NCBI GenBank assembly: GCA_024998565.1
Contig: JACOEM010000015.1
Location: 1 to 64,000, forward strand
Length of the DNA: 64,000 bases
Source of the DNA: Nitrospira sp.
GTDB taxonomy: Bacteria; Nitrospirota; Nitrospiria; Nitrospirales; Nitrospiraceae
Direction of reading: 5' to 3'
This document shows, one piece after another, positions 1-64,000 of this stretch. The position numbers and the translations under genes were made by a program. The notes under the pieces were generated by a model. It worked only from the letters and a program-made list of their open reading frames with translations. It made no database searches and was not told where the DNA came from. Each line of letters begins with the position of its first letter. The stretch's first letter is position 1.

Positions 1-310
<310 letters not shown>

Positions 311-434
311 CTTTGCTCCTGATAGACGTGGTCTTAAAAAGAACAAACGAGTGACTATCTATGTCTTCGCCGATCAGGGACGAGTCCTATATGACCGCCT
401 AGAATAGTAAATCGCGAGTTTGATTCTTCAGAAG

Positions 435-552
435 TTCCCGGTGGCCTTGCCGGAGGGGTCACACCCGTTCCCATACCGAACACGGAAGTTAAGCCCTCCA
501 AGGCCGATGATACTGCTGCCGTGAGGCAGTGGGACAGTAGGACGCTGCCGGG
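435..552 (+). rRNA. rrf: 5S ribosomal RNA
   Basis: About 118 nt with the 5S hallmarks: complementary ends (TCCCGGTGGCC at the start, CTGCCGGG at the end), the CCCATACCGAAC loop and the GAAGTTAAGC segment. It follows the 23S end by about 125 nt in the usual 23S-5S order, with no tRNA between them. Confidence 0.96.
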
Positions 553-562
553 TTACAAAAAG

Positions 563-597
563 AGCCTGCTCGAGAAATCGGGCAGGCTTTTTTATTT
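563..597 (+). terminator. rRNA operon terminator
   Basis: The inverted repeat AGCCTGC ... GCAGGCT is followed at once by a T-rich run (TTTTTTATTTT), directly after 5S. This is a classic intrinsic terminator. Confidence 0.9.
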
Positions 598-691
598 TAC
601 GCTTAATCTCAGCCGGCATGCTTATCTCCGCCGATACCGTTTCCGATTTTTGTTTGAACCCGAAAGCTGATAGCTGCCGTACCATTGTATT

Positions 692-1372
692 ATGTTGCCA
701 ACTTTTCCGTCAGGCTGGAAGCAGTTGCTCGCGGAGCAAGTGAACAGCCATCGCTATCGATCGCTCGAACTGTTTCTCGAACAGGAAGCGGCGGCAGGTC
801 AAACAACGTTGCCCCCGTCGCAGGAGATTTTTGCTGCCCTGGAGACGACGCCCTACGAAGAGGTCAAGGTTCTATTGCTTGGCCAGGATCCATATTATAC
901 CCCGGGAATGGCCCACGGACTCTGTTTTTCGGTACGGCCTGAAGTCACGCTGCTACCCCGGTCGCTTAGAAATATCTATCGTGAACTTCGAGACGATGTT
1001 GGCTGCTCTGTGCCAAACAACGGCTACCTGGAGCCTTGGGCCAGACAGGGAGTGCTGATGTTGAACGCCGTGTTGACGGTTCGCGCGCATGCGGCCAATT
1101 CACACCGGGGACGTGGTTGGGAGGCTGTCACTGATCGTATCATTGCTGTCCTAAATGCGAAACCGAGTCGTGTGGTATTCGTGCTCTGGGGCGTGGAGGC
1201 GAAGAAGAAACAGGCACTGATCACGGCTGCGCAGCATGTGGTGATTTCCTGCGCCCACCCCTCACCGTTATCCGCGAGAAAGTTTTTCGGTTCACGGTGT
1301 TTTTCGCAGGTCAATCGAGCCCTCACTGAGGCGAATCTTAAACCGATCGATTGGCAAATTCCTGATCTCTGA
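692..1372 (+). CDS. ung: Uracil-DNA glycosylase, family 1
   Basis: A 226-residue protein of the length usual for Ung. It removes uracil from DNA as the first step of base excision repair. The water-activating motif reads GQDPYY at residues 64-69 with catalytic Asp66, followed by PGMAHGLCFSV, and the second motif HPSPLSA starts at His189. The motif is more often GQDPYH, so Tyr69 replaces the usual His. No Shine-Dalgarno sequence precedes the ATG at 692, and a TACCAT hexamer at 680-685 sits at the right distance for a leaderless transcript (inference). It is followed by the carbonic anhydrase gene, which has its own promoter. A family 4 uracil-DNA glycosylase lies at 58.3-59.0 kb. Confidence 0.96.
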   Translation: MLPTFPSGWKQLLAEQVNSHRYRSLELFLEQEAAAGQTTLPPSQEIFAALETTPYEEVKVLLLGQDPYYTPGMAHGLCFSVRPEVTLLPRSLRNIYRELRDDVGCSVPNNGYLEPWARQGVLMLNAVLTVRAHAANSHRGRGWEAVTDRIIAVLNAKPSRVVFVLWGVEAKKKQALITAAQHVVISCAHPSPLSARKFFGSRCFSQVNRALTEANLKPIDWQIPDL

Positions 1373-1423
1373 GTCGGAGTCGGGTGGCGCGGTAGCTGTG
1401 ATCGGTGCTCACACCTAAATGAT

Positions 1424-1452
1424 TTGACTTGCGGCACGTCGTTTTTTATACT
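1424..1452 (+). promoter_or_regulatory. Sigma-70-type promoter of the carbonic anhydrase gene
   Basis: TTGACT (1424-1429), 17 bases, then TATACT (1447-1452) is close to the consensus. The predicted transcript starts near 1459, about 50 nt before the ATG at 1510. Confidence 0.7.
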
Positions 1453-1509
1453 ACATTGAATTTTTTTCGTTCTTACTCAGTCATGTGCGCAGGAGAGTGA
1501 CCGCCGGGA

Positions 1510-2298
1510 ATGAGGATTCGTCTAGGTCTGGGGCTCGGTTTCAGTACTCTAGTTCTAGCGGGTGCGTTGTGGGCGGCCGAGGGTGACCTTGCCGGACTGC
1601 GGGCGTCAACGTCTATTGGATCTGCGCCCATTGCGTGGCAGTATGATGGTGACCAGGGGCCCTCGCATTGGGGGGAAATCGCCCCGACCACCGCGTTCTG
1701 TGAAAAAGGTACCCACCAGTCGCCCATTAATATTCGCACCACTCCGCATCACCGGAGTCATGACGGGCTCCTAGTCCATTACACTGCCGCTCCCGGTCAC
1801 GTTGCCACTTCTCACCACACCATTGAAGTGGATTTTCAATCAGGCGAGTCGCTTGAAGTCCTTGGACGAACGTATACGCTCAAAGAGTTTCATTTTCACG
1901 AGCCCAGCGAACATCAGCTGAACGGCCGTACCTATCCGATGGAAGCGCATCTCGTTCATCGAGATGAAACGGGTCATCTGGAGGTCCTTGCGGTGCTGAT
2001 GGATTTGGGCAATGAATCCGCCTCTCTGTCCGCCGTGTGGGATCGGATTCCGAGCGCGAAGCAGGATGAAGTGAGGGATTTGCTGATTAACCCGCAGGAT
2101 CTGCTGCCAAAAGACTTGCACCATTACGCCTATGATGGCTCACTGACCACGCCGCCCTGTACCGAAGGCGTGCACTGGATCGTGCTGAAGGAACCCATCT
2201 CCATTACCTCCGCTCATATTGAACGGTTCGTGTCGCTGATCGGCCACAACGCTCGACCGGTTCAATCGTTGAATGAGCGTGAGATCGACGAAGAATAA
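1510..2298 (+). CDS. Periplasmic alpha-type carbonic anhydrase
   Basis: A 262-residue exported enzyme that interconverts CO2 and bicarbonate. A signal peptide (hydrophobic segment about residues 5-22, ALWAAEG cleavage region) points to the periplasm. Zinc ligands are visible: EFHFHEPSEH gives His128 and His130, and MEAHLVH gives His147. The C-terminal signature SLTTPPCTEGVHW (211-223) is intact, and Cys64 with Cys217 are the usual disulfide pair. It has its own promoter at 1424-1452. In an autotroph it would plausibly supply inorganic carbon, which is inference. The C-terminus is complete. Confidence 0.95.
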   Translation: MRIRLGLGLGFSTLVLAGALWAAEGDLAGLRASTSIGSAPIAWQYDGDQGPSHWGEIAPTTAFCEKGTHQSPINIRTTPHHRSHDGLLVHYTAAPGHVATSHHTIEVDFQSGESLEVLGRTYTLKEFHFHEPSEHQLNGRTYPMEAHLVHRDETGHLEVLAVLMDLGNESASLSAVWDRIPSAKQDEVRDLLINPQDLLPKDLHHYAYDGSLTTPPCTEGVHWIVLKEPISITSAHIERFVSLIGHNARPVQSLNEREIDEE

Positions 2299-2412
2299 CC
2301 TTTTCGTTCAGACAACGCTCAGGTTTCCGAGCCACCCACCGTTGATTCGGGCGTTTCCCACGACCACCAGTCCCAGCTCTACTTCGAATGTCTTTCGAGC
2401 GATTGTGGACGG

Positions 2413-2628
2413 TTACGTGAATCTGTGCCGACCAGCCGTAACTACTTCCTGGATGTCATACTCCTGTAAAAGCTGAGGTCCTGCGACCATACCTGCCAGC
2501 TCGGGGTCATCTTGCCCTTTCGATTTTGGCCCTTCCGCTGTTCGTTTTAGGCGGTGAGCCTCTTTCTGTGTAAGGCGATCACGTTGAGTATGTTCCCGTT
2601 GGCGATTTGTAGAAGTCGTGTGGCTCAT
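2413..2628 (-). CDS. Small basic hypothetical protein, paralogue of the gene at 17.3 kb
   Basis: A 71-residue, highly charged protein starting MSHTTSTNRQ. The ATG at 2628 is chosen because GGAGGTGACC stands immediately before it; a longer start at 2649 has no such site. Its centre (RDRLTQKEAHRLKR ... DDPELAGMVAGPQ) resembles the product of 17253-17441 (RDREKAKQ ... DDPDLEGLQWGPQ). It lies 35 nt downstream of the SH3-like gene, probably in one transcript. Function is unknown; the basic helical N-terminus would allow RNA or ribosome binding (inference). Confidence 0.7.
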   Translation of the reverse strand: MSHTTSTNRQREHTQRDRLTQKEAHRLKRTAEGPKSKGQDDPELAGMVAGPQLLQEYDIQEVVTAGRHRFT

Positions 2629-2663
2629 GGTCACCTCCGTGGGTCGCATGGGAGCGACGGATA

Positions 2664-3050
2664 TCAGGCGGAGGGCACTTGAGGGGGCGTCGTTGCTGGC
2701 ACGGCGCCCGATCTGCCGGCTTTGATGAATCGATCTTCGGCGAGCACGTCGTGTAGTTGTGCCGTGATCGAGCGCCGGTACGGTTCCTTCTGCCGGATCA
2801 TGATGACGAGATTGTCCCCATCCACAAGGATGCTGAGCTCGTCCTCAGTAACCAGTTCCCGGGACGAGCCCCCGATGTTCAATCGGTACTGTGTTTTTCC
2901 ATCGGGATTCCGATTCGGTCCGACCACGATCTCAGTCAACCCATCGATGTGGCCGTCATACCCCTTATGCCGGTGCCTGACCTTGGTGCCGTTTGGAATG
3001 CGTACCCATCTTGCCACCGGCGATGTCTGGCTGTCTTTCCCGTTGCTCAT
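2664..3050 (-). CDS. Conserved small protein with a probable SH3-like beta-barrel, copy A
   Basis: A 128-residue protein starting MSNGKDSQ; the start at 3050 follows AAGGAGA, unlike the longer reading frame to 3209. The core (VRIPNGTKVRHRHKGYDG, then HIDGLTEIVVGP, then NPDGKTQYRLNIG) is shared almost residue for residue with the product of 16873-17214. Alternating hydrophobic residues, the glycine-rich turns and the closing YRLNIG strand suggest an SH3/KOW-like barrel, which is inference from pattern only. The tail (PATTPPQVPSA) is disordered. Function is unknown; with its downstream neighbour it forms a two-gene module that occurs twice in the window. Confidence 0.75.
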   Translation of the reverse strand: MSNGKDSQTSPVARWVRIPNGTKVRHRHKGYDGHIDGLTEIVVGPNRNPDGKTQYRLNIGGSSRELVTEDELSILVDGDNLVIMIRQKEPYRRSITAQLHDVLAEDRFIKAGRSGAVPATTPPQVPSA

Positions 3051-3501
3051 AGCGCGTGTGTCTCCTTGTTGTCGTACCCGTACGTAGCCGCCAGAGTTCT
3101 CGGGATTCCGAGAGCGCACAATTGCATCGCGGTATACGGCTGGGCTGACGACTGCGAATTTCAGAATGAAACGAGCGGAGTATCTCGGACGGAAGGGCGG
3201 TTGAATCAATCTTGCTAATCTACGGACACAGAGTCGATAGGAAGCAAGCGTTAAGCGGCTGAGTAGTCAGCGGGTCATCGAGAGTGTATCACATTTGTTC
3301 ATGCCGCATCGGCCATACCTTACGATGGAGGTGCGCGGTCATTGTCGCCGTTCTTCGATCCCCATGTGCAGGTGTGGTCATGCGCGATGCTGTTGATTTG
3401 GAGGACTCGGCGCACGAATATGGTGCAAAATGACCGATCGCTGATAATAATTATTGCCGCATAGAATCATGCTCTTGCATTGAGATCGACGCTCCGGCAC
3501 G
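3051..3501. other. Intergenic region, no gene seen
   Basis: About 450 bases between the divergent SH3-like gene and the first leader element. No ORF with a ribosome binding site was found on either strand. It should hold the promoter of the minus-strand pair, but no convincing hexamers were identified. Confidence 0.5.
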
Positions 3502-3642
3502 TTGACACCGCTCTCGTAGCCCTATAGGGTGAACCGATGACGTACTGAGCCACGCCGGCTTTCTCCTTTCGCGCGCACGTTCATTCCCTCCCTCACTCCC
3601 TGCGCGTGCGAGTCCCAAGTCTTCGCCGCTTCGACGCCACAG
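3502..3642 (+). promoter_or_regulatory. Promoter/leader repeat, copy 1
   Basis: First of three related elements (others at 7198-7330 and 10114-10243). TTGACA at 3502 is followed exactly 21 bases later by GTGAA, with TATAGG just before it, so the 5' edge looks like a promoter. The next ~115 bases share ATGACGT, TGAGCCACGCCG, a pyrimidine-rich stretch with CCTCC/CCTC runs, and TCTTCGCCGCTTC.ACGCCA with the other copies. It precedes the micro-membrane protein genes by about 110 nt. Confidence 0.65.
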
Positions 3643-3672
3643 AACAAGAGTCCAGCGATGGTAGGCCCGCTG

Positions 3673-3693
3673 TGATCGGTCATTGACCGATCA
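3673..3693. repeat. Perfect 8-bp inverted repeat
   Basis: TGATCGGT and ACCGATCA are separated by 5 bases, between leader copy 1 and the first small gene. It could be an operator or the base of a hairpin in the leader RNA; there is no T-tract to make it a clear terminator. Confidence 0.5.
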
Positions 3694-3755
3694 GGCGATC
3701 TACTCAGGGCGGAGTCTTTTACTTAAGGCAAGATTGCGCAGCATGGGAGGTTGTC

Positions 3756-3842
3756 ATGTATCAAATTTGGACACTCATCGGAATCATGGTCTTCACGTGG
3801 GCTGTTGCGATGTGGGCGAGTTACTCGGACGGCACTGCGTAG
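3756..3842 (+). CDS. Micro-membrane protein, 28 aa
   Basis: A 28-residue ORF beginning MYQIWTLIGIMVFTW and ending YSDGTA. It has a Shine-Dalgarno GGGAGG five bases before the ATG. Residues about 4-20 form one transmembrane helix with a short polar tail. The size and shape recall small accessory subunits of terminal oxidases (CydX/CcoQ type), but no sequence motif proves this and no oxidase gene is nearby. It is the first gene after leader copy 1. Confidence 0.6.
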   Translation: MYQIWTLIGIMVFTWAVAMWASYSDGTA

Positions 3843-3918
3843 ACAGACGATTCGAGTTACGAGTGCTCTTGAGGTCTTCTGCCGACCGGCAGGGATCTGA
3901 TGCCAAATGGAGGATATC

Positions 3919-4056
3919 ATGATGGCGCAGACGGTAGTGTTCTGGGCCTCACACAATCTGTTTACGGTCGCGACGGTCTGCTTCGGTGCTGCCATGCTGA
4001 GCGTCATGCTGTACACCTACCTGCATGATTATGTGCTGGTGGTGAAGGGGCGCTAG
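3919..4056 (+). CDS. Micro-membrane protein, 45 aa
   Basis: A 45-residue ORF starting MMAQTVVFWASHNLF and ending LVVKGR, preceded by GGAGG with a 5-base spacer. Residues about 15-36 form one transmembrane helix, followed by a basic C-terminus, so the positive-inside rule places the C-terminus in the cytoplasm. It lies 76 nt after the 28-residue gene in the same direction. Function is unknown; the tandem arrangement suggests that both belong to one small membrane complex. Confidence 0.6.
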   Translation: MMAQTVVFWASHNLFTVATVCFGAAMLSVMLYTYLHDYVLVVKGR

Positions 4057-4103
4057 CCTGCTATTGTAAGTTACACGGTTTCCTAATGGGGAGGTTTCAT
4101 CCC

Positions 4104-4391
4104 ATGCGTATGCATCTAATAATCACCACGAGAGTATTGAGTCTGTTTCTGGCAACCGCTTGGTTGCTTGCCGTCTCACTGACCGTCCAGGCCTCGGAAC
4201 AGAAACCCGTTGTGACCGTCGCGCCGGTCAAGTCCGTTGCGGTGGCTTCCGGCGCCGTCGAGGATACTCTGCCTATGTGCCTGACGAGAATTCCTCAGGG
4301 AGCGACACCAGGGCAACGGTTGGTTGCTGAACAGAGTTGCCAGCGAGACGAATCCGATCGAGCATCCATGCGGAATGTTCCTGGACGGTAG
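4104..4391 (+). CDS. Small exported hypothetical protein
   Basis: A 95-residue product starting MRMHLIITTR. GGGGAGG at 4088-4094 decides for the ATG at 4104 over the upstream 4086. A signal peptide (hydrophobic residues about 11-28, SLTVQA cleavage region) predicts a periplasmic mature protein of about 65 residues. That protein carries two cysteines (in PMCLTRIPQG and EQSCQRDES) that could form a disulfide. No family was recognised. It belongs to the run of small genes after leader copy 1. Confidence 0.65.
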   Translation: MRMHLIITTRVLSLFLATAWLLAVSLTVQASEQKPVVTVAPVKSVAVASGAVEDTLPMCLTRIPQGATPGQRLVAEQSCQRDESDRASMRNVPGR

Positions 4392-4530
4392 CCTGATCGT
4401 CTTCCATACTGCCTGCGTATGGATGTGGCCGGGTGCGGTGTGCCGGCTGTGCACGGGGCAGGTGGTAGCGGCCGTTTTTCCATGGTGCCGGGCTATGTTG
4501 AAGGCTAAGCAATGCAGGAAGGATGACGGT

Positions 4531-4827
4531 ATGCGTATGGAACATCGAGTTCGTTCAAGATCCGCAGGTCGGCCTGGTGCCGTCGAGGAGCGAATACTGG
4601 CAAGGGCGAGTGAGACGCCTGCGGGAGTCGGTCGAAATATGCTTCTCGATATCAATAGGGCTGAGATTTCTCGACTCAAGTCGCTGACCGGAATCGGCGA
4701 ACATTATGCGAAGAAGATCGTGGAAGGGCGGCCTTACCATCATCGAGAAGAGTTGCTGACCAAAGAGATTTTGCCGGAATACATCTACGGCAGAATCATG
4801 GATCGACTGGTGGCAAGCCAGTCTTAG
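4531..4827 (+). CDS. Helix-hairpin-helix protein (ComEA-like domain)
   Basis: A 98-residue protein whose C-terminal half reads LLDINRAEISRLKSLTGIGE followed by HYAKKIVEGRPYHHREEL. This is the helix-hairpin-helix pattern of ComEA/DUF655-type domains, with the GIG hairpin at about residues 54-56; such domains usually bind DNA backbone non-specifically. The ATG at 4531 is preceded by AAGGA. The N-terminal part is basic and shows no signal peptide, unlike ComEA itself, so a cytoplasmic protein is more likely. The target is unknown. Confidence 0.7.
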   Translation: MRMEHRVRSRSAGRPGAVEERILARASETPAGVGRNMLLDINRAEISRLKSLTGIGEHYAKKIVEGRPYHHREELLTKEILPEYIYGRIMDRLVASQS

Positions 4828-4956
4828 GATTTAAGGGATGGGGTGATGTGCCTGGCATCGGATGCCTCGCGCGAGATGGCCATCCGGTATGGAATAACCA
4901 GGTTGTCCTCTCTCATGAATTGGACGGGTGGCTCGAATGACCGAAGGAACGACTGC

Positions 4957-5634
4957 ATGACGGACGACAGCAGGATAGCAGGGGCGGCGAGAAGGTTCTG
5001 GCTATGTCAGGTATCTTGGCGGGGCATGGCCCTCGTAGCAGCCATCAGTCTGCTGATGGGCATCGTGCAGGCCACGGCCGCTTGGTCCGAGCAGGGTCCG
5101 ACCGAGGCCGTGAAGGGGACCGTCTCCGAGCTGCTCTCAATCCTCAAGGAGCTCAAAGACCCGACTCGATCCGAGGCGCGGCGTTGGGAAATCGAACAGG
5201 TCATTCGGCAGCATGTGCATTACGAAGACATGGCCAAGCGGTCTCTGGGAACATCCTGGGGGCAACTGAGTGATGTGGCCCGCCGGGAGTATGTCGGGCT
5301 CTTTGTCCAGCTGCTTCGCGATGCGCTTGCGAACCGGATGGTGGAGTATTCCGGTGAACGGATCAGCTATCTCTCGGAACAACGGGAGCGCACGTTCGCG
5401 CAGGTCAAAACGCGGCTGGTCGGGAACAAGGTCGACACCTTCATCGACTTTCGTTTGGTCAGTCAGGACGGACGCTGGCTGGTCTACGACGCAGTTTTGG
5501 ACGGGGGAAGCTTGGTCGCGAGTTACCATGCGCAGTTTGCGAGCATCATTCGCGATGCCTCCTGTGCGCAGTTGATGGAGCGAATTAAAGAGAAGACGCT
5601 GGTCGTGAAATTATTTGAGAAGAGCGGGTCGTGA
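4957..5634 (+). CDS. mlaC: MlaC-family periplasmic phospholipid-binding protein, copy 1
   Basis: A 225-residue MlaC/Ttg2D family protein. These proteins ferry phospholipids through the periplasm to or from the MlaFEDB complex. The start at 4957 follows GAAGGA; a longer frame to 4843 lacks a site. A basic N-terminus and hydrophobic segment (MALVAAISLLMGIVQ) form a signal sequence or anchor ending near ATAAWSEQ. The family region includes YEDMAKRSLG, EYVGLFVQLLRDAL and GRWLVYDAVLDGGSLVASYHAQF. It is paralogous to 27498-28145. The transporter genes themselves (mlaEFD) are 37 kb away. Confidence 0.88.
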   Translation: MTDDSRIAGAARRFWLCQVSWRGMALVAAISLLMGIVQATAAWSEQGPTEAVKGTVSELLSILKELKDPTRSEARRWEIEQVIRQHVHYEDMAKRSLGTSWGQLSDVARREYVGLFVQLLRDALANRMVEYSGERISYLSEQRERTFAQVKTRLVGNKVDTFIDFRLVSQDGRWLVYDAVLDGGSLVASYHAQFASIIRDASCAQLMERIKEKTLVVKLFEKSGS

Positions 5635-5688
5635 GGCGAGGGCGCAATGGCACGATCACGAGCGGTCATGTCCCCGGGAGAGAGCGCA

Positions 5689-5877
5689 ATGAGATGTCCG
5701 CGTTGTTATGGTCCGATGATGATGATCAAGATGAAGGACATCGTCAGCGGTACGCTGGCGTACGGCTGGGGCTGCCGGCAATGTGGTGCCGTCATTGATT
5801 CACTGATCGATATTCACCGCCAGTGGCATCTGGAGCCCCGTGCGACCTGGGCGCATCTGGCTGTCGCCGCCTGCTAG
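5689..5877 (+). CDS. Small zinc-ribbon protein
   Basis: A 62-residue protein starting MRCPRCYGPM. CPRC near the N-terminus and CRQC about 28 residues later form a four-cysteine zinc ribbon. The middle (IVSGTLAYGWGCRQCGAVID) fits the knuckle-loop-knuckle pattern. The ATG at 5689 with GGGAG eight bases upstream is preferred over the start at 5647. It follows mlaC within 55 nt. The partner or nucleic-acid target is unknown. Confidence 0.65.
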   Translation: MRCPRCYGPMMMIKMKDIVSGTLAYGWGCRQCGAVIDSLIDIHRQWHLEPRATWAHLAVAAC

Positions 5878-5981
5878 GTCATGCAGTTACTTCTCCCTGT
5901 TTTCATAGGTTCGCCTAATCGGTTGGGGCGCCCGATGAGCGGAATTCATTTCTGGTCTCAGGAAGAGTGAAGGAGTGTGTC

Positions 5982-6149
5982 ATGTTGCACGCCGCGTTGA
6001 CTTCTCTCGCGCTTGGCCTCCTGGTTTGGGGGCTCAACTGGACCGGGCTCGCCGAGTTGCCGACTCAGGTCTATTGGGTCTTTACCGTGGGGGGAATGCT
6101 GTTGATGCTGATCCACGTTGCGACAAGGCGACCGGCCCGCGTGTGGTAG
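5982..6149 (+). CDS. Small two-helix membrane protein
   Basis: A 55-residue protein, MLHAALTSLALG to RRPARVW. Two hydrophobic segments (about 5-23 and 33-50) joined by a short loop with LAELPTQ suggest a helical hairpin in the membrane with both ends in the cytoplasm. AGGAG stands 7 bases before the ATG at 5982, favouring it over the GTG at 5967. No family was recognised. It is the third micro-membrane protein of this cluster. Confidence 0.6.
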   Translation: MLHAALTSLALGLLVWGLNWTGLAELPTQVYWVFTVGGMLLMLIHVATRRPARVW

Positions 6150-6162
6150 GGGGGCCATCATT

Positions 6163-6754
6163 ATGCGACTCCGCGATGCATGCATGATAAGCGCTGTGCT
6201 GGGAATTGGTGCGCCCTGCTTCAGTGAGGCCGAAGCTGCGAGGGAGTGGGCGCCGCAGGAGGTTGCGGCAATTCTCGCGCAGTCGTATGGGCAGCTGCTC
6301 ATGCGACCGATGGGGATGGAGCCAAGTTCGCTTCAGAAGAACGAGGCGGACCAACAACGGTATATGGTGCAGTCCGGCTATGCGTTGCAGTTGGCAAAAG
6401 GGGAGAAAAGTGTGAAGCAGATTGTCGAGGCGATCGCCCTATCATCGGAATTTAACGCCAAGTGGATAACTCCCCACATGGGAACTGCGCAGACCGGATC
6501 GGCCCCTGGAGTACCGCCCGTGGCGGGCCCCGGAAAAGGCCATCGATAGCCTGTACTGTGCGTTGTTAGGCCGGCGTGTGGATAGTGCGTCGTTGGCCAG
6601 CGCTCGCAAGGATTTGGTGAGTTCCGGCTTTGAACGGGTGATCCGGGACGTGATCGACGGGAAGGAATACCGAAACCGGTTCGGTGACACCAAAGTGCCT
6701 CAGGTGAGCAGTGAGAAGCAGGCGGCAGTCGGTTGCCCGCAAGTGGCTCCGTAA
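6163..6754 (+). pseudogene. Exported DUF4214-like protein, interrupted by a frameshift
   Basis: Frame 1 runs 6163-6549 from MRLRDACMIS with a signal peptide (FSEAEAA region). It encodes one helical unit, SYGQLLMRPM ... KQIVEAIALSSEFNAKW, of the type seen in DUF4214 and phycobilisome-linker-like proteins. Near 6470 the homology passes to the +1 frame, which reads LEYRPWRAPEKAIDSLYCAL, then LGRRVDSASL and VIDGKEYRNRFG, a second copy of the same unit, ending at 6754. Together they would make a protein of about 197 residues. Either one base is inserted near 6470 or the sequence has an error; a CCC-C slip at the site is possible but unproven. Confidence 0.65.
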
Positions 6755-6846
6755 CAGTGGTGTCGCGCAGCAGGCTCAGGATTCACTAGCGCAGGTGGCT
6801 TGGACGGGACGGCAATAACCTCAGTGAAGGTGGGGGAGAAGCACGG

Positions 6847-7035
6847 ATGAGTATGACGCCGGAAGAACGTATCGCAATTATGACAAAGGCGATCAATCAA
6901 GCCATCAAGGTGATGGGGGATCGTTTCGGGTCGACAGAGGAAGATGTGGCGCGAGCTATCCAAGGCCTGAAGGCCTCAATGCAGACGGCACCGCAGGAGA
7001 AGCCAGTGCCAGTCGGGGCCGCCACTCAGGCCTAA
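6847..7035 (+). CDS. Small hypothetical protein
   Basis: A 62-residue protein starting MSMTPEERIAIMTKAI, mostly helical (residues about 4-45), with a disordered Ala/Pro/Gln tail. A GGGGGAG stands upstream of the ATG, somewhat far away (about 10 bases). It is the last gene before leader copy 2. No family was recognised. The sequence resembles small regulatory or chaperone-like helical proteins only in general character. Confidence 0.5.
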   Translation: MSMTPEERIAIMTKAINQAIKVMGDRFGSTEEDVARAIQGLKASMQTAPQEKPVPVGAATQA

Positions 7036-7197
7036 GAGCTGCGGTGAAGCCTCGCCGGGCCCATTCTCTGATCGGTGAGGGAGCCATGTGGTTCGGCGAT
7101 GTTCCGATGTCTCTCGTCGTTGGGAGCATAGGTTTCATGTGTACTCCCTTGCTGTCTCCCGGCACGAGTCAACCTACGGACTAGGCCTCAATATCGC

Positions 7198-7330
7198 TTG
7201 ACTCCGATCGCCATAGCGCTTAGCGTGAAGGTATGACGTCTTTAGCTCCGCCGACTGTTCTCTCCCTCGCGCTTCGAGCCTCCATCCCGCGCGACTGATC
7301 GTCCGGTCTCCGCCGCTTTTTACGCCAGAG
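7198..7330 (+). promoter_or_regulatory. Promoter/leader repeat, copy 2
   Basis: Related to the elements at 3502 and 10114. TTGACT at 7198, then exactly 21 bases, then GTGAA; next TATGACGTCTT, TTAGCTCCGCCGACTGT, GAGCCTCCATCC, and GGTCTCCGCCGCTTTTTACGCC. It ends about 130 nt before the A-type Fe-S carrier gene and presumably drives that gene and perhaps the two OFOR beta subunits. Confidence 0.65.
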
Positions 7331-7463
7331 TGCCCTGCACTGACCGATGATGCCGTCTTCGTGAACGGAGCGATTGTCGCTTCCGGCGAGGAGCGGTGTC
7401 GTGACCAGCAGTTCCATCCGACACCATTATCCGTTTCATATAGCAGTACAAGGGAGCACCAGT

Positions 7464-7784
7464 ATGATTACCATCACGGCAACGGCTGAAGAGAAAATTC
7501 GCGAGTTGATGCTGGAAGAAAAAGATACGCTCGGGCTGCGTGTATATGTAAAAGGCGGGGGCTGCCACGGCTATCAATATGGAATGGCGTTCGAGTCGAA
7601 GATGAGCGACGACGATACGGTGATTGAAAAGGGTGATGTGAAAGTGATCATGGATTCGCAAAGCGCTCCGCTGTTGAGCGGCTGCGAAGTCGATTATGTT
7701 GACAGCGTGCAGGGCTCGGGCTTTGCGATCAAGAATCCACAAGCCAAGACGACCTGCGGATGCGGTAGCTCATTCAGCGCCTAA
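7464..7784 (+). CDS. A-type Fe-S cluster carrier (HesB/IscA/ErpA family)
   Basis: A 106-residue protein of the usual family length that receives or carries Fe-S clusters and passes them to target enzymes. The three conserved cysteines are present: Cys34 in GGGCHGYQYG and Cys98/Cys100 in the C-terminal TTCGCGSSF. ATG 7464 follows GGGAG by 8 bases. It stands between leader copy 2 and two ferredoxin-dependent oxidoreductase subunits, whose holoenzymes carry several 4Fe-4S clusters. A role in maturing these enzymes is a reasonable inference. Confidence 0.92.
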   Translation: MITITATAEEKIRELMLEEKDTLGLRVYVKGGGCHGYQYGMAFESKMSDDDTVIEKGDVKVIMDSQSAPLLSGCEVDYVDSVQGSGFAIKNPQAKTTCGCGSSFSA

Positions 7785-7809
7785 TCCCCGCGCGCGTCGC
7801 TGTCTTTGC

Positions 7810-7970
7810 ATGATCGTCACTGTGACTGAAGGCGCACCATTTCAAGAAGTGAGCCTGTCATCGCCGGTCCGCGAGTGTGTGGCGGGATGACCATGCCTCC
7901 GGAGATTATCGTGGAAGAGATTAAGCGTGCCCTCGGGGTGCGTTCCGGCACGCTCGCCGGTCGCGGGTGA
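7810..7970 (+). other. Two overlapping micro-ORFs, coding status uncertain
   Basis: 7810-7890 encodes 26 residues (MIVTVTEGAPF ... RECVAG) and overlaps 7887-7970, 27 residues (MTMPPEIIVEEIKRAL ... LAGRG), through ATGA. Neither has a strong Shine-Dalgarno sequence. Together they could be a coupled pair, remains of a frameshifted small gene, or non-coding. Confidence 0.25.
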
Positions 7971-8052
7971 AGTGTAGCGGATCAGAGAATGGGAACGGGC
8001 TTGGTACTGTAAGCAGCACATTGACGCTCAGCAGGGCTGAGAGGAGATAGAT

Positions 8053-8949
8053 ATGAGCAAGGAACGCATCAAGATTTCGCCGGAGTTGTACGACATCATG
8101 CCGTCGGACTACCAGGACCTTGTCAGCAGCGCCACATACGGCAAGGAAGACCGGGGATGGAAGGACATCGGTACCTCCAAGGAACTCATCGAGCAGCATT
8201 CCCTGTGTGCCGGGTGTCCTGAATCCATGGCGTTTCGATATATTCTGGCGTCGCTTCCCAACCCCGAAGACACGGTCATGGTCGGCTCGACCGGTTGCAC
8301 GAGTCTCGTGTTTCCTATGGTGGCCGTCCACAACATCCACTCCCTGTTCGGCAACCAGAATGCGATCGCATCGGGGCTCAAACGGGCTCTGAGTGTGCGT
8401 TTTCCCGATCGCGTGAAGGATGTGGTCGTGTTGGCGGGAGACGGCGCGACGGTGGACATCGGTTTGGACATGACCCTGCAGGCCTGGTTTCGGCAAGAAA
8501 AATTCACGACCATCTGCTTCGATAACGAACTCTACGCCAACACCGGCGGGCAGGAGAGCGGTCTGATGCAGAAGGGGTTCGTGGCCAAAATGGCGCCGGT
8601 CGGAAAGCTGTTCGATAAAGTCCGGTTGCCTGAAATTGCCCGGGAGTCCGGCTGTCACTACGTGGTCAATTGCACGGTCAGCAAGCCCTCTCTGGTCGAG
8701 AAGGTAGTCCGCAACGCGGTGCTGATCGCCCGGGAAATCGGCCCGACCTATCTGCAACTCTATACGCCCTGCATTCTGGAGATCGGCAAGAACAGCATGG
8801 AGGGTCTGCAGGAAATGCGGGACTCCGAGAAGCCCACGGAACGGTTTGCCTTCAAAGAATATATCAGCGAGCCGGCGAAGCAGCTCCTGGCGGAGCGTGA
8901 TGCCAAGGCCAAAGAAAAGAAAGCCGCTGCCAAGCAATTGGTGTCGTAA
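8053..8949 (+). CDS. 2-oxoacid:ferredoxin oxidoreductase, beta subunit (TPP-binding), copy 1
   Basis: A 298-residue protein. OFOR beta subunits bind thiamine pyrophosphate and a 4Fe-4S cluster and catalyse oxidative decarboxylation of, or reductive CO2 fixation onto, acyl-CoA (pyruvate or 2-oxoglutarate synthase in the reductive TCA cycle). CAGC at 52-55 supplies cluster cysteines, GDGATVDIG from residue 129 is the TPP/Mg motif, and FDNELYANTGGQ (156-167) completes it. The start follows GAGGAG. The C-terminus is a Lys/Ala-rich tail. No alpha, gamma or delta subunit lies in the window, so the partners must be encoded elsewhere. Substrate cannot be told from sequence. Confidence 0.93.
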   Translation: MSKERIKISPELYDIMPSDYQDLVSSATYGKEDRGWKDIGTSKELIEQHSLCAGCPESMAFRYILASLPNPEDTVMVGSTGCTSLVFPMVAVHNIHSLFGNQNAIASGLKRALSVRFPDRVKDVVVLAGDGATVDIGLDMTLQAWFRQEKFTTICFDNELYANTGGQESGLMQKGFVAKMAPVGKLFDKVRLPEIARESGCHYVVNCTVSKPSLVEKVVRNAVLIAREIGPTYLQLYTPCILEIGKNSMEGLQEMRDSEKPTERFAFKEYISEPAKQLLAERDAKAKEKKAAAKQLVS

Positions 8950-9001
8950 GCGGGAGGATTATCACCGCCGCTTCCGCGGCAACGAGAGAGCGAGGTTTCA
9001 G

Positions 9002-9895
9002 ATGAGTCTTGATTATGTAAAGTTTACTCCTGGTTTCGAGCAGTTCATGCCGAAAGAATATCGGGATATGGTCGAACATGGACCGTTCGGAAAAAAGACG
9101 ACGGTGTCGCAGATGGGCAGCTTCAAGGAAATCCTCGAGGAGCACCCGATGTGTGCCGGCTGCGCCATGACCCTGTTCATCCGGTTGGCGATTATTGCCT
9201 TTCCGAATCCAGAGGATACTATTACCGTCGGGACGGCGGGCTGCGGCAGATTGGCCATCTCGCAAGCCGCGATCCCGTTCGTGTACGGGAACTACGGCGA
9301 CCAGAATGGAGTCGCGAGCGGGTTATCGCGCGGACTCCGGCTCCGTTTCGGCGACAAGCCGAAAGATGTGGTCGTAATCGCGGGTGATGGAGGAACCGCC
9401 GACATCGGGTTCCAGCAGGTGCTGCATTCCTGGTTCCGAAAGGAACGGTTTACGACCATCATGCTGGACAACGAAGTGTATGGTAATACCGGTGGACAAG
9501 AAAGCGGCATGACGACCAGAGGCGCCGTGCTGAAGATGGCTCCGCTTGGAAAGAAGTTTGAAAAGATGGACATGGTCACGATGGCTAAAGTCGCTGGCTG
9601 TTCTTATATCGCCACGGTCGTGCCGAACAATCCGCGGCGGGTGGAAAGCGTCATCAAAAAGGCTGTGCTGATCGCCCGGGACATCGGCCCGACCTATATT
9701 CAAGCCTATACCTCATGCAACATCGAGTACGCGATTCCGACCGACAAGGTGATGGAAGACGCCAAGACCGTGGAAGACGATCGTTACAAATTTACCGAGT
9801 ATGTCAGCGACGAAGCGAAGGCGTATCTGGCCGAGCGCTATGGCTACAAGGAATTTATGCCGAAGGCCGTCCCTGCTTCCGTCACGACGGCCTGA
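9002..9895 (+). CDS. 2-oxoacid:ferredoxin oxidoreductase, beta subunit (TPP-binding), copy 2
   Basis: A 297-residue paralogue of the preceding gene, starting 52 nt after it. CAGC is again near residue 54, AGDGGTADIG and LDNEVYGNTGGQESG form the TPP site, and the end (VSDEAKAYLAERYGY) matches the other copy before the tails diverge. Substitutions around the active site (AGCAMTLFIR against AGCPESMAFR, TAGCGRLAIS against STGCTSLVFP) suggest different substrates or partners, for example pyruvate against 2-oxoglutarate; this is inference. The ATG at 9002 is preceded by GAGG. Confidence 0.93.
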   Translation: MSLDYVKFTPGFEQFMPKEYRDMVEHGPFGKKTTVSQMGSFKEILEEHPMCAGCAMTLFIRLAIIAFPNPEDTITVGTAGCGRLAISQAAIPFVYGNYGDQNGVASGLSRGLRLRFGDKPKDVVVIAGDGGTADIGFQQVLHSWFRKERFTTIMLDNEVYGNTGGQESGMTTRGAVLKMAPLGKKFEKMDMVTMAKVAGCSYIATVVPNNPRRVESVIKKAVLIARDIGPTYIQAYTSCNIEYAIPTDKVMEDAKTVEDDRYKFTEYVSDEAKAYLAERYGYKEFMPKAVPASVTTA

Positions 9896-10113
9896 GGGAG
9901 TCGAAGCAGAGGCCAAGTTGGTTTCCGGGCTTACTCTGGCGGGCAGGAGCCGAACCTCCTGCCCGACCCGTTCTCGAGGCATGGGCTGCAATCGATGGCA
10001 GCTGGTCCAAATCCATCACACTGCCCCACACGAGCGGTTCTCTCGAGTCTTGCCAGAAAATAATTAAGCCGCGTGGAATCAAGGGCTTGTCTCATCGACC
10101 TTCGCAGCCTCCA

Positions 10114-10243
10114 TTGACAGAGCCGGTCGTGCACTGTAGGGTGAGGCATGACGTCTTGAGCCACGCCGACTGTCCCATCTTGCGCGCCTCCTTCCATCCT
10201 TCGCGCGTCTGATTCCCCGGTCTTCGCCGCTTCTACGCCAGAG
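10114..10243 (+). promoter_or_regulatory. Promoter/leader repeat, copy 3
   Basis: TTGACA at 10114, 21 bases, then GTGAG, with TGTAGG just before it. The rest keeps CATGACGTCTTGAGCCACGC, CGACTGT, a GCGCCTCCTTCC run and CGGTCTTCGCCGCTTCTACG followed by CCAGAG. The element is followed at 10254-10267 by a short hairpin (AGACC, ACCA, GGTCT) and by the CsbD-like gene at 10340. Confidence 0.65.
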
Positions 10244-10339
10244 TTTCCATCTCAGACCACCAGGTCTCGGCATGCGTTCGCGCGTGTCGGCCCTTACAAC
10301 GGTGTGGCGCGATGCTCGCCACCGATCAAGGAGAATGCA

Positions 10340-10582
10340 ATGACACAGGAGCAATTCCAACAGTTCTGGCTGCAACTTAAGGCTCCCCTCAAGGCCAACT
10401 GGGAGAAGATTACGGAAAGCGATCTCGGTGAAATCCAGGGCAGCCTGGTGAAGTTCGGTGATGTGCTGCAGAAGCGTTATGGTGAGGGACACAAGGACGA
10501 AGTCAGTCTGTGGGCTGATCGTCGGCATGCGCATTGGAGCGGAAATTACATCGGATACAAGGATCCGAAACCAACGGCTTAA
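10340..10582 (+). CDS. CsbD-like stress protein
   Basis: An 80-residue protein starting MTQEQFQQFWLQLK. The N-terminal 50 residues (LKANWEKITESDLGEIQG, GDVLQKRYGEG) match the CsbD-like pattern of short charged helical proteins that bacteria make under general stress. The C-terminal 30 residues (HAHWSGNYIGYKDPKPTA) are an extension. AAGGAG precedes the ATG at 10340 by 6 bases. Placement behind leader copy 3 suggests stress-dependent expression of the whole leader family. Confidence 0.8.
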   Translation: MTQEQFQQFWLQLKAPLKANWEKITESDLGEIQGSLVKFGDVLQKRYGEGHKDEVSLWADRRHAHWSGNYIGYKDPKPTA

Positions 10583-10667
10583 GCAAGCGTGTCCGTGCAG
10601 AATGCCGAATTCTACGGCGCGGCCAAAGCCTGCGCTCGTGATACGACACAGAAAGAGAGCACAGGTC

Positions 10668-11012
10668 ATGAGAAAAATCGTCATCAACAAGAGTTATGAT
10701 CAGTTCTGTCTGAGCCACAAAGCGTTCCTGCGCCTCCGTGAATTAGGACAGCCGGATGCACTCAAGGAGACCGATCTGGGAGCGTACTGGCCCTCTGCGG
10801 CCGGCCCCCAGGAGCCAAGCCTCAATCAATGCGGCCTGCTGATTCCCCGCGATGACAGGCGCTTGGTTCAGGTGGTGGAAGAACTGAAGGGCGAGGCCAA
10901 CGGTCATTGCGCCGAGCTGAAGGTGGTGTCCATTCCGGACGATGTGTCGTGGGTCATTGCGAAGGCAAATGGCAGTGAGCATGTGAGTGAGCAACATCGC
11001 ACGTGGAGCTGA
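10668..11012 (+). CDS. Conserved hypothetical protein (phage/bacterial type)
   Basis: A 114-residue protein starting MRKIVINKSYDQFCLSHKA. It resembles a widespread family of unknown function, also found in phages, with the N-terminal MRKIVINKxYGGFxLS pattern and the C-terminal VVSIPDDVSWVIAKANG and SEHVSEQHRTW blocks. The middle (CGLLIPRDDRRLVQVVEEL) is the substrate- or partner-binding part in that family only by guess. It is probably co-transcribed with the CsbD-like gene 85 nt upstream. The Shine-Dalgarno sequence is weak (AAGAGAG). Confidence 0.7.
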   Translation: MRKIVINKSYDQFCLSHKAFLRLRELGQPDALKETDLGAYWPSAAGPQEPSLNQCGLLIPRDDRRLVQVVEELKGEANGHCAELKVVSIPDDVSWVIAKANGSEHVSEQHRTWS

Positions 11013-11513
11013 GCCGATGCGGAGAGTAGCGACGGGCACGCAGTCCTGCGGGTTGGATGAACCAGGTGCATGATGGTGCCGAGAAGCGAGGTTCTGCTGC
11101 CTGTGCGGGTATCTCAGCGCATCAGGTGGTGAGTGAGTGACCTGTCTGGAACGAGAGGTTGAAGATCTGTTTTCGCAGGCTGAATCCACCCGGATTCAGC
11201 CTGCCTACGCTTAAGCAACGAGCAGGGTCCGTCCGTTTCATAGCGGCGACTCTGCTTACAGCATTCTGTTTCTGCCCTGTTTTCTGATCCCATCCGTACA
11301 TGTCGGTATCAGCTGGATTTTCTTGGCTCGGTTGGGTAACGCGTCGTGCCAAGCTGTGTCACCAATCTCTTCCACTACTATTCATATCCGTGGTTGCCTG
11401 CTCAGCCTGTCGATGATCGCGGCCTAAGCCGATTCCGTGGCCACGCCGGTGGGTTATCCGTCGTCAGACCGACGTTCGTTGCGATCGAGACTCCGGCCAG
11501 GATCACGCTTGTG
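11013..11513. other. Intergenic region between convergent genes
   Basis: About 500 bases with no credible ORF. It holds the strong hairpin at 11175-11204 and otherwise nothing that could be assigned. Confidence 0.5.
11175..11204. terminator. Perfect 13-bp hairpin, probable terminator
   Basis: GCAGGCTGAATCC and its exact complement are separated by ACCC. There is no T-run on the plus side and only GAAAAC on the other, so it may work as a weak or factor-assisted terminator or an RNA-stabilising structure for the CsbD transcript. Confidence 0.5.
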
Positions 11514-13175
11514 TTAATACGTCCAGGTCACCAGGGTGGTGAATACGTTTTTGCTGTAGGCATAGACGGGGATGTTTGAACCGTTGAGCACGCCTTGATA
11601 TTGAAGCGCGACCGTCACGTTACGAAACAGCGGCCTGGCGATTTGAACGAAAATATCCTGTTCGGTATCCCGGCGTCGAGACAACTCGCCGGTGTCGTCG
11701 AGAAAAATGACTTGCGCATGGTTGTATGCGCGCCAATGCACTTCATAGTCGACTCGAAAACTGAGGTCATACCAGGGGAGAGTAGTTTGTCCGCCCAGCT
11801 GGAGTCGATTGCCGGAATAGGCGAAGCTGGATCCGCTGGCAGCTTCGGTATCGTGCTGGTAGCCGACACGGACAATGAAGTTGTCCTGTCGAAACCGGAA
11901 GGCATGGAGAACGCCGATCATATTGTTGAAGGCATCGCGCGACTCAGGAGCGAACCGGATGTCGCTGTTGCCCGGCTCCGTGAAGAAGCTTTTGCGCTGA
12001 AAGCGATAGAGCAGGGTCGTCAAGTTGTCCATGCGGCCGAGGGCTGGAAGCGTGATCGCGGGCGGAACGAACGTCGCAGGGAGGGTCACGGTGTGGCGGG
12101 AGAGAAATCCCTTGAGGCCGAGGAACATGTAATCGTAGCTGTACTGACCACCGATCTCGTAAGGCACCGTGCCGACTGTGCCGCGATAGACGCCTGACAA
12201 GCTTCCGAGGTGATCTTGAATGTTGAAGCTTCCTGCGCCGCTATCGGTATTGACGGTTTGGTAATAGGAATAGGTGACGGTTGATTCGATCGGTCCTTTG
12301 CGATACCAGGCATAATCTCCCCGCGCCGACGTGACAAACCCGGGTGATTGGGTGTTACGGGAGCGAAGCAGCTCTGCAACCTGGTCGCTGCTCTTCCGTG
12401 GATTGACGGCGACATTGTCGTCATAATAGCCTCCGACGGCCAATTGCATGCGAAGCCGTTGAGGATCCGTGACTCGTGTTGTTGCCGTGAGGGCTTCTTG
12501 AATGCGTACAGATGCGCCGGTGATCGGAGAAGTGGGTTGCACCCGCTGCGCCGACGCCAATTCGGCCTGCGCCTGATCTGAGAGTCCGAGTATGCCGAGC
12601 GCGAGGCCTCGATAGAACATGGTCAGTTGCCGGATGTCTTGATCTGCGGAGCGGTTGACGCTCAATGCCGCTTCCGCACCGTTATAGTTCTTCTGCCGAT
12701 AGCGTAAAAATCCCACATAAAATCCGAGGTTCTCGCGATCCGGCTCCAATCGAAACACGTCCTCCAAAAGGGGCGCGGCCTTGTCATAGTTTTTCGTGGC
12801 GAAATGGGCGACGCCTAATTGGTAGGTGGCTTCTGGGTCGGATGGGCGAAGGGCGTGCAGAGCAGTGAGAGGCGCGATGGCTAGCCCCGCCTGTCCCCGC
12901 GCCAGATGACAGAGCGCCAAGTAGTAGAGCGCGCGCGCATTGCGAGGATCGGTCGCGACCGCTTGAGAGAAGAGGGCGGCAGCTTCGTCATACCGTTTGG
13001 CATCGTAGGCCAAGATTCCTTCGGCAACCAATACCTCCGCATCGGCTGCTTGAGCCTGAGCGGAGCCAGGTGGCACGGCCATTGCCATCAGGATGAGGAT
13101 CATCATAAGAACAAGGCTGAACTGGGGGTGCGTGTCGATCGAAGTTCTGCCTCTCTGTTGTGTCCTGCATATCAT
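11514..13175 (-). CDS. TPR protein with C-terminal outer-membrane beta-barrel
   Basis: A 553-residue exported protein. After the signal peptide (LMMILILMAMAVPPGSAQAQ) come about four TPR-like repeats, for example YDAKRYDEAAALFSQAV and KNYDKAAPLLEDVFRLEPD. From about residue 240 it is rich in alternating aromatic strands and ends LNGSNIPVY ... TTLVTWTY, the terminal aromatic residue typical of outer-membrane barrels. This layout matches surface-lipoprotein-assembly-modifier-like proteins. ATG 13175 follows GGGGAG; the frame is open to 13289. It is divergent from a FecR-domain gene, a pairing common in exopolysaccharide or envelope-sensing loci. Cargo is unknown. Confidence 0.78.
   Translation of the reverse strand: MICRTQQRGRTSIDTHPQFSLVLMMILILMAMAVPPGSAQAQAADAEVLVAEGILAYDAKRYDEAAALFSQAVATDPRNARALYYLALCHLARGQAGLAIAPLTALHALRPSDPEATYQLGVAHFATKNYDKAAPLLEDVFRLEPDRENLGFYVGFLRYRQKNYNGAEAALSVNRSADQDIRQLTMFYRGLALGILGLSDQAQAELASAQRVQPTSPITGASVRIQEALTATTRVTDPQRLRMQLAVGGYYDDNVAVNPRKSSDQVAELLRSRNTQSPGFVTSARGDYAWYRKGPIESTVTYSYYQTVNTDSGAGSFNIQDHLGSLSGVYRGTVGTVPYEIGGQYSYDYMFLGLKGFLSRHTVTLPATFVPPAITLPALGRMDNLTTLLYRFQRKSFFTEPGNSDIRFAPESRDAFNNMIGVLHAFRFRQDNFIVRVGYQHDTEAASGSSFAYSGNRLQLGGQTTLPWYDLSFRVDYEVHWRAYNHAQVIFLDDTGELSRRRDTEQDIFVQIARPLFRNVTVALQYQGVLNGSNIPVYAYSKNVFTTLVTWTY
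13071..13086 (+). promoter_or_regulatory. Possible sigma-54 promoter pointing to the FecR gene
   Basis: TGGCACG, 4 bases, TTGCC matches the -24/-12 consensus. It lies inside the 5' coding part of the TPR gene on the opposite strand, about 310 bases before the FecR-domain start, so it could also be a chance match. Confidence 0.35.
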
Positions 13176-13393
13176 CACATTGGCTCCCCGTTCCGGACTC
13201 GGCAATTTCTCCTGCATGCCGGCCGCTTGACCTGCGCGCAGCGAGCTACCTACTATACGCCACTGTCCGTCTGTTTTCCGAGTCAGCATGGCTGCAAAGT
13301 GGCTGCTGTAAACGATTTACAGGATATGCGTTGAACCGTGAGTGTTCGTTTTGACCCGTTCTTGAACAGGAATATTCCAGGGAGTGTGATCCG

Positions 13394-14482
13394 ATGAGAA
13401 TCGTCGATATACGCTCGCACGTGTTCGGCTATAGCGTGATGCTTCTTGTAAGCATGTCAACGATGGCATGGGCCGAGGAGCCGCCGCTGCCTCTGTCCGG
13501 TGAAGGTCAGGCGAGAGGGGTCGTGATTGGGATCGTCGGAATCCCGGTGAGGATTGTTTCTCCTGCCACCACCTCGAGCGGAGTTTTGAGCGTCGGTGAC
13601 GTCATCTCTGCGGGGGAGGAGTTGCGGGTTGGAACAGGAGAGCAAGTGACCCTGCTGTGGGATCGTCGTGCAGTGCTGACGTTGAGTGAAGGCGCGCGGT
13701 TGAACGTTCAGGAATTGCACCGTGGACAAACGGAACTCGTGCTGCATCAGGGTAAGGTCAGGATCGCATTGTCCTACAACGCGGGGAGAATGACCGATAC
13801 TCTGACGCTCCGGACACCGCTGGCGCGTGCGGTCAGCCGTGGCGGCATTGTGGAAGCCACGGTAGTGGGGGAAGAGCGACAGTCACTTTTGGCGCGGCTG
13901 GTCACCGCGCCTTCAGGCGATACGTTGCGGGTGTTGGAGGGGCAGGCTCGTGTTGAGCCATTGACCGGAGACCGCAAGGCGTTTCCCCTTAAGGCAGGGA
14001 GGGAGGTCTCATTGAGAACGGGGATGGTCGGTTCTCTCTCCGAGTTCCAAGAAAGCTCCCACATTCTTCAGCCTCTTGCCGTCAGGGAGGAACATCGAGT
14101 CCTTCCAAGTCCTCTCACGCGGCAAATCGTCGGAACCCAGGTCGGGCACGCACTTGAGTTGGAGCAAGAGATTCTGCAAGCTTCTTCCGTCGGAGGGGAG
14201 AAAGAGCTTCGCGGTCCCTCGAGCAATGGGACTATTCTCGCAACCAGTATCGGGCTTCCGGTGGTTCCGCTCAGTCAAGCGTCCAGCCCTGCTTCTGTAA
14301 CGGGAACATCCACCGGTGTGCCGGCCGCCTTACCTCCGCCGGCAGTGCCTCCCGTTCAAAGCGCCGGTGTCGGGAGTTTAGGGCCTGCGCAATCAGGAGG
14401 TTTGAACAGCCGTAACCTGCTTCGGGAAATCTTGACCGAAGTTGGAAGGGGCGGAAGGGGCCATGGCAAGAAAGATCGGTAG
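13394..14482 (+). CDS. FecR-domain exported protein
   Basis: A 362-residue protein with a signal peptide (residues about 13-27, TMAWAEE). Its N-terminal half is a FecR-type domain: GVLSVGDVISAGEELRVG, LSEGARLNVQ, and a long VVEGQ/LEGQARVEPL region. These domains occur in periplasmic sensors and in exopolysaccharide loci. The C-terminal part from about residue 215 is low-complexity (PAALPPPAVPPVQSAGVGS) and ends in a basic RGGRGHGKKDR. GGGAG precedes the ATG by 9 bases. The divergent TPR/barrel gene is its probable functional partner (inference). Confidence 0.8.
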   Translation: MRIVDIRSHVFGYSVMLLVSMSTMAWAEEPPLPLSGEGQARGVVIGIVGIPVRIVSPATTSSGVLSVGDVISAGEELRVGTGEQVTLLWDRRAVLTLSEGARLNVQELHRGQTELVLHQGKVRIALSYNAGRMTDTLTLRTPLARAVSRGGIVEATVVGEERQSLLARLVTAPSGDTLRVLEGQARVEPLTGDRKAFPLKAGREVSLRTGMVGSLSEFQESSHILQPLAVREEHRVLPSPLTRQIVGTQVGHALELEQEILQASSVGGEKELRGPSSNGTILATSIGLPVVPLSQASSPASVTGTSTGVPAALPPPAVPPVQSAGVGSLGPAQSGGLNSRNLLREILTEVGRGGRGHGKKDR

Positions 14483-14502
14483 GAACGTGCAGCGAGCACG
14501 AG

Positions 14503-14922
14503 TTACCCTTTGAATGAGAGACAGGCCGGAGAGCGAACTCGCATGACTGCATCTTGCTGAAAGGTCTGCTGGTAGATGATCATGATGCGTCGGATCGCGG
14601 CTTCTTTGGCCATATTCTGTTCGTGAGTTAGTTGCAGAATGCGTGAGGCTTCGTATTCGATCGCGCCGGTACTCTTTTGCCACTGACCGGACGCCTGCCA
14701 TGAGGTGAGGCCTTCCGGAAATGCTGGTGTGACAATGTCCTTGACGAAGGCCGCCCATTCCTCGGGACTGACAACTCCGCCGGGTTTGGCCGTCCCGAAA
14801 TACAGCGACTCAAGCACCGCAGGATGCTCGCCCGGTAGACAGGCCGGTGCCTGCGCAGAGAGGCAGCCACCGGTCTGTATCAGCGCGGACAGTAGAAGCA
14901 GGATAGGGATCAACCGTCTCAT
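14503..14922 (-). CDS. DUF3574-family lipoprotein
   Basis: A 139-residue protein with a lipobox LIQTGGC (Cys20) after a hydrophobic N-terminus, so a membrane-anchored lipoprotein. The body fits DUF3574: ESLYFGTAKPGG, VSPEEWAAFV, TPAFPEGLTSWQASGQW, and a helix with ILQLTHEQN. Function of the family is unknown. Converges on the FecR gene with a 20-base gap. AGGA precedes the ATG. Confidence 0.8.
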   Translation of the reverse strand: MRRLIPILLLLSALIQTGGCLSAQAPACLPGEHPAVLESLYFGTAKPGGVVSPEEWAAFVKDIVTPAFPEGLTSWQASGQWQKSTGAIEYEASRILQLTHEQNMAKEAAIRRIMIIYQQTFQQDAVMRVRSPACLSFKG

Positions 14923-14941
14923 CTCAGCATCCTGCTGCGCG

Positions 14942-15235
14942 TCAGCGCGACTTCTTATCCTTGCTCGTGTTCTGCGCGGGAGGCTTGGGTGGAGACGGTT
15001 CTTTTTCGCCGCCTGTCACTTGCTTGAATGTTTTGCCGATAGCCGGCCCGATTTTCGGGATCTCCTCCTCAATATTTTTCGCGGCACTTTTCAACCCTCG
15101 CCCGATTTCGTCGAGCGTTAACCCCTGATTGGATCCGGCCTTGCCGGTGCCGGACGATTCTGATGCGGCATTCGCCGTCAGAGCCGGCCCGTCACTCCAC
15201 AGAAACAGAAAGAGAAGGATGACTATTATTCGCAT
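14942..15235 (-). CDS. Small exported hypothetical protein
   Basis: A 97-residue protein with a signal peptide (MRIIVILLFLFLWS, cleavage near ALTANA). It is followed by an amphipathic helical stretch (LDEIGRGLKSAAKNIEEEI) and a Lys/Pro-rich tail. GAGG precedes the ATG. It is 19 nt upstream of the DUF3574 gene and probably in the same transcript. No family was recognised. Confidence 0.6.
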   Translation of the reverse strand: MRIIVILLFLFLWSDGPALTANAASESSGTGKAGSNQGLTLDEIGRGLKSAAKNIEEEIPKIGPAIGKTFKQVTGGEKEPSPPKPPAQNTSKDKKSR

Positions 15236-15541
15236 CGTGGACCTCGCTTGCTAGAGTCCAGTATAGGCTATCCGGGCGCTGGGGCAAACCCTTGCCGGCA
15301 GGCCGACGGGCCGGCGGGAGTGGGCCGGAACACGCGGACTAGTTGACCGGTAGGGGCACCATGCGGTACAGTGAGAGTCTACTGCAGCATTGTATCGGTC
15401 CACCAATGCTGTACCTCCTCAACGTGGACCGCGCGATCGCATCGCGACCAGGTCCAGTTTGGAGCTGACTCCTTCCGGATTCACCCTCCCCTCGGTTCTC
15501 TGATCCCGTCTTAATGCGATCCACAACGAAAGGATAGCTGC
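15236..15541. other. Intergenic region and leader of the DEAD-box helicase gene
   Basis: About 305 bases between divergent genes. A hairpin (AGCATTG ... CAATGCT, 15386-15410) lies about 130 bases before the helicase start. Long structured leaders are common on cold-shock helicase mRNAs, but no direct evidence of this is visible. Confidence 0.45.
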
Positions 15542-16837
15542 GTGCAGACGACTGCGTTTACGAGTTTTGACTCCCTTGGTGTGTCTCCTACCCTGTTGCG
15601 AAATCTGACCAAGGCTGGTTTTGCGGAACCGACGGCCATCCAGGCTCAGGCCATTCCCCATGCGTTGGCCGGCCGCGATGTGTTGGGATGCGCGCAGACC
15701 GGAACGGGAAAGACCGCGGCCTTTGTGATTCCGATGTTGGAGCGTCTCAGCGGGACCCCGAAAGGGCAGCCTCGCGCGCTCATTTTGGCGCCGACACGCG
15801 AGTTGGCGATACAGATTCAAGCGACGATCGATACGTTGGGTCGCGATCTACAACTATTTGCTACGACGGTGGTGGGTGGCGCCGATATGCAGGCGCAGGT
15901 GAGAGGGCTGCGGCAGCGTCCGGACATCATTGTCGCGACTCCGGGGCGGCTGCTCGATCATATGTGGAACGGCACGATCAGCCTGCTTGCCATGTCCATT
16001 CTGGTCCTTGACGAGGCCGATCGGATGTTGGATATGGGATTTGCCCAGCAGATCAACCAGATTCTGGATGCCATGCCGGAAGAGCGGCAGACGTTGCTGT
16101 TTTCCGCGACGATGCCGAACGATCTCGCCCGATTGGCGCAGGCCAGCGTGAAAGACCCGGTGCGGGTCATGGTGACCAAGTCGGCGACGACAGCCGACGG
16201 CGTGACTCAAGCCGTGCACCATACCACGCACGATCGTAAGAACGGGTTACTAATGTCGTTGCTCCAGTCCGAGTCCGATACCGTGCTGGTATTTGCCAGG
16301 ACCAAACATCGTGCGGATCGATTGGGCAATCTGCTCGATTCGGCCGGTCACCGCGTCGCGGTGCTCCATGGCGGAAGGACCCTGCCGCAACGTCGAGCCG
16401 CGTTGGAAGGGTTCCGGCGAGGCACCTATCGAGTGTTGGTGGCCACGGATATTGCCGCGCGTGGCATTGATGTGGCAAATATCGCCCACGTCATTAACTA
16501 CGATGTGCCGAATTGTCCCGAGGACTATGTGCACCGGATCGGACGGACGGCCCGAATGAGAACGACCGGTCGCGCGACGACATTTGTGACGTCCGAGGAC
16601 CAGGAGCAATTGCGGGCGATCGAGCGTTTACTTGGGCAGGCGGTGCCGCGCGCTGAGGGGAGCCCTGCCTCGATGAGCGCCTCGCCACGACCGGATGGCC
16701 ATGCACCACGGAGCGAGCCGGAGCGTCGACGCCGACGCGGCGGATCTTCTCAAGTGTGGAGTCAGAGCGCCGACGGAGGTTCCCGGGAAGCCAATGGGGG
16801 CATCAAGAACGGAAGTGATCTTGGGCCAAAGTCTTAA
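15542..16837 (+). CDS. DEAD-box ATP-dependent RNA helicase (RhlE-like)
   Basis: A 431-residue helicase that unwinds structured RNA in ribosome assembly or RNA decay. The order of motifs is complete: Q-motif region FxSLGVSPTLLRNL, AQTGTGKT (51-58), PTRELAIQ, DEAD (157-160), SAT (188-190), then in the second core domain VLVATDIAARGIDV and HRIGRTAR. The tail after about residue 375 is basic and disordered (RSEPERRRRRGGSS), typical for RNA affinity. It uses a GTG start at 15542 preceded by AAAGGA. The SH3-like gene follows 35 nt later. Confidence 0.95.
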   Translation: MQTTAFTSFDSLGVSPTLLRNLTKAGFAEPTAIQAQAIPHALAGRDVLGCAQTGTGKTAAFVIPMLERLSGTPKGQPRALILAPTRELAIQIQATIDTLGRDLQLFATTVVGGADMQAQVRGLRQRPDIIVATPGRLLDHMWNGTISLLAMSILVLDEADRMLDMGFAQQINQILDAMPEERQTLLFSATMPNDLARLAQASVKDPVRVMVTKSATTADGVTQAVHHTTHDRKNGLLMSLLQSESDTVLVFARTKHRADRLGNLLDSAGHRVAVLHGGRTLPQRRAALEGFRRGTYRVLVATDIAARGIDVANIAHVINYDVPNCPEDYVHRIGRTARMRTTGRATTFVTSEDQEQLRAIERLLGQAVPRAEGSPASMSASPRPDGHAPRSEPERRRRRGGSSQVWSQSADGGSREANGGIKNGSDLGPKS

Positions 16838-16872
16838 CTTTTCCGCGCATACGTAGCAAGGGAGGAATGAAG

Positions 16873-17214
16873 GTGAGCGATCAGAATCAAGATGCGCCTC
16901 GGGCCGCCAGCCAGTGGGTCAGAATTCCTGATGGAACGATGGTACAGCATCGGTTGGATGGGCAAAAGGGGCATATCGACGGGTTGACTGAAATCGTGAA
17001 CGGCCCGAGTCGAAATCCCGATGGTCGGACTCAGTATCGGATTAACGTAGGAAAGGGAGATCGAGTGTTGATTGCCGAGGAAGACCTCTTGATCCTGACG
17101 GATGCCGAGGGGCTAGTCAGAATGGCCAAGGAGAAGGGGGAGTATCGCTCGTTGGTCAGCAAGCAACTCCGCGGCGTGTTCGGTGAAGACCGCTTTGTAA
17201 TTAAGGCATCCTAA
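16873..17214 (+). CDS. Conserved small protein with a probable SH3-like beta-barrel, copy B
   Basis: A 113-residue paralogue of the product of 2664-3050, sharing VRIPDGTMVQHRLDGQKG, HIDGLTEIV, RNPDGRTQYRINVG and GEDRFVIK. I place the start at the GTG 16873 because GGAGG at 16861-16865 sits 7 bases before it; the ATG at 16867 is only one base from that site. It lies directly after the DEAD-box helicase on the same strand, which makes an RNA-related or cold-response role plausible but not proven. Confidence 0.75.
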   Translation: MSDQNQDAPRAASQWVRIPDGTMVQHRLDGQKGHIDGLTEIVNGPSRNPDGRTQYRINVGKGDRVLIAEEDLLILTDAEGLVRMAKEKGEYRSLVSKQLRGVFGEDRFVIKAS

Positions 17215-17237
17215 GCCGGCTGAGTGTTCCGGGAGTA

Positions 17238-17272
17238 CCCAGGAGCCCCTGTTCAGTACAGGGGTTCCTGGG
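17238..17272. terminator. Strong hairpin between convergent genes
   Basis: A 14-bp stem (CCCAGGAGCCCCTG with its complement, one G-U pair) encloses a 7-base loop. It ends the SH3-like transcript and, on the other strand, contains the last codons of the small gene 17253-17441, whose stop codon lies in the loop. No T-run follows. Confidence 0.6.
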
Positions 17273-17441
17273 GGCCCCACTGCAACCCTTCCAGGTCAGG
17301 ATCATCTCCCCCCGAAGTCACCGGGCGCTCTGGTTTTTCGGCTTTGCGCTGGACCCGACGGGCTTCTTTTTCACGCTGCTTCACTTGCTTCGCTTTTTCT
17401 CGATCGCGTTTTGCGATGGTGGTTTTTCCTGCTCGTGCGAT
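17253..17441 (-). CDS. Small basic hypothetical protein with an apparent ATC start codon
   Basis: 62 residues reading (M)ARAGKTTIAKRDREKAKQ and ending DDPDLEGLQWGPQEPLY. A strong Shine-Dalgarno GGAGG is followed by GAACC and then ATC GCA CGA, where related proteins begin M-A-R. No ATG, GTG or TTG lies at or just after this position, and the first in-frame GTG would remove a third of the protein. It is paralogous to 2413-2628. The family is basic, helical and short; function is unknown. Start by ATC, or a sequence error for ATG, are both possible. Confidence 0.65.
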   Translation of the reverse strand: MARAGKTTIAKRDREKAKQVKQREKEARRVQRKAEKPERPVTSGGDDPDLEGLQWGPQEPLY

Positions 17442-17495
17442 GGTTCCCTCCTTCTATTCGTCTTCCCTGATCGGTGATCGAATAGGCCTGTCTGG

Positions 17496-17777
17496 TTACG
17501 ATCCGGACGGTCGACGAGTGGTGCGAGTGGCACCGGTACGGGCATGGGCACGCGCAGGGCGTGCCTGGGTCTGTTCTGATCGGGCACGGGTCTCCGCCCC
17601 AAACCCTGAACTGGCCAGGTTCGTGACCGCACGACGGATTTCATCCATCGGCGTCTCCGGCGAGTCCACAGAGGGATCGACGAGTCCGAGCTGTGTCCAA
17701 CGGATCCTGAGCTTCGGGACGGTGCGCTTTTTCTTGTGATTGGGTTTGTTGCCGCGCCAGACGGACGTAATTTTCAT
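17496..17777 (-). CDS. Small very basic hypothetical protein
   Basis: A 93-residue protein starting MKITSVWRGNKPNHKKKRTV. The ATG at 17777 has an excellent Shine-Dalgarno (AAGGAG, 6 bases away). The N-terminal third is Lys/Arg-rich; a helical middle (PMDEIRRAVTNLASSGFG) is followed by a disordered Arg/Ala/Thr tail. It lies 54 nt upstream of the ATC-start gene and probably shares its mRNA. No family was recognised. Nucleic-acid binding is suggested only by charge. Confidence 0.65.
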   Translation of the reverse strand: MKITSVWRGNKPNHKKKRTVPKLRIRWTQLGLVDPSVDSPETPMDEIRRAVTNLASSGFGAETRARSEQTQARPARAHARTGATRTTRRPSGS

Positions 17778-18129
17778 CGTACACTCCTTTCGGCGAACAA
17801 CAGGATGGCGATGTCCAGGCCATCAAACTGGTTGCAGTGGGTCAGGCATGCGAATCGGACCACTGCGTTGCCCATTTCCTTGTCCGCTGAATGGGGGAAA
17901 TGGGCCGTAGGAGGAGCGTAGTTAAGGAAGCGATCGCGCCGTGATAGGGGGCGGAAACGCGAAGCGTGGGATTTCGCTCGAGGCTCGTACGGTTCAGCAA
18001 TTTATCATGCTTTCCATAGTCCGGTCAAATGAGCTGAATGGTGGATGCATGACCTGCGTTGGCTGAAATACCGTATCGAGTGAAATCCGGGCCGGCAGAT
18101 TTCACCGTCAATCCTGCAATCTCTAGGGG
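17778..18129. other. Intergenic region with an inverted repeat
   Basis: About 350 bases without a supported gene. At 18080-18105 GTGAAATC and GATTTCAC face each other across 10 bases, just after the stop of the sigma-54 activator gene; this could be a terminator stem or an operator. Confidence 0.5.
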
Positions 18130-19683
18130 TTAGGGGAGAGCCGTAGCTTCAGGCGATGGGGTAGCCGGTCGCCGGAGCCCAAGCTTTCTCAGGCGGCTCC
18201 GCAGCGTTTCAGGGTTGAGTCCCAGTAGATGCGCGGCCCCTTGCTCGCCATAGATTCGCCATTTCGTCCGTTCCAGCACCTCGATGATGTGGTGACGCTC
18301 AAGATCCCCCAAGCTCGCTGGTTGGCTGCTGGAGGGGCTGTGAACGGCCTGCACCACCGGCAGCAACATCTCGTCGACGGTGACTTGGGAGGAGCCGGAA
18401 AGAATAACGGCGCGCTCGATCACATTTTGAAGTTCACGCACGTTGCCGGGCCAGTTGTAGGTGAGGAGCCGCGCCATCGATTGTGGATCAAAGGCGAGAT
18501 GTGCCCGCTTGAGCTTGCTCCCGATCTGCGCCAGGAAATGCTGCGCAAGCAGTGGAATGTCTTCCCGCCGATCCCGTAAGGGCGGCAGGGCGATGGGGAA
18601 AATATGTAGGCGGTAGAACAGGTCCGCGCGAAACGTTCCCTGCCGAACGGCGGCCTGAAGGTCGGCGTTGGTGGCTGCGACCAATCGAACGTCGACGGCG
18701 ACTGGTTGGGTTCCTCCGATACGGTCGACCATGCCGTCTTGCAACACTCGGAGCAACTTCGCTTGCGTTTCCAACGGCATTTCACCGATCTCATCCAAAA
18801 ACAGGGTGCCGGTGTGGGCCAGTTCAAATCGCCCGGCTCTTCGGAGCTGCGCGCCGGTGAATGCGCCCCGCTCGTGGCCGAACAACTCACTTTCAATGAG
18901 TCCTGACGGCAGGGCCGCACAGTTGACGCGAATAAAGGGCTTGTGGCTGCGGAGGCTCAAATCGTGAAGAGCCTGAGCCAGGACTTCTTTGCCGGTGCCG
19001 GTTTCCCCGAGAAGGAGCACCGTCGTGTCTGTCGGAGCGACAGCCTTCAGAAGATCGACGACCTTTCTGAAGGACAAAGAGGTGCCCACGACCAGGCGCA
19101 GATTGCGGCTCGCTTTGACCTCTTCAGCGAGATACTCATTTTCTCGGCGCAAGCGGTCACTCAGCTGCTGGATTTGCTCGTATGCCAATACGTGGTCGAT
19201 CGCGTATGCGATCTGGGTGGCGACTTGCTGGAGGAATTTGCAATCGTCCTGATCGAGATGTCCGGTCTGAACGCTCCCGATGTTCAACGTGCCGAGACAA
19301 TGTTCCCGGACGAGCAAGGGCAGATTGATCATTCGGCCCAAACCTTCCTGCACGTAATACCGATCCTCCAGAAAGATTTGTTCTTTCTGGAGATCCTCCC
19401 TGATATGCAGGCGACGGTTGTCGTGGACCCAACCGACTGCGCTGCCCGTGCGTGGAATCACGCTATCGTGCGCCAGGGCCGGAGTCGCCATGTTGGTGAT
19501 GACGGCATAAAAGCGAAAGGAATCGGTCTGTGATTCGTAGAGCGTAATCCCGGCCCTATCCCAAGGGATCACTTTTCGAATTTGATCGGCGATGACGCGC
19601 CAGAGACTGTCGATGTCCCGTTGCGAATTCAGGGCGTTGGTCACTTCCAGCAGCGTTTCAAAATTCAGTGTGGCGCGTTGCAT
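18130..19683 (-). CDS. Sigma-54-dependent transcriptional activator with GAF domain
   Basis: A 517-residue enhancer-binding protein. A GAF sensor domain (about 1-165) is followed by the AAA+ core with Walker A GETGTGKE (226-233), the sigma-54 contact loop GAFTGA (273-278) and the LFLDEIGEM Walker B. A C-terminal Fis-type helix-turn-helix follows ([19 protein letters not shown] ... RSRLRKLGL). The architecture resembles NorR/FhlA-type activators; the ligand of the GAF domain is unknown. The gene starts 6 nt after the porin gene and has no clear ribosome site, which suggests translational coupling. Its likely target is the sigma-54 promoter at 22088-22103. Confidence 0.92.
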
Positions 19684-19689
19684 AGTCGT

Positions 19690-21393
19690 CTAAAAATTCG
19701 TCCAGAGTTGCACAATGCCCCAATCCTGGTCCGCGGTAGTGCCGAGCTGGTGCGTGATGTAAGGACCCGAAAAGAAGTGGCCGTAGACGACCGACAGCGA
19801 GACCGTCCCGTCCGCAAACATATGGCTCCATGCGATGTCGAGTTCATCACCGATGTGAGTCGTCCGGTTGTCGGACCCGGAGAAAATCAGCGGCCCCTGT
19901 GATCCACGGTACCAATTGTCGCGGGCGCTTGCCAAGTACTTGCGCAGCGCCCAGAGTTCGATATGGTCCCGAGCGGTCGGTCGAGCCTGGACATTCACCT
20001 GCGGCTGGACGCTATTGCGCCAGGCGCCGTTGAGCATGTAGCCGACGTGCAGAAAGTTGGTCGGGAAAAAATTCTCGAATGTGTTGGCATTGCCGCCGCA
20101 ACTGCGTGCCAGGTTTCCGCCGGGGGTCACACAATTGCTGTCGCCGTCTCCGGAGGCGTAGTCGAATCCGACGGCGACCCGTGGCTTCCAGCGATGGGTG
20201 TACCAGGTATAGCCGATCCACGTCCCGGAAGCCCAGGCATTGATCCTCAGATTGCGTTGATTGTCGAAATCGAATCCGTCCGCACTGCGGCCGAATTGGT
20301 AGGCCGCTTCATGAGTGAAGTCCCAGTTGCCGTCTCGAAATTCAAGGCGGAGGCCGACCATATGCCGTAACTGAGAGGCCGATTTGGGTAAGTATTGGCC
20401 GGGATTGGCCCGTTCAGGAAGGCGGTTCGAGTACAGGACATAGTAGGGCTCGACGATCATGCGAGGGATGTTGCGGAGTTGACTGTAGAGCACCACAAGA
20501 TCCACGTCGCTGCCCGCGTCGGTCGCATGTTGCGTGAGGGCCGGATTGCAGGTGGCCGAAGAGTTGGACTCCGGGCTGCACGTCAACAGGTTTGGCGCAA
20601 GGCTTCCACCCGGGCTGGCCTGCCCCACGTCCGTTTCGGAATTTCGAAACCAGCCTAGTTTCGTATCGAAGGCGGCGGTCGCATAGCTCAACATGATGCC
20701 ATCGTGCGAATAGCCGGTATTGGCCCAGTCGAAATGGCCGAAGAGTCGTTGGTTGCCGAAGACGACATACTGCCGGCCGATCTTGGCGCTGAACCCATCG
20801 ATACCGGCGAGGTTCCTGACCAGCACATAGCCGGCGCGAATGCCCAAACGGCATTGTCCAGCGAGCTGGATCCCACAGTTATGCGTGCTCGCGTCACCCC
20901 CTTGATTCCTTCCGGTGGGGTCCCCATTTCCCCCCCATGTGGCGGAGTCTTGTAGCTCGACATAAAAATTTACATTGGGGGAAGGATCATAGCCCAGGCC
21001 AATGCGTGCCCACTGCTGGATGAAGAAATCGCCGGCAGGATGACCGCTATGAGCTCCGGTGCCGGACCCGAATTGATCGAGACTGTTGCAGGCGCCGGCG
21101 ATCGGGGGGCCGCCTCCAAAGCAGACGCCATGGCGCCATTCAGGTCTCACGCGGAGGTCTGCGCGCATCCAGACATGCTGGAGATCGAAGGACGACCCGA
21201 AAGGCGACGACACCGCTCCATCCGGTTCGAATCGAAGGCGCACGGGCGATGACGACAAGCCTGGTGAGGCAGGCCCATATCCGGCGCGTTCGCTTTCTGC
21301 CCACACCGGGGACAAGACAAGGGTTGCGCCTGTGCTCTCAAGCAGGAGGACACATACCAGCAGGACGGTTCGCGTGAGCGTGGATCGTAACAT
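19690..21393 (-). CDS. Alginate-export (AlgE-like) outer-membrane porin
   Basis: A 567-residue protein with a signal peptide (hydrophobic residues about 9-31, SPVWAES). The region RADLRVRPEWRHGVCF, IQQWARIGLGY, ELQDSATWG and KIGRQYVVFGNQRLFGHFDW is the pattern of the alginate-export porin family. Many amphipathic strands and a final aromatic residue (IVQLWTNF) support an outer-membrane barrel. These porins transport polysaccharides or small anions; the substrate is not evident here. A strong hairpin precedes the gene, and it is followed immediately by the sigma-54 activator. Confidence 0.85.
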   Translation of the reverse strand: MLRSTLTRTVLLVCVLLLESTGATLVLSPVWAESERAGYGPASPGLSSSPVRLRFEPDGAVSSPFGSSFDLQHVWMRADLRVRPEWRHGVCFGGGPPIAGACNSLDQFGSGTGAHSGHPAGDFFIQQWARIGLGYDPSPNVNFYVELQDSATWGGNGDPTGRNQGGDASTHNCGIQLAGQCRLGIRAGYVLVRNLAGIDGFSAKIGRQYVVFGNQRLFGHFDWANTGYSHDGIMLSYATAAFDTKLGWFRNSETDVGQASPGGSLAPNLLTCSPESNSSATCNPALTQHATDAGSDVDLVVLYSQLRNIPRMIVEPYYVLYSNRLPERANPGQYLPKSASQLRHMVGLRLEFRDGNWDFTHEAAYQFGRSADGFDFDNQRNLRINAWASGTWIGYTWYTHRWKPRVAVGFDYASGDGDSNCVTPGGNLARSCGGNANTFENFFPTNFLHVGYMLNGAWRNSVQPQVNVQARPTARDHIELWALRKYLASARDNWYRGSQGPLIFSGSDNRTTHIGDELDIAWSHMFADGTVSLSVVYGHFFSGPYITHQLGTTADQDWGIVQLWTNF

Positions 21394-21436
21394 CGAAGAT
21401 CATGGAGCATCGGAGTCCTCCATTCACTGGTGCGGG

Positions 21437-21477
21437 GCGGCGGGCCAACGGCCTCGGGCGGATGGCCGGCCCGCCGC
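21437..21477 (-). terminator. GC-rich hairpin between two genes of the porin operon
   Basis: A 9-bp perfect stem (GCGGCGGGC and GCCCGCCGC) encloses a 23-base loop region. It lies between the stop of the periplasmic gene (21509) and the porin start (21393). Without a T-run it is more likely a partial terminator or mRNA-stabilising element than a full stop. Confidence 0.5.
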
Positions 21478-21508
21478 AGATTCCACAGTTCGATGAAGCC
21501 AATGGGGC

Positions 21509-22000
21509 TTAGAAAGCCATTGATGCTCGTTCTTCCATGTCCCGCATAAAGTCTTCGTGTTTCTTCACTTCATCGGCCCCCTTTGCCCGGATATGGCGAT
21601 CGCGTGCGTGGTATTCATCCGGGGTGACGCGATAGCAGAAGTCCCACAAGGCGTCGGCGCTGTGCGCATCGATGCCCCCGACCCTGGCTTCCAGCATGAC
21701 CATGAGTTGGTTCACGCCGTCGTAGGTGGCTCGCCGGTTTCCCGTGCGGTACAGTTCGCGCACTTTGCGCATCTGCTCCACATAGGCCTCAAAGTTGCCC
21801 GGGAGCAGGCTTTTCTCAGCGAGTGTTTGGTAGGTCACAACCTGGCCCAGCAGCTCTTCCGCCCAAGAGGAAGACTTTTGACCGGTGCTCCAGGTCACCG
21901 GCTCAATGTTGTCGGCGGCCGCCTGGGTGGGTGCGGGGCCGAGTAAGGCCCAGCTGAAAGCCAGCACGATGGCGGAATAGGTTGTGGTGTGTCGTTTCAT
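21509..22000 (-). CDS. Periplasmic hypothetical protein
   Basis: A 163-residue protein starting MKRHTTTYSAIVLAFSWALL, with a signal peptide ending near PTQAAAD. The start at 22000 is fixed by AAGGAGGAGGG before it; the frame is open upstream to 22360 without a site. The mature part is helical and contains VEQMRKVRELYRTGNRRATY and DFCYRVTPDEYHARD. No family was recognised. It is the first gene of the sigma-54-controlled unit. Confidence 0.7.
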   Translation of the reverse strand: MKRHTTTYSAIVLAFSWALLGPAPTQAAADNIEPVTWSTGQKSSSWAEELLGQVVTYQTLAEKSLLPGNFEAYVEQMRKVRELYRTGNRRATYDGVNQLMVMLEARVGGIDAHSADALWDFCYRVTPDEYHARDRHIRAKGADEVKKHEDFMRDMEERASMAF

Positions 22001-22087
22001 GTTGCCCTCCTCCTTGAGGTCTACCCGGCAGAAAGCGCCGGGGGATGGTGGTGTATGGTCAGCGAGATCATGGATTGCTCTTGGTAG

Positions 22088-22103
22088 AGCAATAGCCGTG
22101 CCC
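22088..22103 (-). promoter_or_regulatory. Sigma-54 promoter of the porin operon
   Basis: On the minus strand GGGCACG, 4 bases (GCTA), TTGCT matches the -24/-12 consensus at all key positions (GG and GC). The transcript would begin near 22077, about 75 nt before the ATG at 22000. The operon encodes its own sigma-54 activator. Confidence 0.65.
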
Positions 22104-22185
22104 TTACGGGCGAATGGGGCGAAGATTGCCAACTCATTGAATTCGTGAGAAAAGGTAATGCAGGCGCATGGCGTGATGTGGGGTG

Positions 22186-22205
22186 CACCGTTTCTATTCA
22201 CGGTG
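22186..22205. promoter_or_regulatory. Candidate enhancer (UAS) for the sigma-54 activator
   Basis: A perfect inverted repeat CACCGT-N8-ACGGTG lies about 85 bases upstream of the sigma-54 promoter, with one more ACGGTG half-site at 22221-22226. Position and symmetry fit an enhancer-binding protein site. Confidence 0.4.
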
Positions 22206-22388
22206 GCGGCGTGAAATAAAACGGTGCTGATCGTGGCCCGAGGCGTCGAAACGGGCAAGATACCCGTCGATCGGCATGCGGCAGGTCGCCGTCGAGAGCG
22301 GAGATGCGGAAAGTTACAAAGGGTTTCGCAACCGCTGAGGCTTTCGGTAGGGTAAGCCAAATGAGGCTTGAGAAGCGAACGGAGGCCT

Positions 22389-23114
22389 ATGGATAAGGCG
22401 CTGTATCCCTATCTGCTGTTCTGGAGTATCGGCCTGCTGTGTGTTTTCGCAGAGTGGCGATTTCCTGCGCGTCCGATCGCCTACCGGTCTGTATTCTGGC
22501 GGGATCTGATCGCGTTAGGTTTGTACAATGTCTCGTTCCTTGCCGTGGTACAGGCGACGGATCGGATTCCGATCCCGAACTATATGCCTGCGGCTCTGTA
22601 CAGTCTGCCCACGGTCGTGAAGTTGGCCCTTTTCTATATCGCCGAAGATTTCGGGCTCTATTGGGTGCATCGGCTCATGCATACCAAGCCGGTGTGGCGC
22701 ATCCACCGGTGGCACCATTCCCCCACCTCCCTGTACTGGCTTGCTGGAATCCGTGCCACCATCCCACATATCGCTCTGTTCAACCTGACGTATATCGTTG
22801 CCCTTCCGTTGCTGCATGAGGCTTCGGCATGGGCATTTCAGGTGATCATGGTAGAGCACATTGTGCGGAACAATTGGATGCATCTGAATGTCACTTGGAG
22901 ATCGTCCTGGCTGGAATGGGTGTTTGTGACCCCGCGCTACCATCAGATCCATCACAGCACTGATCCCGCTCATCAACGGGCCAATCTAGGCGCGTTGCTC
23001 ACGATTTGGGACCGGCTGTTCGGAACCTATTACAATCCGGACGATGTCAAAGGTGAATTGTCGTTTGGCCTGGTCGAACGGGTCCCGCCGGTGAGACTGG
23101 TTATCGGATTGTAA
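22389..23114 (+). CDS. Fatty acid hydroxylase / sterol desaturase superfamily membrane protein
   Basis: A 241-residue integral membrane di-iron oxygenase of the fatty-acid hydroxylase superfamily. The histidine clusters are all visible: HRLMH, HRWHH, MHLN and HQIHH, separated by hydrophobic helices (LALGLYNVSFLAVV, IALFNLTYIVALPLLH). The enzymes hydroxylate or desaturate lipids; the exact substrate is not evident. ATG 22389 follows CGGAGG; the earlier TTG frame start is not supported. It is divergent from the sigma-54 operon, with about 390 bases between the two start codons. Confidence 0.85.
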   Translation: MDKALYPYLLFWSIGLLCVFAEWRFPARPIAYRSVFWRDLIALGLYNVSFLAVVQATDRIPIPNYMPAALYSLPTVVKLALFYIAEDFGLYWVHRLMHTKPVWRIHRWHHSPTSLYWLAGIRATIPHIALFNLTYIVALPLLHEASAWAFQVIMVEHIVRNNWMHLNVTWRSSWLEWVFVTPRYHQIHHSTDPAHQRANLGALLTIWDRLFGTYYNPDDVKGELSFGLVERVPPVRLVIGL

Positions 23115-23250
23115 GCGTACCATTGTGTCGAACGCGCGTCGCTGTCATCTTTGAGCTGGTTCTTGGTCTGATAGACAAAGTCTGGCGCCGACTAGGGTCG
23201 GGGCCGGCAGGTATCTCTGATGCTTTGCGCAAGCCATTGAGAGGGGAGTA

Positions 23251-24345
23251 GTGCAAGGACCTGTCCTTTCCATCATCGTTCCGACATTTAACGAACGGGA
23301 CAATATCCCCCGGCTAGTGGAGGCCCTGGACGTCGGCCTGATTGGGGTCGAGTGGGAACTTATCGTTGTCGATGACGACTCTCCGGATCAGACTGCCGCA
23401 GTCGTGCGCGCGCAGGCCTGTGCTAACCATCGGGTACGTTGTCTCCATCGGATCGGACGCCGAGGGTTGTCCTCAGCTTGTATTGAAGGGATGTTGTCGA
23501 GTTCCGCACCGGTCGTGGCCGTGATGGACGGTGACCTTCAGCACGACGAGCGATTGCTTCCCGACATGCTCAAGGCCGTATTGCAGGATGGGTACGACAT
23601 CGTGATCGGGAGCCGGTACATGGCGGGTGGCAGCATCGGCGAGTGGGACGGCATGCGGGCCTTCACCAGTCGGTGGGCTACGCGATTGAGTCGCCCACTG
23701 GTGCCTGCCGGATTGACGGACCCGATGAGCGGATTTTTTGCCATGCGCAGAGAGGTGTTCGACCGGGTGGTCAGACGGACGTCCGGGATGGGTTTTAAAC
23801 TCCTGCTGGATGTGTTGGCCTCGTCACCGCGGCCGTTGCGGTTCCTAGAACTACCGTATGAATTCAGGTTGAGACAAGCCGGGGAAAGCAAGCTCGATAG
23901 TCAGGTGGCGTGGGATTACGTCATGCTGCTGCTTGATAAGTCCATCGGCCGGTTTGTGCCTGTGCGCCTGGTGACATTTTGCCTCGTGGGGGGCTCCGGC
24001 GTCCTGATCCACTTCAGTGTGCTGTGGGTGTTGTATCGCTGGTTGGCGATGCCCTTTGCCTGGGGCCAGGGTGTTGCCACCTTGCTCGCGATGACGAGTA
24101 ATTTCATCTTGAACAACGTGATTACCTATCGGGACCAGCGGCTACGAGGGTGGCAGTGGTTGCGAGGGTGGGTATCGTTTGTTCTGGCGTGTAGTCTTGG
24201 CGCTGTCGGAAATGTGGGGGTCGCGTCCTATCTGTTCACTCAGCAATTTCATTGGGGATTGTCCGCCCTGGCAGGCATTCTTGTGGGGACGGTATGGAAT
24301 TATGCCGTCACCTCGTCCTACACCTGGAACGTCAAGGCCCGGTGA
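23251..24345 (+). CDS. Polyprenol-phosphate mannosyltransferase-like GT2 fused to GtrA
   Basis: A 364-residue fusion. The N-terminal GT2 domain (about 1-235) contains VVDDDSPDQT, MDGDLQHD (nucleotide-sugar/metal site) and TDPMSGFFAMR, as in dolichol-phosphate mannose synthases. The C-terminal part (from about 245) is a GtrA-type four-helix membrane domain (VTFCLVGGSGVLIHFSVLWV ... GILVGTVWNYAVTSS). Such fusions make polyprenyl-phosphate sugars and help move them across the membrane for glycosylation. GTG start at 23251 with GAGGGGAG upstream. Its 3' end overlaps the convergent membrane protein gene by 14 bases. Confidence 0.9.
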   Translation: MQGPVLSIIVPTFNERDNIPRLVEALDVGLIGVEWELIVVDDDSPDQTAAVVRAQACANHRVRCLHRIGRRGLSSACIEGMLSSSAPVVAVMDGDLQHDERLLPDMLKAVLQDGYDIVIGSRYMAGGSIGEWDGMRAFTSRWATRLSRPLVPAGLTDPMSGFFAMRREVFDRVVRRTSGMGFKLLLDVLASSPRPLRFLELPYEFRLRQAGESKLDSQVAWDYVMLLLDKSIGRFVPVRLVTFCLVGGSGVLIHFSVLWVLYRWLAMPFAWGQGVATLLAMTSNFILNNVITYRDQRLRGWQWLRGWVSFVLACSLGAVGNVGVASYLFTQQFHWGLSALAGILVGTVWNYAVTSSYTWNVKAR

Positions 24346-26011
24346 GCAATCGGGACTGCCCTGCCGGCTGTGTGCTAGGGCCTCTTCCGGTACGATAAAA
24401 CTGGAACTCGTCTCCTGAGCCGAACGGAACAAAGTCGGGAGGAGGAGGAGGGCGCAGGCGTTGGGTGCGTCGGACGACCACGTAGTCATACTGGGTGCGG
24501 AGCTGGTCCCAGGGAATCGGCGCCGCGCGAAAGAGGAATTCCTCTACTGTCAGCAGTCCATGGACTGCCGGCGTGAGTCGCACCGGTTGTTGGCCCGGTG
24601 CGGCGAAGAGATTCGAAACGAAGACCGACCGCCGGATGACTCCCCAGCAGGACAGGTTGACCATGGGCATGGGCTCGGGGATCTGGCCTTCTCTCGGAGA
24701 CCAGTTGTCATAGGAGGCCATTTTGATGGCCGACAGTAGGCGCGCTCCTTCCGGCAGCTGATCAAGGGTCTGTCTGAACTGTCGGTAGTGGTGTGCCGTG
24801 TTCTGCCAGTGCTCGGTGATGTAGCCCATCCTCACCGCGAATACCGTGCTCAGGGCCAGTGCCACCGGAAGAAGCCATCCTCGGCTGGTTTCGCGCCAAT
24901 CCGAACTCGCCACGGTGAGTAAGACGAAGACGATCGGCATTCGTATATCGACCACCGCGGTCGTGCCGATCGTATTGGGCATCGCCATGGCGGCCAGCGC
25001 GGTTGCGCCGAGGGGGAGAAACATCGGCGGCAGGATCGAGCAACGTCGCCGCACCAGCCCGATGCCGACCAGCCCGACCAGCATGAGGACGGTGATGCGA
25101 TCCAAGATCCGGTGCTCGGTTCGGATGGTCCCCTTCAGGGCTTCGAGTTTTGTTGCGGGAGGAAGAAAAGTGATGAGCGGGGGCGGGGGAGACCCTCTGA
25201 GCCACAAGGGATAGTCTTCGGGGGCTACTTTGAAGGTCGGGGTCAGTGTCAGGAGGATGAGTGGAATGATGAGTGCCGGAGCGGCCTTCCAGCGGGCGGC
25301 GCCGGCGGGTTGAACGGCCTCGTGTCGCAGACGCCACCAGAGAGAGAGCTCATAGGTCGAGACGATCAGGGCGAAGCTGCCGAATGCGAAGAGATGGGCG
25401 AACAACAAAATCGCGGCAATAAGCGAAAACAACGGCATGACCAGGAGTGCGGAACGACTGCGGAGCCTGACCCACAGGGCGCAGGCGAACAGAGCCAGTC
25501 CGAGCCCAAAGAGATAGTTGAGGAAGCCCCACAGGAAGACGCTGTTATAGAGAAAGAAAAATGCCAGGAGCGGCCAGGGCGACCAGCGTCTATGCAGGGC
25601 AGCGTGCAGCGCCATTGTGCCACCCGCCAGCAGAGCGAATGTGAGCGCGATGAACACCTTGCCTGCCTGTTCAGTCGACATGATTCGGGTGAGCGGCGGC
25701 ACCACCAGGTCCATCGAAAGGTTGGGAAGCAGGTCCCAGTGGATGTCATAGTATTGGCGAAGCCAGGGTGAATGCCCGCCATCGGCGAGGATGTGCATGC
25801 GGGCCAGGTGATTGGGATAGTCTACGAGCGGCGGGATCTCAACTGTCATCAACGGGACCAGCGCGATGCACAGTAGAGCGAAGGCGGCGCCGAGGATGCC
25901 GAATGCAGTGCTCTTGTCAGGTGATGAGTTCGCGGTGGTCCTCCTTGAAAAACCCGTTGCCTGACTTGTTGTAACCAAGCGGGCGCCGGAAGGCAAGAAT
26001 CCAACCATCAC
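24332..26011 (-). CDS. Multi-pass membrane protein, possibly GT-C-type glycosyltransferase
   Basis: A 559-residue protein with roughly ten hydrophobic segments (for example FGILGAAFALLCIALVPLMT, FLNYLFGLGLALFACALWV, LPVALALSTVFAVRMGY) and a soluble C-terminal domain rich in Pro/Arg. The first loop contains VDYPNHLARMHIL, where acidic residues near a loop His recall GT-C transferases, but no diagnostic motif is certain. The adjacent polyprenol-phosphate sugar synthase suggests it might use that donor (inference). The start is uncertain; no Shine-Dalgarno sequence lies near the GTG/ATG at 26011/26008. Confidence 0.65.
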   Translation of the reverse strand: MMVGFLPSGARLVTTSQATGFSRRTTANSSPDKSTAFGILGAAFALLCIALVPLMTVEIPPLVDYPNHLARMHILADGGHSPWLRQYYDIHWDLLPNLSMDLVVPPLTRIMSTEQAGKVFIALTFALLAGGTMALHAALHRRWSPWPLLAFFFLYNSVFLWGFLNYLFGLGLALFACALWVRLRSRSALLVMPLFSLIAAILLFAHLFAFGSFALIVSTYELSLWWRLRHEAVQPAGAARWKAAPALIIPLILLTLTPTFKVAPEDYPLWLRGSPPPPLITFLPPATKLEALKGTIRTEHRILDRITVLMLVGLVGIGLVRRRCSILPPMFLPLGATALAAMAMPNTIGTTAVVDIRMPIVFVLLTVASSDWRETSRGWLLPVALALSTVFAVRMGYITEHWQNTAHHYRQFRQTLDQLPEGARLLSAIKMASYDNWSPREGQIPEPMPMVNLSCWGVIRRSVFVSNLFAAPGQQPVRLTPAVHGLLTVEEFLFRAAPIPWDQLRTQYDYVVVRRTQRLRPPPPPDFVPFGSGDEFQFYRTGRGPSTQPAGQSRLLTGP

Positions 26012-26044
26012 TGGTTTGGGAGGATTGTCGGAACCGATGCGTGG

Positions 26045-27295
26045 TTATTTGGCGGCAGTCTCGCCGAGACTCACAAATTGCTTTCGAAACCCGACGACCT
26101 TCGCGAGATAGTCGCGGGTCTCCTGATAGGGGAGTCCGGTACGGAGGCGGTCATAGAGTGCGGCCGGTTGCAATCCGTTGATCTGCTGCAACGCGTTCCG
26201 TTGGTCCTTGGAAAATGTCTTGAACACGTTGCCGGCGCCGGTGTTATAGGCTGAGATCACGCAGTATTCACGCGAGACCAGGTCGGTGACATCGTCCAAT
26301 TGGGCGTACGTCAGCACGTTAAGATAGGCCGTGCCCAATTCGATGTTGTTGTCCGGATCGAAGAGGTAGTCGCGCGAGGGCGCCTTGTCCTCACCTTTTG
26401 CTTTGCGGTACGCATCCCGTCCTCCGCTGGTGGGGACCAATTGCATCAATCCGTACGCCGGCGCAGAACTGACGGCAAAGGGATTGAAGTTACTCTCGGT
26501 GCGGATAATGGCAAAGACAAGGCTGGGACTGATCTGGTAGCGCTCCGCAAACTGTCCGACGACTGCGCGGTATTTCTCCGCCTGTTTATGCGAGAAATTC
26601 GTGACCATCGAGATGTTGACCATGTGAGCGGTTTTCGGTCCCTCTTCTTGCTCGACCTTCCGGGTGGTCGTGCTCTTGGAGAGGAGTGTGTCGGCGAACT
26701 GCTCCGCCTCCGCAGGGGTGCGCACGGGCTTGCCGGACTGGTCCAACACGAGGCCCAGGAGATACGGTTCCTTCTCGCTGGTCAGGGTGATTTCTTTATC
26801 CGTAAATAGATCGACGCTCCGAGGATCGTTGGGAGTGAGGAGGGTGGTGACGACGGCATTCTTCAGGCTGGCCCGCGGATCTTTCTCGTCAAGCGTCTCG
26901 ATCAGGATATTGCCCGCATCGAAATCCACGATGGCGCGACTGCGGTAATTCTGCGTGTATTTCACATATTTCTTCTGCTCGGGCAGTTTCACTTCCTTGG
27001 TGCCCCACTTTTTCCCGACTTCTCCGGTCAACGCCGCCATGAGCGCTTGGAAGTCCCGCTGGATCGAGCGAAGGTCCCGCAACAGGGCTTGGGGGTCCCG
27101 TCCATAATTCTCGACGCGCCGCCTGGCGATTTCAGCCGGATCCTTGCCGCCGACGATATCCAGGACGGTTCTTCCTGTGCTGCTGCCGACAGCCCGTTCG
27201 GCGGCGCCGAGCATTTTGTCGGTTGTTTCGCAGCCCGAAAAGAGGGCAGGGATGGAGAGACTCAGCAGCAGGAGGGGCATTCGTCGAAGAGGCAT
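26045..27295 (-). CDS. MltC-like membrane-bound lytic murein transglycosylase
   Basis: A 416-residue lipoprotein with lipobox ALFSGC (Cys22). The N-terminal part (about 50-220) matches the MltC-type domain: GKKWGTKEVKLPEQKKYVKY, YRSRAIVDFDAG, and DPRASLKNAVVTTLLTP. The SLT lytic domain follows with IIRTESNFNP (catalytic Glu267), AYGLMQL and CVISAYNTGAGNV. It cleaves peptidoglycan with formation of anhydro-muramyl ends in the periplasm. It is divergent from the second mlaC gene. Confidence 0.92.
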   Translation of the reverse strand: MPLRRMPLLLLSLSIPALFSGCETTDKMLGAAERAVGSSTGRTVLDIVGGKDPAEIARRRVENYGRDPQALLRDLRSIQRDFQALMAALTGEVGKKWGTKEVKLPEQKKYVKYTQNYRSRAIVDFDAGNILIETLDEKDPRASLKNAVVTTLLTPNDPRSVDLFTDKEITLTSEKEPYLLGLVLDQSGKPVRTPAEAEQFADTLLSKSTTTRKVEQEEGPKTAHMVNISMVTNFSHKQAEKYRAVVGQFAERYQISPSLVFAIIRTESNFNPFAVSSAPAYGLMQLVPTSGGRDAYRKAKGEDKAPSRDYLFDPDNNIELGTAYLNVLTYAQLDDVTDLVSREYCVISAYNTGAGNVFKTFSKDQRNALQQINGLQPAALYDRLRTGLPYQETRDYLAKVVGFRKQFVSLGETAAK

Positions 27296-27497
27296 GGCGC
27301 GAGTATACCGAAGGTGCCACAGAGAGGAAAATAAAATCTCTCAATGGCGCGCCACTACCGTTCGGCGCAATAGCCGGCTCCTTCAGTATCTGATCTTTTG
27401 GCGGTTGAAACACAGGTATATCCACGCGCTTGACGCTCGGTTTTGACGGCCGGTACCATAAACGATTATTGGCAGAAGTTATTGGAAGGCAGAACGT

Positions 27498-28145
27498 ATG
27501 AACCAGAGATTTATCGGCCTGAGCCATCCTTGTCCCTCGATTTCGAGGTCCGTCCGGGGCTTGATACTGTGTCTGCTCGCTGTGATGTTGGTGGTATCCA
27601 GCCATGCCGCCTCTTCGTGGGCAGAACAGACGCCGACGGAGGTCGTCGAGCGCACGATGAAGGACATGTTGTATATCCTGACGGAGTTGAAAGATGCGAG
27701 CCGCTCTGCGCAGCGTCAGTGGGAAATTGAGCAGGTGGTTCGGCGGGTCTTCAACTATGAAGAAATGGCCGGACGGTCGCTGGGCGAGACCGGGATCAAG
27801 TCGAATGCCGCAGAGCGACGGCAGTTTGTGCGGCTCTTTGTGCAGGTGTTACGCGACGATCTGGCGGATCATCTGCGAGATTATTCTGCGGCCCAAGTGG
27901 TCTTTCTCGCTGAAGGAACCGGTGCAGACGGGGCACAGGTCATGATTGCGCCTGCCGGCGAGGAAGTCGACACACGGATCGAATTTGAAGTAGTTCGGCG
28001 ATCCGGAGCTTGGCTTGTTAATGATATCAGCATCGACGGCGCCAGCATCATGGCGAAGTATCAGGCGCAGTTTACGCGTATCCTTCGCGAGGGCTCTTTT
28101 TCCGATCTCATGGAATACCTCACACAGAAGGCAGTCATTGCCTAA
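27498..28145 (+). CDS. mlaC: MlaC-family periplasmic phospholipid-binding protein, copy 2
   Basis: A 215-residue MlaC/Ttg2D protein, paralogous to 4957-5634. The signal sequence (LILCLLAVMLVVSSHAASSW) is followed by TPTEVVERTMKDMLYILTEL, RRVFNYEEMAGRSLG, QVLRDDLADHL and NDISIDGASIMAKYQAQF. The pattern QWEIEQVV and the shared spacing show common descent with copy 1. The gene stands alone, divergent from the transglycosylase. Which copy serves the MlaEFD transporter at 42-45 kb is unknown. Confidence 0.88.
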   Translation: MNQRFIGLSHPCPSISRSVRGLILCLLAVMLVVSSHAASSWAEQTPTEVVERTMKDMLYILTELKDASRSAQRQWEIEQVVRRVFNYEEMAGRSLGETGIKSNAAERRQFVRLFVQVLRDDLADHLRDYSAAQVVFLAEGTGADGAQVMIAPAGEEVDTRIEFEVVRRSGAWLVNDISIDGASIMAKYQAQFTRILREGSFSDLMEYLTQKAVIA

Positions 28146-28256
28146 ACGCTCGACATCGTGATGCCTGCGCCGTCAGCCCTTTCCTTCGGCTTGTAGCCGG
28201 TTCATATCATTCGGATGTTCCACAATTGCCTTCCTCATGGCGCGGCTCGCTGGTTT

Positions 28257-29043
28257 TTAAGTGGCCGCCGACGGAGGGAGCGTTCCGACGCTCTCGGACG
28301 GACTGCTCCGAACCCCCACAACGTGTGCGCGAGTGGTTGTCCCGTTCGCGTGGAGTTTGACCAGGCCGTATTTGTGTGCTCGAATCAAGAGTTGCTGGCG
28401 GCTGTGCACATCGAGTTTGCCGAAAATGCTGGTGAGGTGATGGCGCACGGTCGTGCTGCAAATGTTGAGGCGGCAGGCGATGTCTTTATTGGACAGGCCC
28501 TCTCCGATCAAGGCGATGATGTCATGCTCACGTTTTGTGAGGTCCTCGGACCAATCCGGCGGAATTGGCATCGGGTCCTCGAGGCCGCTGGTTGAGCCGC
28601 TTCTCTCCCACGCGCTTGTGTCGCAAGGAAGACAGCGCGCCGCGATCGCCGGACGCCGACAGAGATATTCGATGACGGCAAGCAGCACGACTCCCGGCTG
28701 GGTGGTCAACACCATGCCGTCTATTCCGGACGACAAGGCGTCCAGCCCGCCGCGGCTGTCTTCAATTCCATGCAGGGCGATGATTCGTATGGTCGAAAGC
28801 GACGCCTTCACCTTTCGAACCAGCCCGAGGATGTCCATGCCGGGCTCCAGTTCAATGATGAGCAGATGTGGCTTTATCTTGCGAGACGAGGCTCATCGCC
28901 TGCAGCGTGTTCGCGGCTTCTCCGATCAGTCTGAGGTGCTCGTGGGGTGCGATGACGGCTTGCAGTCCAAGCCGGAGGAGCTGATTCCGGCTGACGATCG
29001 CGATGGTAATGAGGGCAGAGCCCGATCCTCGTTCGTGGGTCAA
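28257..29043 (-). pseudogene. LuxR/NarL-type response regulator split by a frameshift
   Basis: The N-terminal part (29043-28852) reads IAIVSRNQLLRLGLQAVIA and HLRLIGEAANTLQAMSLVS, the first half of a receiver domain. Near 28880 the coding frame shifts by one base: the other frame continues RKIKPHLLIIELEPGMDILG without a break into the ORF 28838-28257. That ORF has the helix-turn-helix TKREHDIIALIGEGLSNKDI and STTVRHHLTSIFGKL. The normal D of the receiver reads as E in IIELEPG, so phosphorylation may be absent even if intact. One base is inserted or lost, or this is a sequencing error. Confidence 0.7.
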
Positions 29044-29064
29044 TCAGTCCTCGAATCCGTAGCC

Positions 29065-29469
29065 TTAGCGCGGTGAGAGTGCGGACTGGGTCACCGCCTG
29101 CCGCCGGCAATACTCGTAACAACTGGACAGGACGAGGTCGCCTGAAGGGCGAACCGTGCCGCAGACCTGCCCCATGAGGAGTGCCCATTCGGCGACATGG
29201 GTCGCCAGTCGGACCGGTTTCAGGCCTTGGGTGCTGAACAGATTCAGCGCAACCGTCGACAGCACGACTTTGAGGTACGAGAGGGACGGCCCATAGCTGA
29301 AGACATATTCATGCTGCCCGGAGAACAACAGCTGCAGTCCTTCTCGTGCCCTCATCCCGCGATGCCCGCAGTGTCCGCAATGAAAGCATTCAAGCCCGGT
29401 GCGTGTGTCATAGCCTGCACGGTAATCAGGTGTCATGAGTCGGCCGCAGTTGGTAGTGGGGCAAAGCAT
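29065..29469 (-). CDS. Hypothetical protein with an N-terminal zinc-binding motif
   Basis: A 134-residue protein starting MLCPTTNCGRLMTPDY. The cysteines in CPTTNCG and CFHCGHCGHRG could bind one zinc. The C-terminal part (YGPSLSYLKVVLSTVALNLF, LATHVAEWALLMGQVCGTV) is hydrophobic to amphipathic, with more cysteines in SSCYEYCRR. GGAGA lies before the ATG. It starts a short run of small genes next to the two-component cluster. No family was recognised. Confidence 0.6.
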   Translation of the reverse strand: MLCPTTNCGRLMTPDYRAGYDTRTGLECFHCGHCGHRGMRAREGLQLLFSGQHEYVFSYGPSLSYLKVVLSTVALNLFSTQGLKPVRLATHVAEWALLMGQVCGTVRPSGDLVLSSCYEYCRRQAVTQSALSPR

Positions 29470-29524
29470 CGCACTATTCTCCGTGCAGGATCTTCTTTGT
29501 GCAGTCTTTTCATCGTCCTACGCG

Positions 29525-29839
29525 CTACGCCTGGACAGAGGTCGGGCGGCGGTCAGAACCGTCTTGGCGCGCGCGCGTCGGTTCCGTGAGCGTCAATCGT
29601 TCGGCTTCCAGCCAGTCTTGACGGTCGTACCCGTCCTGCCGCCCTCGTTGTTGATAGAGCTCATAGGCCAGCTTCTCGATGCGCGTCCTGATTTCTTCGG
29701 TCGTCGGTTCACTGTCGGCCTGCTGCGGCGGGATCTCGGGACCCGACCGTTGTCGTGCCGGCGTCTCCATCTCCGTCGTGGATCGACTCGGTATCCGAAC
29801 GCTGTCGTCGATTGACCGTAACCGTCGCTGTGCCATCAT
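29525..29839 (-). CDS. DUF2934-family protein
   Basis: A 104-residue protein. The stretch IRTRIEKLAYELYQQRGRQD followed by GYDRQDWLEAERLTL is the DUF2934 signature. The N-terminal part is Arg/Pro/Ser-rich and disordered. GGGAGG precedes the ATG pair at 29839/29836. Function of the family is unknown; it is common in soil and nitrifying bacteria. Confidence 0.8.
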   Translation of the reverse strand: MMAQRRLRSIDDSVRIPSRSTTEMETPARQRSGPEIPPQQADSEPTTEEIRTRIEKLAYELYQQRGRQDGYDRQDWLEAERLTLTEPTRARQDGSDRRPTSVQA

Positions 29840-29889
29840 TGAACCTCCCTGTTGAGTCGGAGTAAGTGGTTCTTCTCAAGATGAGCGCA

Positions 29890-30321
29890 TCACGTGAGAG
29901 ATGCGGGTACGCATGGAATACCGAGCGTTGCTCGCAGCAGCTCCTCGACGCGATGGTGCACGGGTGGAGTCTGAGGACTTGCGTGCGCATCGATCGGCGG
30001 GGAGAGGGCACCGGGCTGGTTTCGCGTCGGTTCGGCGACGGTTAAGACCGGCGCCTGCGGACAGAGGATGTTGAGCGCCCGGAGGGTATCCGATTCAGCG
30101 GCCTCCCGTTCCTCCTCGCAAGAGTCTGAGCTCAGCAGGATGGCCTCCGGCTGGATCTCCACGAGGTCGGTGAGCATGGATTGAATGTCCCGGACGAGGA
30201 CTGCATGGTACCCATTGGTGGCGAGGCAGTCCGCCAGTTTGAGTCCGAATTGCAGTTCAGGATCGACGATCATGACACGGGATCTTCCGGTCTGTTTGGT
30301 GCTGCTCATGGTCGCGCTCAT
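29890..30321 (-). CDS. Degenerate receiver-domain protein
   Basis: A 143-residue protein with SRVMIVDPELQFGLKLADCLA and ILLSSDSCEEER in the places of receiver strands 1 and 3. The usual phospho-accepting Asp is not clearly present (SSDS reads as its remnant) and the Lys-containing end is missing, so it is probably not a phospho-switch. The C-terminal part is Pro/His-rich. AAGGAGG precedes the ATG. It follows the winged-helix-like gene by 15 nt. Confidence 0.55.
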   Translation of the reverse strand: MSATMSSTKQTGRSRVMIVDPELQFGLKLADCLATNGYHAVLVRDIQSMLTDLVEIQPEAILLSSDSCEEEREAAESDTLRALNILCPQAPVLTVAEPTRNQPGALSPPIDAHASPQTPPVHHRVEELLRATLGIPCVPASLT

Positions 30322-30336
30322 GTGTCGGCCTCCTTC

Positions 30337-30681
30337 TTATTTCCCGTACGGATCGCCGGTGCCCTGTCGGGTGTCTGTGAGAGGCCTATCGGGATCGAAG
30401 CGGCGCAAGGCGTGCGTGCGGACCGACGTCAGAGAAACCAGATATTGGCAGCGAGCACGGGGTTGGAGAGAGATCGTTCCTTCCCGCGACAGGGCATCGA
30501 CCGTCATGAATATCTGGTTCCAGGTACAGGTTGGGAGCCTAGAGGCCAGTGCATCCAACGTGCAGGGCCCCTGCCGTTCCAGTGCCCTGGTTATGAGAGT
30601 CCCTGTTGTATGGAGATCGGTACTCTCATTCCCCTCGGACCGGTCATCATCCGAGCTATAAGGAGGGACCAACCCAACCAT
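30337..30681 (-). CDS. Small protein with a winged-helix-like region
   Basis: A 114-residue protein. The centre (TGTLITRALERQGPCTLDAL, ASRLPTCTWNQIFMTVDALS and REGTISLQPR) has the length and hydrophobic pattern of a winged helix. Both ends are disordered. GGGGAG lies 8 bases before the ATG. It begins the four-gene series 30681-29065. DNA binding is inference. Confidence 0.55.
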   Translation of the reverse strand: MVGLVPPYSSDDDRSEGNESTDLHTTGTLITRALERQGPCTLDALASRLPTCTWNQIFMTVDALSREGTISLQPRARCQYLVSLTSVRTHALRRFDPDRPLTDTRQGTGDPYGK

Positions 30682-30896
30682 GTTATTCGCTCCCCTCGTG
30701 CTGACGGTACGAACGGTCTCGCAACCGGATCGCCACGATAGGGTTATCTGTACCGGAAGCAGGGTCCGAGAAGCATAGCGTTTTACGCAATTTACGCGTC
30801 GCCGTTTTGCCGACCGCGTATGTCGACGTTCATGCTACGAAGGGAGCTTGTGGAGCGGGAACGAACGGGCCGCCATGACGACGGAGCGGAAGGATC

Positions 30897-31541
30897 TCAC
30901 CTGATGAGCCGGTTGACGAGACGATTCTCTATCGCGTAATGCGTCAATTCGGTGTTGTTCTTCAGTTGCATTTTTTCGAGAATGCGCGCCCGATAGGTAT
31001 TGATGGTGCTGACACCGACGCATAAATCATCCGCAATGTCCTTCAAGCTTTTTCCCACCGCGATTAAACACAGGACCTGGTACTCGCGATCAGACAACTG
31101 CTCGTGGAGCGGTTTTTCCCAATCACTCTCCAGATTCAGGGCCAGGAGTTCCGCCACTGCCGCACTGACGAATTTGCCGCCGCCAAGGATCTTCCGGAGG
31201 GCCTGCACCAATTCGTTCGGCGCACTGTCTTTCGACAGGTAACCGGCCGCGCCCGCTTTCAACATTCGTAACGCCAGCTGGTCTTCCGGATAGCCGCTCA
31301 GAACGAGGACGGGGAGTTTCGGCCGGGCCTGTTTGAGTTCTTTGAGCGCGTCGAGTCCGCTTTTTCCGGGCATGCCCACATCGAGAATCACAATATCCCA
31401 ACTGTGTTTTCCCACCTGTGCGATCATCTCTTCCGCGTTCTGAGCGTCGCCGAGGACGGCCCCATGGAATTGTTCGCTGAGAATTTGTTTGACGCCCTGT
31501 CGGACGACGGCGTGATCATCCACAACGAGAATTCTTGTCAC
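30897..31541 (-). CDS. NarL/FixJ-family response regulator
   Basis: A 214-residue regulator. The receiver has the acidic pair in ILVVDDH (Asp8, Asp9), phospho-acceptor Asp54 (VILDVGMPGKSG) and Lys104 (YLSKDS). The LuxR-type helix-turn-helix follows: LSDREYQVLCLIAVGKSLKD, then ADDLCVGVSTINTYRARIL. It is the last gene of a minus-strand two-component cluster; the hybrid kinase just upstream belongs to the HisKA_3 type that usually pairs with NarL regulators. Confidence 0.93.
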   Translation of the reverse strand: MTRILVVDDHAVVRQGVKQILSEQFHGAVLGDAQNAEEMIAQVGKHSWDIVILDVGMPGKSGLDALKELKQARPKLPVLVLSGYPEDQLALRMLKAGAAGYLSKDSAPNELVQALRKILGGGKFVSAAVAELLALNLESDWEKPLHEQLSDREYQVLCLIAVGKSLKDIADDLCVGVSTINTYRARILEKMQLKNNTELTHYAIENRLVNRLIR

Positions 31542-31617
31542 AACAGGATCCTCCTTCCGCTAGTGCGCCTGAGCGGCTGAACGCGCAGTGCTCCGTGCTC
31601 CATCCCGGCGCCGCCGA

Positions 31618-34230
31618 CTACGGTTGATCAAGAGGAATCCGGACGCGCACTGCCGTGCCTGTCCCGGGACTCCCGGTGAAGATGGTCTCACCTCCCAGAA
31701 GCAGGGCTCGCTCACGCATCCCCACCAGGCCCAGGGAATGGGGGTCGGCCAATTCAGCATCGGTGACGCCGCGCCCGTTGTCTCGTACGTCAAGCACAAG
31801 GTTGCCGGCCTGCTCTTGGAGGGTGATATGGACGACGGAGGCCTGAGCATGGCGCGCCACATTCGTCAGGATTTCCTGAAAAATTCTGAACATGGCCGTC
31901 GAGCCGGCATGAGACAATGTGACCGCGCGCAGATAGACGTCGAGCGTGCATTGAATCCCTGTGCGTGCTTGAAATTCATGGGCCTGCCATTCGATGGCAG
32001 GGATGAGGCCGAGTTGATCGAGGACGACAGGGCGCAGCTCGGTGGCGATCCGTTGGACCGACTGGATCGTTCCATCGACCAGTGTGGAAATCGACTCCAG
32101 CTTTTTTCGCACCAGGGGAGAGACTTCGGCGATCTGATCGTGTAACAGGCAGAGTTCGAGTTTCACGCCCGTCAACGCCTGGCCCAATTCATCGTGGATC
32201 TCACGGGCGATCAGAATTCGCTCTTCTTCACGCACCGATTCGAGCCGCGCGGTCAGTTTTCTGAGTTGATCGTGCGAGAGGGTAAGCTGTTGCTCGGCCC
32301 GCTTGCGTTCGGTGATGTCCAGAAACACCACCACGGCTCCGGTGATCTGTTTGTCTTCGATGATCGGAAACGACGAGTACTCCACCGGAAATGCCGTCCC
32401 GTCCTTGCGCCAGTACACTTCATCGTGCACCTTGCACCCCTTGCCACCCTCGAGCGTCTCCTGGATCCGGCAGGTTGCTCGGGGGTATGTGGCGCCGTCC
32501 GGGAACGAATGATGGATGCGCTCATGCATATCCTGGCCGAGGAGTTCCTCGGGGAGAGAGCCCAGCAGGCGCGCCGCGGCCGAATTGATGAACGTGCAGC
32601 GGCCTTGGCGATCGATGCCATAGATCCCTTCCCCGGTGGACTCCAGCAGCAGCAAGCGATCCTTGGCGAGCTGTTGTCGAGCTTCTTCGGCTCGCTTTCG
32701 ATCCGTTATATCGGTCGCGATGCCGCAGAGGGCGTAACAACGATTCTGGGAATTGCGCAGGGGAAACTTGACGACGATGCTGGTGTGAAGGCCGTCGTCG
32801 TGGAGTGCCGATTCCTCGAATCTCATGGGCGCTCCGGTCTCCAGGACCTTGCGGTCATTGCCACGAAATACGGCGGCTTGCTCCGGAGGGAAGACTTCCT
32901 CGTCGGTTTTGCCGACGAGATCCTCGTGGGACAGATGAGAAATGATTTCAAACTGACGGTTCGCCTGGAGATAGCGACCGGCCAGGTCTTTGATGAAAAT
33001 CAGGGCCGGGCTATTGTCCATGATCGCCCGAAATCGTTCTTCGCTATCTCGCAGTGCCGTCTCGGCCTGCCTGCGGTCCGTGATGTCACGGGCTACCGCT
33101 TGGAACCCGACTACCTTGCCCTCTTCCAAAAGAACTTGCACATTCTGGCCGATCCACACTTCGCTCCCGTCCTTGGCGAGGGCGAGAAATTCGTAATAGG
33201 TGCTTGATTGTTTACGGAGGAACTGCCGGCCGTAAAATCGTTCGGCCGCCGGCTGATGATCGGGATGAATCAGTTCGATGAACCGACGCCCCAACAGTTC
33301 CGGTTCCGTATATTTCATAATGCGCATGGCGACCGGGTTCACAAAGGTGAACCGGCCCGATGCATCCGTTCTATAGATGATGTCGTTGGCTTTGGTGACC
33401 AGCAGTCGATATCGTGCTTGGCTGTCCCGGAGCGCTTCATCGGTTCGCTTTGCAGCGGTGATGTCTCGAAAGACGGCAACCCCTCCGCTGAGATGCCCGG
33501 TGTCATCCAGCAAGGGCCTGGCCGTAACACTGAGCCAGGCCTCGTCCGGCCAATGCGGCCGGCGAAAAAAGATCAGGGCATCGGTCACGGACTCTCCACG
33601 GATCGCTTTTGCCAGCGGGAGGTCATCGGTCGGGAACGGTGTGACCCTGTCCGGTAAGAATAGCGCGTAATGCTTGGACCATTCTTCGATTCCTATGTCG
33701 GCAGGACCGCTTCCGATGATACGTTCAGCGGCCTGGTTCCACACTTGGAACGTTCCCCTTTCGTCGGCCATCACCACGCCTTCGGCCATGTTGTCCAGCA
33801 CGGACTGGAGAAAGCGCGTTTTCTGCCGCAGTTCTTCTTCCAGCCGCTTGCGCTCGACGGCATATTTCAGGGCGCGTGCCAGGAGCGGGGCGGTCGTTTG
33901 CCCTTTCACGAGATAATCCTGGGCTCCCGCCTGGATGAGCTGCAATCCCAACTCTTCATCTTCGAAGCCGGTCATCAGCACGATCGGAATCCCTTGCGCC
34001 GCCGCGTGCATCCTGACGAGCGTTTCAGCCCCTTGGCTGTCCGGCAACGAGAGATCCAGAAGAATAATGTCGAACGCGGCCTGGGTCAGGCATCGGATAC
34101 CGGCATCGAGCCGGTCGACATGCGTGAGGGTGAGCCGGCCGGCGCCGGTTTCCGTCAGGAGTTCCTTCAGAAGACGAGCATCACCGGCATTGTCTTCAAC
34201 CAGCAGGATATGGGCCGGACCGGTGCTCAT
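31618..34230 (-). CDS. Receiver-PAS hybrid sensor histidine kinase (HisKA_3 type)
   Basis: An 870-residue protein, apparently soluble. An N-terminal receiver (Asp59 in IILLDLSLP) is followed by about four PAS/PAC units (roughly 137-260, 270-395, 400-520, 530-650; each ends in a variant of DITDRK). Next are the HisKA_3 dimerisation domain with the phospho-His in [19 protein letters not shown] and an HATPase_c domain with [19 protein letters not shown] and [12 protein letters not shown]. Its start overlaps the preceding response-regulator gene by 4 bases. The signal is unknown; the PAS domains may bind haem, flavin or small molecules. Confidence 0.92.
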
Positions 34231-34688
34231 CTGGTTCCGTTTTGGGGTGGAACGGGTAACACGACGATCCCGAGCCAGAAATCTTCAATGGACCGCACCA
34301 CCCGAATGAACTGATCCAGGTCCACCGGCTTCGTGATGTAGCAATTGGCGTGAAGGTTGTAACTCTTCAGCACATCCTGCTCGTCCTCTGAGGTCGTCAG
34401 CACGACCACCGGAATGCGTTTCAGCGGCTCCTCGGCCTTGATTTGAGCCAGCACTTCCCGACCGTCTTTTCGAGGCAGATTCAAGTCGAGCAGGATCAGG
34501 TGGGGGCGAGTCGCGTGGGCGTAGGGACCCTGTCGGCGCAGATAGGTCAAGGCTTCCTCACCGTCCTTCAGCACGGTCAGATGGTTCACGACTTTGGCTT
34601 CCTTCAGTGCTTCCATCGTCAGCCGAACATCGCCCGGATTATCCTCGACCAGCAGAATCTCGATGGGCTTCACCATCTCAGGTACCAT
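34227..34688 (-). CDS. Single-domain response regulator (Rcp1-like)
   Basis: A 153-residue receiver-only protein: [32 protein letters not shown] (phospho-Asp near 68), [11 protein letters not shown] and [11 protein letters not shown]. The insert between strands resembles Rcp1-type regulators paired with phytochrome-like kinases. With the cache kinase upstream and the hybrid kinase downstream it would form a phosphorelay shuttle (inference). Confidence 0.92.
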
Positions 34689-34711
34689 ACAACTCCTGCT
34701 CCTTCCTTCCG

Positions 34712-36484
34712 TCAGCGATTCGGGGTGTGCGCCCAGGTGCCCGGTTCCTCATCGCGCATGGTGAAATAAAACGTCGCTCCCTTGCCGAGTTCGGATTCCA
34801 CCCAGATGCGTCCGCCGTGGCGTTCGACGATCTTCTTACAAATGGCCAGGCCGATACCGGTCCCCGGATATTCTGCTCTTGTGTGGAGCCTCTGGAAAAT
34901 GACAAAAATCCGATCCCCGTACTGTGGGTCCATTCCGATGCCGTGATCGCGAACGGAAAACAACCATTGCCCGTCGGTCTGCTTCGCGGAAATGTGTATG
35001 CGCGGCGGTTGCGCCCCGCTGAATTTGATCGCATTGCTCAGCAGATTCTGGAACAACTGTGCCAATTGCCTTTCATCGCCCATCACCGCCGGCAACGGGT
35101 CATGAGTGATGACGGCCTGGCTTTCCTTGGCCGCGTTCACCAAATTGCCCAGTGCAGAGTTGAGCGCCGTCTCCATGGCCGTCGGTTCGAATTGTCGGCC
35201 CGTCGTGTTCACTCGCGAATAGGCCAGGAGGTCCTGAATGAGCCGTTGCATGCGGTTGGCGCCGTCCACGGCAAAGGCGATAAATTCATCCGCATCCGCA
35301 TCGAGTTTTCCCTGGTAGCGCCTCGCAATGAGTTGTGTATAGCTGCTGACCATCCGGAGTGGCTCCTGCAAGTCATGCGAAGCCACATAGGCGAATTGTT
35401 GGAGATCGGCATTCGAGCGGCCCAGCTCCGCCACGGACTCCTCCAACTTTTGCCGCGCCTCGACCAGCTCATTCCGCTCGCGGCCCAGTTCCCACGAGAC
35501 CCAGATGCCGTAGCCGGTGAGGGGGAGGATGACCAGCAATCCAATCCCTCCCACCATCCAGATCAGTCGATCGATCGGGGCATAGACCTGAAGACGGTCC
35601 AGCCGGAACAAGACGAGCCAGTCGAATCCGGGAAAGTCGGCATACCCTCTGGTCCAGGCATAGCCGGTGACGACGGGGTGTCCAGCACGGCGATGGGTTT
35701 CTTGCACGAAACCGGGGTGCTCTCGATCAGCAACGGCTTGGGCTTGCGACGGTACATCTATCTTCACCGGACTGCCGTTGAGATTCGAGGGGCGATTTTT
35801 TTCGCTGAGGATCGTCCCCTCTCGGTCCAACAGTAACCAGTCGTAAGCCAGCGGTCCGTATCGCAGCCTGCCTTCCTGCTCGAAAATCGACTGAAGATTT
35901 TCGAACGGCACCCGTGTGGCCACCACCCCGAGAAATGTTCCTTTTGGCCCATAGATCGGCGCCGTGAATCCGATGGCCATCTTTCTGTGCGATGTTGGGG
36001 AGGGCCGCATGTCTTCGAAGTGAACCTTCCCGGTCTTGCGTACCACGTCGAACGACTCGGGGTTGAGACCTTGCGTGCCCTGCACTGGCAGCCCGTCGGT
36101 GGAGGCCGTGAGTTGTCCGTTCTTATCGGCGACTCCCAGCCAGGAGTAATATTGATAGAGTTGTTTGTAGGCCAGGAGCCGGGCGGTCTTTTCAGCCGGG
36201 GTGCCGTCCCGGAGTAGGCCGTCGTTTGCGAAGAGTTGGATGTCGCCGAACCGTTCGAACATGACGCGGTCGAGGGTATCCGCGACCGCGGCGGCGTTCA
36301 TGGCCAATTCTCGTCCTCGTTCTGAGACCAGCACCCCTCGCAAGAACGACAACGCATAGAGTCCCAGTGCCGTCGCGATGACAAAACAAAGGAGAAGGAC
36401 CAGCGGGAGGCCCCTTTGGGTCGATCTGCTTCTGTCTGATACCAAGCCAGCCTTGGAGGGCGCGTTGTTCAGCGCAGGTTCCAT
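34712..36484 (-). CDS. Membrane-bound sensor histidine kinase with a periplasmic cache-type domain
   Basis: A 590-residue kinase. One transmembrane segment lies at about 27-48, then a periplasmic dCache-like domain to about 300 (for example [29 protein letters not shown]), a second membrane segment ([20 protein letters not shown]) and a coiled coil. HisKA follows with the phospho-His in [20 protein letters not shown], then HATPase_c with [20 protein letters not shown] and [18 protein letters not shown]. It heads the minus-strand cluster; the regulator 24 nt downstream is its likely partner. Confidence 0.92.
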
Positions 36485-36683
36485 CGCACTCTTGTGTCAG
36501 GGGTTTAAAGGGAAAGACCTTAGTATCATACCCTGTTCACGGATACAGTTCCATCCGGCAGATAGGGGCGTGTGACCGGGTGAATGTTCGACCGCGAACA
36601 AGGTGTGGTGTGCTCACGTGATTGACTCCCGCCTTGTCTCCCGAGTACGTTCTATTCGTTGGCGGGCGCAGGATCTCACCGCT

Positions 36684-37100
36684 ATGTTGTCCATTTCCAC
36701 GCACGTGACCATCCCGGACGAGGAGATCGAATTGACCGCTGTGCGGGCGCAAGGCGCCGGCGGGCAGCATGTCAATAAGGTGTCCTCCGCGATCCATCTG
36801 CGATTTGACATTCTCGCGTCCTCCCTTCCGCCGTTCTACAAGGAGCGGTTGCTGGCCTTGCGGGACCATCGAATCTCGCGTGACGGCACTATTATTATTA
36901 AGGCGCAGGATTCACGGAGTCAGGAGCGCAACCGCGCGTTGGCGTTGGATCGTCTACAGGAATTAATTCGGTCAGTGGCGGTGGTGCGTCCGCCGCGTCG
37001 TCCGACGAAGCCGACGAAGGGGTCGACCCAAAGACGGCTCGATAGTAAGACCAAGAGAGCGCGGCTGAAATCGTTGCGGGGAAAGCCGGACGAGCAGTAG
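36684..37100 (+). CDS. arfB: Alternative ribosome-rescue factor ArfB-like (GGQ peptidyl-tRNA hydrolase)
   Basis: A 138-residue protein of ArfB/YaeJ length. It carries the class I release-factor hydrolysis motif in [20 protein letters not shown] and a basic C-terminal tail ([20 protein letters not shown]) that in ArfB enters the empty mRNA channel of stalled ribosomes. There is no stop-codon recognition domain. The ATG at 36684 is chosen for length; the frame is open to 36603. Confidence 0.9.
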
Positions 37101-37127
37101 TCCCACCCGGCGCAGGATAAAAAAGAA

Positions 37128-37151
37128 GGGGCGCCTCAGCTGAAGCGCCCC
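37128..37151 (-). terminator. Intrinsic terminator of the RRM gene
   Basis: On the minus strand a GGGGCGC stem with its complement is followed by TTCTTTTTT, about 30 nt after the stop of the RRM gene. It lies 28 bases after the convergent arfB stop and may end both. Confidence 0.85.
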
Positions 37152-37180
37152 TCCGGAGACGAGATGAATCCCGTCACTAC

Positions 37181-37504
37181 TTAGAAGCGGCTGCGTCCGC
37201 CGCGGTTTTCACCGCCGCCGAACCGTCCACCCCCGCCGCCGCCACCGGAGCGAGCTTCTTGCGGCTTCGCTTCATTGACGGTGAGCTGCCGGCCATCCAT
37301 GTCCGAGCCGTTCAACGCCGTGATGGCTGCCTTCGCTTCTTCCGCAGTGGACATTTCCACGAAGCCGAAGCCGCGCGATTGTCCGGTGAACTTGTCGGTG
37401 ATCACGCGCGCCGATTCAACGGTGCCGTGCGCGGAAAACAAGTTGCTCAGTTGCGATTCAGTGGCAGCATACGGTAATCCGCCGACATACAATTTGTTAC
37501 CCAT
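37181..37504 (-). CDS. RRM-type RNA-binding protein with glycine-rich tail
   Basis: A 107-residue protein with one RNA recognition motif: RNP2 as KLYVGGLPYA (about 4-13) and RNP1 as SRGFGFVEMS (about 43-52). The last 25 residues are Gly/Arg-rich (GGGGGGGRFGGGENRGG). This is the form of cyanobacterial and other bacterial Rbp proteins, often cold-induced, that bind single-stranded RNA. AAGGAGAG precedes the ATG. It has a long upstream region and its own terminator. Confidence 0.95.
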   Translation of the reverse strand: MGNKLYVGGLPYAATESQLSNLFSAHGTVESARVITDKFTGQSRGFGFVEMSTAEEAKAAITALNGSDMDGRQLTVNEAKPQEARSGGGGGGGRFGGGENRGGRSRF

Positions 37505-37867
37505 AGGGGTCTCTCCTTTTGAATAGTGACATTGTCGGCGACACGAGAACGAATCAATGAGGGGAATGAGAGGGCCGAAGACGCGGTGCTTGAGGCGGCT
37601 TGGGTCTGACTTCCGATCAACTTCTCGGTAACAAACAATATCGGTGATGAGCCATCCGGAACCATGATTCTCATGCGGCTCGTTATGAGATCACGATGCA
37701 TCCTAACAGATGAATAGGGGGATTGCTACACGATTCACTGACAGGGGGAAAATAATTTGTGTCGGTAAGATGCAGTCAATTGCCGAATACGGGGAATGTA
37801 CGCTTACGGCCGGACCTCCGTGGTGGCGATCCGGTCGTTCCCCGGCGGCGGCACGGAGGGCTGCGTT
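37505..37867. other. Leader or promoter region of the RRM gene
   Basis: About 360 bases without an ORF having a ribosome site. Genes for such RRM proteins often have long, autoregulated 5' leaders; nothing in this sequence proves it. No clear promoter hexamers were found. Confidence 0.4.
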
Positions 37868-38737
37868 TCAGTGACCGGAAGAGGCCGTCCGTAGGGAGGA
37901 GGCGAGTCCCAACTTCCATAAGGTGTAGATCAACCACTTTGACGGGTCGAAGTTGTACCACAGCGGCCCGTTGCGATAGTCGCTCGGATAGGTGTGATGA
38001 TAGTTGTGGTAGCCCTCGCCGAAGGTCAGCAGTGAGACAAACCAGGAGTTGCGACTGGAGTCGGCCGTCCCGTAGGGCTGCTCGCCCCACAGATGACAGA
38101 CGGAGTTGATGCAGAAGGTGGAGTTCAGCACGGCGAAGGTGCGTCCGACGCCGGCCAGCATGAACCCACCGATTCCGCCCCTCCAGCCGTTATGCAGGAA
38201 GCCGACGACAAAGGGGAGCGCCAGGCCGACGAGGACGATCACCGCATAGTGGCGGTGTTGCCACATCGCGACCCGGTCCTGCATGACGCGGGAGCCGAAT
38301 CGTTCATCGTTGCACGGCACCGGATCGAGTAGCCAGCCGCAGTGGCTGTACCAGAATCCCCGTTTGGCGTTGTAAGGATCGGCCGGATCGTCGCAGTGCG
38401 CATGGTGTCGCAAATGGTCAGCTGTCCATTTTGCGCCGGAGTTCTGGAGCGCCCACCCCCCCGCCACCAAGAGACAGCCCTTCACCCAGTCGGGACATTC
38501 GAAACTGCGATGGGTCAGCAACCGGTGGTAGCCCACAGTGATCCCCAGTCCGGTGATCACATAGAGGATGACGAACATCGTCCAATCCAGCCAGGAGTAC
38601 CCATAGATCAGCCCGTAGCCCGGGACTGCGATCACAGACCCTGCGACGACTGACCAGAATAGGAGATAGGTCCAGAACTTATGGTGAACACGATGGACAA
38701 TGTCGGTTGGAACCGAACTCGGGGCGATGTGTTGCAT
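37868..38737 (-). CDS. Delta-9-type acyl-lipid/acyl-CoA desaturase
   Basis: A 289-residue membrane desaturase. The three histidine boxes are HRLLTH, HLRHHAH and HNYHH, with hydrophobic pairs of helices between them (YLLFWSVVAGSVIAVPGYG, YAVIVLVGLALPFVVGFLH). It inserts a double bond into saturated fatty acyl chains and so adjusts membrane fluidity. The ATG at 38737 fits the usual N-terminus; the frame is open to 38890. It lies near the RRM protein, and both classes are often cold-responsive (inference). Confidence 0.9.
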   Translation of the reverse strand: MQHIAPSSVPTDIVHRVHHKFWTYLLFWSVVAGSVIAVPGYGLIYGYSWLDWTMFVILYVITGLGITVGYHRLLTHRSFECPDWVKGCLLVAGGWALQNSGAKWTADHLRHHAHCDDPADPYNAKRGFWYSHCGWLLDPVPCNDERFGSRVMQDRVAMWQHRHYAVIVLVGLALPFVVGFLHNGWRGGIGGFMLAGVGRTFAVLNSTFCINSVCHLWGEQPYGTADSSRNSWFVSLLTFGEGYHNYHHTYPSDYRNGPLWYNFDPSKWLIYTLWKLGLASSLRTASSGH

Positions 38738-38979
38738 CCCGCTACAATAGTCAAGCGTGCGGGTTTTCGCAAGTGTCTGGTGGGCGCCGTAGGGTCGATG
38801 CGTCGCAGATGTGCTGCGGCCGCTCCGGCCTGGGGCCAGCGGTGGACGAGGGGGACCGTCAACCGTTTTCCTGCGGAGGCGTTGAGTCATTGTGTCAGTA
38901 ACCGGCTCCGCACTCAGTCATCGTGGGGCGGAAGGAGCGTGGACCTCGTGCGGTCATTTATTTCCGAAAGGGGGAGAAT

Positions 38980-39351
38980 ATGCGAGTCGATTGTGAAGTC
39001 CTAAGAATAACGATGAGGATTGTGTTCTTGCGCGGATTGGCGATCGGGCTCTTTGGATTGTATGAACCCGCCTGGTCGGCATCTGATCCAGCAACGGCAG
39101 CCGGTCAGGACCAATCCACTGTTCAAGCCGAGTCTTCCGGCAGTTCAAGAGCAGGGGCTGAGGAGAAGGGCATTGGGGGCCATCGCATGCGGAAGGCCTG
39201 CGCCGAGGATGTGAAACAACTCTGCCCGGGGGTCAAAGCGGGAGAAGGACGAATCGCTCAGTGTTTGAAGTCCCACGCCGGGGAACTCTCACAAACCTGC
39301 GCCGAGATGATCCGTCAACGCGGCAAGGGCCGGTCGACGCCTCCGGCTTAG
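38980..39351 (+). CDS. Small exported cysteine-rich-repeat protein
   Basis: A 123-residue protein. The start at 38980 follows GGGGGAG. A signal sequence (IVFLRGLAIGLFGLYEPAWS) precedes a Ser/Ala/Gln-rich linker. The end reads RKACAEDVKQLCPGVKAGEG then RIAQCLKSHAGELSQTCAEM, one unit of the cysteine-rich GLG1-like repeat, with four cysteines. Such small proteins are frequent in proteobacteria and nitrifiers; function is unknown. Confidence 0.75.
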   Translation: MRVDCEVLRITMRIVFLRGLAIGLFGLYEPAWSASDPATAAGQDQSTVQAESSGSSRAGAEEKGIGGHRMRKACAEDVKQLCPGVKAGEGRIAQCLKSHAGELSQTCAEMIRQRGKGRSTPPA

Positions 39352-39508
39352 GGCGAGTGGAGGAGCGGTGTCGGAAGAGTGGCGATCGGTCAGGCCACGT
39401 CCGGCACCGTTTCTGTGAGTTCCGTTGCGCCCGGTTGCTTTTCTCAATTTATTTTTCGAACCGGCGCAGGTGCGATACAGTGGCCATATTACATACGGGA
39501 GGGTACGT

Positions 39509-39883
39509 ATGGATGGCACAACGGGACAGTTCTCGGTCGATTTGCGGCAGCATCCGCGTTTGCGCGTCTCGGCACCGTTCGTCTGCTCCTTTTCCCGCCT
39601 CGGTTTGGCCAAATGGCTTGGGCGCGGGGGGGAGGGCATCGGGGTCGTGTTCGATGTGTCGATGCGAGGAGCCAAAGTGATGAGTGAGGCCGGTATTCAG
39701 CGTGGCGACCGAGTTTCGGTCACGCTTGCGTTGCCCAACCAGGTGTCGCCGATGACGGTGGAGGAAGCGACGGTACGCTGGGAAAGAGAGCAGGTGTATG
39801 GATTAGAGTTTGTCGATCTGTCGCCGGTGGCCGAGATGCGCCTGCGAAAGTTCATTACCATCGCGACCAAGCCGGGGTCCTAA
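39509..39883 (+). CDS. PilZ-domain protein 1
   Basis: A 124-residue protein. The N-terminal RQHPRLRVSAPF supplies the RxxxR c-di-GMP contact, and VVFDVSMRGAKVMSE stands for the D/NxSxxG motif, with Met and Arg in place of the usual residues. TVRWEREQVYGLEFVDL is the last strand pair. GGGAGG precedes the ATG. It is one of three PilZ genes surrounding an acyltransferase gene. Confidence 0.82.
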   Translation: MDGTTGQFSVDLRQHPRLRVSAPFVCSFSRLGLAKWLGRGGEGIGVVFDVSMRGAKVMSEAGIQRGDRVSVTLALPNQVSPMTVEEATVRWEREQVYGLEFVDLSPVAEMRLRKFITIATKPGS

Positions 39884-40084
39884 CCGGATGTGACGGGGAT
39901 TGCCCGGCGCGGCAACGCAAATGCACACTGACCCGCCCAGAGCTGCCTCCGGGCCGGCATGGCGGACCTGGTGTGTCAGTCCAGACCGTTTCCCCCCTCG
40001 CCAGCCCCGGGTACTCGATTCCCCGCATCGCTTCGAGATTGCGCTCGCCGCTCCGTTTCCCTACAATGGCTTCCCCATTCGGCC

Positions 40085-41023
40085 ATGTCCAGTACAAATA
40101 CACGAAAGAAGCGTCAGCGGCCGCATAGTTCCTACCATCCGCTGTATTGGCCGACATGGGTCGGTCTCGGATTGTTTCGCCTGCTGGCCCTGTTTCCCTA
40201 TCGCTGGCAACTCGCATTCGGTCGACAATGCGGGCGCCTGCTGCACGGTTTATTGACCAAGCGTCGCGATATCGTGCGGGTGAACTTGGCCGTTTGTTTT
40301 CCCCGGCAGGAACCGGCCGAGCGGAACCAGGTCGCGCTCCGTTGCTTCGAATCCATGGGAATGGGGGTGCTGGAGATCGCGATGGCCTGGTGGGCCAAAG
40401 ATCCGCGCACCTATTGCGAGTGCACCATCAAGGGATTGGAGCATATCCGCGAGGCGCTCCGTCAGGGGCGAGGCGTGTTGCTCTGCGGCGCTCACTTGCA
40501 TGCGGCGGAACTCGCCGGTCGGTTCATGGCGTTGGAGCAGCCGGTGGCGATCGTCTACCGTCCGCAGAACGATGTGGTCGCCGAAACCGTCGCGAATCGA
40601 TGCCGGAGCCGGTACTATTCCGAGTTGATTCAGCACCGGGATATGCGAGGAATCCTGCGAGCCTTAGCCAGGAATCAGGTGGTGTGGTATGCCCCGGATA
40701 TCGACGCAGGCTCCAAGCGCAGCGTCTTCGCCCCGTTTTTCGGTGTGCAGGCTGCGTCCCTGACGGCCACGTCGCGCTTGGCGAAGGTCAGCGGAGCCGC
40801 GGTGGTACCCTGCTTTTACTATCGAAGAGCCGATGGATCCGGCTATGACATTGAAGTGGGGCCGGCGCTCGAACACTTTCCGTCCGGTGAAATGGTGGAG
40901 GATGCCACTCGCATCAACCGGCTGATTGAGGGGGCCGTCCGTCGAGTTCCGGAACAATACTTCTGGCAGCATCGCCGCTTCAAGAGCCGTCCTCCCGGTG
41001 AGCCGCCGATCTATCGACGCTAA
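40085..41023 (+). CDS. Lipid A-type lauroyl/myristoyl acyltransferase (LpxL/HtrB family)
   Basis: A 312-residue inner-membrane enzyme that adds a secondary acyl chain to lipid A. The N-terminus has a hydrophobic helix (YWPTWVGLGLFRLLALFPYR). The catalytic HX4E motif lies in LLCGAHLHAAELAG, and the downstream YRPQNDVVAE and VWYAPDIDAG, FFGVQAASLTATSRLAK blocks match the family. No Shine-Dalgarno sequence is visible at the chosen ATG; the open frame extends to 39959. Confidence 0.88.
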   Translation: MSSTNTRKKRQRPHSSYHPLYWPTWVGLGLFRLLALFPYRWQLAFGRQCGRLLHGLLTKRRDIVRVNLAVCFPRQEPAERNQVALRCFESMGMGVLEIAMAWWAKDPRTYCECTIKGLEHIREALRQGRGVLLCGAHLHAAELAGRFMALEQPVAIVYRPQNDVVAETVANRCRSRYYSELIQHRDMRGILRALARNQVVWYAPDIDAGSKRSVFAPFFGVQAASLTATSRLAKVSGAAVVPCFYYRRADGSGYDIEVGPALEHFPSGEMVEDATRINRLIEGAVRRVPEQYFWQHRRFKSRPPGEPPIYRR

Positions 41024-41168
41024 GTGGCTTTCCATCAAGGCTGTCGCGCGGCCGTACGTATTCAACGGGGGCCTCGGTGAAATGATGAGAAGTATTCGGC
41101 GTCTCCCGCTCCTTGCGCTATACTGATCCTGGCTGAATGTCGTGCACGATCGCAGCATCCGCTCCGCC

Positions 41169-41543
41169 ATGGACCAATCCGACAATCGTTCTTCTGCGCG
41201 TATTGAACTTCGGCAACATCAACGGAGTGTTGTGCCCCCGGCATGCCTGCTCTCCTTCGCTCCCTTTGCTCCGACCATCAGTTTTAACGGTGAGACGGAA
41301 GGCGAAGGCGTCGTCATCAACCTCTCCGCCGGTGGCTGTAGAATCAGCAGCGACGCAGGTGTGGCTGTGGGTGATGCCATGTCGTTGATTATCCTCCTTC
41401 CGGGGGAAATATGCCCCACCACCATTGATCTGGCCCTGGTGCGATGGGGGCGGGATCTGCATTTTGGTGTGGAATTCGTGTCCATGGGGACAACCGAACT
41501 TACTCGGATCCGCCGGTTTCTCGCATCCACCGGTCCCGAATAG
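41169..41543 (+). CDS. PilZ-domain protein 2
   Basis: A 124-residue protein with the PilZ core GVVINLSAGGCRISSDAG (the DxSxxG motif as NLSAGG) and LVRWGRDLHFGVEFVSMG. The N-terminal Arg-rich segment (RSSARIELRQHQRSVV) provides the RxxxR contact. The start is ambiguous: ATG 41169 or GTG 41142, both without a strong ribosome site. It probably binds c-di-GMP. Confidence 0.8.
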   Translation: MDQSDNRSSARIELRQHQRSVVPPACLLSFAPFAPTISFNGETEGEGVVINLSAGGCRISSDAGVAVGDAMSLIILLPGEICPTTIDLALVRWGRDLHFGVEFVSMGTTELTRIRRFLASTGPE

Positions 41544-41594
41544 GGCCGGCATCGGGGTTGATGAGGCCGGGGAGGAGCTGAGAAAGGAGCGCAG

Positions 41595-41927
41595 GTGGAA
41601 CAGACGAAAACGCCGAGAAAATCCCGACGGGTCGCGACCGATTGCCGATTGGAATTTACCGGGGAGGATGAGGTTGTCGGGGAGGCGGAGGTGTTGGATG
41701 TCTCCTCGACCGGCTGTATGGCCAAGTCGGATAGCCGGATGCCACCGGGGCTCCAGATGAAGGTGTCTTTATTTTTGTCGGACGGGCATGATTGGCCGGT
41801 TCGAGTGGATGAAGCCGTGGTTCGATGGGCGCGAGGCGGGGAGTTCGGTGTGGAGTTTCTGGCGATACGCCCTGCGCAACTCCAGCGTATTCAGCAGTTC
41901 GTTATCAAGGCCAGGCCGTTGTCATAG
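41595..41927 (+). CDS. PilZ-domain protein 3
   Basis: A 110-residue protein: KTPRKSRRVATDCRLEF carries the Arg pair, AEVLDVSSTGCMAKSDS the DxSxxG motif, and AVVRWARGGEFGVEFLAI the last strands. GTG start with AAGGAG 5 bases upstream. It follows PilZ protein 2 by 51 nt in the same direction and is probably co-expressed with it. Confidence 0.82.
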   Translation: MEQTKTPRKSRRVATDCRLEFTGEDEVVGEAEVLDVSSTGCMAKSDSRMPPGLQMKVSLFLSDGHDWPVRVDEAVVRWARGGEFGVEFLAIRPAQLQRIQQFVIKARPLS

Positions 41928-42146
41928 GCCTCGTCCCACGTTCCTCCCTCCTGCTGTTGCTCCGCCGTTTTCGTCCACGCCGACCAGCCCACATGGTTTC
42001 CTCGCTCGACTGCGCCGTTTCGAGACATCGCCGGCAGGGTGACTCGTTGCTTTGTTTCGGACCCTTCCCCTACAATTTCGCGGGATCCGACATGAATCTT
42101 GATTAGCCCGACGGTGTGGCTCCATGAAAAAGACGGCGTACAACGC

Positions 42147-42926
42147 ATGATCGAGTGGGTGGGGCGCAAGACCATTGCGGGGTATACGTACCTTGCAGCG
42201 CTGGCGACACTGGTTACGCAGGCCGCGTTGGACCTCCTGCTCCCCACACGCCAAGGACGTGGGGAGACACGGCGGGTGCTCGTCAGACAGATTCTGTTCA
42301 CGGGGGTCGATGCATTGCCCGTGACGACGGTCATCGCCCTCCTGCTCGGCATCATCATCGTCACGCAGGCCGGGACACAGTTGCCGAGGCTCGGGGCCGG
42401 TGGACTGGTAGGGAGCATCGTCGTCGTAACCGTCATTCGCGAACTGGGCCCGTTGATCACGGCATTCATCGTGGTCGGGCGGTCAGGGACGGCCATCGCG
42501 ACCGAGTTGGGCAACATGTCCGTGACGCGGGAGGTGGTGGCGCTCCGGCTCATGGGGATTTCCATCAGCCGATTTGTCATTATGCCCCGTATGGTCGGCA
42601 TGGTCCTCTCGATGCTCTGTCTGACGCTGTATTTCGATGTGGTGGCTGTGTTGGGGGGCTACCTCATCGCCGACGCGCAATTGACCATTCCGTTTTATGC
42701 GTTCGTCGAAAGCATCACCAAGGCATTATCGACGACCGACGTGCTCATGACGGCCATCAAAGGCTTGTCATTCGGGTCGGCCGTGGCGGCCATCTGTTGT
42801 TACCATGGCCTGGCTGTCCGGTCCTCCTTTACCGAAGTGCCGCAGCAAACGACTCGTGCGATGATCAATTCATTTGTCCTCTGTCTGCTGATCGATGTCG
42901 TCGTCACGGTGCCGTTGTACCTATGA
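42147..42926 (+). CDS. mlaE: MlaE-family phospholipid ABC transporter permease
   Basis: A 259-residue inner-membrane permease of the MlaE/YrbE family. The family core (IRELGPLITAFIVVGRSG, TAIATELGNMSVTREVVALR, LMGISISRFVIMPRM) is intact, with about six hydrophobic segments. It forms the membrane part of the complex that moves phospholipids between inner and outer membrane. The ATG at 42147 gives the usual length; the frame is open to 42099. It overlaps mlaF by 4 bases. Confidence 0.93.
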   Translation: MIEWVGRKTIAGYTYLAALATLVTQAALDLLLPTRQGRGETRRVLVRQILFTGVDALPVTTVIALLLGIIIVTQAGTQLPRLGAGGLVGSIVVVTVIRELGPLITAFIVVGRSGTAIATELGNMSVTREVVALRLMGISISRFVIMPRMVGMVLSMLCLTLYFDVVAVLGGYLIADAQLTIPFYAFVESITKALSTTDVLMTAIKGLSFGSAVAAICCYHGLAVRSSFTEVPQQTTRAMINSFVLCLLIDVVVTVPLYL

Positions 42927-43654
42927 CTGAGGTAGCCCTCGTTCTGGAGCAGGTCCGGACGCCGATGACGGGCGGTCTTCATGTCCTCGAGGTCGATCTG
43001 AGGATTGCCGCGGGCGAGTTCGTCGCGCTGGTGGGTCCGAGCCGCTCGGGGAAAAGCCTGGTCATCGAGCTGGCGGCGGGGTTGGTGCGACCGGAAGCCG
43101 GCCGGGTGGTTCTGCTGGGGCACGAGTGGGACGACACCCGGGAGATTGAGCAGACTCCCGTACGGCTTCGAGTGGGGACTGTGCTGCAACAACCCGGGTT
43201 GTTGAGCAATATGACCCTCTTTCATAATGTGCTCCTGCCGCTCCGGTACCATCATGGCGCGATGCCGGAGCGGAGTCGGGAGCAAGCCGTGATGGCGCAG
43301 CTGGAACGACTGGGCGTCGCGCCGATGCGGGACCGGTTTCCCGCCGAACTCAATCAAGGCGAAGTGCGTAGGGCGGCTATTGCGCGGGCGTTGATACTGG
43401 ATCCCGAAGTGCTGCTCCTGGACGATCCCGTGGCCGGCCTGGATGCCGAGATGGTGTTGGCGCTCAAGGCCTGCATCGAAGCACGTCGGGCTCACCATCC
43501 GTTGACCGTAGTCGCGGCCTTACGGGCCTTTTCTCCGTTTATCGAAGCGGCGGATCGTCTGGTGGTACTTCAGGACGGGCGGGTGGTCGCCGATGGGGCT
43601 CGGCATGCGGTGGCCGGCGCGGTTCCTGAGATGCTCAGAAAGTATGTGGAATAG
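42923..43654 (+). CDS. mlaF: MlaF-like ABC transporter ATPase with degenerate motifs
   Basis: A 243-residue ATP-binding subunit. Walker A is GPSRSGKS (38-45). The rest departs from the family: the signature LSGG reads LNQGE (143-147), the Walker B Glu is Asp (LLLDDPVAGLD, Asp168), and the switch His, expected about residue 199 after TVV, is missing (TVVAALRAFSP). MlaF normally drives phospholipid transport; these changes would lower or abolish turnover at consensus sites (inference). It sits between mlaE and mlaD with 4-base overlap to mlaE, so the assignment by context is firm. Confidence 0.85.
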   Translation: MTEVALVLEQVRTPMTGGLHVLEVDLRIAAGEFVALVGPSRSGKSLVIELAAGLVRPEAGRVVLLGHEWDDTREIEQTPVRLRVGTVLQQPGLLSNMTLFHNVLLPLRYHHGAMPERSREQAVMAQLERLGVAPMRDRFPAELNQGEVRRAAIARALILDPEVLLLDDPVAGLDAEMVLALKACIEARRAHHPLTVVAALRAFSPFIEAADRLVVLQDGRVVADGARHAVAGAVPEMLRKYVE

Positions 43655-43698
43655 ACCGCGTTCTGCCGGGTCGGTCCGGCAAGACTGAGGGGTGGGGG

Positions 43699-44688
43699 AT
43701 GCACTATTCACATCGGTTATCCAGCGGGCGGTTGGCTCAGATTGTCGGCACATTCGTGCTCATTCCAGTCCTGATTCTGGCGGTGGCCGGTTTCTGGATG
43801 TCGAAGACGGAGCATCTCTTCGAGCCGAAGTACCGCTTGATGGCCAGCCTCAGCAAGTCGTACGGTCTCGAGCCGGGCGCACCGGTTGTGGTATCGGGAA
43901 TTCGGGTCGGGCGGGTGAAGCAGGTAGACCTCAACGAGCGCGGGACGGTCGATCTGACTTTGCAACTGTCGGCGCGCTACCAGGACATGGTGAAGGGCAA
44001 TTCGGAACTGCATATCACCAAGAGCGGTGTCGTGGTCGGCCAGACCCAGGTCGAGATCGGGGCGGGAACTGCCAGCAGCCCGGTGTTGACCGATGGTGCG
44101 ACCATTCGCGCGGTCGAGCCGAGAGATATCGGGGACCTGCTCAATGAGGTTGAACCGGTGCTGATGGCTGTGAAGCAGACGCTGCTGCGTGTCGAAACCA
44201 TTACGCAGGACCTGCAGGGCGGGTTGAAAGCCGGCGGCAAGGCTCTCGAGCAAGTGGCGGTGGCGACGCAGGATTTGCCGGCGGTCGTGGCGTCCGTCCA
44301 ACGCACCATCGCCTCGGTCGAGCAAACGGCGACGGCGCTTCCCGCCATGACCGGCTCAGTTCAGCGCACGTTGGCGGTGGTGGATCGTGTCACGGCAGAC
44401 ATGCAGCGGACGACCAGTCGCTTGCCGGCTATCTTGGACAGTGCTCAATCCACACTCACCAGTGTGAAGCGCCTCTCCGATTCCGTGGAGGAGGTGAGCC
44501 ATGAGCTGCTGCCGGTCGTTCACACGGCGGAAACCACGCTGGCAGACGTCTCCATCCTGGTGCGCGGCGCAAAGCAGACCTTTCCCTTTAACCGATTCGC
44601 GCAGAACGCCGGGCCGGCGCCGAAGCCGGAGACCGCCTTGTCACCCACGGCCCCCCCGAGTTTGCGCGGAGATCACGTGCGTCGATGA
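43699..44688 (+). CDS. mlaD: MlaD-family MCE-domain protein
   Basis: A 329-residue membrane-anchored protein. After one transmembrane helix (IVGTFVLIPVLILAVAGFWM) follows a single MCE domain (about 43-120: LSKSYGLEPGAPVVVSGIRV, GRVKQVDL, KSGVVVGQTQVEIGAG). The long C-terminal part consists of heptad-like repeats of Ala/Thr/Gln/Val (for example VQRTIASVEQTATALPAM), predicted as extended helices as in other MCE proteins. It lies 44 nt after mlaF and overlaps the TPR lipoprotein gene by 4 bases. Confidence 0.92.
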   Translation: MHYSHRLSSGRLAQIVGTFVLIPVLILAVAGFWMSKTEHLFEPKYRLMASLSKSYGLEPGAPVVVSGIRVGRVKQVDLNERGTVDLTLQLSARYQDMVKGNSELHITKSGVVVGQTQVEIGAGTASSPVLTDGATIRAVEPRDIGDLLNEVEPVLMAVKQTLLRVETITQDLQGGLKAGGKALEQVAVATQDLPAVVASVQRTIASVEQTATALPAMTGSVQRTLAVVDRVTADMQRTTSRLPAILDSAQSTLTSVKRLSDSVEEVSHELLPVVHTAETTLADVSILVRGAKQTFPFNRFAQNAGPAPKPETALSPTAPPSLRGDHVRR

Positions 44689-45641
44689 TTGTGAAGCGGC
44701 ATGGCTGTTCCTCGGGTTTCTGGGGGGTGATATTGTCTCTCCTGCTTGGGTGCGCCGCTACGCCGCCACCGCCTTCCGTTCCCGCGCCCAGGCCTCTAAG
44801 CACTCAGGTCGAGTCCCTGCGCATGCAAGGAGATCGTTGGATGATCCGGGGGGACTTGGCCCGTGCCGAGGAGGCCTATGAAGAGGCTCGCCGGCTGGCC
44901 GAAAGTCTAGACGATATGAAAGGGCTCATCGGTTCCTTGAACGATCTTGGGTCTGTTGCGCTTAGTCGTGGGGTTGGGCGTGAGGCGATCCAGCTTCATG
45001 GGCAGGCTATCTCCCTGGCGCAACAGGTCGGACAGACGGACCTCCTGATCGTTGGTCTCGTATCGTTGGGGGCGGCAGAATATCAAGAGGGTCGGACTGA
45101 GGAGGCGGGCAGGCATTATCAACAGGCGCTGGATCTCCTTCGGCGGGCAGCGGACCAAAGTACCGAAGCGATTCTCCTGAATAATCTCGGGCTAGTCAGG
45201 CAGGCGGCGGGAGATGCCGGACAAGCAGAACAATTGTTCCGGCAGGCGATGGCCCTGAATCAGGCCGCGGGGCACCTCGCTGCCGAGGCCAGCAATCATG
45301 TGAACCTGGGGATTCTGGCGGAGGAGCGCCGCGAGTATGAAGTCGCGGAACGGGAATTTGAGCGCGCGCTGGAGTTGGACAAGGTTGCGGAGCGCCGGGC
45401 GGAGATTGCCGCCGATCTGTTGCGGCTGGGCCGGGTTGCGGAACGGCGGGGATTTCCCGATCGGGGGCTGGCCTATTCCGAGCGGGCCTACCGTAGTCAT
45501 CTGGCGCAAGGGAATCAGGCTCACGCGATTGCGGCGCTCACCGTTGCGTTGGACTGTGCGAAGAGGTTGGGGCTGGTTGCGGAGGTTGCCCGGTTGGAGA
45601 AGGAGTTGAACGGTCTGGCGAGTGCCCATTCCGGACGATAG
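44685..45641 (+). CDS. TPR lipoprotein of the Mla operon
   Basis: A 318-residue lipoprotein (lipobox LLLGC near residue 23). Tetratricopeptide repeats run through the mature part: RWMIRGDLARAEEAYEEARR, ALSRGVGREAIQLHGQAISL, EYQEGRTEEAGRHYQQALDL and NLGILAEERREYEVAEREF. Anchored in a membrane by lipid, it could act as scaffold for the MlaEFD complex or an outer-membrane partner; the operon has no MlaA gene. The ATGA overlap with mlaD suggests coupled translation. Confidence 0.85.
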   Translation: MIVKRHGCSSGFWGVILSLLLGCAATPPPPSVPAPRPLSTQVESLRMQGDRWMIRGDLARAEEAYEEARRLAESLDDMKGLIGSLNDLGSVALSRGVGREAIQLHGQAISLAQQVGQTDLLIVGLVSLGAAEYQEGRTEEAGRHYQQALDLLRRAADQSTEAILLNNLGLVRQAAGDAGQAEQLFRQAMALNQAAGHLAAEASNHVNLGILAEERREYEVAEREFERALELDKVAERRAEIAADLLRLGRVAERRGFPDRGLAYSERAYRSHLAQGNQAHAIAALTVALDCAKRLGLVAEVARLEKELNGLASAHSGR

Positions 45642-45668
45642 GGAGGCCCCGATCATCGGTTGTCGCGG

Positions 45669-47981
45669 TTACTTGATGGCGACGGCTTTGACTTCCTTAT
45701 AGGTCGTGTGGCCTTGCAGCACTTTCTGGATCCCATCCTGGACCAGAGTCGTCATGCCCTCCGACATGCCGACCTTCAGCATCTCATCGGTTTTGGCTTT
45801 GTTTTGAATCAGCTTCTTCATCTGGTCTGTGCCCAGGAGCAGTTCGTGTAACGCCACGCGGCCCTTCAACCCCGTCCGATTGCAGGTGTCGCAGCCTTTG
45901 CCTCGATAGAGCCTGAAATTAGCGTCGAATGTAACGCCCAACGTGTCCCAGTATTCAGGGCCATATCCCAATCGCAGCTCTTCGTACTCTTCTTTTGACG
46001 GCTGATACGCCTCCCGACAATCCTTACAGATTCGTCTGGCCAGACGTTGGGCGAGCACTCCCAGCATGGCGTCGGCAAAACTGAACGAGTCGCAGCCCAT
46101 GTCGAGCAGACGGGTAATGGTTTCCACCGCGCTGTTGGTGTGCAAGGTGCTGAGCACCAAGTGACCGGTCAGCGAGGCCTCGATGCCTGTGTCTGCGGTT
46201 TCTTTGTCCCGCATTTCTCCGACCATGATGACATCCGGATCGGCCCGAAGAAACGCGCGCATGGCGGCGGCAAAGGTGAAGCCGATTTTGGAATGCACCT
46301 GTACCTGCCGAAGTCCGTATTGTGTGATTTCGACGGGGTCTTCCGCTGTCCAGATCTTGATGTCCGGCGTATTGATGTAACCAAGCACCGAGTGCAGCGT
46401 GGTGGTTTTGCCTGATCCAGTCGGTCCCACGCAGAGAATGATGCCGTACGGCTTTTCCGCGATACTTTTGATTTCGCGCAGATTCCGTTCCGAGAATCCC
46501 ATCTTGTCCACCGGCAACGGTTCGCTCGCGGCCAGAATACGCATGACCACGTCTTCGTTGTAGCCGGCGGTTGGAATGGTGGCGACGCGCAGCTCGATTT
46601 CCTTGTTCTCGCCGATCTTGAATTTGATCTTTCCGTCCTGCGGTTTTCGCCGTTCCGCGATGTCGAGGCTCGCCATGATCTTGAGCCGGGAGACGATCGC
46701 GCGACGATAGCTCGGTGGAATTTTCATGTACTCGAAGCAATCGCCGTCGACCCGGAACCGCACGAGGGTATCGCGCTTTTCACCATAGGGTTCGATGTGA
46801 ATATCGGAAGTGCCTTGCCGGAAGGCGTCGGCGATGATCTGATTGGCCAGACGCACGATGGCGTTGTCGTTTTCGTCGAGCCCTGCACTGGACGCGTCTT
46901 CCTGAGCCTCAAGTTGGGATTCGTTCACCAGCTCGCCGAGAATGTCGGACACATTCTCGTTCATCTTGTTGGTGATGTCCGGAGTGCCGGTCGTGCTGGC
47001 AAGGAAGAGGGTAATATCGCGACGGAGACTGACGGCAAAGCGGATGTTCAGGCCGGGGAAGGTGCGTTTGATGTCCTGGACGCGATCCAGATCGCCGGGG
47101 TCGTCGGTCAGAATTTCAATCGCCGCACGGTCGCGCTTGAGCGGCATCCAATGATTTTTCTTGAGGTAGTCGACATTGAGATTCTTGAGCAGTTCGATAT
47201 CGACGATCGTCCGCTCGTTGTATTCGATGTAGGGGCATTTGTGGAAATTGGCGAGCGACTTGCCGAGTTCCGCTTTGGGTACTTTATATTTTTCGATGAG
47301 CAGCGACTCGATGTCGGTGGTCCCTTTTTTGGCCTCCGCGAGCGCATTGTCCAAATCCTGCTGAGAAATCTTTCCGTTGGTCAGCAGATAGTCGAATTTC
47401 GAGGGAGGCTTTTTCGACGTTTTCCTGAGCGCATAAAAGGCCGTGCCTAATGCCTTGGCGATCTCGGCGACACATTCCTCGTCTTTGCGCGTGAACCGTC
47501 CGCCGCTCTTCTTGTTGAGCAGCTGGATGACGCCCATGAGATATTTGTTCTCGGCGACGACGGGATAGGTGAGCACCTGTTTGGTTTTGAAGCCGGTGTT
47601 TTTGTCGTAGGAGGCATCGTGGGTGAGCGAGGGATGGATGGCGCTCAGTTCGACCGGGCTGTAAGCGTCGCCGACATTGACCGGGCGAAGGTACTTGGCG
47701 CAGAACCCGGCAAGGCTCTGTTCGGTGATCGGGGTGCGGACTTCCTGAACGGTATCGAGATGGGGGATTTTAGAGAAGATCTCCTTCTTTTCCGAATCCA
47801 CCACAAACAGCGTCAGATCTTCCGCGTCGAAACAGCCCAGGATCTCATGACGCAGATCCAGCAGGATTTGGTCGACGTCGGCTGCGGCGAGAATTTGCGC
47901 GCTGATCCGCTTGACGTTTTCCGCGTTGCCGGATTTGAAAGTCGCGTCGCCTAGACCGGGCAGCGGGGGCTTGGGCTGCAT
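45669..47981 (-). CDS. PilB/GspE-type type IV pilus assembly ATPase with N-terminal GAF domain
   Basis: A 770-residue ATPase, longer than usual PilB because a GAF domain (about 20-185, ILAAADVDQILLDLRHEILG ... MGVIQLLNKKSGG) precedes the GspE N-terminal domain. The ATPase core has Walker A GPTGSGKT (519-526), the Asp box IWTAEDPVE, Walker B IMVGEMRDKETAD, and the His box TGHLVLSTLHTN. Two CxxC pairs (CKDC and CDTC) form a zinc-binding element. The ATG 47981 is preceded by GGAGA. A GAF domain could couple pilus assembly to a small-molecule signal (inference). Other pilus genes are absent. Confidence 0.92.
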   Translation of the reverse strand: MQPKPPLPGLGDATFKSGNAENVKRISAQILAAADVDQILLDLRHEILGCFDAEDLTLFVVDSEKKEIFSKIPHLDTVQEVRTPITEQSLAGFCAKYLRPVNVGDAYSPVELSAIHPSLTHDASYDKNTGFKTKQVLTYPVVAENKYLMGVIQLLNKKSGGRFTRKDEECVAEIAKALGTAFYALRKTSKKPPSKFDYLLTNGKISQQDLDNALAEAKKGTTDIESLLIEKYKVPKAELGKSLANFHKCPYIEYNERTIVDIELLKNLNVDYLKKNHWMPLKRDRAAIEILTDDPGDLDRVQDIKRTFPGLNIRFAVSLRRDITLFLASTTGTPDITNKMNENVSDILGELVNESQLEAQEDASSAGLDENDNAIVRLANQIIADAFRQGTSDIHIEPYGEKRDTLVRFRVDGDCFEYMKIPPSYRRAIVSRLKIMASLDIAERRKPQDGKIKFKIGENKEIELRVATIPTAGYNEDVVMRILAASEPLPVDKMGFSERNLREIKSIAEKPYGIILCVGPTGSGKTTTLHSVLGYINTPDIKIWTAEDPVEITQYGLRQVQVHSKIGFTFAAAMRAFLRADPDVIMVGEMRDKETADTGIEASLTGHLVLSTLHTNSAVETITRLLDMGCDSFSFADAMLGVLAQRLARRICKDCREAYQPSKEEYEELRLGYGPEYWDTLGVTFDANFRLYRGKGCDTCNRTGLKGRVALHELLLGTDQMKKLIQNKAKTDEMLKVGMSEGMTTLVQDGIQKVLQGHTTYKEVKAVAIK

Positions 47982-48194
47982 CAAGTTGTCTCCAAAACGG
48001 CTCGCGCAGAGGGCGGTTGCGGTGTCGGCCGGAATTCGAACGCCGGGCTTCTTCCGTGTGAGTCAGTGTATCGCAACGCGCCGTCAAGGCAAGCAAAAGA
48101 CACTTTCCCAAACCGGTCCTGCCGAGTGTGTGAGGACCTATCCGAAGGAGTGAAGTTCTGTCAGGCGAGTGAACGATTGAATCGGTTGATGCAG

Positions 48195-49901
48195 CTAGGA
48201 AGCGGCTTTCAGGAATGAGGACAGCAGGGAGAGCACCTGGTCGGGAGCGACTTTTTGAGTCTCGCCGGTATGACGAAGCTTGAGCTCGACCTGACCTTGC
48301 GCCAACCCTTTCTCCCCGATGACCAAGTGATAGGGGGCACCGATCAGATCGGCGTCGTTGAACTTGACCCCGGCGCGTTCGTCGCGGTCGTCCCACAAGA
48401 CTTCGATACCGGCCTCCTGCATGGTGCGATAGAGGGTCTCGGCCAATTGCGTGACTGGTTGAGACTGGCTGAGCGGCAACAGGGTGACATGGAAGGGTGC
48501 GATGGGAACCGGCCACTTGATGCCTTTCGCATCGTGATTCTGCTCAACCGAAGCCGCAGCGGTTCGGCTCACGCCGATTCCGTAGCAGCCCATGACCGCC
48601 AACTGTTCCTGTCCCTGTACATCCAGGAAGGTGGCCTTCATCGCCTGGCTGTATTTTGTCCCCAACATAAAGACATGGCCGACTTCGATGCCCTTGGCCG
48701 TCTTCAGGGTGCCGTCTTTGCGGGGTGAACCATCACCGGCGCGTGCATTGCGGAGATCGGCAAACTGATCCACCTTGAAATCGCGTTCCCAGTTGGCGTC
48801 TACGAAATGGGTGTCGGTCTGGTTGGCTCCGACGACGAAGTTGGCCATGGCTTTCACGGCCCAGTCGCCAATGATGCGGACCTGCTTCAACCCAACCGGC
48901 CCAACGAATCCGACCGGCGCGCCCGTGAGGCCGGGAACCAGCTCGGGTTTCAGCAGTTCAATCTCCGGCACACCCAGGAGGCGTTTGACCTTGATCTCAT
49001 TGACGTCATGATCGCCGCGGACCAGGACGGCGACCGTCTCTTTGCCCGTGCTGTAGAGCAGCGTCTTGACCAGTTGTCTCGGCTCAATTTTCAGGAAGGC
49101 CGTGACTTCCTCCACGGTTCGTCGGTTCGGGGTTGAGACCGGCGTAAGCGGGCGGTGAGCCGAATTGTCAGCGGTATCCGGAGGGAGGACTTCGGCGCGT
49201 TCGACGTTGGCGGCGTAGGTGCCGTCTTCACTATAGACGATCGTCTCCTCGCCGGTCTCCGCCAGCACCATGAACTCATGGGACGACGTGCCCCCGATCA
49301 ACCCGGTGTCGGCTTCCACAGGACGGAAGGTGAGGCCGCAGCGCGTGAAGATGCGGTTGTACGCGTCGTACATTTTTTGATAATTCAGCCTGGCCCCGGC
49401 TTCATCCCGATCGAAGCTGTACGCGTCCTTCATGATGAATTCGCGGCCGCGCATCAATCCGAAGCGTGGACGGATCTCGTCCCGGAATTTCGTCTGAATC
49501 TGATAGAAATTCAACGGCATCTGCCGGTAGGAGCGAACTTCCCGGCGGAAGAGATCGGTGATCACTTCCTCGTGTGTCGGTCCGAGACAGAAATCGCGCT
49601 CGTGCCGGTCCTTGAACCGCAGCAACTCCTTGCCATAGAAGTCCCAACGTCCGGTTTCTCGCCAGAGCTCCGCCGGAGAGGCGATGGGCATGAGCAGTTC
49701 CTGCGCTCCCGCCCGATTCATCTCTTCGCGAACGATGCGTTCGATTTTACGGAGCACTCGCAGGCCCAGCGGGAGATAGGTGTAGATGCCGGCTGCGACT
49801 TTCCGGATCAGGCCGGCGCGCAGCATGAGGCGATGGCTGACCGTTTCAGCCTCGCCTGGATCTTCTCGCAATGTGGGGATAAGGGTTTCGGAAACGCGCA
49901 T
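48195..49901 (-). CDS. proS: Prolyl-tRNA synthetase
   Basis: A 568-residue class II synthetase of the bacterial type. Motif 1 region YLPLGLRVLRKIERIVREEM, motif 2 PTHEEVITDLFRREVRSYRQ, KFRDEIRPRFGLMRGREF, and motif 3 MGCYGIGVSRTAAASVEQNH are intact. The editing insertion domain lies about 230-390 (LKIEPRQLVKTLLYSTGKE, PEIELLKPELVPGLTGAPVG). The C-terminal anticodon-binding domain ends YHLVIGEKGL ... SLLSSFLKAAS. It is the last gene of the uppS-cdsA-dxr-rseP-proS block. Confidence 0.97.
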   Translation of the reverse strand: MRVSETLIPTLREDPGEAETVSHRLMLRAGLIRKVAAGIYTYLPLGLRVLRKIERIVREEMNRAGAQELLMPIASPAELWRETGRWDFYGKELLRFKDRHERDFCLGPTHEEVITDLFRREVRSYRQMPLNFYQIQTKFRDEIRPRFGLMRGREFIMKDAYSFDRDEAGARLNYQKMYDAYNRIFTRCGLTFRPVEADTGLIGGTSSHEFMVLAETGEETIVYSEDGTYAANVERAEVLPPDTADNSAHRPLTPVSTPNRRTVEEVTAFLKIEPRQLVKTLLYSTGKETVAVLVRGDHDVNEIKVKRLLGVPEIELLKPELVPGLTGAPVGFVGPVGLKQVRIIGDWAVKAMANFVVGANQTDTHFVDANWERDFKVDQFADLRNARAGDGSPRKDGTLKTAKGIEVGHVFMLGTKYSQAMKATFLDVQGQEQLAVMGCYGIGVSRTAAASVEQNHDAKGIKWPVPIAPFHVTLLPLSQSQPVTQLAETLYRTMQEAGIEVLWDDRDERAGVKFNDADLIGAPYHLVIGEKGLAQGQVELKLRHTGETQKVAPDQVLSLLSSFLKAAS

Positions 49902-49907
49902 GTGGGT

Positions 49908-51299
49908 TTATGGGGAAATCAGCCGCTCGATATCGTTCCAGAACGCAAAAATCATGATGCCGACCAGGAGAACCAGTCCCACCTGTTGTGCCAGTTCTCG
50001 CTGCCGATCTTCAAGTGGTTTTCTACGAATGGCCTCAATAAAGAAAAATAAAAGATGGCCGCCGTCCAAAATGGGAATGGGCAGCAGATTGAGCACGCCC
50101 AGGTTGATGCTCAGCATGGCCATCAAGAACACCAAGCTGGAGGTCCCCTGCTCAGCGGCGTCTCCTGCGGTTTTTGCGATCGTGAGCGGCCCGCCGATGT
50201 TCTTGCGGGAGATATCTCCCGTGATGATTTTGTAGATGCCCACCACCGTCAGTTCGGTCCATCCCCAGGTGGCCTGCGCGCCCAGCCACGGGGCCTTGAG
50301 CGGTTCGTTCGTCTGGAGAATGGTTTGGTTTTGGGCGGAAATGCCGATCTTGCCGATCTCCGTCGGCTTTCCCTCTACGGTGGCCTTTTCGCCCATCGGG
50401 GTCACGGAGAGCGTCTGCGTGGAACCGCCCCGCTGAACATCAAATTGGAGTGCGCGGTTCGGGCTTTCACGCACGAGGGCGGTCATCTGCGACCAGGTGA
50501 AGATGTCGTGTCCGTCGATTCGGACGACACGATCCCCTGCCGACAGGCCTGCTGCCTGCGCGCGGGATCCGGGGATGACGGCCGTAATGACCGGCGCCCG
50601 CTCCTCAATGCCAAGCTGGAAAACGGTTGTTGGTTTGCCGTTGTCCTGGACGGTCGTTTTGCTCGGGGTGACCAGCACCGTTTTGACCTGTTCCCCGCGC
50701 GTCAGGTCCAGCGTGAGCTGTTTCCCGTTGCTTTGAGCGATGTATTTCAGGAGTTCGGCGTTCGTCGAGATTTCTTTTTCGTTCACCCGGATGACCCGGT
50801 CGCCGGGCTTCAGACCGGCTTGGTCGGCCGGTGATCCGGGGAGTACGGCTTCGACTTCAGGAATGATGTCCTTGAAGCTTGGGACCGGCAGCGTATAACC
50901 GAGCCCGATATAGGCCGTATAGATCAGATAGGCGAGGATGAAGTTGAAGATCGGACCGGCCGCGACGATGAGTGTCTTGCCCCACAGCGACTGATGGACA
51001 AACGCCCGTTTCTTGTCTTCCGGCGTCAGGGTTTCGTGCTCGTCTTCGCCGAAGAGCTTCACATATCCGCCCAGGGGCACGACCGATAACAGATATTCCG
51101 TTTCTCCGATCTGGCGCCCGAAAATCTTCGGCCCAAACCCGAGCGAAAACTTCAGGACTTTCACCCCGACCCAGCGCGCAGCGAGAAAATGTCCCATTTC
51201 GTGAAAGGCGACGAGGACGCCCAACACCACCAGGAACGGAAGCGCCCAGTGGGTCAGAAGCGACACCACATCAGGAGACCAGGCAAAGGCTGTTCCCAC
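49908..51299 (-). CDS. rseP: Site-2 membrane zinc protease RseP
   Basis: A 463-residue intramembrane protease. The zinc site HEMGHF (His33, Glu34, His37) lies in the first membrane helix, two PDZ domains follow (VEAVLPGSPADQAGLKPGDR and TAVIPGSRAQAAGLSAGDR), and LPIPILDGGHLLFF is the second metal-ligand motif. RseP cuts anti-sigma factors and signal-peptide remnants in the membrane. It ends 6 nt before proS starts. Confidence 0.96.
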   Translation of the reverse strand: MGTAFAWSPDVVSLLTHWALPFLVVLGVLVAFHEMGHFLAARWVGVKVLKFSLGFGPKIFGRQIGETEYLLSVVPLGGYVKLFGEDEHETLTPEDKKRAFVHQSLWGKTLIVAAGPIFNFILAYLIYTAYIGLGYTLPVPSFKDIIPEVEAVLPGSPADQAGLKPGDRVIRVNEKEISTNAELLKYIAQSNGKQLTLDLTRGEQVKTVLVTPSKTTVQDNGKPTTVFQLGIEERAPVITAVIPGSRAQAAGLSAGDRVVRIDGHDIFTWSQMTALVRESPNRALQFDVQRGGSTQTLSVTPMGEKATVEGKPTEIGKIGISAQNQTILQTNEPLKAPWLGAQATWGWTELTVVGIYKIITGDISRKNIGGPLTIAKTAGDAAEQGTSSLVFLMAMLSINLGVLNLLPIPILDGGHLLFFFIEAIRRKPLEDRQRELAQQVGLVLLVGIMIFAFWNDIERLISP

Positions 51300-51324
51300 A
51301 ACAACACTCCTTGGGTTTAGGGTA

Positions 51325-52485
51325 TTACCGCGTCAAGGCATGCACAAGAGACTCGGCTTTGTCGCGAGCCCAGCGATCGGCTTCCAGCGCATCGTCGAGG
51401 CCGTCGATCGGACGCGACGCATGAGACTCCATTGTACTCCGAATAATCTCCGGAATATCGAGAAAACGAATTCCGTTCTGAAGGAATGCTTCCACGGCCA
51501 CTTCGTTGGCGGCATTCATCGTGGCCGGCATGGTTCCGCCGATCCGTAACGCCTCATAACCGAGCTGCAAACAGGGGAATCGAGCATGGTCGGGTTTGAA
51601 AAACGTTAAGGTGCTGATCTCCGTCAGATCGAGCGAGGGAAGGTCTAACGGCATCCGTTCAGGATACCGCATGGCATAAGAAATCGGTGTTCGCATGTCG
51701 GGAAGGCCCAGCTGCGCAATCACCGACCGGTCTCTGTATTCTACCAGAGAATGGATGATGCTCTCGCGGTGCACCAGGACCTCGATCTGCGTCTCCGGAA
51801 TATCAAAGAGCCAGCGCGCCTCAATGACTTCCAGTCCTTTGTTCATCAGTGTGGCCGAGTCGATCGTGATCTTGGAGCCCATTTTCCAGTTCGGGTGCTG
51901 CAGGGCGCGCTCGGGACTGACGTCCTGGAGTTGCTCGCGAGAGAAGCCCCAGAGCGGGCCGCCGGAGGCGGTGAGAATGATACGTTTGACGTCCTCGCGC
52001 CGGTGTCCTTCGAGCGACTGGAAGATGGCGCTATGTTCGCTGTCGATGGGGAAAATGCGGACGTGATGTTTCTTGGCTTCCGCCTGCATCAATGCGCCGG
52101 CCATGACCATCGGCTCCTTGTTGGCGAGCGCGATCTGTTTGCCGGCTCGAATGGCCGCCAGCGTCGGAAGTAGCCCTGCGCCGCCGACGATGGCGGAAAT
52201 GACCAGTTCAGCGTCCTCTGACTGCGCGACTTCGGCCACGCCTTCGTCACCGGCAAGAATCTTGACGGGGAGGTCGGTGCATCGATCGCGCAATCTTGCC
52301 GCCGCCGCCTCGTTGGCGAGCGCCGCGAAGGCAGGACGGAACTTGCGGATCTGCGCCTCGAGTTTCTCGTCGTTCGAGCCGGCGGTCAGGCCGACCACAC
52401 GAAACTCTTGCGGAAACCGGTCCACGATATCGAGCGTGTTCGTTCCGATCGAGCCGGTCGAACCCAGAATGACGATGTTTTTCAT
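51325..52485 (-). CDS. dxr: 1-Deoxy-D-xylulose 5-phosphate reductoisomerase
   Basis: A 386-residue enzyme of the non-mevalonate isoprenoid pathway (formation of MEP, NADPH-dependent). The start is the M of MKNIVILGSTGSIGTNTLDI, which contains the nucleotide-binding loop. ANKEPMVMAG, IDSEHSAIFQ and TASGGPLWGFSRE are the metal and substrate motifs. It is located between cdsA and rseP in the block found in many bacteria. Confidence 0.97.
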   Translation of the reverse strand: MKNIVILGSTGSIGTNTLDIVDRFPQEFRVVGLTAGSNDEKLEAQIRKFRPAFAALANEAAAARLRDRCTDLPVKILAGDEGVAEVAQSEDAELVISAIVGGAGLLPTLAAIRAGKQIALANKEPMVMAGALMQAEAKKHHVRIFPIDSEHSAIFQSLEGHRREDVKRIILTASGGPLWGFSREQLQDVSPERALQHPNWKMGSKITIDSATLMNKGLEVIEARWLFDIPETQIEVLVHRESIIHSLVEYRDRSVIAQLGLPDMRTPISYAMRYPERMPLDLPSLDLTEISTLTFFKPDHARFPCLQLGYEALRIGGTMPATMNAANEVAVEAFLQNGIRFLDIPEIIRSTMESHASRPIDGLDDALEADRWARDKAESLVHALTR

Positions 52486-52517
52486 AGCGTGCTCCAGAAC
52501 GGGCGGACAATCATCTG

Positions 52518-53366
52518 TCACCCGTTGTTGACGATCGTGACATAGTAGTAAAAGGCCGGGCCGGTGAACAAGAGGCTATCCAGGCGGTCCAGCATGCCTC
52601 CATGGCCCGGGATGAGGGCCCCGGAGTCTTTGAATCCCGCGCTGCGTTTCATCGCCGATTCCGCCAGGTCGCCGACGAGGCCGGTAATGGTAAGGATCAT
52701 TCCGAGCGCCAGACAATCGATCAACGAGAAAGCGGGCAGGAACCAGGCGCGCGCGACGACAGCCATCACGCAGGCGAGGACGAGGCCACCGGCCAATCCC
52801 TCGTAGGTTTTTTTCGGGCTGATGACCGGCGCCAGCGCGTGCCGCCCCATGGACTTTCCCGCCACATAGGCGCCGGTATCACCGGCCCACGTGACCAGGA
52901 AGACAAAGAAAATCAGCAGGGCGCCGTCGGGCAGCCCTCTCGTGAGCACAAGATAGCTGAGCGTGAGGCCGAGATAGAGTACGCCCATGATCAGCACCAT
53001 CCCGTCCGTGAGCGAGTCGCGCAGCGACTTTCCTGAGACCAGGGGCATGCAGAGCGCGATCGCCAGGGTCCCGAGCAGTACTGCACGGTCGGTGATGACG
53101 GTCGGCCACTGCGCGCCGCCGATCAGGAGCCCAGTCGCCCCGACGCCCAGCCAGCACCACCATGGCCAAGGAGCCTGTCCCAAATGGAGCCGATAAAACT
53201 CCCCGGCTGCGAGCATGCCGGCAATGGCGGCCAGGCCCAAGAACGCGATCGGGCCAAGATCGTGAACGAGGTAATAAAAGATCGGTAGAAACACCGCGGC
53301 TGCTAGTACACGACGAACCGTTTCGGATGAAGATCGTGGTCGAGTGCTGTCCACTGTGGGCGGCAT
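52518..53366 (-). CDS. cdsA: Phosphatidate cytidylyltransferase
   Basis: A 282-residue integral membrane enzyme that makes CDP-diacylglycerol for phospholipid synthesis. Multiple hydrophobic helices precede the CdsA signature, visible as KRSAGFKDSGALIPGHGGML and DRLDSLLFTGPAFYY. The ATG at 53366 is chosen; the frame starts at 53402 with GTG. It lies 44 nt after uppS. Confidence 0.95.
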   Translation of the reverse strand: MPPTVDSTRPRSSSETVRRVLAAAVFLPIFYYLVHDLGPIAFLGLAAIAGMLAAGEFYRLHLGQAPWPWWCWLGVGATGLLIGGAQWPTVITDRAVLLGTLAIALCMPLVSGKSLRDSLTDGMVLIMGVLYLGLTLSYLVLTRGLPDGALLIFFVFLVTWAGDTGAYVAGKSMGRHALAPVISPKKTYEGLAGGLVLACVMAVVARAWFLPAFSLIDCLALGMILTITGLVGDLAESAMKRSAGFKDSGALIPGHGGMLDRLDSLLFTGPAFYYYVTIVNNG

Positions 53367-53409
53367 AGTCTTCTCGCACTGAAAAGCTCCTGGTTTCACC
53401 ACGGAGAAG

Positions 53410-54195
53410 CTAGGAGGAGACGCTGCTGAGCACCCGGCCGAAGCGGCGTTCGCGCCGCTGGTATTCGATCAGCGCGACCAACGTTTCGCGCCGCCGGAAA
53501 TCAGGCCAGAGTGTCGGGGTGAAGTACAGTTCCGTATAGGCCAGTTGCCACAACAGGAAATTGCTGATGCGCGTTTCGCCGCTGGTGCGGATCAGGAGGT
53601 CCGGATCGGGAAGGTTGTGGGTGTATAGGGCCTGTTGCATGGCCTGTTCATCGATCTGATCCGGTGAAAGCCGGCCGCTCTGCACGGCCCGGGCGAGTTC
53701 TTTGGCGGCATCGACCAGTTCGGCACGGCCACCGTAGCTCAAGGCCACATTGAGGATGAGTTTGTCCAAGTGGGCGGTTTCCTGCTCCGTCGTGCGGACC
53801 CATTGTAACGCGGACGGGGGAAGGGCTGTGACCCGGCCGATGGTCTGAAAGCGCACGCCCTTTTCAACCAGGCTGGATCGCTCCGTGGACAAATAATGTT
53901 CCAGCAGGCCCATCAACGCGGTGATTTCCTGGGCGGGCCGGTTCCAATTTTCCTGCGAAAACGCATAAATCGTGAGGACCTTGATCCCCAGCTCCAAAGA
54001 AAGGGAGATCAATTCCCGCACGGACTTGATGCCTTCCTGGTGTCCGGCAATGCGCGGGAGACCCCGTAGCTCGGCCCAACGGCCGTTGCCGTCCATAATC
54101 ACGGCCAGATGTTTCGGCAGCAGGTCCGGTTCGAGTTGCGAGAGCAGATCAGAGTCGGGGGCAGGCTCGATATCGCGTGATCGAGAATCGTTCAT
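53410..54195 (-). CDS. uppS: Undecaprenyl diphosphate synthase (isoprenyl transferase)
   Basis: A 261-residue cis-prenyltransferase. It makes the lipid carrier for cell-wall synthesis. Catalytic Asp35 lies in HLAVIMDGNGRWAELRGLPR, and GHQEGIKSVRELIS, YAFSQENWNRPAQE and LLIRTSGETRISNFLLWQLA, YTELYFTPTLWPDF complete the active site. It heads the minus-strand block uppS-cdsA-dxr-rseP-proS. An acidic N-terminal extension (about 25 residues) precedes the core. Confidence 0.97.
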   Translation of the reverse strand: MNDSRSRDIEPAPDSDLLSQLEPDLLPKHLAVIMDGNGRWAELRGLPRIAGHQEGIKSVRELISLSLELGIKVLTIYAFSQENWNRPAQEITALMGLLEHYLSTERSSLVEKGVRFQTIGRVTALPPSALQWVRTTEQETAHLDKLILNVALSYGGRAELVDAAKELARAVQSGRLSPDQIDEQAMQQALYTHNLPDPDLLIRTSGETRISNFLLWQLAYTELYFTPTLWPDFRRRETLVALIEYQRRERRFGRVLSSVSS

Positions 54196-54389
54196 GGAAC
54201 GGCGTGAGCACCTTTTTTCTTAAACTATGTGGATCCTCGGGGAAGTAAAGCGAGTCTAGCGGTGGGGTCAGGGAAAGTCAAACAGTATTTCCCAATTTCG
54301 CTGTATTTGCAGATGGTTCGAGCGTGTTTGCATTGCGCCTCCGGAAAAGAGTGCGTTATACTCACGCACCGTACGAGAGGAGCACATGC

Positions 54390-55826
<1,437 letters not shown>

Positions 55827-55828
55827 CC

Positions 55829-57187
55829 ATGACACGTGCGATTGTGGAACAGGACTATACGAATATCGCGCAGGATCTGCTGGCGCGTGCGGCGAAGCAT
55901 GGTGCGACGGCGTCGGACGTGATGGTGGCCGACGGGGAAACCCTGTCGGTGCAGGTCCGGATGGGCGCCGTCGATCGACTCACGAAGGCCCGCGAGAAGC
56001 GGCTTGGTCTGCGGGTCTTTTTCGGCCAACGGTCCGCCAGCGCCTCGACCTCCGACTTTTCCCGCGAGTCCCTGGAACGGTTCGTCGGTGAAACCTGTGC
56101 CTTGGCGCAAGCGGTCGTCGAGGATCCGGTGTCCGGCCTTCCGGAGCCGGGCCAGTTCGCCACCGACTTCCCTGAGTTGAATATTCACGATTCCACGAAA
56201 CTTCAGACGGACCAACAAATCGACCTGGCGCTGCGTGCCGAGCGGGCTGCGTTTGCCGCCGATTCGCGTATTACGAATTCCGAAGGGGGCGAGTGCGACT
56301 CGTCATCCGGCCGGATCATCCTGGCAAACAGCCACGGGTTTGTGGGGCACTATGCCAACAGTAGTTTCTCCCTATCCGTCTCGCCGATTGCGTCGGATGC
56401 GGCCGGGATGCAGCGGGACTATTGGTATGGGGTGAATCGCGCGTTCGCGAAACTGGAGAGTCCGGAAGCCATCGGACGGGAAGCAACGAGGCGGACGGTC
56501 CGGAAGCTCGGCGCGCGCAAAGTCTCTACCTGCCGTGTGCCGGTGATCTTTGACCCTGAAGTGGCGGGGAGTTTACTCAGTCACCTCTGTAGCGCCCTCT
56601 CAGGCTATGCCTTGTATAAAGGCGCATCCTTCCTGATCGGACAACTGGGCCAGCAGATCGCTCCGGACTTTGTCACCATTTATGACGACGGACGGATGCC
56701 CGGCGGCTTGGGGACGCGTCCATTCGATGGTGAGGGGCTGCCGACCAGGAAGCAGGCGATGGTCGAGCGTGGTTGTCTGGCCAGTTATATCCTGGACACC
56801 TATTCAGGCAAGAAGTTAGGACTGCCTTCCACCGGAAATGCCGCGCGAAGCATCGGAGAAAGTCCCTCCGCCGGGCCGACGAATTTTTATATGGTCCCGG
56901 GCACCACCAGTCCGGAGGATATCCTGGCGTCTGTGAAGCAAGGTCTCTATGTGACGGATCTGATCGGGTTCGGCATCAACATGGTTACCGGCGACTATTC
57001 CCGCGGGGCGAGCGGGTTCTGGATTGAAAACGGCGAGTTGGCCTACCCGGTGGAAGAAATTACCATCGCCGGTAATCTGAAGCAGATGTATGCGAATATC
57101 GAGACGATCGGCACGGATCTCGTGTTTCGTGGACGGATTGCCAGCCCTACCGTGAAGCTTGCGGAGATGACGCTGGCAGGGAACTAG
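55829..57187 (+). CDS. pmbA: TldE/PmbA-family protease subunit
   Basis: A 452-residue partner of TldD. It lacks the HExxxH metal site, as usual for TldE. Family blocks include VQVRMGAVDRLTKAREKRLG, SNGxR-like SGRIILANSHGFVGHYANSS, FLIGQLGQQIAPDFVTIYDD and FWIENGELAYPVEEITIAGN. It is translated directly after tldD with a 2-base gap, giving a TldD-TldE complex. Confidence 0.94.
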   Translation: MTRAIVEQDYTNIAQDLLARAAKHGATASDVMVADGETLSVQVRMGAVDRLTKAREKRLGLRVFFGQRSASASTSDFSRESLERFVGETCALAQAVVEDPVSGLPEPGQFATDFPELNIHDSTKLQTDQQIDLALRAERAAFAADSRITNSEGGECDSSSGRIILANSHGFVGHYANSSFSLSVSPIASDAAGMQRDYWYGVNRAFAKLESPEAIGREATRRTVRKLGARKVSTCRVPVIFDPEVAGSLLSHLCSALSGYALYKGASFLIGQLGQQIAPDFVTIYDDGRMPGGLGTRPFDGEGLPTRKQAMVERGCLASYILDTYSGKKLGLPSTGNAARSIGESPSAGPTNFYMVPGTTSPEDILASVKQGLYVTDLIGFGINMVTGDYSRGASGFWIENGELAYPVEEITIAGNLKQMYANIETIGTDLVFRGRIASPTVKLAEMTLAGN

Positions 57188-57206
57188 GTTGTGAAGGGGG
57201 TACGTG

Positions 57207-57761
57207 ATGCGACGACTGATGGCCTCGATGATCTGTGCTCTGCTGGTGGTTCCTGCGGTCGGGCGAGCAGCGGAATTTCAGGTGACCAGTCCGACGATCA
57301 AGGACCAGAGCACCATCGGCAATGAACATGTGTTTAACGGTTTCGGTTGCACGGGCGGCAATGTATCGCCCGAGTTGCGATGGGAGCATGCGCCGAAAGA
57401 CACGAAGAGTTTTGCCGTGACGGTCTATGATCCTGATGCCCCCACGGGAAGCGGCTGGTGGCATTGGCTCATCTTCAATATTGCTCCGGGCGTGATGCAC
57501 TTGCCGGCCGGAGCGGGGCAGCCGGAGAGTACCGGCGCGCCTCAAGGGAGCATTCAGAGCATGACGGATTTCGGTCAGCCCGGCTTTGGCGGGCCCTGTC
57601 CACCGCCGGGAGATAAACCGCACCGGTATATCTTCACGGTGTTCGCGCTGAAGGTGGATCAGTTGCCGCTCAAGAAAGAGGCCTCCGGCGCGATGGTCGG
57701 GTACTATCTCAATCAGAACGCCATCAGCAAAGCATCCTTCACCGGTACCTACGGCCGGTAA
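57207..57761 (+). CDS. Exported PEBP-like (YbhB/YbcL family) protein
   Basis: A 184-residue protein with a signal peptide (LMASMICALLVVPAVGRAAE). The fold signature is complete: NGFGCTGGNVSPELRWEHAP, FAVTVYDPDAPTGSGWWHW, and GGPCPPPGDKPHRYIFTVFA. Bacterial members bind small ligands or inhibit proteases; the role is unknown. GGGGG lies before the ATG at 57207; a GTG just upstream is an alternative. Confidence 0.93.
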   Translation: MRRLMASMICALLVVPAVGRAAEFQVTSPTIKDQSTIGNEHVFNGFGCTGGNVSPELRWEHAPKDTKSFAVTVYDPDAPTGSGWWHWLIFNIAPGVMHLPAGAGQPESTGAPQGSIQSMTDFGQPGFGGPCPPPGDKPHRYIFTVFALKVDQLPLKKEASGAMVGYYLNQNAISKASFTGTYGR

Positions 57762-57797
57762 GCGAACAATCATCAGAACAGAGTAAGGGAACAGACC

Positions 57798-58253
57798 ATG
57801 TCTCTTGATGCCGAATTCGGAAAGACCATGCTGCAGTTGATCACCTCGCGATACGAGGACCGGCACTGGAGAAAAAAGATCGAAAAGACACTCAGCCTGC
57901 CCCAGAGCGGGGTCGGAGACGAGCATCAGCAGCAGGTCTTCATGTACCTGAAGCTCAACCTCAAGGCATACAAGTCCAGGCGGGCGGATCCGGATTCCTG
58001 GATCTTAGGCGGGTACGCCACGAAGGAAGTGATCGATCGCGCGAAGTTCCAGCCGCACCTGGTCGGAGAGGGCATTTCGGCCGACGATGTGGCGTTTCTC
58101 GGTGTCGATCCAGGCCCTGAAATCGATGAGGCCTGGTGGGAAGAGATGCTGGTCGCCTGGTTCGGCGCTCCGGAAGAAGAGGAGTCCTCGGAGGAAGCCA
58201 CGGCGGAAGAGGCGGCAACCCCCGATGCCGTGAAGGATCCCGCCCGCACCTGA
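57798..58253 (+). CDS. Hypothetical acidic protein
   Basis: A 151-residue protein starting MSLDAEFGKTMLQLITSRYE. The first two thirds are helical with a conserved-looking YKSRRADPDSWILGGYATKE and a Trp-rich DEAWWEEMLVAWFGAP; the last 30 residues are Glu/Ala repeats. No family was recognised. It is 37 nt downstream of the PEBP gene and probably shares its transcript. Confidence 0.6.
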   Translation: MSLDAEFGKTMLQLITSRYEDRHWRKKIEKTLSLPQSGVGDEHQQQVFMYLKLNLKAYKSRRADPDSWILGGYATKEVIDRAKFQPHLVGEGISADDVAFLGVDPGPEIDEAWWEEMLVAWFGAPEEEESSEEATAEEAATPDAVKDPART

Positions 58254-58317
58254 ACGGCAACGGTGACGGATCAGGACGGGCTGCCGTTTCTGGTTCAGTC
58301 GCTTCAGCGCGCGGTTG

Positions 58318-58989
58318 CTATGACCCGAACAAATCCATTTGTTGCGCGGTCGTAGCCGGGGGATCGATCCGCAATGTCCCGGTGGGGCTCGAAGCGGCTC
58401 CCTCCTGCGTCGCAGGAGGCTGGCTGTGCCGGTCGAGAAACTCCTTCAGCTTCTGAAAGTCCTCCCGCAAAGGCTGCAGCATGGTTCCCTGGTGCAGCGC
58501 TGCCGCGGGATGGAGCAAGGGAAACAGCACGAATTCCTTCAAATAAAACGCCTGCCCGCGTACTCTCGTAATCCCGACCTTACGCTCCAGAAGTGTCTGC
58601 GTCGCCCAATTGCCCAGCGAACAGACCAGCTTCGGCCGAATCATGGCGATCTGCTGCAAGAGAAACGGTTTGCAGGTCTCAACCTCCTGAGGTTCGGGGT
58701 CGCGGTTATTCGGCGGGCGGCATTTGATCACATTGGCGATGTAAATATCCGCGCGCGAGAGCCCTGCTGACTCCAGCAAGTCGTTGAGCAATTGGCCGGC
58801 TGCGCCGACGAACGGCTCCCCCTTCTGATCCTCGTGAAATCCCGGTGCTTCCCCCACGAACATGACGGAGGCATGCGGATTACCCACGCCGAACACGACC
58901 TGGCGTCGACCGAGCTTGGCGAGCGGGCAACGTTGGCAGTTGTGGAGCGAGTCGGCGAGTTCCTGCAGGGTGGTCAGGGATGAAGACAT
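58318..58989 (-). CDS. Uracil-DNA glycosylase, family 4 (4Fe-4S)
   Basis: A 223-residue protein. The start at 58989 follows AAGGGA. Four cysteines at 18, 21, 90 and 106 are the cluster ligands (CQRCPL, IKCRPPNNRDP, ETCKPFL). GEAPG (46-50) and HPAAAL (160-165) are the catalytic motifs. The C-terminus QMDLFGS after a long Pro/Ala linker matches the beta sliding-clamp binding motif, which suggests recruitment to replication forks. It is a second UDG beside the family 1 enzyme at 0.7 kb. Confidence 0.93.
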   Translation of the reverse strand: MSSSLTTLQELADSLHNCQRCPLAKLGRRQVVFGVGNPHASVMFVGEAPGFHEDQKGEPFVGAAGQLLNDLLESAGLSRADIYIANVIKCRPPNNRDPEPQEVETCKPFLLQQIAMIRPKLVCSLGNWATQTLLERKVGITRVRGQAFYLKEFVLFPLLHPAAALHQGTMLQPLREDFQKLKEFLDRHSQPPATQEGAASSPTGTLRIDPPATTAQQMDLFGS

Positions 58990-59079
58990 AGACGTTCCCT
59001 TCGAATGCGACCAAATCTTAGTCGCGGTATTGGGGGATGTCAACGTGGTCCCGCGCGAGCGGTCTGCGCGCAACACGAG

Positions 59080-60390
59080 TCATGATGCGTCGGCTGGAAC
59101 GAGTGCGGCGGAGCGTTGGCCGCTGAGAATTGCGGACTCCAGATTGGCCGGCCAGCCGGTATCGGTCCAAGCGCCGGCGACGAGAAAATTGGCAAACGGA
59201 CTGGGTGAGAGCGGCCGGCACTGTTGCGTGCCCGGTTTCGTGGTGAGTATGGCCGACGGGAGACGAATGACGTCCGCCTCGATCAGTTTGGGAAGCGGGC
59301 CGCCGGGGAACGCTCTCGCCATGTCTTTCAGCGTCAGGTGAACGAGGTCGTCTTTCGATTGTGGCAACAGGTCCGGCTCATCCACTGCGACGGCCCACAA
59401 CACAGTTGCCTGCTCATGCCGTTCCTCGTCTGCGTGCCGGATCATCCAATGAAACCGGTTGCGCTCCAGCATGATGAGTTGTGTGTGTTCGACCGGTTGC
59501 GCCAGGTGCAGGCGAACGATCACCAGAGGAGACTCACTCAGGCGGCTGATTTGCTGGAAATAGGCATAGTGCGTCACGACCCGTTCCGGCAAGAGCGGCG
59601 TGAGCCGATGGTGCGGCAACGCGGCGATATACCAATCGGCGGTGAGCCTCGTGCGGTCTGCCAGTTCGACATGGGCGACACGATCCTGGGTGAAGTGCAA
59701 TTGCGTCACCGTCGTGTTCAGCCGACACCGGACTCCTATCCGGTCAAGTTCCGCTCGAAGCGGCGTGAGCAGGAATGAATCGAGTCCGTGAGGCGGAATG
59801 ATCAACCTCGTGGCGCGGGCACCCGTCAGAAAGCAGCGCCGCAGTGTGCGCATGAAAAGCTCTGCGGAGACCTGCGGAAGTGCCGCCCCCAGCAACAAGC
59901 GGGCGAGGCTGTTCCAGACACCCTGCCGGGCCTGTTCCGACTGGCCGATGCTCGCGAGCCACTCGTCGGCGGCTCGGGTGTCGAGATCGTTCGGCAACGG
60001 AGGATCCTGTTCCCATGTGCGTTCAAGGAAGGAGAGGAGATGCCAGCGGTCCCGCATCGACAGACCCTGGAACAGGGTGGTTCCGAGGAGAGTGTTGAGC
60101 GGGGACGGCAGGGGAAGGTGCAGAAATTGGATGTGAGCGCCCGTCGCCTGAAGAAATTCAAGCGGGGTGTGTCGCAGCCGCCTGGCGGCGGTGTCTTTGC
60201 CGAGGGTCTTGAGCAGCGACCAGGTGGCCGTGTGGGCTTCGAGGAGCAGCGGCGGAGGCGCGTGGCACAGTCGCCCTCCCAGGTGGTCGGCCTGCTCGAT
60301 CACGGTGACCGTATGGCCGTCGGCGGCGAGGTGCAAGGCTGCCGTCAGACCGGCGATCCCGCCGCCGAGGATGAGCACTGTCCGGTTCAT
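59080..60390 (-). CDS. hpnE: Hydroxysqualene dehydroxylase HpnE
   Basis: A 436-residue FAD-dependent amine-oxidase-fold enzyme of the squalene-associated type. The N-terminal FAD loop reads ILGGGIAGLTAALHLAADGH with VIEQADHLGGRL. RLIIPPHGLDSFLLTPLRAE and the closing NFLVAGAWTDTGWPANLESA block are typical for HpnE. With HpnC/HpnD it reduces the presqualene route to squalene for hopanoids. It overlaps hpnD by 4 bases (ATGA). Confidence 0.9.
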   Translation of the reverse strand: MNRTVLILGGGIAGLTAALHLAADGHTVTVIEQADHLGGRLCHAPPPLLLEAHTATWSLLKTLGKDTAARRLRHTPLEFLQATGAHIQFLHLPLPSPLNTLLGTTLFQGLSMRDRWHLLSFLERTWEQDPPLPNDLDTRAADEWLASIGQSEQARQGVWNSLARLLLGAALPQVSAELFMRTLRRCFLTGARATRLIIPPHGLDSFLLTPLRAELDRIGVRCRLNTTVTQLHFTQDRVAHVELADRTRLTADWYIAALPHHRLTPLLPERVVTHYAYFQQISRLSESPLVIVRLHLAQPVEHTQLIMLERNRFHWMIRHADEERHEQATVLWAVAVDEPDLLPQSKDDLVHLTLKDMARAFPGGPLPKLIEADVIRLPSAILTTKPGTQQCRPLSPSPFANFLVAGAWTDTGWPANLESAILSGQRSAALVPADAS

Positions 60391-61262
60391 GGAGTCGAAG
60401 AGGGAAGGCGGGAGCGCAACCACACGCCCGCTGCCACGGCCAGCCGATGGCTCGGAGTCAGCGTGACCCGATCTCCCAAGACGCGGTAACCGGACTGCTC
60501 GATCCGTTGCAGGATCCGGCCATACACACCGCGCATGATTTCCGCGACCGTCAGGGCCCGGCGTTCGGCGCGCGGCAGCGAATCGAGCGCCCGCGCCGCC
60601 TTGGCGTAAAATTCCTTTGCACGGCCGACTTCAAACCGCATGAACTCCGTAAATTCCGGCTTGTATCGCCGGTGCAGGAGATCTTCCTCCCGGTAGGCGA
60701 AACGAGCGAGATCTTCTTGCGGCACGTAGACGCGACCGCATTCCGCATCGTTGCCCAGGTCGCGAAGAATATTGGTCAATTGAAAGGCCATGCCGAGATT
60801 GACGGCATAGTCCTGGGCGCGCGGGGAGGTGGTGCCGAACACGTGCAGGCAGATCAATCCCACCACCGACGCGACCCGATAACAGTAGAGGGACAGTTGG
60901 TCGAACGTGGCGTACCGCGTGGTGGTGAGGTCCATCTCGACGCCCTTAATGAGTTCCTCGAAATAGGCTTGCGGGATGGACAGCTCCCGTACGTGCCGGG
61001 CAAGGCTGACGGTGACGGGCAACGTCGGCGTGCCGTCGTAGGCGGCGGCCAGCTCGCGCCGCCAACGGGCCAATTCCTCCTGCGGATGACTGCCGGGGGG
61101 CGGCTCGTCCACGGCGTTGTCCACCTCCTTGCAGAAGGCGTAGACCGTGTACATCGCTTCGCGGCGGGCTTTGGGTAAAAACAAAAAGGAGTAGTAGAAA
61201 TTGCTCCCGCTTTTTTTGGTGAGGGTCGTGCAGTAGGTTTGGGCTTCAGCTGGTGTCATCAT
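60387..61262 (-). CDS. hpnD: Presqualene diphosphate synthase-like (HpnD, squalene/phytoene synthase family)
   Basis: A 291-residue head-to-head prenyl synthase. The Asp-rich substrate motif (YAFCKEVDNAVDEPPPG, about residues 43-58) and the second one (NILRDLGNDAECGRVYVPQE) are intact, with YCYRVASVVGLICLHVFG between them. It condenses two farnesyl diphosphates. It starts 8 nt after the cobalamin-binding-like gene stop and overlaps hpnE. HpnC is not in the window. Confidence 0.92.
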   Translation of the reverse strand: MMTPAEAQTYCTTLTKKSGSNFYYSFLFLPKARREAMYTVYAFCKEVDNAVDEPPPGSHPQEELARWRRELAAAYDGTPTLPVTVSLARHVRELSIPQAYFEELIKGVEMDLTTTRYATFDQLSLYCYRVASVVGLICLHVFGTTSPRAQDYAVNLGMAFQLTNILRDLGNDAECGRVYVPQEDLARFAYREEDLLHRRYKPEFTEFMRFEVGRAKEFYAKAARALDSLPRAERRALTVAEIMRGVYGRILQRIEQSGYRVLGDRVTLTPSHRLAVAAGVWLRSRLPSSTP

Positions 61263-61269
61263 CGTGTCA

Positions 61270-62202
61270 TCAGTGTGAGTGCGTCGTCTGTCCCTCAAGT
61301 CGTTCGACGGAGGCGGGGAGGCGGCGGCCATAAGAGGCTGGGTGCAAAATGGCGGCAAGTTGTTCCACGCCGTCGATCAGTCGTGGGCCGGGGCGGCTGA
61401 AGTAGGAGAGCGCATCGACCAGGTAGACTTCTCCCCTCTGAACGGCGGGAAGATGTTGCCACTGCGGATGCGCCGTCATGCTTGCGAGTTCGGCTTTCGT
61501 GCGCGGGACGGTCAATCCGCAGGGCATGAGGACGATCACGTCCGGTTCAGAGACCGCGAGTGTGTCCCAATCCATTTTCCGGGAGGCCGTGCCGGCCTGC
61601 GCCAAAACGTCGATGCCCCCTGCAGCGGTCACCATGTCGGGAACCCAGTGGCCTGCGGTGTAGAGCGGCGAGAGCCATTCGATACAGGCGACTCTGGGGC
61701 GCGTTGCCTGAACGCCCACGGTGGCTCGCACGGTGTCGAGCCTGCCGCGGAGTGCCGCGGACAATTGCGTTCCGGCTTCTTCCCGCCCGATGGCTGTTCC
61801 GATCGTTTCCATATCCCGCAGGATGTCATCAAGTCGTCCGGGACTGAGGGTGAGCAGGCGAGGCGGCGGCGAAAGTGCATGAACGACCCGTTCCAACTGT
61901 GACGGGGTGATGGCGCAGACATCACACAGAGCCTGGGCAATGATCAGGTCCGGTCCTGCAGCCAAGAGCCGGGTCTCATCCAATTCATAGAGACCTGCCT
62001 CGGCGGCGAGCAGCGCGCCGACCTGCTGGTCGATCTCAGCGCTGGAGAGGTGATGGCTCTCGATGCGCGGACGCACCATCACCGGGATGTCTGCGAGGCT
62101 CGGCGGAAAGTCACATTCATGGCTGATCCCGATCAGGTTGTCTTGGCGGCCCAAGGCCGCGACGACTTCCGTGGCGCCCGGCACCAGCGAACAAATTCTC
62201 AT
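61270..62202 (-). CDS. BtuF-like cobalamin/metal-chelate binding protein without signal peptide
   Basis: A 310-residue protein starting MRICSLVPGATEVVAALGRQ, the N-terminal block of BtuF-type substrate-binding proteins. VRPRIESHHLSSAEID, LDETRLLAAGPDLIIAQALC and VAVSEPDVIVLMPCGL-like segments follow. No signal peptide or lipobox is seen, so a cytoplasmic version is indicated. The start overlaps the stop of the HAD gene (ATGA). No transporter gene is nearby. Why it sits in a squalene operon is unclear. Confidence 0.8.
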   Translation of the reverse strand: MRICSLVPGATEVVAALGRQDNLIGISHECDFPPSLADIPVMVRPRIESHHLSSAEIDQQVGALLAAEAGLYELDETRLLAAGPDLIIAQALCDVCAITPSQLERVVHALSPPPRLLTLSPGRLDDILRDMETIGTAIGREEAGTQLSAALRGRLDTVRATVGVQATRPRVACIEWLSPLYTAGHWVPDMVTAAGGIDVLAQAGTASRKMDWDTLAVSEPDVIVLMPCGLTVPRTKAELASMTAHPQWQHLPAVQRGEVYLVDALSYFSRPGPRLIDGVEQLAAILHPASYGRRLPASVERLEGQTTHSH

Positions 62203-62906
62203 GGGCGGCCTTGAGCCGCTCCCCACAGGCGCGCCTGCAGGTCCTGCAGTCTGGTATCTGCAAGCGAATGGGTAATGGCGTCGGCTTCTCCGAGATCCTG
62301 CACGGTGTGGGTATTGGCGACAGCCAGCACTTTCATGCCGGCGGCGCGTGCGGCTCTGATTCCGGGCAGGGAATCCTCAATGACCAGGCAGTCGTTCGGG
62401 GACAGTGCGGGTCGGTTCGCTTGTGAGTTCAATCCGGCCATCGCGTGGAGGAAGGGATCGGGCGCCGGCTTGCCACGGGTCACGTCCTCGGCGCTGGTAA
62501 TGTGCAGAAAGGCTTTCCGAAGACCGGCCTCGTCCAGAATCAATTCGATTTCATTCCGCAGCGCGCCCGAGGCGATGGCGAGCGGATATCGGGCGGCGGC
62601 CTCATGAACCAGTTCGCGCACGCCGGGGAAGATCGCCAGATGTTGTTTGACGGCGGCGAGGTAGGCGTGGGCCTTGTGCTCCATCAATTCGCCAAGGAGT
62701 GAGGGAGAGGCCTGGCGCTGGTGGGACTGCAAGGCCGCCAGGAAGCAGCCGCGATCGTCGAAGCCGAGGTAGTCGGTGTAGTACTCCGCTTCGGTGAGTG
62801 AGATGTCAACGCCGGCCAGGACCTGTCGCAGGGCGGCAAAGTGCAGCGGCTCGGTGTCGGCAATGACTCCGTCGAAATCAAAAATGATGGCGCGTAGTTC
62901 GCTCAT
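62199..62906 (-). CDS. HAD-superfamily phosphatase (beta-phosphoglucomutase-like)
   Basis: A 235-residue HAD hydrolase. The nucleophile motif IIFDFDGVIADTEPLHF (Asp10, Asp12), the Ser/Thr motif AIASGALRNEIEL, and VTRGKPAPDPFLHAMAGL with VIEDSLPGIRAARAAGMKV are intact. The helical cap domain is of the phosphoglucomutase or phosphoglycolate type. Substrate is unknown. It heads the minus-strand run that continues with the BtuF-like gene. Confidence 0.9.
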   Translation of the reverse strand: MSELRAIIFDFDGVIADTEPLHFAALRQVLAGVDISLTEAEYYTDYLGFDDRGCFLAALQSHQRQASPSLLGELMEHKAHAYLAAVKQHLAIFPGVRELVHEAAARYPLAIASGALRNEIELILDEAGLRKAFLHITSAEDVTRGKPAPDPFLHAMAGLNSQANRPALSPNDCLVIEDSLPGIRAARAAGMKVLAVANTHTVQDLGEADAITHSLADTRLQDLQARLWGAAQGRP

Positions 62907-63005
62907 GGTCGTCGTTCGGGCATCCCTGTGCGTAGTTCGTTGGATGTCGGCCTGTCGGTCGTGTGGGCGCGGCATTATAACAAGGGTGTGCCGACAAGAA
63001 AAGAC

Positions 63006-63036
63006 GACGGCCCGTCCCACTGAGGAACGGGCCGTC
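63006..63036 (-). terminator. Intrinsic terminator of the SH3 protein gene
   Basis: A perfect 10-bp stem (GACGGCCCGT with its complement) encloses an 11-base loop. On the minus strand the stem is followed by GTCTTTTCTT, about 30 nt after the stop at 63065. Confidence 0.75.
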
Positions 63037-63064
63037 ATCCGGGGCATGAAAAACGATCGTGTGC

Positions 63065-63829
63065 TTAGCGTTTCAGCCTGAGGCTACGCTCAGGGATCCA
63101 GCCTTTTCGGCCATCCTGGGCGCGTACCGAGTAGACCCAGCCGCGCTTTTGGTAATCGCCATCCAGAATCGTGAGCGTGGCGCCCGCCAGCACCGTCGTG
63201 CTGGTCTTGGTGCCGACGGCGTCAACGAAGAGGGGGACGGGGGACTTGGGCCTGGTCGGGTCGGCGATGACCGTCACCCGTTGACCTTCCGCATAGAGCG
63301 GACCGGCGACGCGCACGGTCGGAGCTGCGGGCTTGGGGGCTGAAGCTGCCGGCTGGAGAGCCGGCGTGGCCGGTGCGGCTGTTGCGGGCACCGGCAAGGC
63401 GGACGATGGCGCCGATGATGGCGCGGGCACATCCGCCGGGGCCGGGGCACTGTTGTCGGCTACCACCGGTGGAGCGGGTGGTGCCACGGTCGGAGCTTGT
63501 TTCGGAGCCTGAGCCTTGACCGGCGGTTTCTGGAGCACGGGTTGAGCGGGCTCTGCGCCGCCACCCAGATAGGGTTCAACCAGCTGCATGGCTCCATCCG
63601 GGTCCATGGCAACGTAGCCGACTCCTCCCACCAGCAGGAGCAGTAGAATCCAGAGCAACGGCTTGTTGCCGGATCGCTTCGGCGAGTTCATCGGCGGCGC
63701 CGGGGGCGGCACCGATTCATCCAGGTCTTCCTCGGTGAATTCCAGATCCGGCTCCGGTTGACTTGCGAACAGGAGATGCCAGTTCGTCCACTCGCTGCGT
63801 ATGGCAGGAATGCCCGTAGATGAAACCAT
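63065..63829 (-). CDS. Membrane-anchored protein with C-terminal bacterial SH3 domain
   Basis: A 254-residue protein. A soluble N-terminal part (TEEDLDESVPPPAPPMNSPK) precedes one transmembrane helix (LLWILLLLLVGGVGYVAM, about 58-75) and then a long Pro/Ala linker. The final 75 residues form an SH3-like domain (GPLYAEGQRVTVIADPTRPK, TTVLAGATLTILDGDYQKRG, GRKGWIPERSLRLKR). Such domains bind peptidoglycan or partner proteins in the periplasm. GAGGAGG precedes the ATG. It has its own terminator. A role in envelope organisation is inferred only. Confidence 0.8.
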   Translation of the reverse strand: MVSSTGIPAIRSEWTNWHLLFASQPEPDLEFTEEDLDESVPPPAPPMNSPKRSGNKPLLWILLLLLVGGVGYVAMDPDGAMQLVEPYLGGGAEPAQPVLQKPPVKAQAPKQAPTVAPPAPPVVADNSAPAPADVPAPSSAPSSALPVPATAAPATPALQPAASAPKPAAPTVRVAGPLYAEGQRVTVIADPTRPKSPVPLFVDAVGTKTSTTVLAGATLTILDGDYQKRGWVYSVRAQDGRKGWIPERSLRLKR

Positions 63830-64000
63830 CGGAGGACCTCCTCATTCGAAACAAAGGCGCGGGTCTGTTACTCGTAGGTACTTATCACCCGTCCCACAGC
63901 CTGTCAATTTTGTTCGACAAAGCGGCAGAGGGCATGAAGGTTCCGCGACAAGGACCGGCCGGCCGGGAGTCTGTCCGACATGACCGTTCTACTGCGGCAA

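Follow-up and report, generated by a model that had tools for sequence, protein, structure and literature searches.

A candidate family of hairpin leader RNAs ahead of small-protein genes in Nitrospiria

Three repeats in a stretch of Nitrospira sp. DNA (64,000 nucleotides; referred to as the window) each consist of a promoter followed by a leader element that, on the comparative sequence evidence, is a previously uncatalogued structured RNA family. The element very probably acts in cis as the structured leader of a regulon. Taken as a whole, we incline to the view that it is a 5'-terminal, cis-acting leader of a new family, belonging to a small-protein regulon of the Nitrospiria and controlling stability/translation via a trans-acting factor; the part of this reading that concerns stability and the factor is put forward tentatively. 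Structured RNA regulation has hardly been described in Nitrospira, a genus that includes the comammox bacteria as well as the nitrite oxidisers with the widest distribution, and our literature search found no paper tying the genus to such an RNA.

Window copies and their promoters

A sequence-only reading of the window had pointed out a unit repeated three times, and the three copies were recovered at the same positions, with a mean column identity of 67%; the blocks ATGACGT..CGCCGACT and GTCTTCGCCGCTT..ACGCCA were also found in them by an independent repeat search. BLAST with a single copy as query reached one more copy in this genome, the fourth (G000:C9:45220-45315, minus strand), and cmsearch scored the window copies at E-values of 1e-19 or better (Table 1; all three belonged to the training set of the covariance model), and therefore the repeats are not due to chance. 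The spacing between TTGAC(A/T) and GTGA was indeed exactly 21 bases in all three copies (3508-3528, 7204-7224 and 10120-10140). The GTGA, which had been taken for the start site, turned out to overlap the end of the -10 hexamer in each copy, so that transcription is predicted to start at or near the A of ATGACGT. The common promoter reads TTGAC(A/T)-N17-TAGSGT and is followed, about 6 nt past the -10 box, by an element of about 96 nt. The interpretation as promoter plus leader thus stands, and the starts proposed at about 3530, 7225 and 10141 shift 7-8 nt downstream (corrected RNA extents in Table 1). The distance to the first gene, given before as 95-135 nt, becomes 114, 134 and 97 nt when counted from element end to start codon. 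The three promoters escaped a generic promoter scan, TAGSGT being a weak -10, and terminator calling gave no intrinsic terminator on the + strand from any window copy to its gene.

Table 1. Promoters, leader elements and downstream genes of the three window copies
Feature	Position	Strand	Basis or remark
-35 box TTGACA, copy 1	3502..3507	+	sequence; TTGAC exact in 117/155 copies
-10 box TAGGGT, copy 1	3525..3530	+	sequence; 17-nt spacer, ends 6 nt before element
Leader RNA element, copy 1 (predicted +1 3537)	3537..3641	+	cmsearch R2 78.5 bits; fold; covariation
Micro-membrane protein MYQIWTLIGIMVFTW..., first gene after copy 1	3756..3842	+	family recurs behind element in distant lineages
Second micro-membrane protein MAQTVVFWASHN...	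3922..4056	+	sequence; family comparison
Secreted 'AVEDTL..C' protein	4086..4391	+	family is first gene behind other copies too
-35 box TTGACT, copy 2	7198..7203	+	sequence
-10 box TAGCGT, copy 2	7221..7226	+	sequence; 17-nt spacer
Leader RNA element, copy 2 (predicted +1 7233)	7233..7329	+	cmsearch R2 81.6 bits; fold
HesB/IscA-type Fe-S carrier, accessory paralog	7464..7784	+	PF01521
2-oxoacid:ferredoxin oxidoreductase-type TPP subunit	8053..8949	+	PF02775
Second TPP-domain subunit	9002..9895	+	PF02775
-35 box TTGACA, copy 3	10114..10119	+	sequence
-10 box TAGGGT, copy 3	10137..10142	+	sequence; 17-nt spacer
Leader RNA element, copy 3 (predicted +1 10148)	10148..10242	+	cmsearch R2 95.7 bits; fold
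CsbD-like small protein MTQEQFQQFWLQLKAPL...	10340..10582	+	named by resemblance; without Pfam match

Over the larger collection of copies, the exact TTGAC lies at a modal distance of 35 nt ahead of the element, and in most cases 5-6 nt separate the end of the -10 hexamer from it. These distances put element nucleotide 1 at about the predicted +1; it is a purine in 100 of 132 copies. The promoter itself, formerly regarded as a constant part of the unit, proved to be variable: an exact TTGAC is missing in 38/155 copies, some of which have other promoter types, and at least three types are joined to the same RNA. It is thus the RNA that represents the shared unit, and its presence behind several types of promoter argues for control after transcription start. 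Control at the level of transcription itself, by Rho-dependent or other attenuation or by antitermination, with the hairpin concealing a Rho-loading site in the C-rich strand, would agree with a pyrimidine- and C-rich leader that directly follows the promoter and begins 130-370 nt ahead of the gene; we hold it to be decidedly unlikely, as no terminator was found in the window leaders and the spacer sequences differ between operons. A leader-peptide attenuator, for which the mini-ORF AUG-ACG-UNY-UGA at the 5' end was considered, was rejected: ATG occupies element nucleotides 1-3 in 53/133 copies, a stop follows at codon 4 in only 48/133 (36%), and neither window copy 2 nor the deep branches have the mini-ORF.

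Hairpin structure and covariation

The element folds as one long hairpin, with successive helices of about 5, 4, 2, 5, 3 and 6 pairs that include the 5-bp helix GACUG/CRGUC, and with a covarying basal pair that involves element nucleotide 2. The internal loops between the helices are mostly symmetric (2x2, 2x2, 4x4, 2x2) and 96.5% pyrimidine, and the terminal loop is pyrimidine-rich as well (82%). A CsrA/RsmA target leader, with GGA in the hairpin loops, was discarded as a candidate on account of this loop composition.

Compensatory change was found in 22 of 25 pairs over 133 aligned copies, with 92.5% of the cells paired and 105 compensatory cells versus 25 +/- 4 in shuffles, none of the 500 of which reached that number; it should be noted that this alignment (A3) was made to fit the structure and its pair counts therefore lean towards it. 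When 32 genus copies were aligned with MAFFT by sequence only, 96.6% was paired and the compensatory cells numbered 27 versus 10 in shuffles, with double changes in only four pairs, no more than in shuffles. The exact elements folded better than their shuffles (z -1.0 to -3.0 for the window copies; mean -2.4 over 133 elements). Native flanks weakened the fold (z about 0 for the window copies), probably through pairing of the pyrimidine strands with the purine-rich sequence in long flanks, which implies that, lacking a partner, the hairpin has no more than marginal stability.

The length of the rod (25 pairs plus mismatch layers) and its conserved non-canonical loops would fit the substrate of a double-strand nuclease, and its 5' position would fit regulated decay; stress-regulated 5' stem-loops have been reviewed (PMC7509114). 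The rod might accordingly be read as a processing site, at which conditional cleavage by RNase III or another nuclease sets the mRNA level. This reading is drawn purely from analogy and we consider it improbable; it overlaps with the explanation that we prefer.

The pyrimidine loops (CUCC, UCCU, CUUCC) could alternatively pair with the ribosome-binding site of their own mRNA, so that folding of the hairpin would free the site and a stabilising signal would turn translation on. In the window, the loops contain CUCCUU, CCCUCCC and CUCC, complementary to AAGGAG, GGGAGG and GGGAG. The Shine-Dalgarno (SD) sequence has a lower accessibility with the element (0.365) than with the spacer alone (0.425), and one clade has a two-sided change (GCACTC/GAGTGC to GCATTC/GAATGC). 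The longest complementary run was, however, not clearly above that of permuted pairs (4.89 versus 4.79 +/- 0.10), the energy difference with respect to permuted pairs was weak by a statistic that ignores relatedness, and shuffled element letters occluded the SD sequence slightly more than the native letters. Furthermore, two genus members (L015 and L017) lack a complementary loop yet keep AAAGGAG, and the spacer length varies widely. A switch of this kind is therefore unlikely, and the idea that CCUCC loops pair with ribosome-binding sites, which came with the sequence-only reading, found no support as a general rule in the permutation and shuffle tests against the own SD sequence.

Distribution and downstream genes

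Covariance models R1 and R2 were built from alignments A2 and A3, respectively. The search of Nitrospira genomes that had been proposed as a check returned many upstream copies with compensatory changes. At 1-10 copies per genome, the element was found in 140/175 genomes of the family to which the window belongs, in 165/236 genomes of the order and, elsewhere in the class, in two genomes from one more family. When about 85,000 species were scanned, 80 out of 80 loci among the matches listed lay in Nitrospira-type records. It was absent from 8/29 genomes in a genus sample and therefore is dispensable at the genus level; the cultured species N. moscoviensis has a copy. Searches against Rfam 15 gave no match, either for the window copies (up to E=5) or for the elements of 10 diverse loci (up to E=1).

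A conserved ORF on the same strand follows within about 1.3 kb in 143/156 copies and 131 copies precede one of 18 recurrent protein families, at a median distance of 128 nt; automatic first-ORF calling sometimes took spurious starts and the counts given are those of a family-specific pass. The spacer between element and gene measures 30-270 nt; from the 5th to the 95th percentile, the start codon comes 45-270 nt behind the element. The tagged genes are small and unrelated, and encode: CsbD-like, DUF1328, BON, Fe-S carrier, zinc-ribbon, micro-membrane and secreted proteins. The orthologs of the CsbD-like gene bear the element genus-wide, and the same gene families and promoter accompany it in other families and in another order. 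In divergently oriented pairs, each element faces its own direction. The recurrence of these genes behind copies in other genomes, with compensatory changes in the RNA, supports a shared regulon. To judge from the names of distant relatives, the theme of the tagged genes looks mostly stress-type; for 10/17 of the small tagged proteins scanned a Pfam family is missing. The ferredoxin oxidoreductase whose induction is discussed for the low-oxygen proteome of N. marina belongs to a different cluster, one that nearly all other Nitrospira are said to lack (PMC8115632), and thus was not counted as evidence.

Two further explanations bear on this genetic context. The element could itself be the product, a trans-acting small RNA released by termination or processing whose loops pair with the SD sequences of other mRNAs, and it does have its own promoter, a stable hairpin, an anti-SD-like pyrimidine loop and several copies per genome. 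We rate this as highly unlikely: there is no intrinsic terminator on the + strand between the window copies and their genes, and nearly every copy lies 30-270 nt ahead of a conserved same-strand gene, from the same families in distant lineages, for which a small RNA would have no need. The copies, being several per genome, intergenic and partly palindromic, could also represent a spreading repeat (REP/ERIC-like) that carries a promoter and has no leader function. This extremely improbable reading is already disfavoured by the strict orientation, the fixed promoter distance, the conserved gene partners across orders, the pair-by-pair compensatory change and the occurrence of the same RNA under different promoters.

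Proposed function and comparison with known systems

In the reading that we prefer, that of a cis-acting leader, transcription would start such that the hairpin forms the extreme 5' end of the mRNA and acts after transcription start. Most likely, the 5'-terminal stem-loop would set mRNA lifetime and/or translation, the conserved pyrimidine loops would be what a shared trans-acting factor (a protein or ribonuclease) recognises, and this putative factor would make the control conditional. RRM proteins were considered as binding partner and set aside: they are present in 29/29 genus genomes, with or without element, and the co-occurrence therefore is uninformative. Anecdotally, one RRM gene lies behind an element copy (L147). 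In a more far-reaching version, which we find rather unlikely, the rod, with a pyrimidine-pyrimidine mismatch in nearly every unpaired layer, would embody a new recognition principle, read by a dedicated factor or by proton or metal-ion sensing through the C-C/U-U mismatches, and would serve as an exchangeable 5' tag for about 20 unrelated operons with differing promoters, making up a post-transcriptional stress system in bacteria that oxidise nitrite or carry out complete ammonia oxidation. The analysis yields a defined and searchable RNA family, a list of tagged genes and a single-hairpin target that is testable in cultured N. moscoviensis. The candidate regulon covers small proteins that annotation has mostly left unnamed and, should the factor be found, a lineage-wide circuit of post-transcriptional control would be open to experiment.

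The element shares with orphan riboswitch-like motifs (Weinberg/Breaker-type) that it is a conserved structured leader within one phylum. Unlike those, it has neither a multi-branched aptamer nor a metabolic theme, and there are many copies per genome. An expression platform with a terminator or SD sequestration may be missing as well: no + strand terminator was called in the window leaders and SD accessibility is only slightly changed. Like the RNA thermometers of small stress genes (ROSE, FourU), it is a 5' UTR hairpin before stress-type genes; a thermometer was rejected because the SD sequence and start codon lie outside the hairpin, behind a variable spacer of 30-270 nt. C/U-rich regulatory RNAs with CCUCC/UCCC loops complementary to SD sequences are found among the sRNAs of alphaproteobacteria and staphylococci. 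The Nitrospira element has similar pyrimidine-rich loops, but it is fused to mRNAs, lacks the architecture of a terminated sRNA, and pairing between its loops and SD sequences is not generally supported. The ompA 5' UTR of E. coli and the vacA 5' stem-loop of H. pylori have a stabilising stem-loop near the 5' end and apart from the ribosome-binding site. The Nitrospira stem-loop likewise precedes the ribosome-binding site, and its location within a few nucleotides of the 5' end, as in the ompA type, is a prediction (1-2 nt). In contrast to these single-gene elements, the Nitrospira family fronts about 18 gene families and has conserved pyrimidine loops.

Element copies and their promoters

The three repeat copies of the sequence-only reading were borne out by alignment and repeat search (see table), each comprising a TTGAC(A/T)-N17-TAGSGT promoter, a 5-6 nt spacer and an element of ~96-105 nt. 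The proposed order of promoter hexamers and transcribed leader held in the window copies, where a promoter precedes a hairpin RNA at the expected 5' end. GTGA does follow after exactly 21 bases, of which 17 make up the spacer and four open the -10 hexamer; the start, which had been placed at GTGA, is instead predicted at the A that begins ATGACGT or close to it. Behind a fourth copy in the window's genome (G000) lie genes for a DUF1328-type micro-membrane protein, a CsbD-like protein and a BON-domain protein (domain types confirmed on representative proteins).

Element copies and neighbouring features (window positions unless a contig is named)
Feature	Position	Strand	Basis or context
Element copy 1	3537-3641	+	alignment and repeat search
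Element copy 2	7233-7329	+	alignment and repeat search
Element copy 3	10148-10242	+	alignment and repeat search
Fourth copy	G000:C9:45220-45315	-	
Weak covariance match	17901-17995	-	17.7 bits, E 0.017; may be a copy that has decayed or diverged
Near-perfect palindrome TGATCGGTCATTGACCGATCA	3673-3693		in the leader that separates copy 1 from its gene; may be an operator or an RNA hairpin
Hairpin AGACC-ACCA-GGTCT	10254-10267		downstream of copy 3; a conserved feature of many csbD leaders in the genus
Remnant of ferredoxin-oxidoreductase alpha C-terminus (GPRVCGGMTMPPEIIVEEIKRALG...)	7855-7969	+	between Fe-S carrier and TPP subunit
RRM-type RNA-binding protein gene	37283-37492	-	one of 3 RRM genes in the window's genome

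An exact TTGAC was found upstream of the element in 117/155 copies (commonest distance 35 nt), and in most the -10 hexamer (TAGGGT, CAGGGT, TAGCGT, TAGCAT and others) ends 5-6 nt before it. Among other copies some carry an extended -10 (TGTGGTAGACTG) and some belong to a further upstream class, with the ending ...CTGACGTT; both directly abut the element. Differing promoter types thus abut the same RNA, which is therefore the common unit, at the predicted extreme 5' end; its nucleotide 1 is a purine in 100/132 copies. The loci L123, L138, L148, L117, L124 and L146, mostly before the 'MLPKHPGYP' secreted-protein gene, have in common a different sequence upstream, ATGAAAGTT..GGAACG...TTGNTT, and this may be the promoter of another sigma factor. 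At L142, L088, L121, L155, L181, L108 and L130 two back-to-back elements, about 100-250 nt apart, each point towards their own gene; these are divergent promoters with a leader RNA on both.

Fold, loops and distribution

Exact elements fold into a single long hairpin, UG.CGU...GAGC..CG..GACUG....AUC..(U)GCGCGC-loop-GCGCG(A)..GAU....CRGUC..CG..GCUU..ACG.CA, also obtained by individual folding of nearly all 32 genus copies. In a sequence-only MAFFT alignment of the genus copies 96.6% of cells were paired, versus 31.7-51.8% with partners slid by 1-3 columns. Among 133 copies from 13 genera, in an alignment fitted to the structure and hence biased towards the hairpin in its pair counts, 92.5% were paired, both-sided changes occurred in 22/25 pairs and 105 cells had such a change versus 25 in shuffles (typically GACUG/CGGUC to GGCUU/AAGUC and AUC/GAU to CUU/GAG). 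Compared with dinucleotide shuffles, exact elements folded more stably (z -1.0 to -3.0; mean -2.4 in a wider set), but this gain was lost once natural flanks were added, and the stability of the hairpin is therefore no more than moderate. Most of its unpaired layers are symmetric internal loops (2x2, 2x2, 4x4, 2x2); pyrimidines make up 96.5% over 19 loop columns, a count that leaves out one adjoining column (A in 73/128 copies). The share is 82% in the terminal loop versus 66% in the whole element, and few unpaired parts are as well conserved as the 4x4 loop UCCY/UCYC.

With covariance model R1 (alignment A2) the element was recovered in 21/29 genomes of the genus and 140/175 of the family (18/22 genera, at most 10 copies in one genome), and with R2 (alignment A3) in 165/236 genomes of the order (families f1, f2, f4). 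In a phylum-wide sample R2 detected it in 97/396 genomes; the one family gained was f5, from the same class, and none of the others in that sample scored, which serves as negative control. An exact core pattern matched 93 stretches among about 85,000 species; all but one of the 80 listed, N. moscoviensis among them, carry Nitrospira, Nitrospirae or Nitrospiraceae titles, and the exception, 'uncultured Nitrosospira' (isolate named CMX), is probably mislabelled. Rfam 15, searched with window copies and diverse loci, holds no matching family, and no publication describing the element was found in a search of mainly open-access literature. The element is a real and conserved leader RNA family that apparently has not been described before.

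Genes behind the element

A conserved same-strand ORF follows within about 1.3 kb in 143/156 copies, and 131/156 lie ahead of a gene from one of 18 recurrent families, the median distance being 128 nt (45-268 between the 5% and 95% points; gene starts being heuristic calls). These include secreted 'AVEDTL..C' proteins (19 copies), CsbD-like MxQEQF (18), the HesB/IscA Fe-S carrier heading ferredoxin-oxidoreductase genes, DUF1328 and CxRCxGLM zinc-ribbon proteins (12 each), 'MLPKHPGYP' secreted proteins (10), RPxTxRI, RIPDGT and VEPxxTFxDGSQL (7 each), and micro-membrane, PF05532 CsbD, BON and FmdB-type zinc-ribbon proteins. An RRM gene stands behind one copy (L147, at 31 nt). Pfam confirmed PF01521, PF07043, PF05532, PF04972, PF09723, PF00076 and PF02775. 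The suggested shared regulon was thus supported by the covariance search of relatives, with copies before recurrent families, and compensatory changes, in many genomes; family names suggest a stress theme. The partnership is old, since f2, f4 and f5 have the same gene families and promoter layout.

The element marks an accessory Fe-S carrier copy, presumably conditional: a housekeeping copy, ~86% identical and without element, occurs in every genus genome, and the element-bearing paralog is confined to 17. The 8 genus genomes without any element (G006, G007, G010, G012, G013, G015, G021, G027) also lack this paralog. Behind the carrier, loci L290, L293 and L297-L300 have a longer interval with the alpha subunit's C-terminus at its end; other genus members have lost it.

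Mode of action

The element would act on its own mRNA, its conserved pyrimidine loops suggesting that it is read by a protein or nuclease. Pairing of a CCUCC-bearing RNA with a ribosome-binding site, as had been proposed, did not emerge as the family's principle when the own site was considered: the longest loop-SD (Shine-Dalgarno) complementary run was 4.89 versus 4.79 +/- 0.10 in permuted pairs, and duplex energy -9.7 versus -9.3 +/- 0.2, the energy being uncorrected for kinship. SD accessibility was 0.365 with the element, 0.425 without it and 0.337 with its letters shuffled. In some clades loop and SD are complementary, with a two-sided change (L094 versus L095/L096/L104), but the complementarity is broken in certain genus members, and sequestration of the own site may be a local add-on. 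That the hairpin is a nuclease processing site we consider unlikely. The window copies contain no intrinsic terminator between element and gene; Rho-type attenuation in the leader appears quite improbable, and release of the element as an sRNA very improbable.

The element belongs among the structured 5' leaders, where it stands out by its all-pyrimidine loops, its predicted place at the 5' terminus, its independence of promoter type and the breadth of its small-protein regulon. Its stem-loop closes at nucleotide 2 of the predicted transcript, a layout known from stem-loops that stabilise mRNAs at the 5' terminus (Emory et al. 1992, as cited in PMC7509114), another being the vacA stem-loop (PMC4843948).

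Follow-up and report, generated by a model that had tools for sequence, protein, structure and literature searches.

Orphan oxoacid:ferredoxin oxidoreductase beta subunits behind an Fe-S carrier gene in Nitrospira: a candidate operon for stress-inducible spare subunits

In air, Nitrospira use the reductive TCA cycle for CO2 fixation, despite the oxygen-labile Fe-S clusters in their two ferredoxin-dependent carboxylases. The closest described relatives of the genes analysed here are the five-subunit oxoacid:ferredoxin oxidoreductases (OFORs), i.e. POR and OGOR/For, of Hydrogenobacter, Aquifex and Nitrospira. According to passages of PMC4058850, the Thermococcales have one gamma subunit that is common to POR and VOR. 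Moreover, passages of PMC8115632 describe OFOR isoforms related to oxygen conditions, namely For versus Kor in H. thermophilus and a four-subunit POR in N. marina.

The locus studied here lies within a 64,000-nt stretch of DNA from Nitrospira sp. (GenBank assembly GCA_024998565.1, contig JACOEM010000015.1, positions 1 to 64,000), hereafter the window. Its two beta subunits, beta1' and beta2', belong to the betas of the five-subunit OFORs, but the locus comprises only these two betas and an Fe-S carrier and has no alpha, gamma, delta or epsilon of its own. As in the Thermococcales, subunits of two OFORs would combine with a part that is encoded once; there, however, one gamma serves two enzymes, whereas in our case it is the betas that are extra, and the two enzymes they would serve are already complete. 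The H. thermophilus and N. marina isoforms resemble our case in that they provide a second set for the same reductive TCA cycle activity, presumably employed when oxygen conditions differ, but they are whole alternative enzymes, whereas the locus encodes near-identical single subunits only. In the titles and abstract openings of the mostly non-subscription literature searched, we found no description of the beta pair or of the leader RNA in front of it.

Gene content and partner subunits

The original prediction of an Fe-S carrier gene followed by two tandem OFOR betas, with the partner genes absent, is borne out by NCBIfam and Pfam matches and by a search of the host's own genome (Table 1). 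The carrier, erpA', scores 132.2 bits with the ErpA equivalog NF010147 (cut-off 117), and the C-terminal TPP-binding domain PF02775 is found in both betas with 62.7 and 66.7 bits (cut-off 21.9). As had also been claimed, the TPP motif is intact, GDG..DIG being kept in beta1' and beta2' as judged from sequence, alignment and inspection by eye. Likewise, alignment and inspection place four cysteines of each beta at the cluster-ligand positions (C52, C55, C82 and C240 in beta1'), following the description of the OFOR beta TPP motif and the four [4Fe-4S] cysteines in passages of PMC10052474. The NCBIfam equivalog and subfamily models for PorB, KorB and VorB give at best 110-113 bits, below their cut-off of 405, and betas of the five-subunit type seem to lie outside their reach. 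The start of beta2' is placed at MSLDYVKF (9002); the listed open reading frame begins earlier, at 8846.

Table 1. Coordinates of the features of the locus and of related elements in the window
Feature	Position	Strand	Remarks
Third promoter copy	3502..3530	+	TTGACA - 17 bp - TAGGGT
Third leader copy	3536..3645	+	R1 59.1 bits
Operon promoter	7198..7226	+	TTGACT - 17 bp - TAGCGT
Hairpin leader (~100 nt) of the erpA'-beta1'-beta2' operon	7232..7333	+	22-genome alignment; R1 115 bits
erpA', A-type [Fe-S] carrier	7464..7784	+	NCBIfam ErpA equivalog
alpha' 3' remnant	7830..7967	+	OFOR alpha residues 357-402, 72% identity
beta1', OFOR beta subunit, 298 aa	8053..8949	+	PF02775
beta2', OFOR beta subunit	9002..9895	+	PF02775
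Second promoter copy	10114..10142	+	TTGACA - 17 bp - TAGGGT
Second leader copy	10147..10246	+	R1 89.5 bits
CsbD/YjbJ-like small protein gene behind second leader	10304..10582	+	NCBIfam PRK10428, E 4e-6, below cut-off

The host genome comprises 4.13 Mb in 19 contigs, of which the window represents contig C15. In this genome alpha (PF01855) exceeds its cut-off on C13, C6 and C12 only, gamma (PF01558) is found on C12, C6 and C13 only, and C15 carries no OFOR alpha, gamma, delta or epsilon gene. Thus, the locus lacks the alpha, gamma, delta and epsilon that would stand beside the beta in a five-subunit cluster. A two-subunit enzyme of the Kor type (KorAB), in which a gamma domain is fused to alpha, is ruled out as well: the window is devoid of alpha', and the alpha' of a relative, G023 (400 aa), consists of POR_N and PFOR_II with no gamma domain.

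Two complete five-subunit OFORs, each with its own beta, are encoded elsewhere in the genome, operon A on C13 (delta-alpha-beta-gamma-epsilon, epsilon being a ferredoxin) and operon B on C12 (beta-gamma-epsilon-delta-alpha). The alpha of C13 resembles peptides assigned to POR alpha in N. marina in passages of PMC8115632, and this resemblance is the sole ground for terming C13 POR-like; C12 would then be OGOR-like by exclusion. The beta of operon A (C13:69758) and beta1' are 96% identical, that of operon B (C12:25662) and beta2' 91%; beta1' and beta2' share 44%. As there are two complete frames, each with a beta that has its close copy in the orphan pair, the single alpha/gamma frame which the original prediction had the two betas share has to be given up, and they are not the sole OFOR betas of the genome. 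Of the two findings that had been named as speaking against that prediction, complete OFOR operons with their own betas and a lack of expression of the pair, the former is present. erpA', too, is a near-copy, 86% identical to its paralogue, the housekeeping erpA (G000:C9:160638). Among 20 genomes searched for close erpA copies, that of the window has both, and 17 genomes without the locus as well as G054 have one each; G131, which has no locus, contains three erpA copies at 75-81%.

The genome has a third OFOR, divergent and made up of gamma, alpha and beta, at G000:C6:147545-150447 (L012), with neighbours that look arsenic-resistance-like by eye; according to passages of the N. marina paper (PMC8115632), a third OFOR cluster is rare in Nitrospira. 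Directly behind operon A lies a gene that we identified by eye as a serine recombinase (L010:10138-11760). In lineage-II genomes the gene after beta2' (L176:8379-9131, also L173, L191 and L195) has at its end a domain 36-44% identical to a small protein behind operon A (L010:9698-10039). Operon A seems to be absent from G016, G022, G024, G009 and G040, where the orphan betas might complement a missing operonic beta; we rejected this idea, as contig ends are often close to operon A, which makes assembly gaps likelier than a true absence.

Modular loss and selection in relatives

We read 41 places, i.e. the window and 40 loci, which represent a part of the genomes with extra betas (G057, G066, G068, G111, G112, G126, G128 and G130, among others, are outside this set). 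The full arrangement erpA'-alpha'-beta1'-beta2' is found in eight places, four carry an alpha remnant between erpA' and beta1'-beta2' (the window, G003, G018 and G001), and eight have erpA'-beta1'-beta2' without any alpha. The most frequent arrangement is erpA'-alpha'-beta2' (16/41); most lineage-II loci read have kept alpha' and beta2' and lack beta1'. Five arrangements occur once each: erpA'-beta1', alpha'-beta2' cut by a contig end, an alpha fragment followed by beta2' (G054, taken as N. moscoviensis), a cut beta1' followed by beta2', and beta1' with a remnant of beta2' behind it (the second place in G051). The loss of parts is thus modular, alpha' having been lost in the window and beta1' in most lineage-II loci read. 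In G051 the locus is present as two split copies (L193, L194) with complementary losses, erpA'-alpha'-beta2' and beta1' with the beta2' remnant. In G001, taken as N. defluvii, an insertion with istA/istB-like frames, of IS21 type by eye, splits beta1' near codon 50-56 (L157:4890-7116) and beta2' is intact.

As the remnant of a deleted alpha gene lies between erpA' and beta1', the orphan state of the beta pair is derived. The deletion extends from the alpha' Shine-Dalgarno sequence to about codon 356 and has the junction AAGG, a 4-bp microhomology that is present at both deletion ends in intact relatives. All four remnant alleles have the same junction, which makes a single deletion likely. In an rpoB tree the alpha-bearing genomes G023 and G028 are placed among those with the remnant allele, so that this allele was probably moved by recombination; the operonic genes of G003 cluster apart from its locus genes, which fits such a transfer. 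(The tree tags G009 as having no locus, although erpA'-alpha' lies at a contig end of G009, and its changes in presence are an overcount.) A functional mini-alpha made from the remnant is thought unlikely, given the short frame, the stop in G018 and the lost alpha Shine-Dalgarno sequence. The locus as a whole is absent from 12 of the 29 genomes of the genus, some of them complete, and is thus dispensable.

DNA trees split the orphan from the operonic copies along a single branch (SH-aLRT 98 for betaA and 100 for betaB), and the duplication therefore predates the split of genera g1, g14, g15 and g17. The alpha tree also separates the locus from the operonic copies; the branch uniting the locus copies is poorly supported. 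Within the genus, dN/dS is 0.013 for beta1' and 0.0075 for beta2' (n=14 each), compared with 0.005 (n=20) and 0.007 (n=16) for the operonic betas and 0.009 for rpoB (n=20), these ratios being rough because dS is near saturation in the operonic set. Alpha-less and alpha-bearing loci give similar values for beta1' (0.0128, n=8, versus 0.0126, n=6) and for beta2' (0.0087 versus 0.0070), which argues against a relaxation after the loss of alpha'. The orphan betas are thus under strong purifying selection with or without alpha', and chance or a pseudogene pair is ruled out by this and by their conservation. A duplicate on its way out would account for the serial loss of parts, i.e. the deleted alpha', the lost or interrupted beta1' and the beta2' remnant in G051; with a dN/dS of about 0.01 that is the same after alpha' loss, intact frames in distant species and a conserved promoter and leader, we regard such decay as improbable.

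In PFOR structures alpha contributes one half of the TPP site, which is missing from a beta on its own, and the orphan betas must therefore join an operon-encoded alpha. Together with the full purifying selection, the lack of own partners means that they must assemble with alpha and gamma encoded elsewhere. Of the proposed exchange of betas this much, i.e. the use of borrowed frames, is supported; the single frame and the different substrate use are not. The residues that distinguish orphan from operonic copies are few, conservative and located outside the TPP and cysteine motifs, i.e. a divergence of the active site between them is not seen, the orphan-specific residues give no functional hint, and different substrate use finds no support.

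That a locus-type beta may work in an operonic enzyme is suggested by the operonic betaA of G014 (L200). Of its diagnostic columns, the first five (codons 5-83) are of the operon type, and 11 of the 12 that follow (codons 147-291) bear locus-type marks. When the two halves are placed in separate trees, the N-terminal one groups with operon copies and the C-terminal one comes closest to locus copies, though this second placement lacks strong support. The gene is probably the product of gene conversion between the paralogues; if so, a largely locus-type beta would function in the operonic enzyme.

Exchangeability might go further. In hybrid enzymes alpha', beta1' and beta2' would swap between the frames, e.g. 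an A-type alpha' with a B-type beta2', and thereby alter substrate use or oxygen tolerance. The 16 erpA'-alpha'-beta2' loci, which place an A-type alpha next to a B-type beta, are in keeping with this, as is the absence of gamma from the locus, since partners must then be borrowed. However, the differences of beta1' and beta2' from their operonic copies are conservative and spare the motifs, alpha' is gone from the window, and with an identity of only about 51% between alphaA and alphaB cross-pairing cannot be taken for granted. We consider hybrids distinctly unlikely, if less so than decay.

Promoter and leader RNA

A block from about 7187 to 7345 upstream of erpA' is common to 22 aligned genomes. 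Among the 25 upstream regions compared, those of G115 and G116 have no block directly before erpA' and a copy further upstream, and that of G107 has a degenerate block. With R1, a covariance model of the leader hairpin, a fourth copy was found in the same genome at C9:45216. One to six copies occur in 21 of the 29 genus genomes, and the eight genomes without any copy all lack the locus, too. Copies other than that of erpA' are present in 17/17 genomes with the locus (including G002 and G009, where only leader-erpA'-alpha' was seen) versus 4/12 without it (Fisher p 1e-4, relatedness ignored). As the search covered the genus, with 139 first-look candidates per genome, copy counts are lower bounds.

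Both sides changed in 12 of 21 pairs of a model-fitted alignment (82 distinct rows), with a covariation score of 0.200 versus 0.129 for shuffled alignments and none of 500 shuffles as high. A sequence-only alignment of 82 copies, obtained from 85 by removing three reverse-strand self-matches of the palindromic leader, contains 62 both-changed cells compared with a mean of 24 and a maximum of 36 in 300 shuffles. Several inner helix pairs hardly vary. By these compensatory changes the leader is a structured RNA. A plain stable hairpin is not an adequate description, and two results count against the structure: the folding energy is ordinary (z -0.73), and RNAalifold on the copies in front of erpA' alone gave few such changes (4/33 pairs), compensatory support coming only with diverged copies. 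The leader resembles the cis-regulatory 5' leaders of Rfam in its hairpin of about 100 nt, in its inferred location where several transcripts begin and in its compensatory changes, but matches none of them: the copies at 7232 and 10147 have no hit among 4227 families at E up to 1, nor do copies from three further loci. At gathering scores Rfam finds nothing except rRNA in the whole window, whose start (1-553) lies in the 3' part of a 23S rRNA gene, with 5S rRNA behind it.

Upstream of the leader, 89 of the 93 copies examined (of 14 further places, L407, L409 and L410 were left out as weaker or odd matches) show a promoter-like pattern, i.e. TTGACN, a spacer of 17-19 bp and a (T/C)A...T hexamer. 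The spacer is 17 bp in 84 of these 89, the downstream hexamer is mostly TAGGGT, TAGCGT or CAGGGT, and the distance to the leader is 2-12 bp, being 4-5 bp in 75. The promoter of the operon reads TTGACW-17-TAGSGT, and the tighter form of the pattern occurs three times in the 64 kb on both strands, once per leader. As the pattern lies just upstream of the leaders, the transcript should begin at the leader's 5' end. A weak match to the leader at L409:2455-2554 (E 5.5e-4) is followed by a gene resembling, by eye, that of a Crp/Fnr-type regulator.

CsbD, BON, DUF2934 and Hsp20 are generally taken as markers of stress genes. The leader at C9:45216 is followed by genes for CsbD (PF05532, 4.6e-15), BON (3.2e-32) and DUF2934 (7.5e-14), and in other genomes Hsp20 is also found behind the leader; a DUF1328 match is weak. 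Behind the second leader of the window the CsbD-like assignment is weak, too, the product having no Pfam match, and behind the third leader come a membrane-type protein of 49 aa and one with a helix-hairpin-helix domain (HHH_3). The presence of this promoter and leader ahead of the operon and of csbD, BON, DUF2934 and hsp20 genes is new here, and the common cassette and its neighbours suggest that the operon is tied to general-stress genes. The stress-type leader and the deleted alpha gene at the same locus go beyond what had been predicted.

If the operon merely raised the amount of betas and carrier, with no role in stress, the near-identity of orphan and operonic beta proteins would be expected, and passages of PMC8115632 report OFORs to be very abundant in N. 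marina. However, the promoter-leader links the operon to stress-type genes and was not found at the operonic OFOR or housekeeping erpA loci searched (L010, L011, L012, L197, L217, L233, L237, L343 and L357), and a need for dosage would favour the copying of whole operons. Extra dosage is thus unlikely in our view, though less so than hybrid enzymes.

Proposed spare subunits for oxygen-labile enzymes

We favour, with somewhat better than even confidence, the reading that the operon provides stress-inducible spare beta subunits together with a carrier, which would assemble with operon-encoded partners and replace damaged subunits. An accessory operon erpA'-alpha'-beta1'-beta2' may have arisen when core genes were copied from three sites on the chromosome, i.e. 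the housekeeping erpA, operon A (alpha and beta) and operon B (beta), and the pair in the window would be what this species retains of it. It would be expressed from the promoter-plus-leader cassette common to general-stress genes. Upon stress, fresh betas, each with its TPP site and one [4Fe-4S] cluster, might thus be made along with the carrier that loads their clusters; beta1' would join alphaA-gammaA-deltaA-epsilonA and beta2' alphaB-gammaB-deltaB-epsilonB, and the reductive TCA cycle would be kept running. It is the association of the betas with both an Fe-S carrier and a stress-type promoter-leader that points to a supply of fresh, loaded subunits upon enzyme damage. Several observations count against spare subunits: alpha' and beta2' without beta1', i.e. 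an A-type alpha with a B-type beta, are not predicted by a simple replacement of cognate subunits, the locus is dispensable, beta1' is broken in N. defluvii, and the orphan residues are uninformative.

More tentatively, and leaning towards doubt, we speculate that the 5' leader RNA of Nitrospira represents an undescribed class which, with TTGACW-17-TAGSGT, defines a general-stress regulon, and that erpA'-beta1'-beta2' is its dedicated subunit-replacement repair system for two oxygen-sensitive CO2-fixing enzymes, letting an aerobe run the reductive TCA cycle. A stress-linked operon that encodes one catalytic subunit per enzyme and a cluster carrier would offer a testable answer to how this is possible, namely repair via subunit exchange. 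The promoter-leader cassette may serve as a handle on a stress regulon in these hard-to-manipulate bacteria. Finally, the modular loss of alpha' and beta1' constitutes a natural experiment, suggesting that parts of multi-subunit enzymes are exchangeable.
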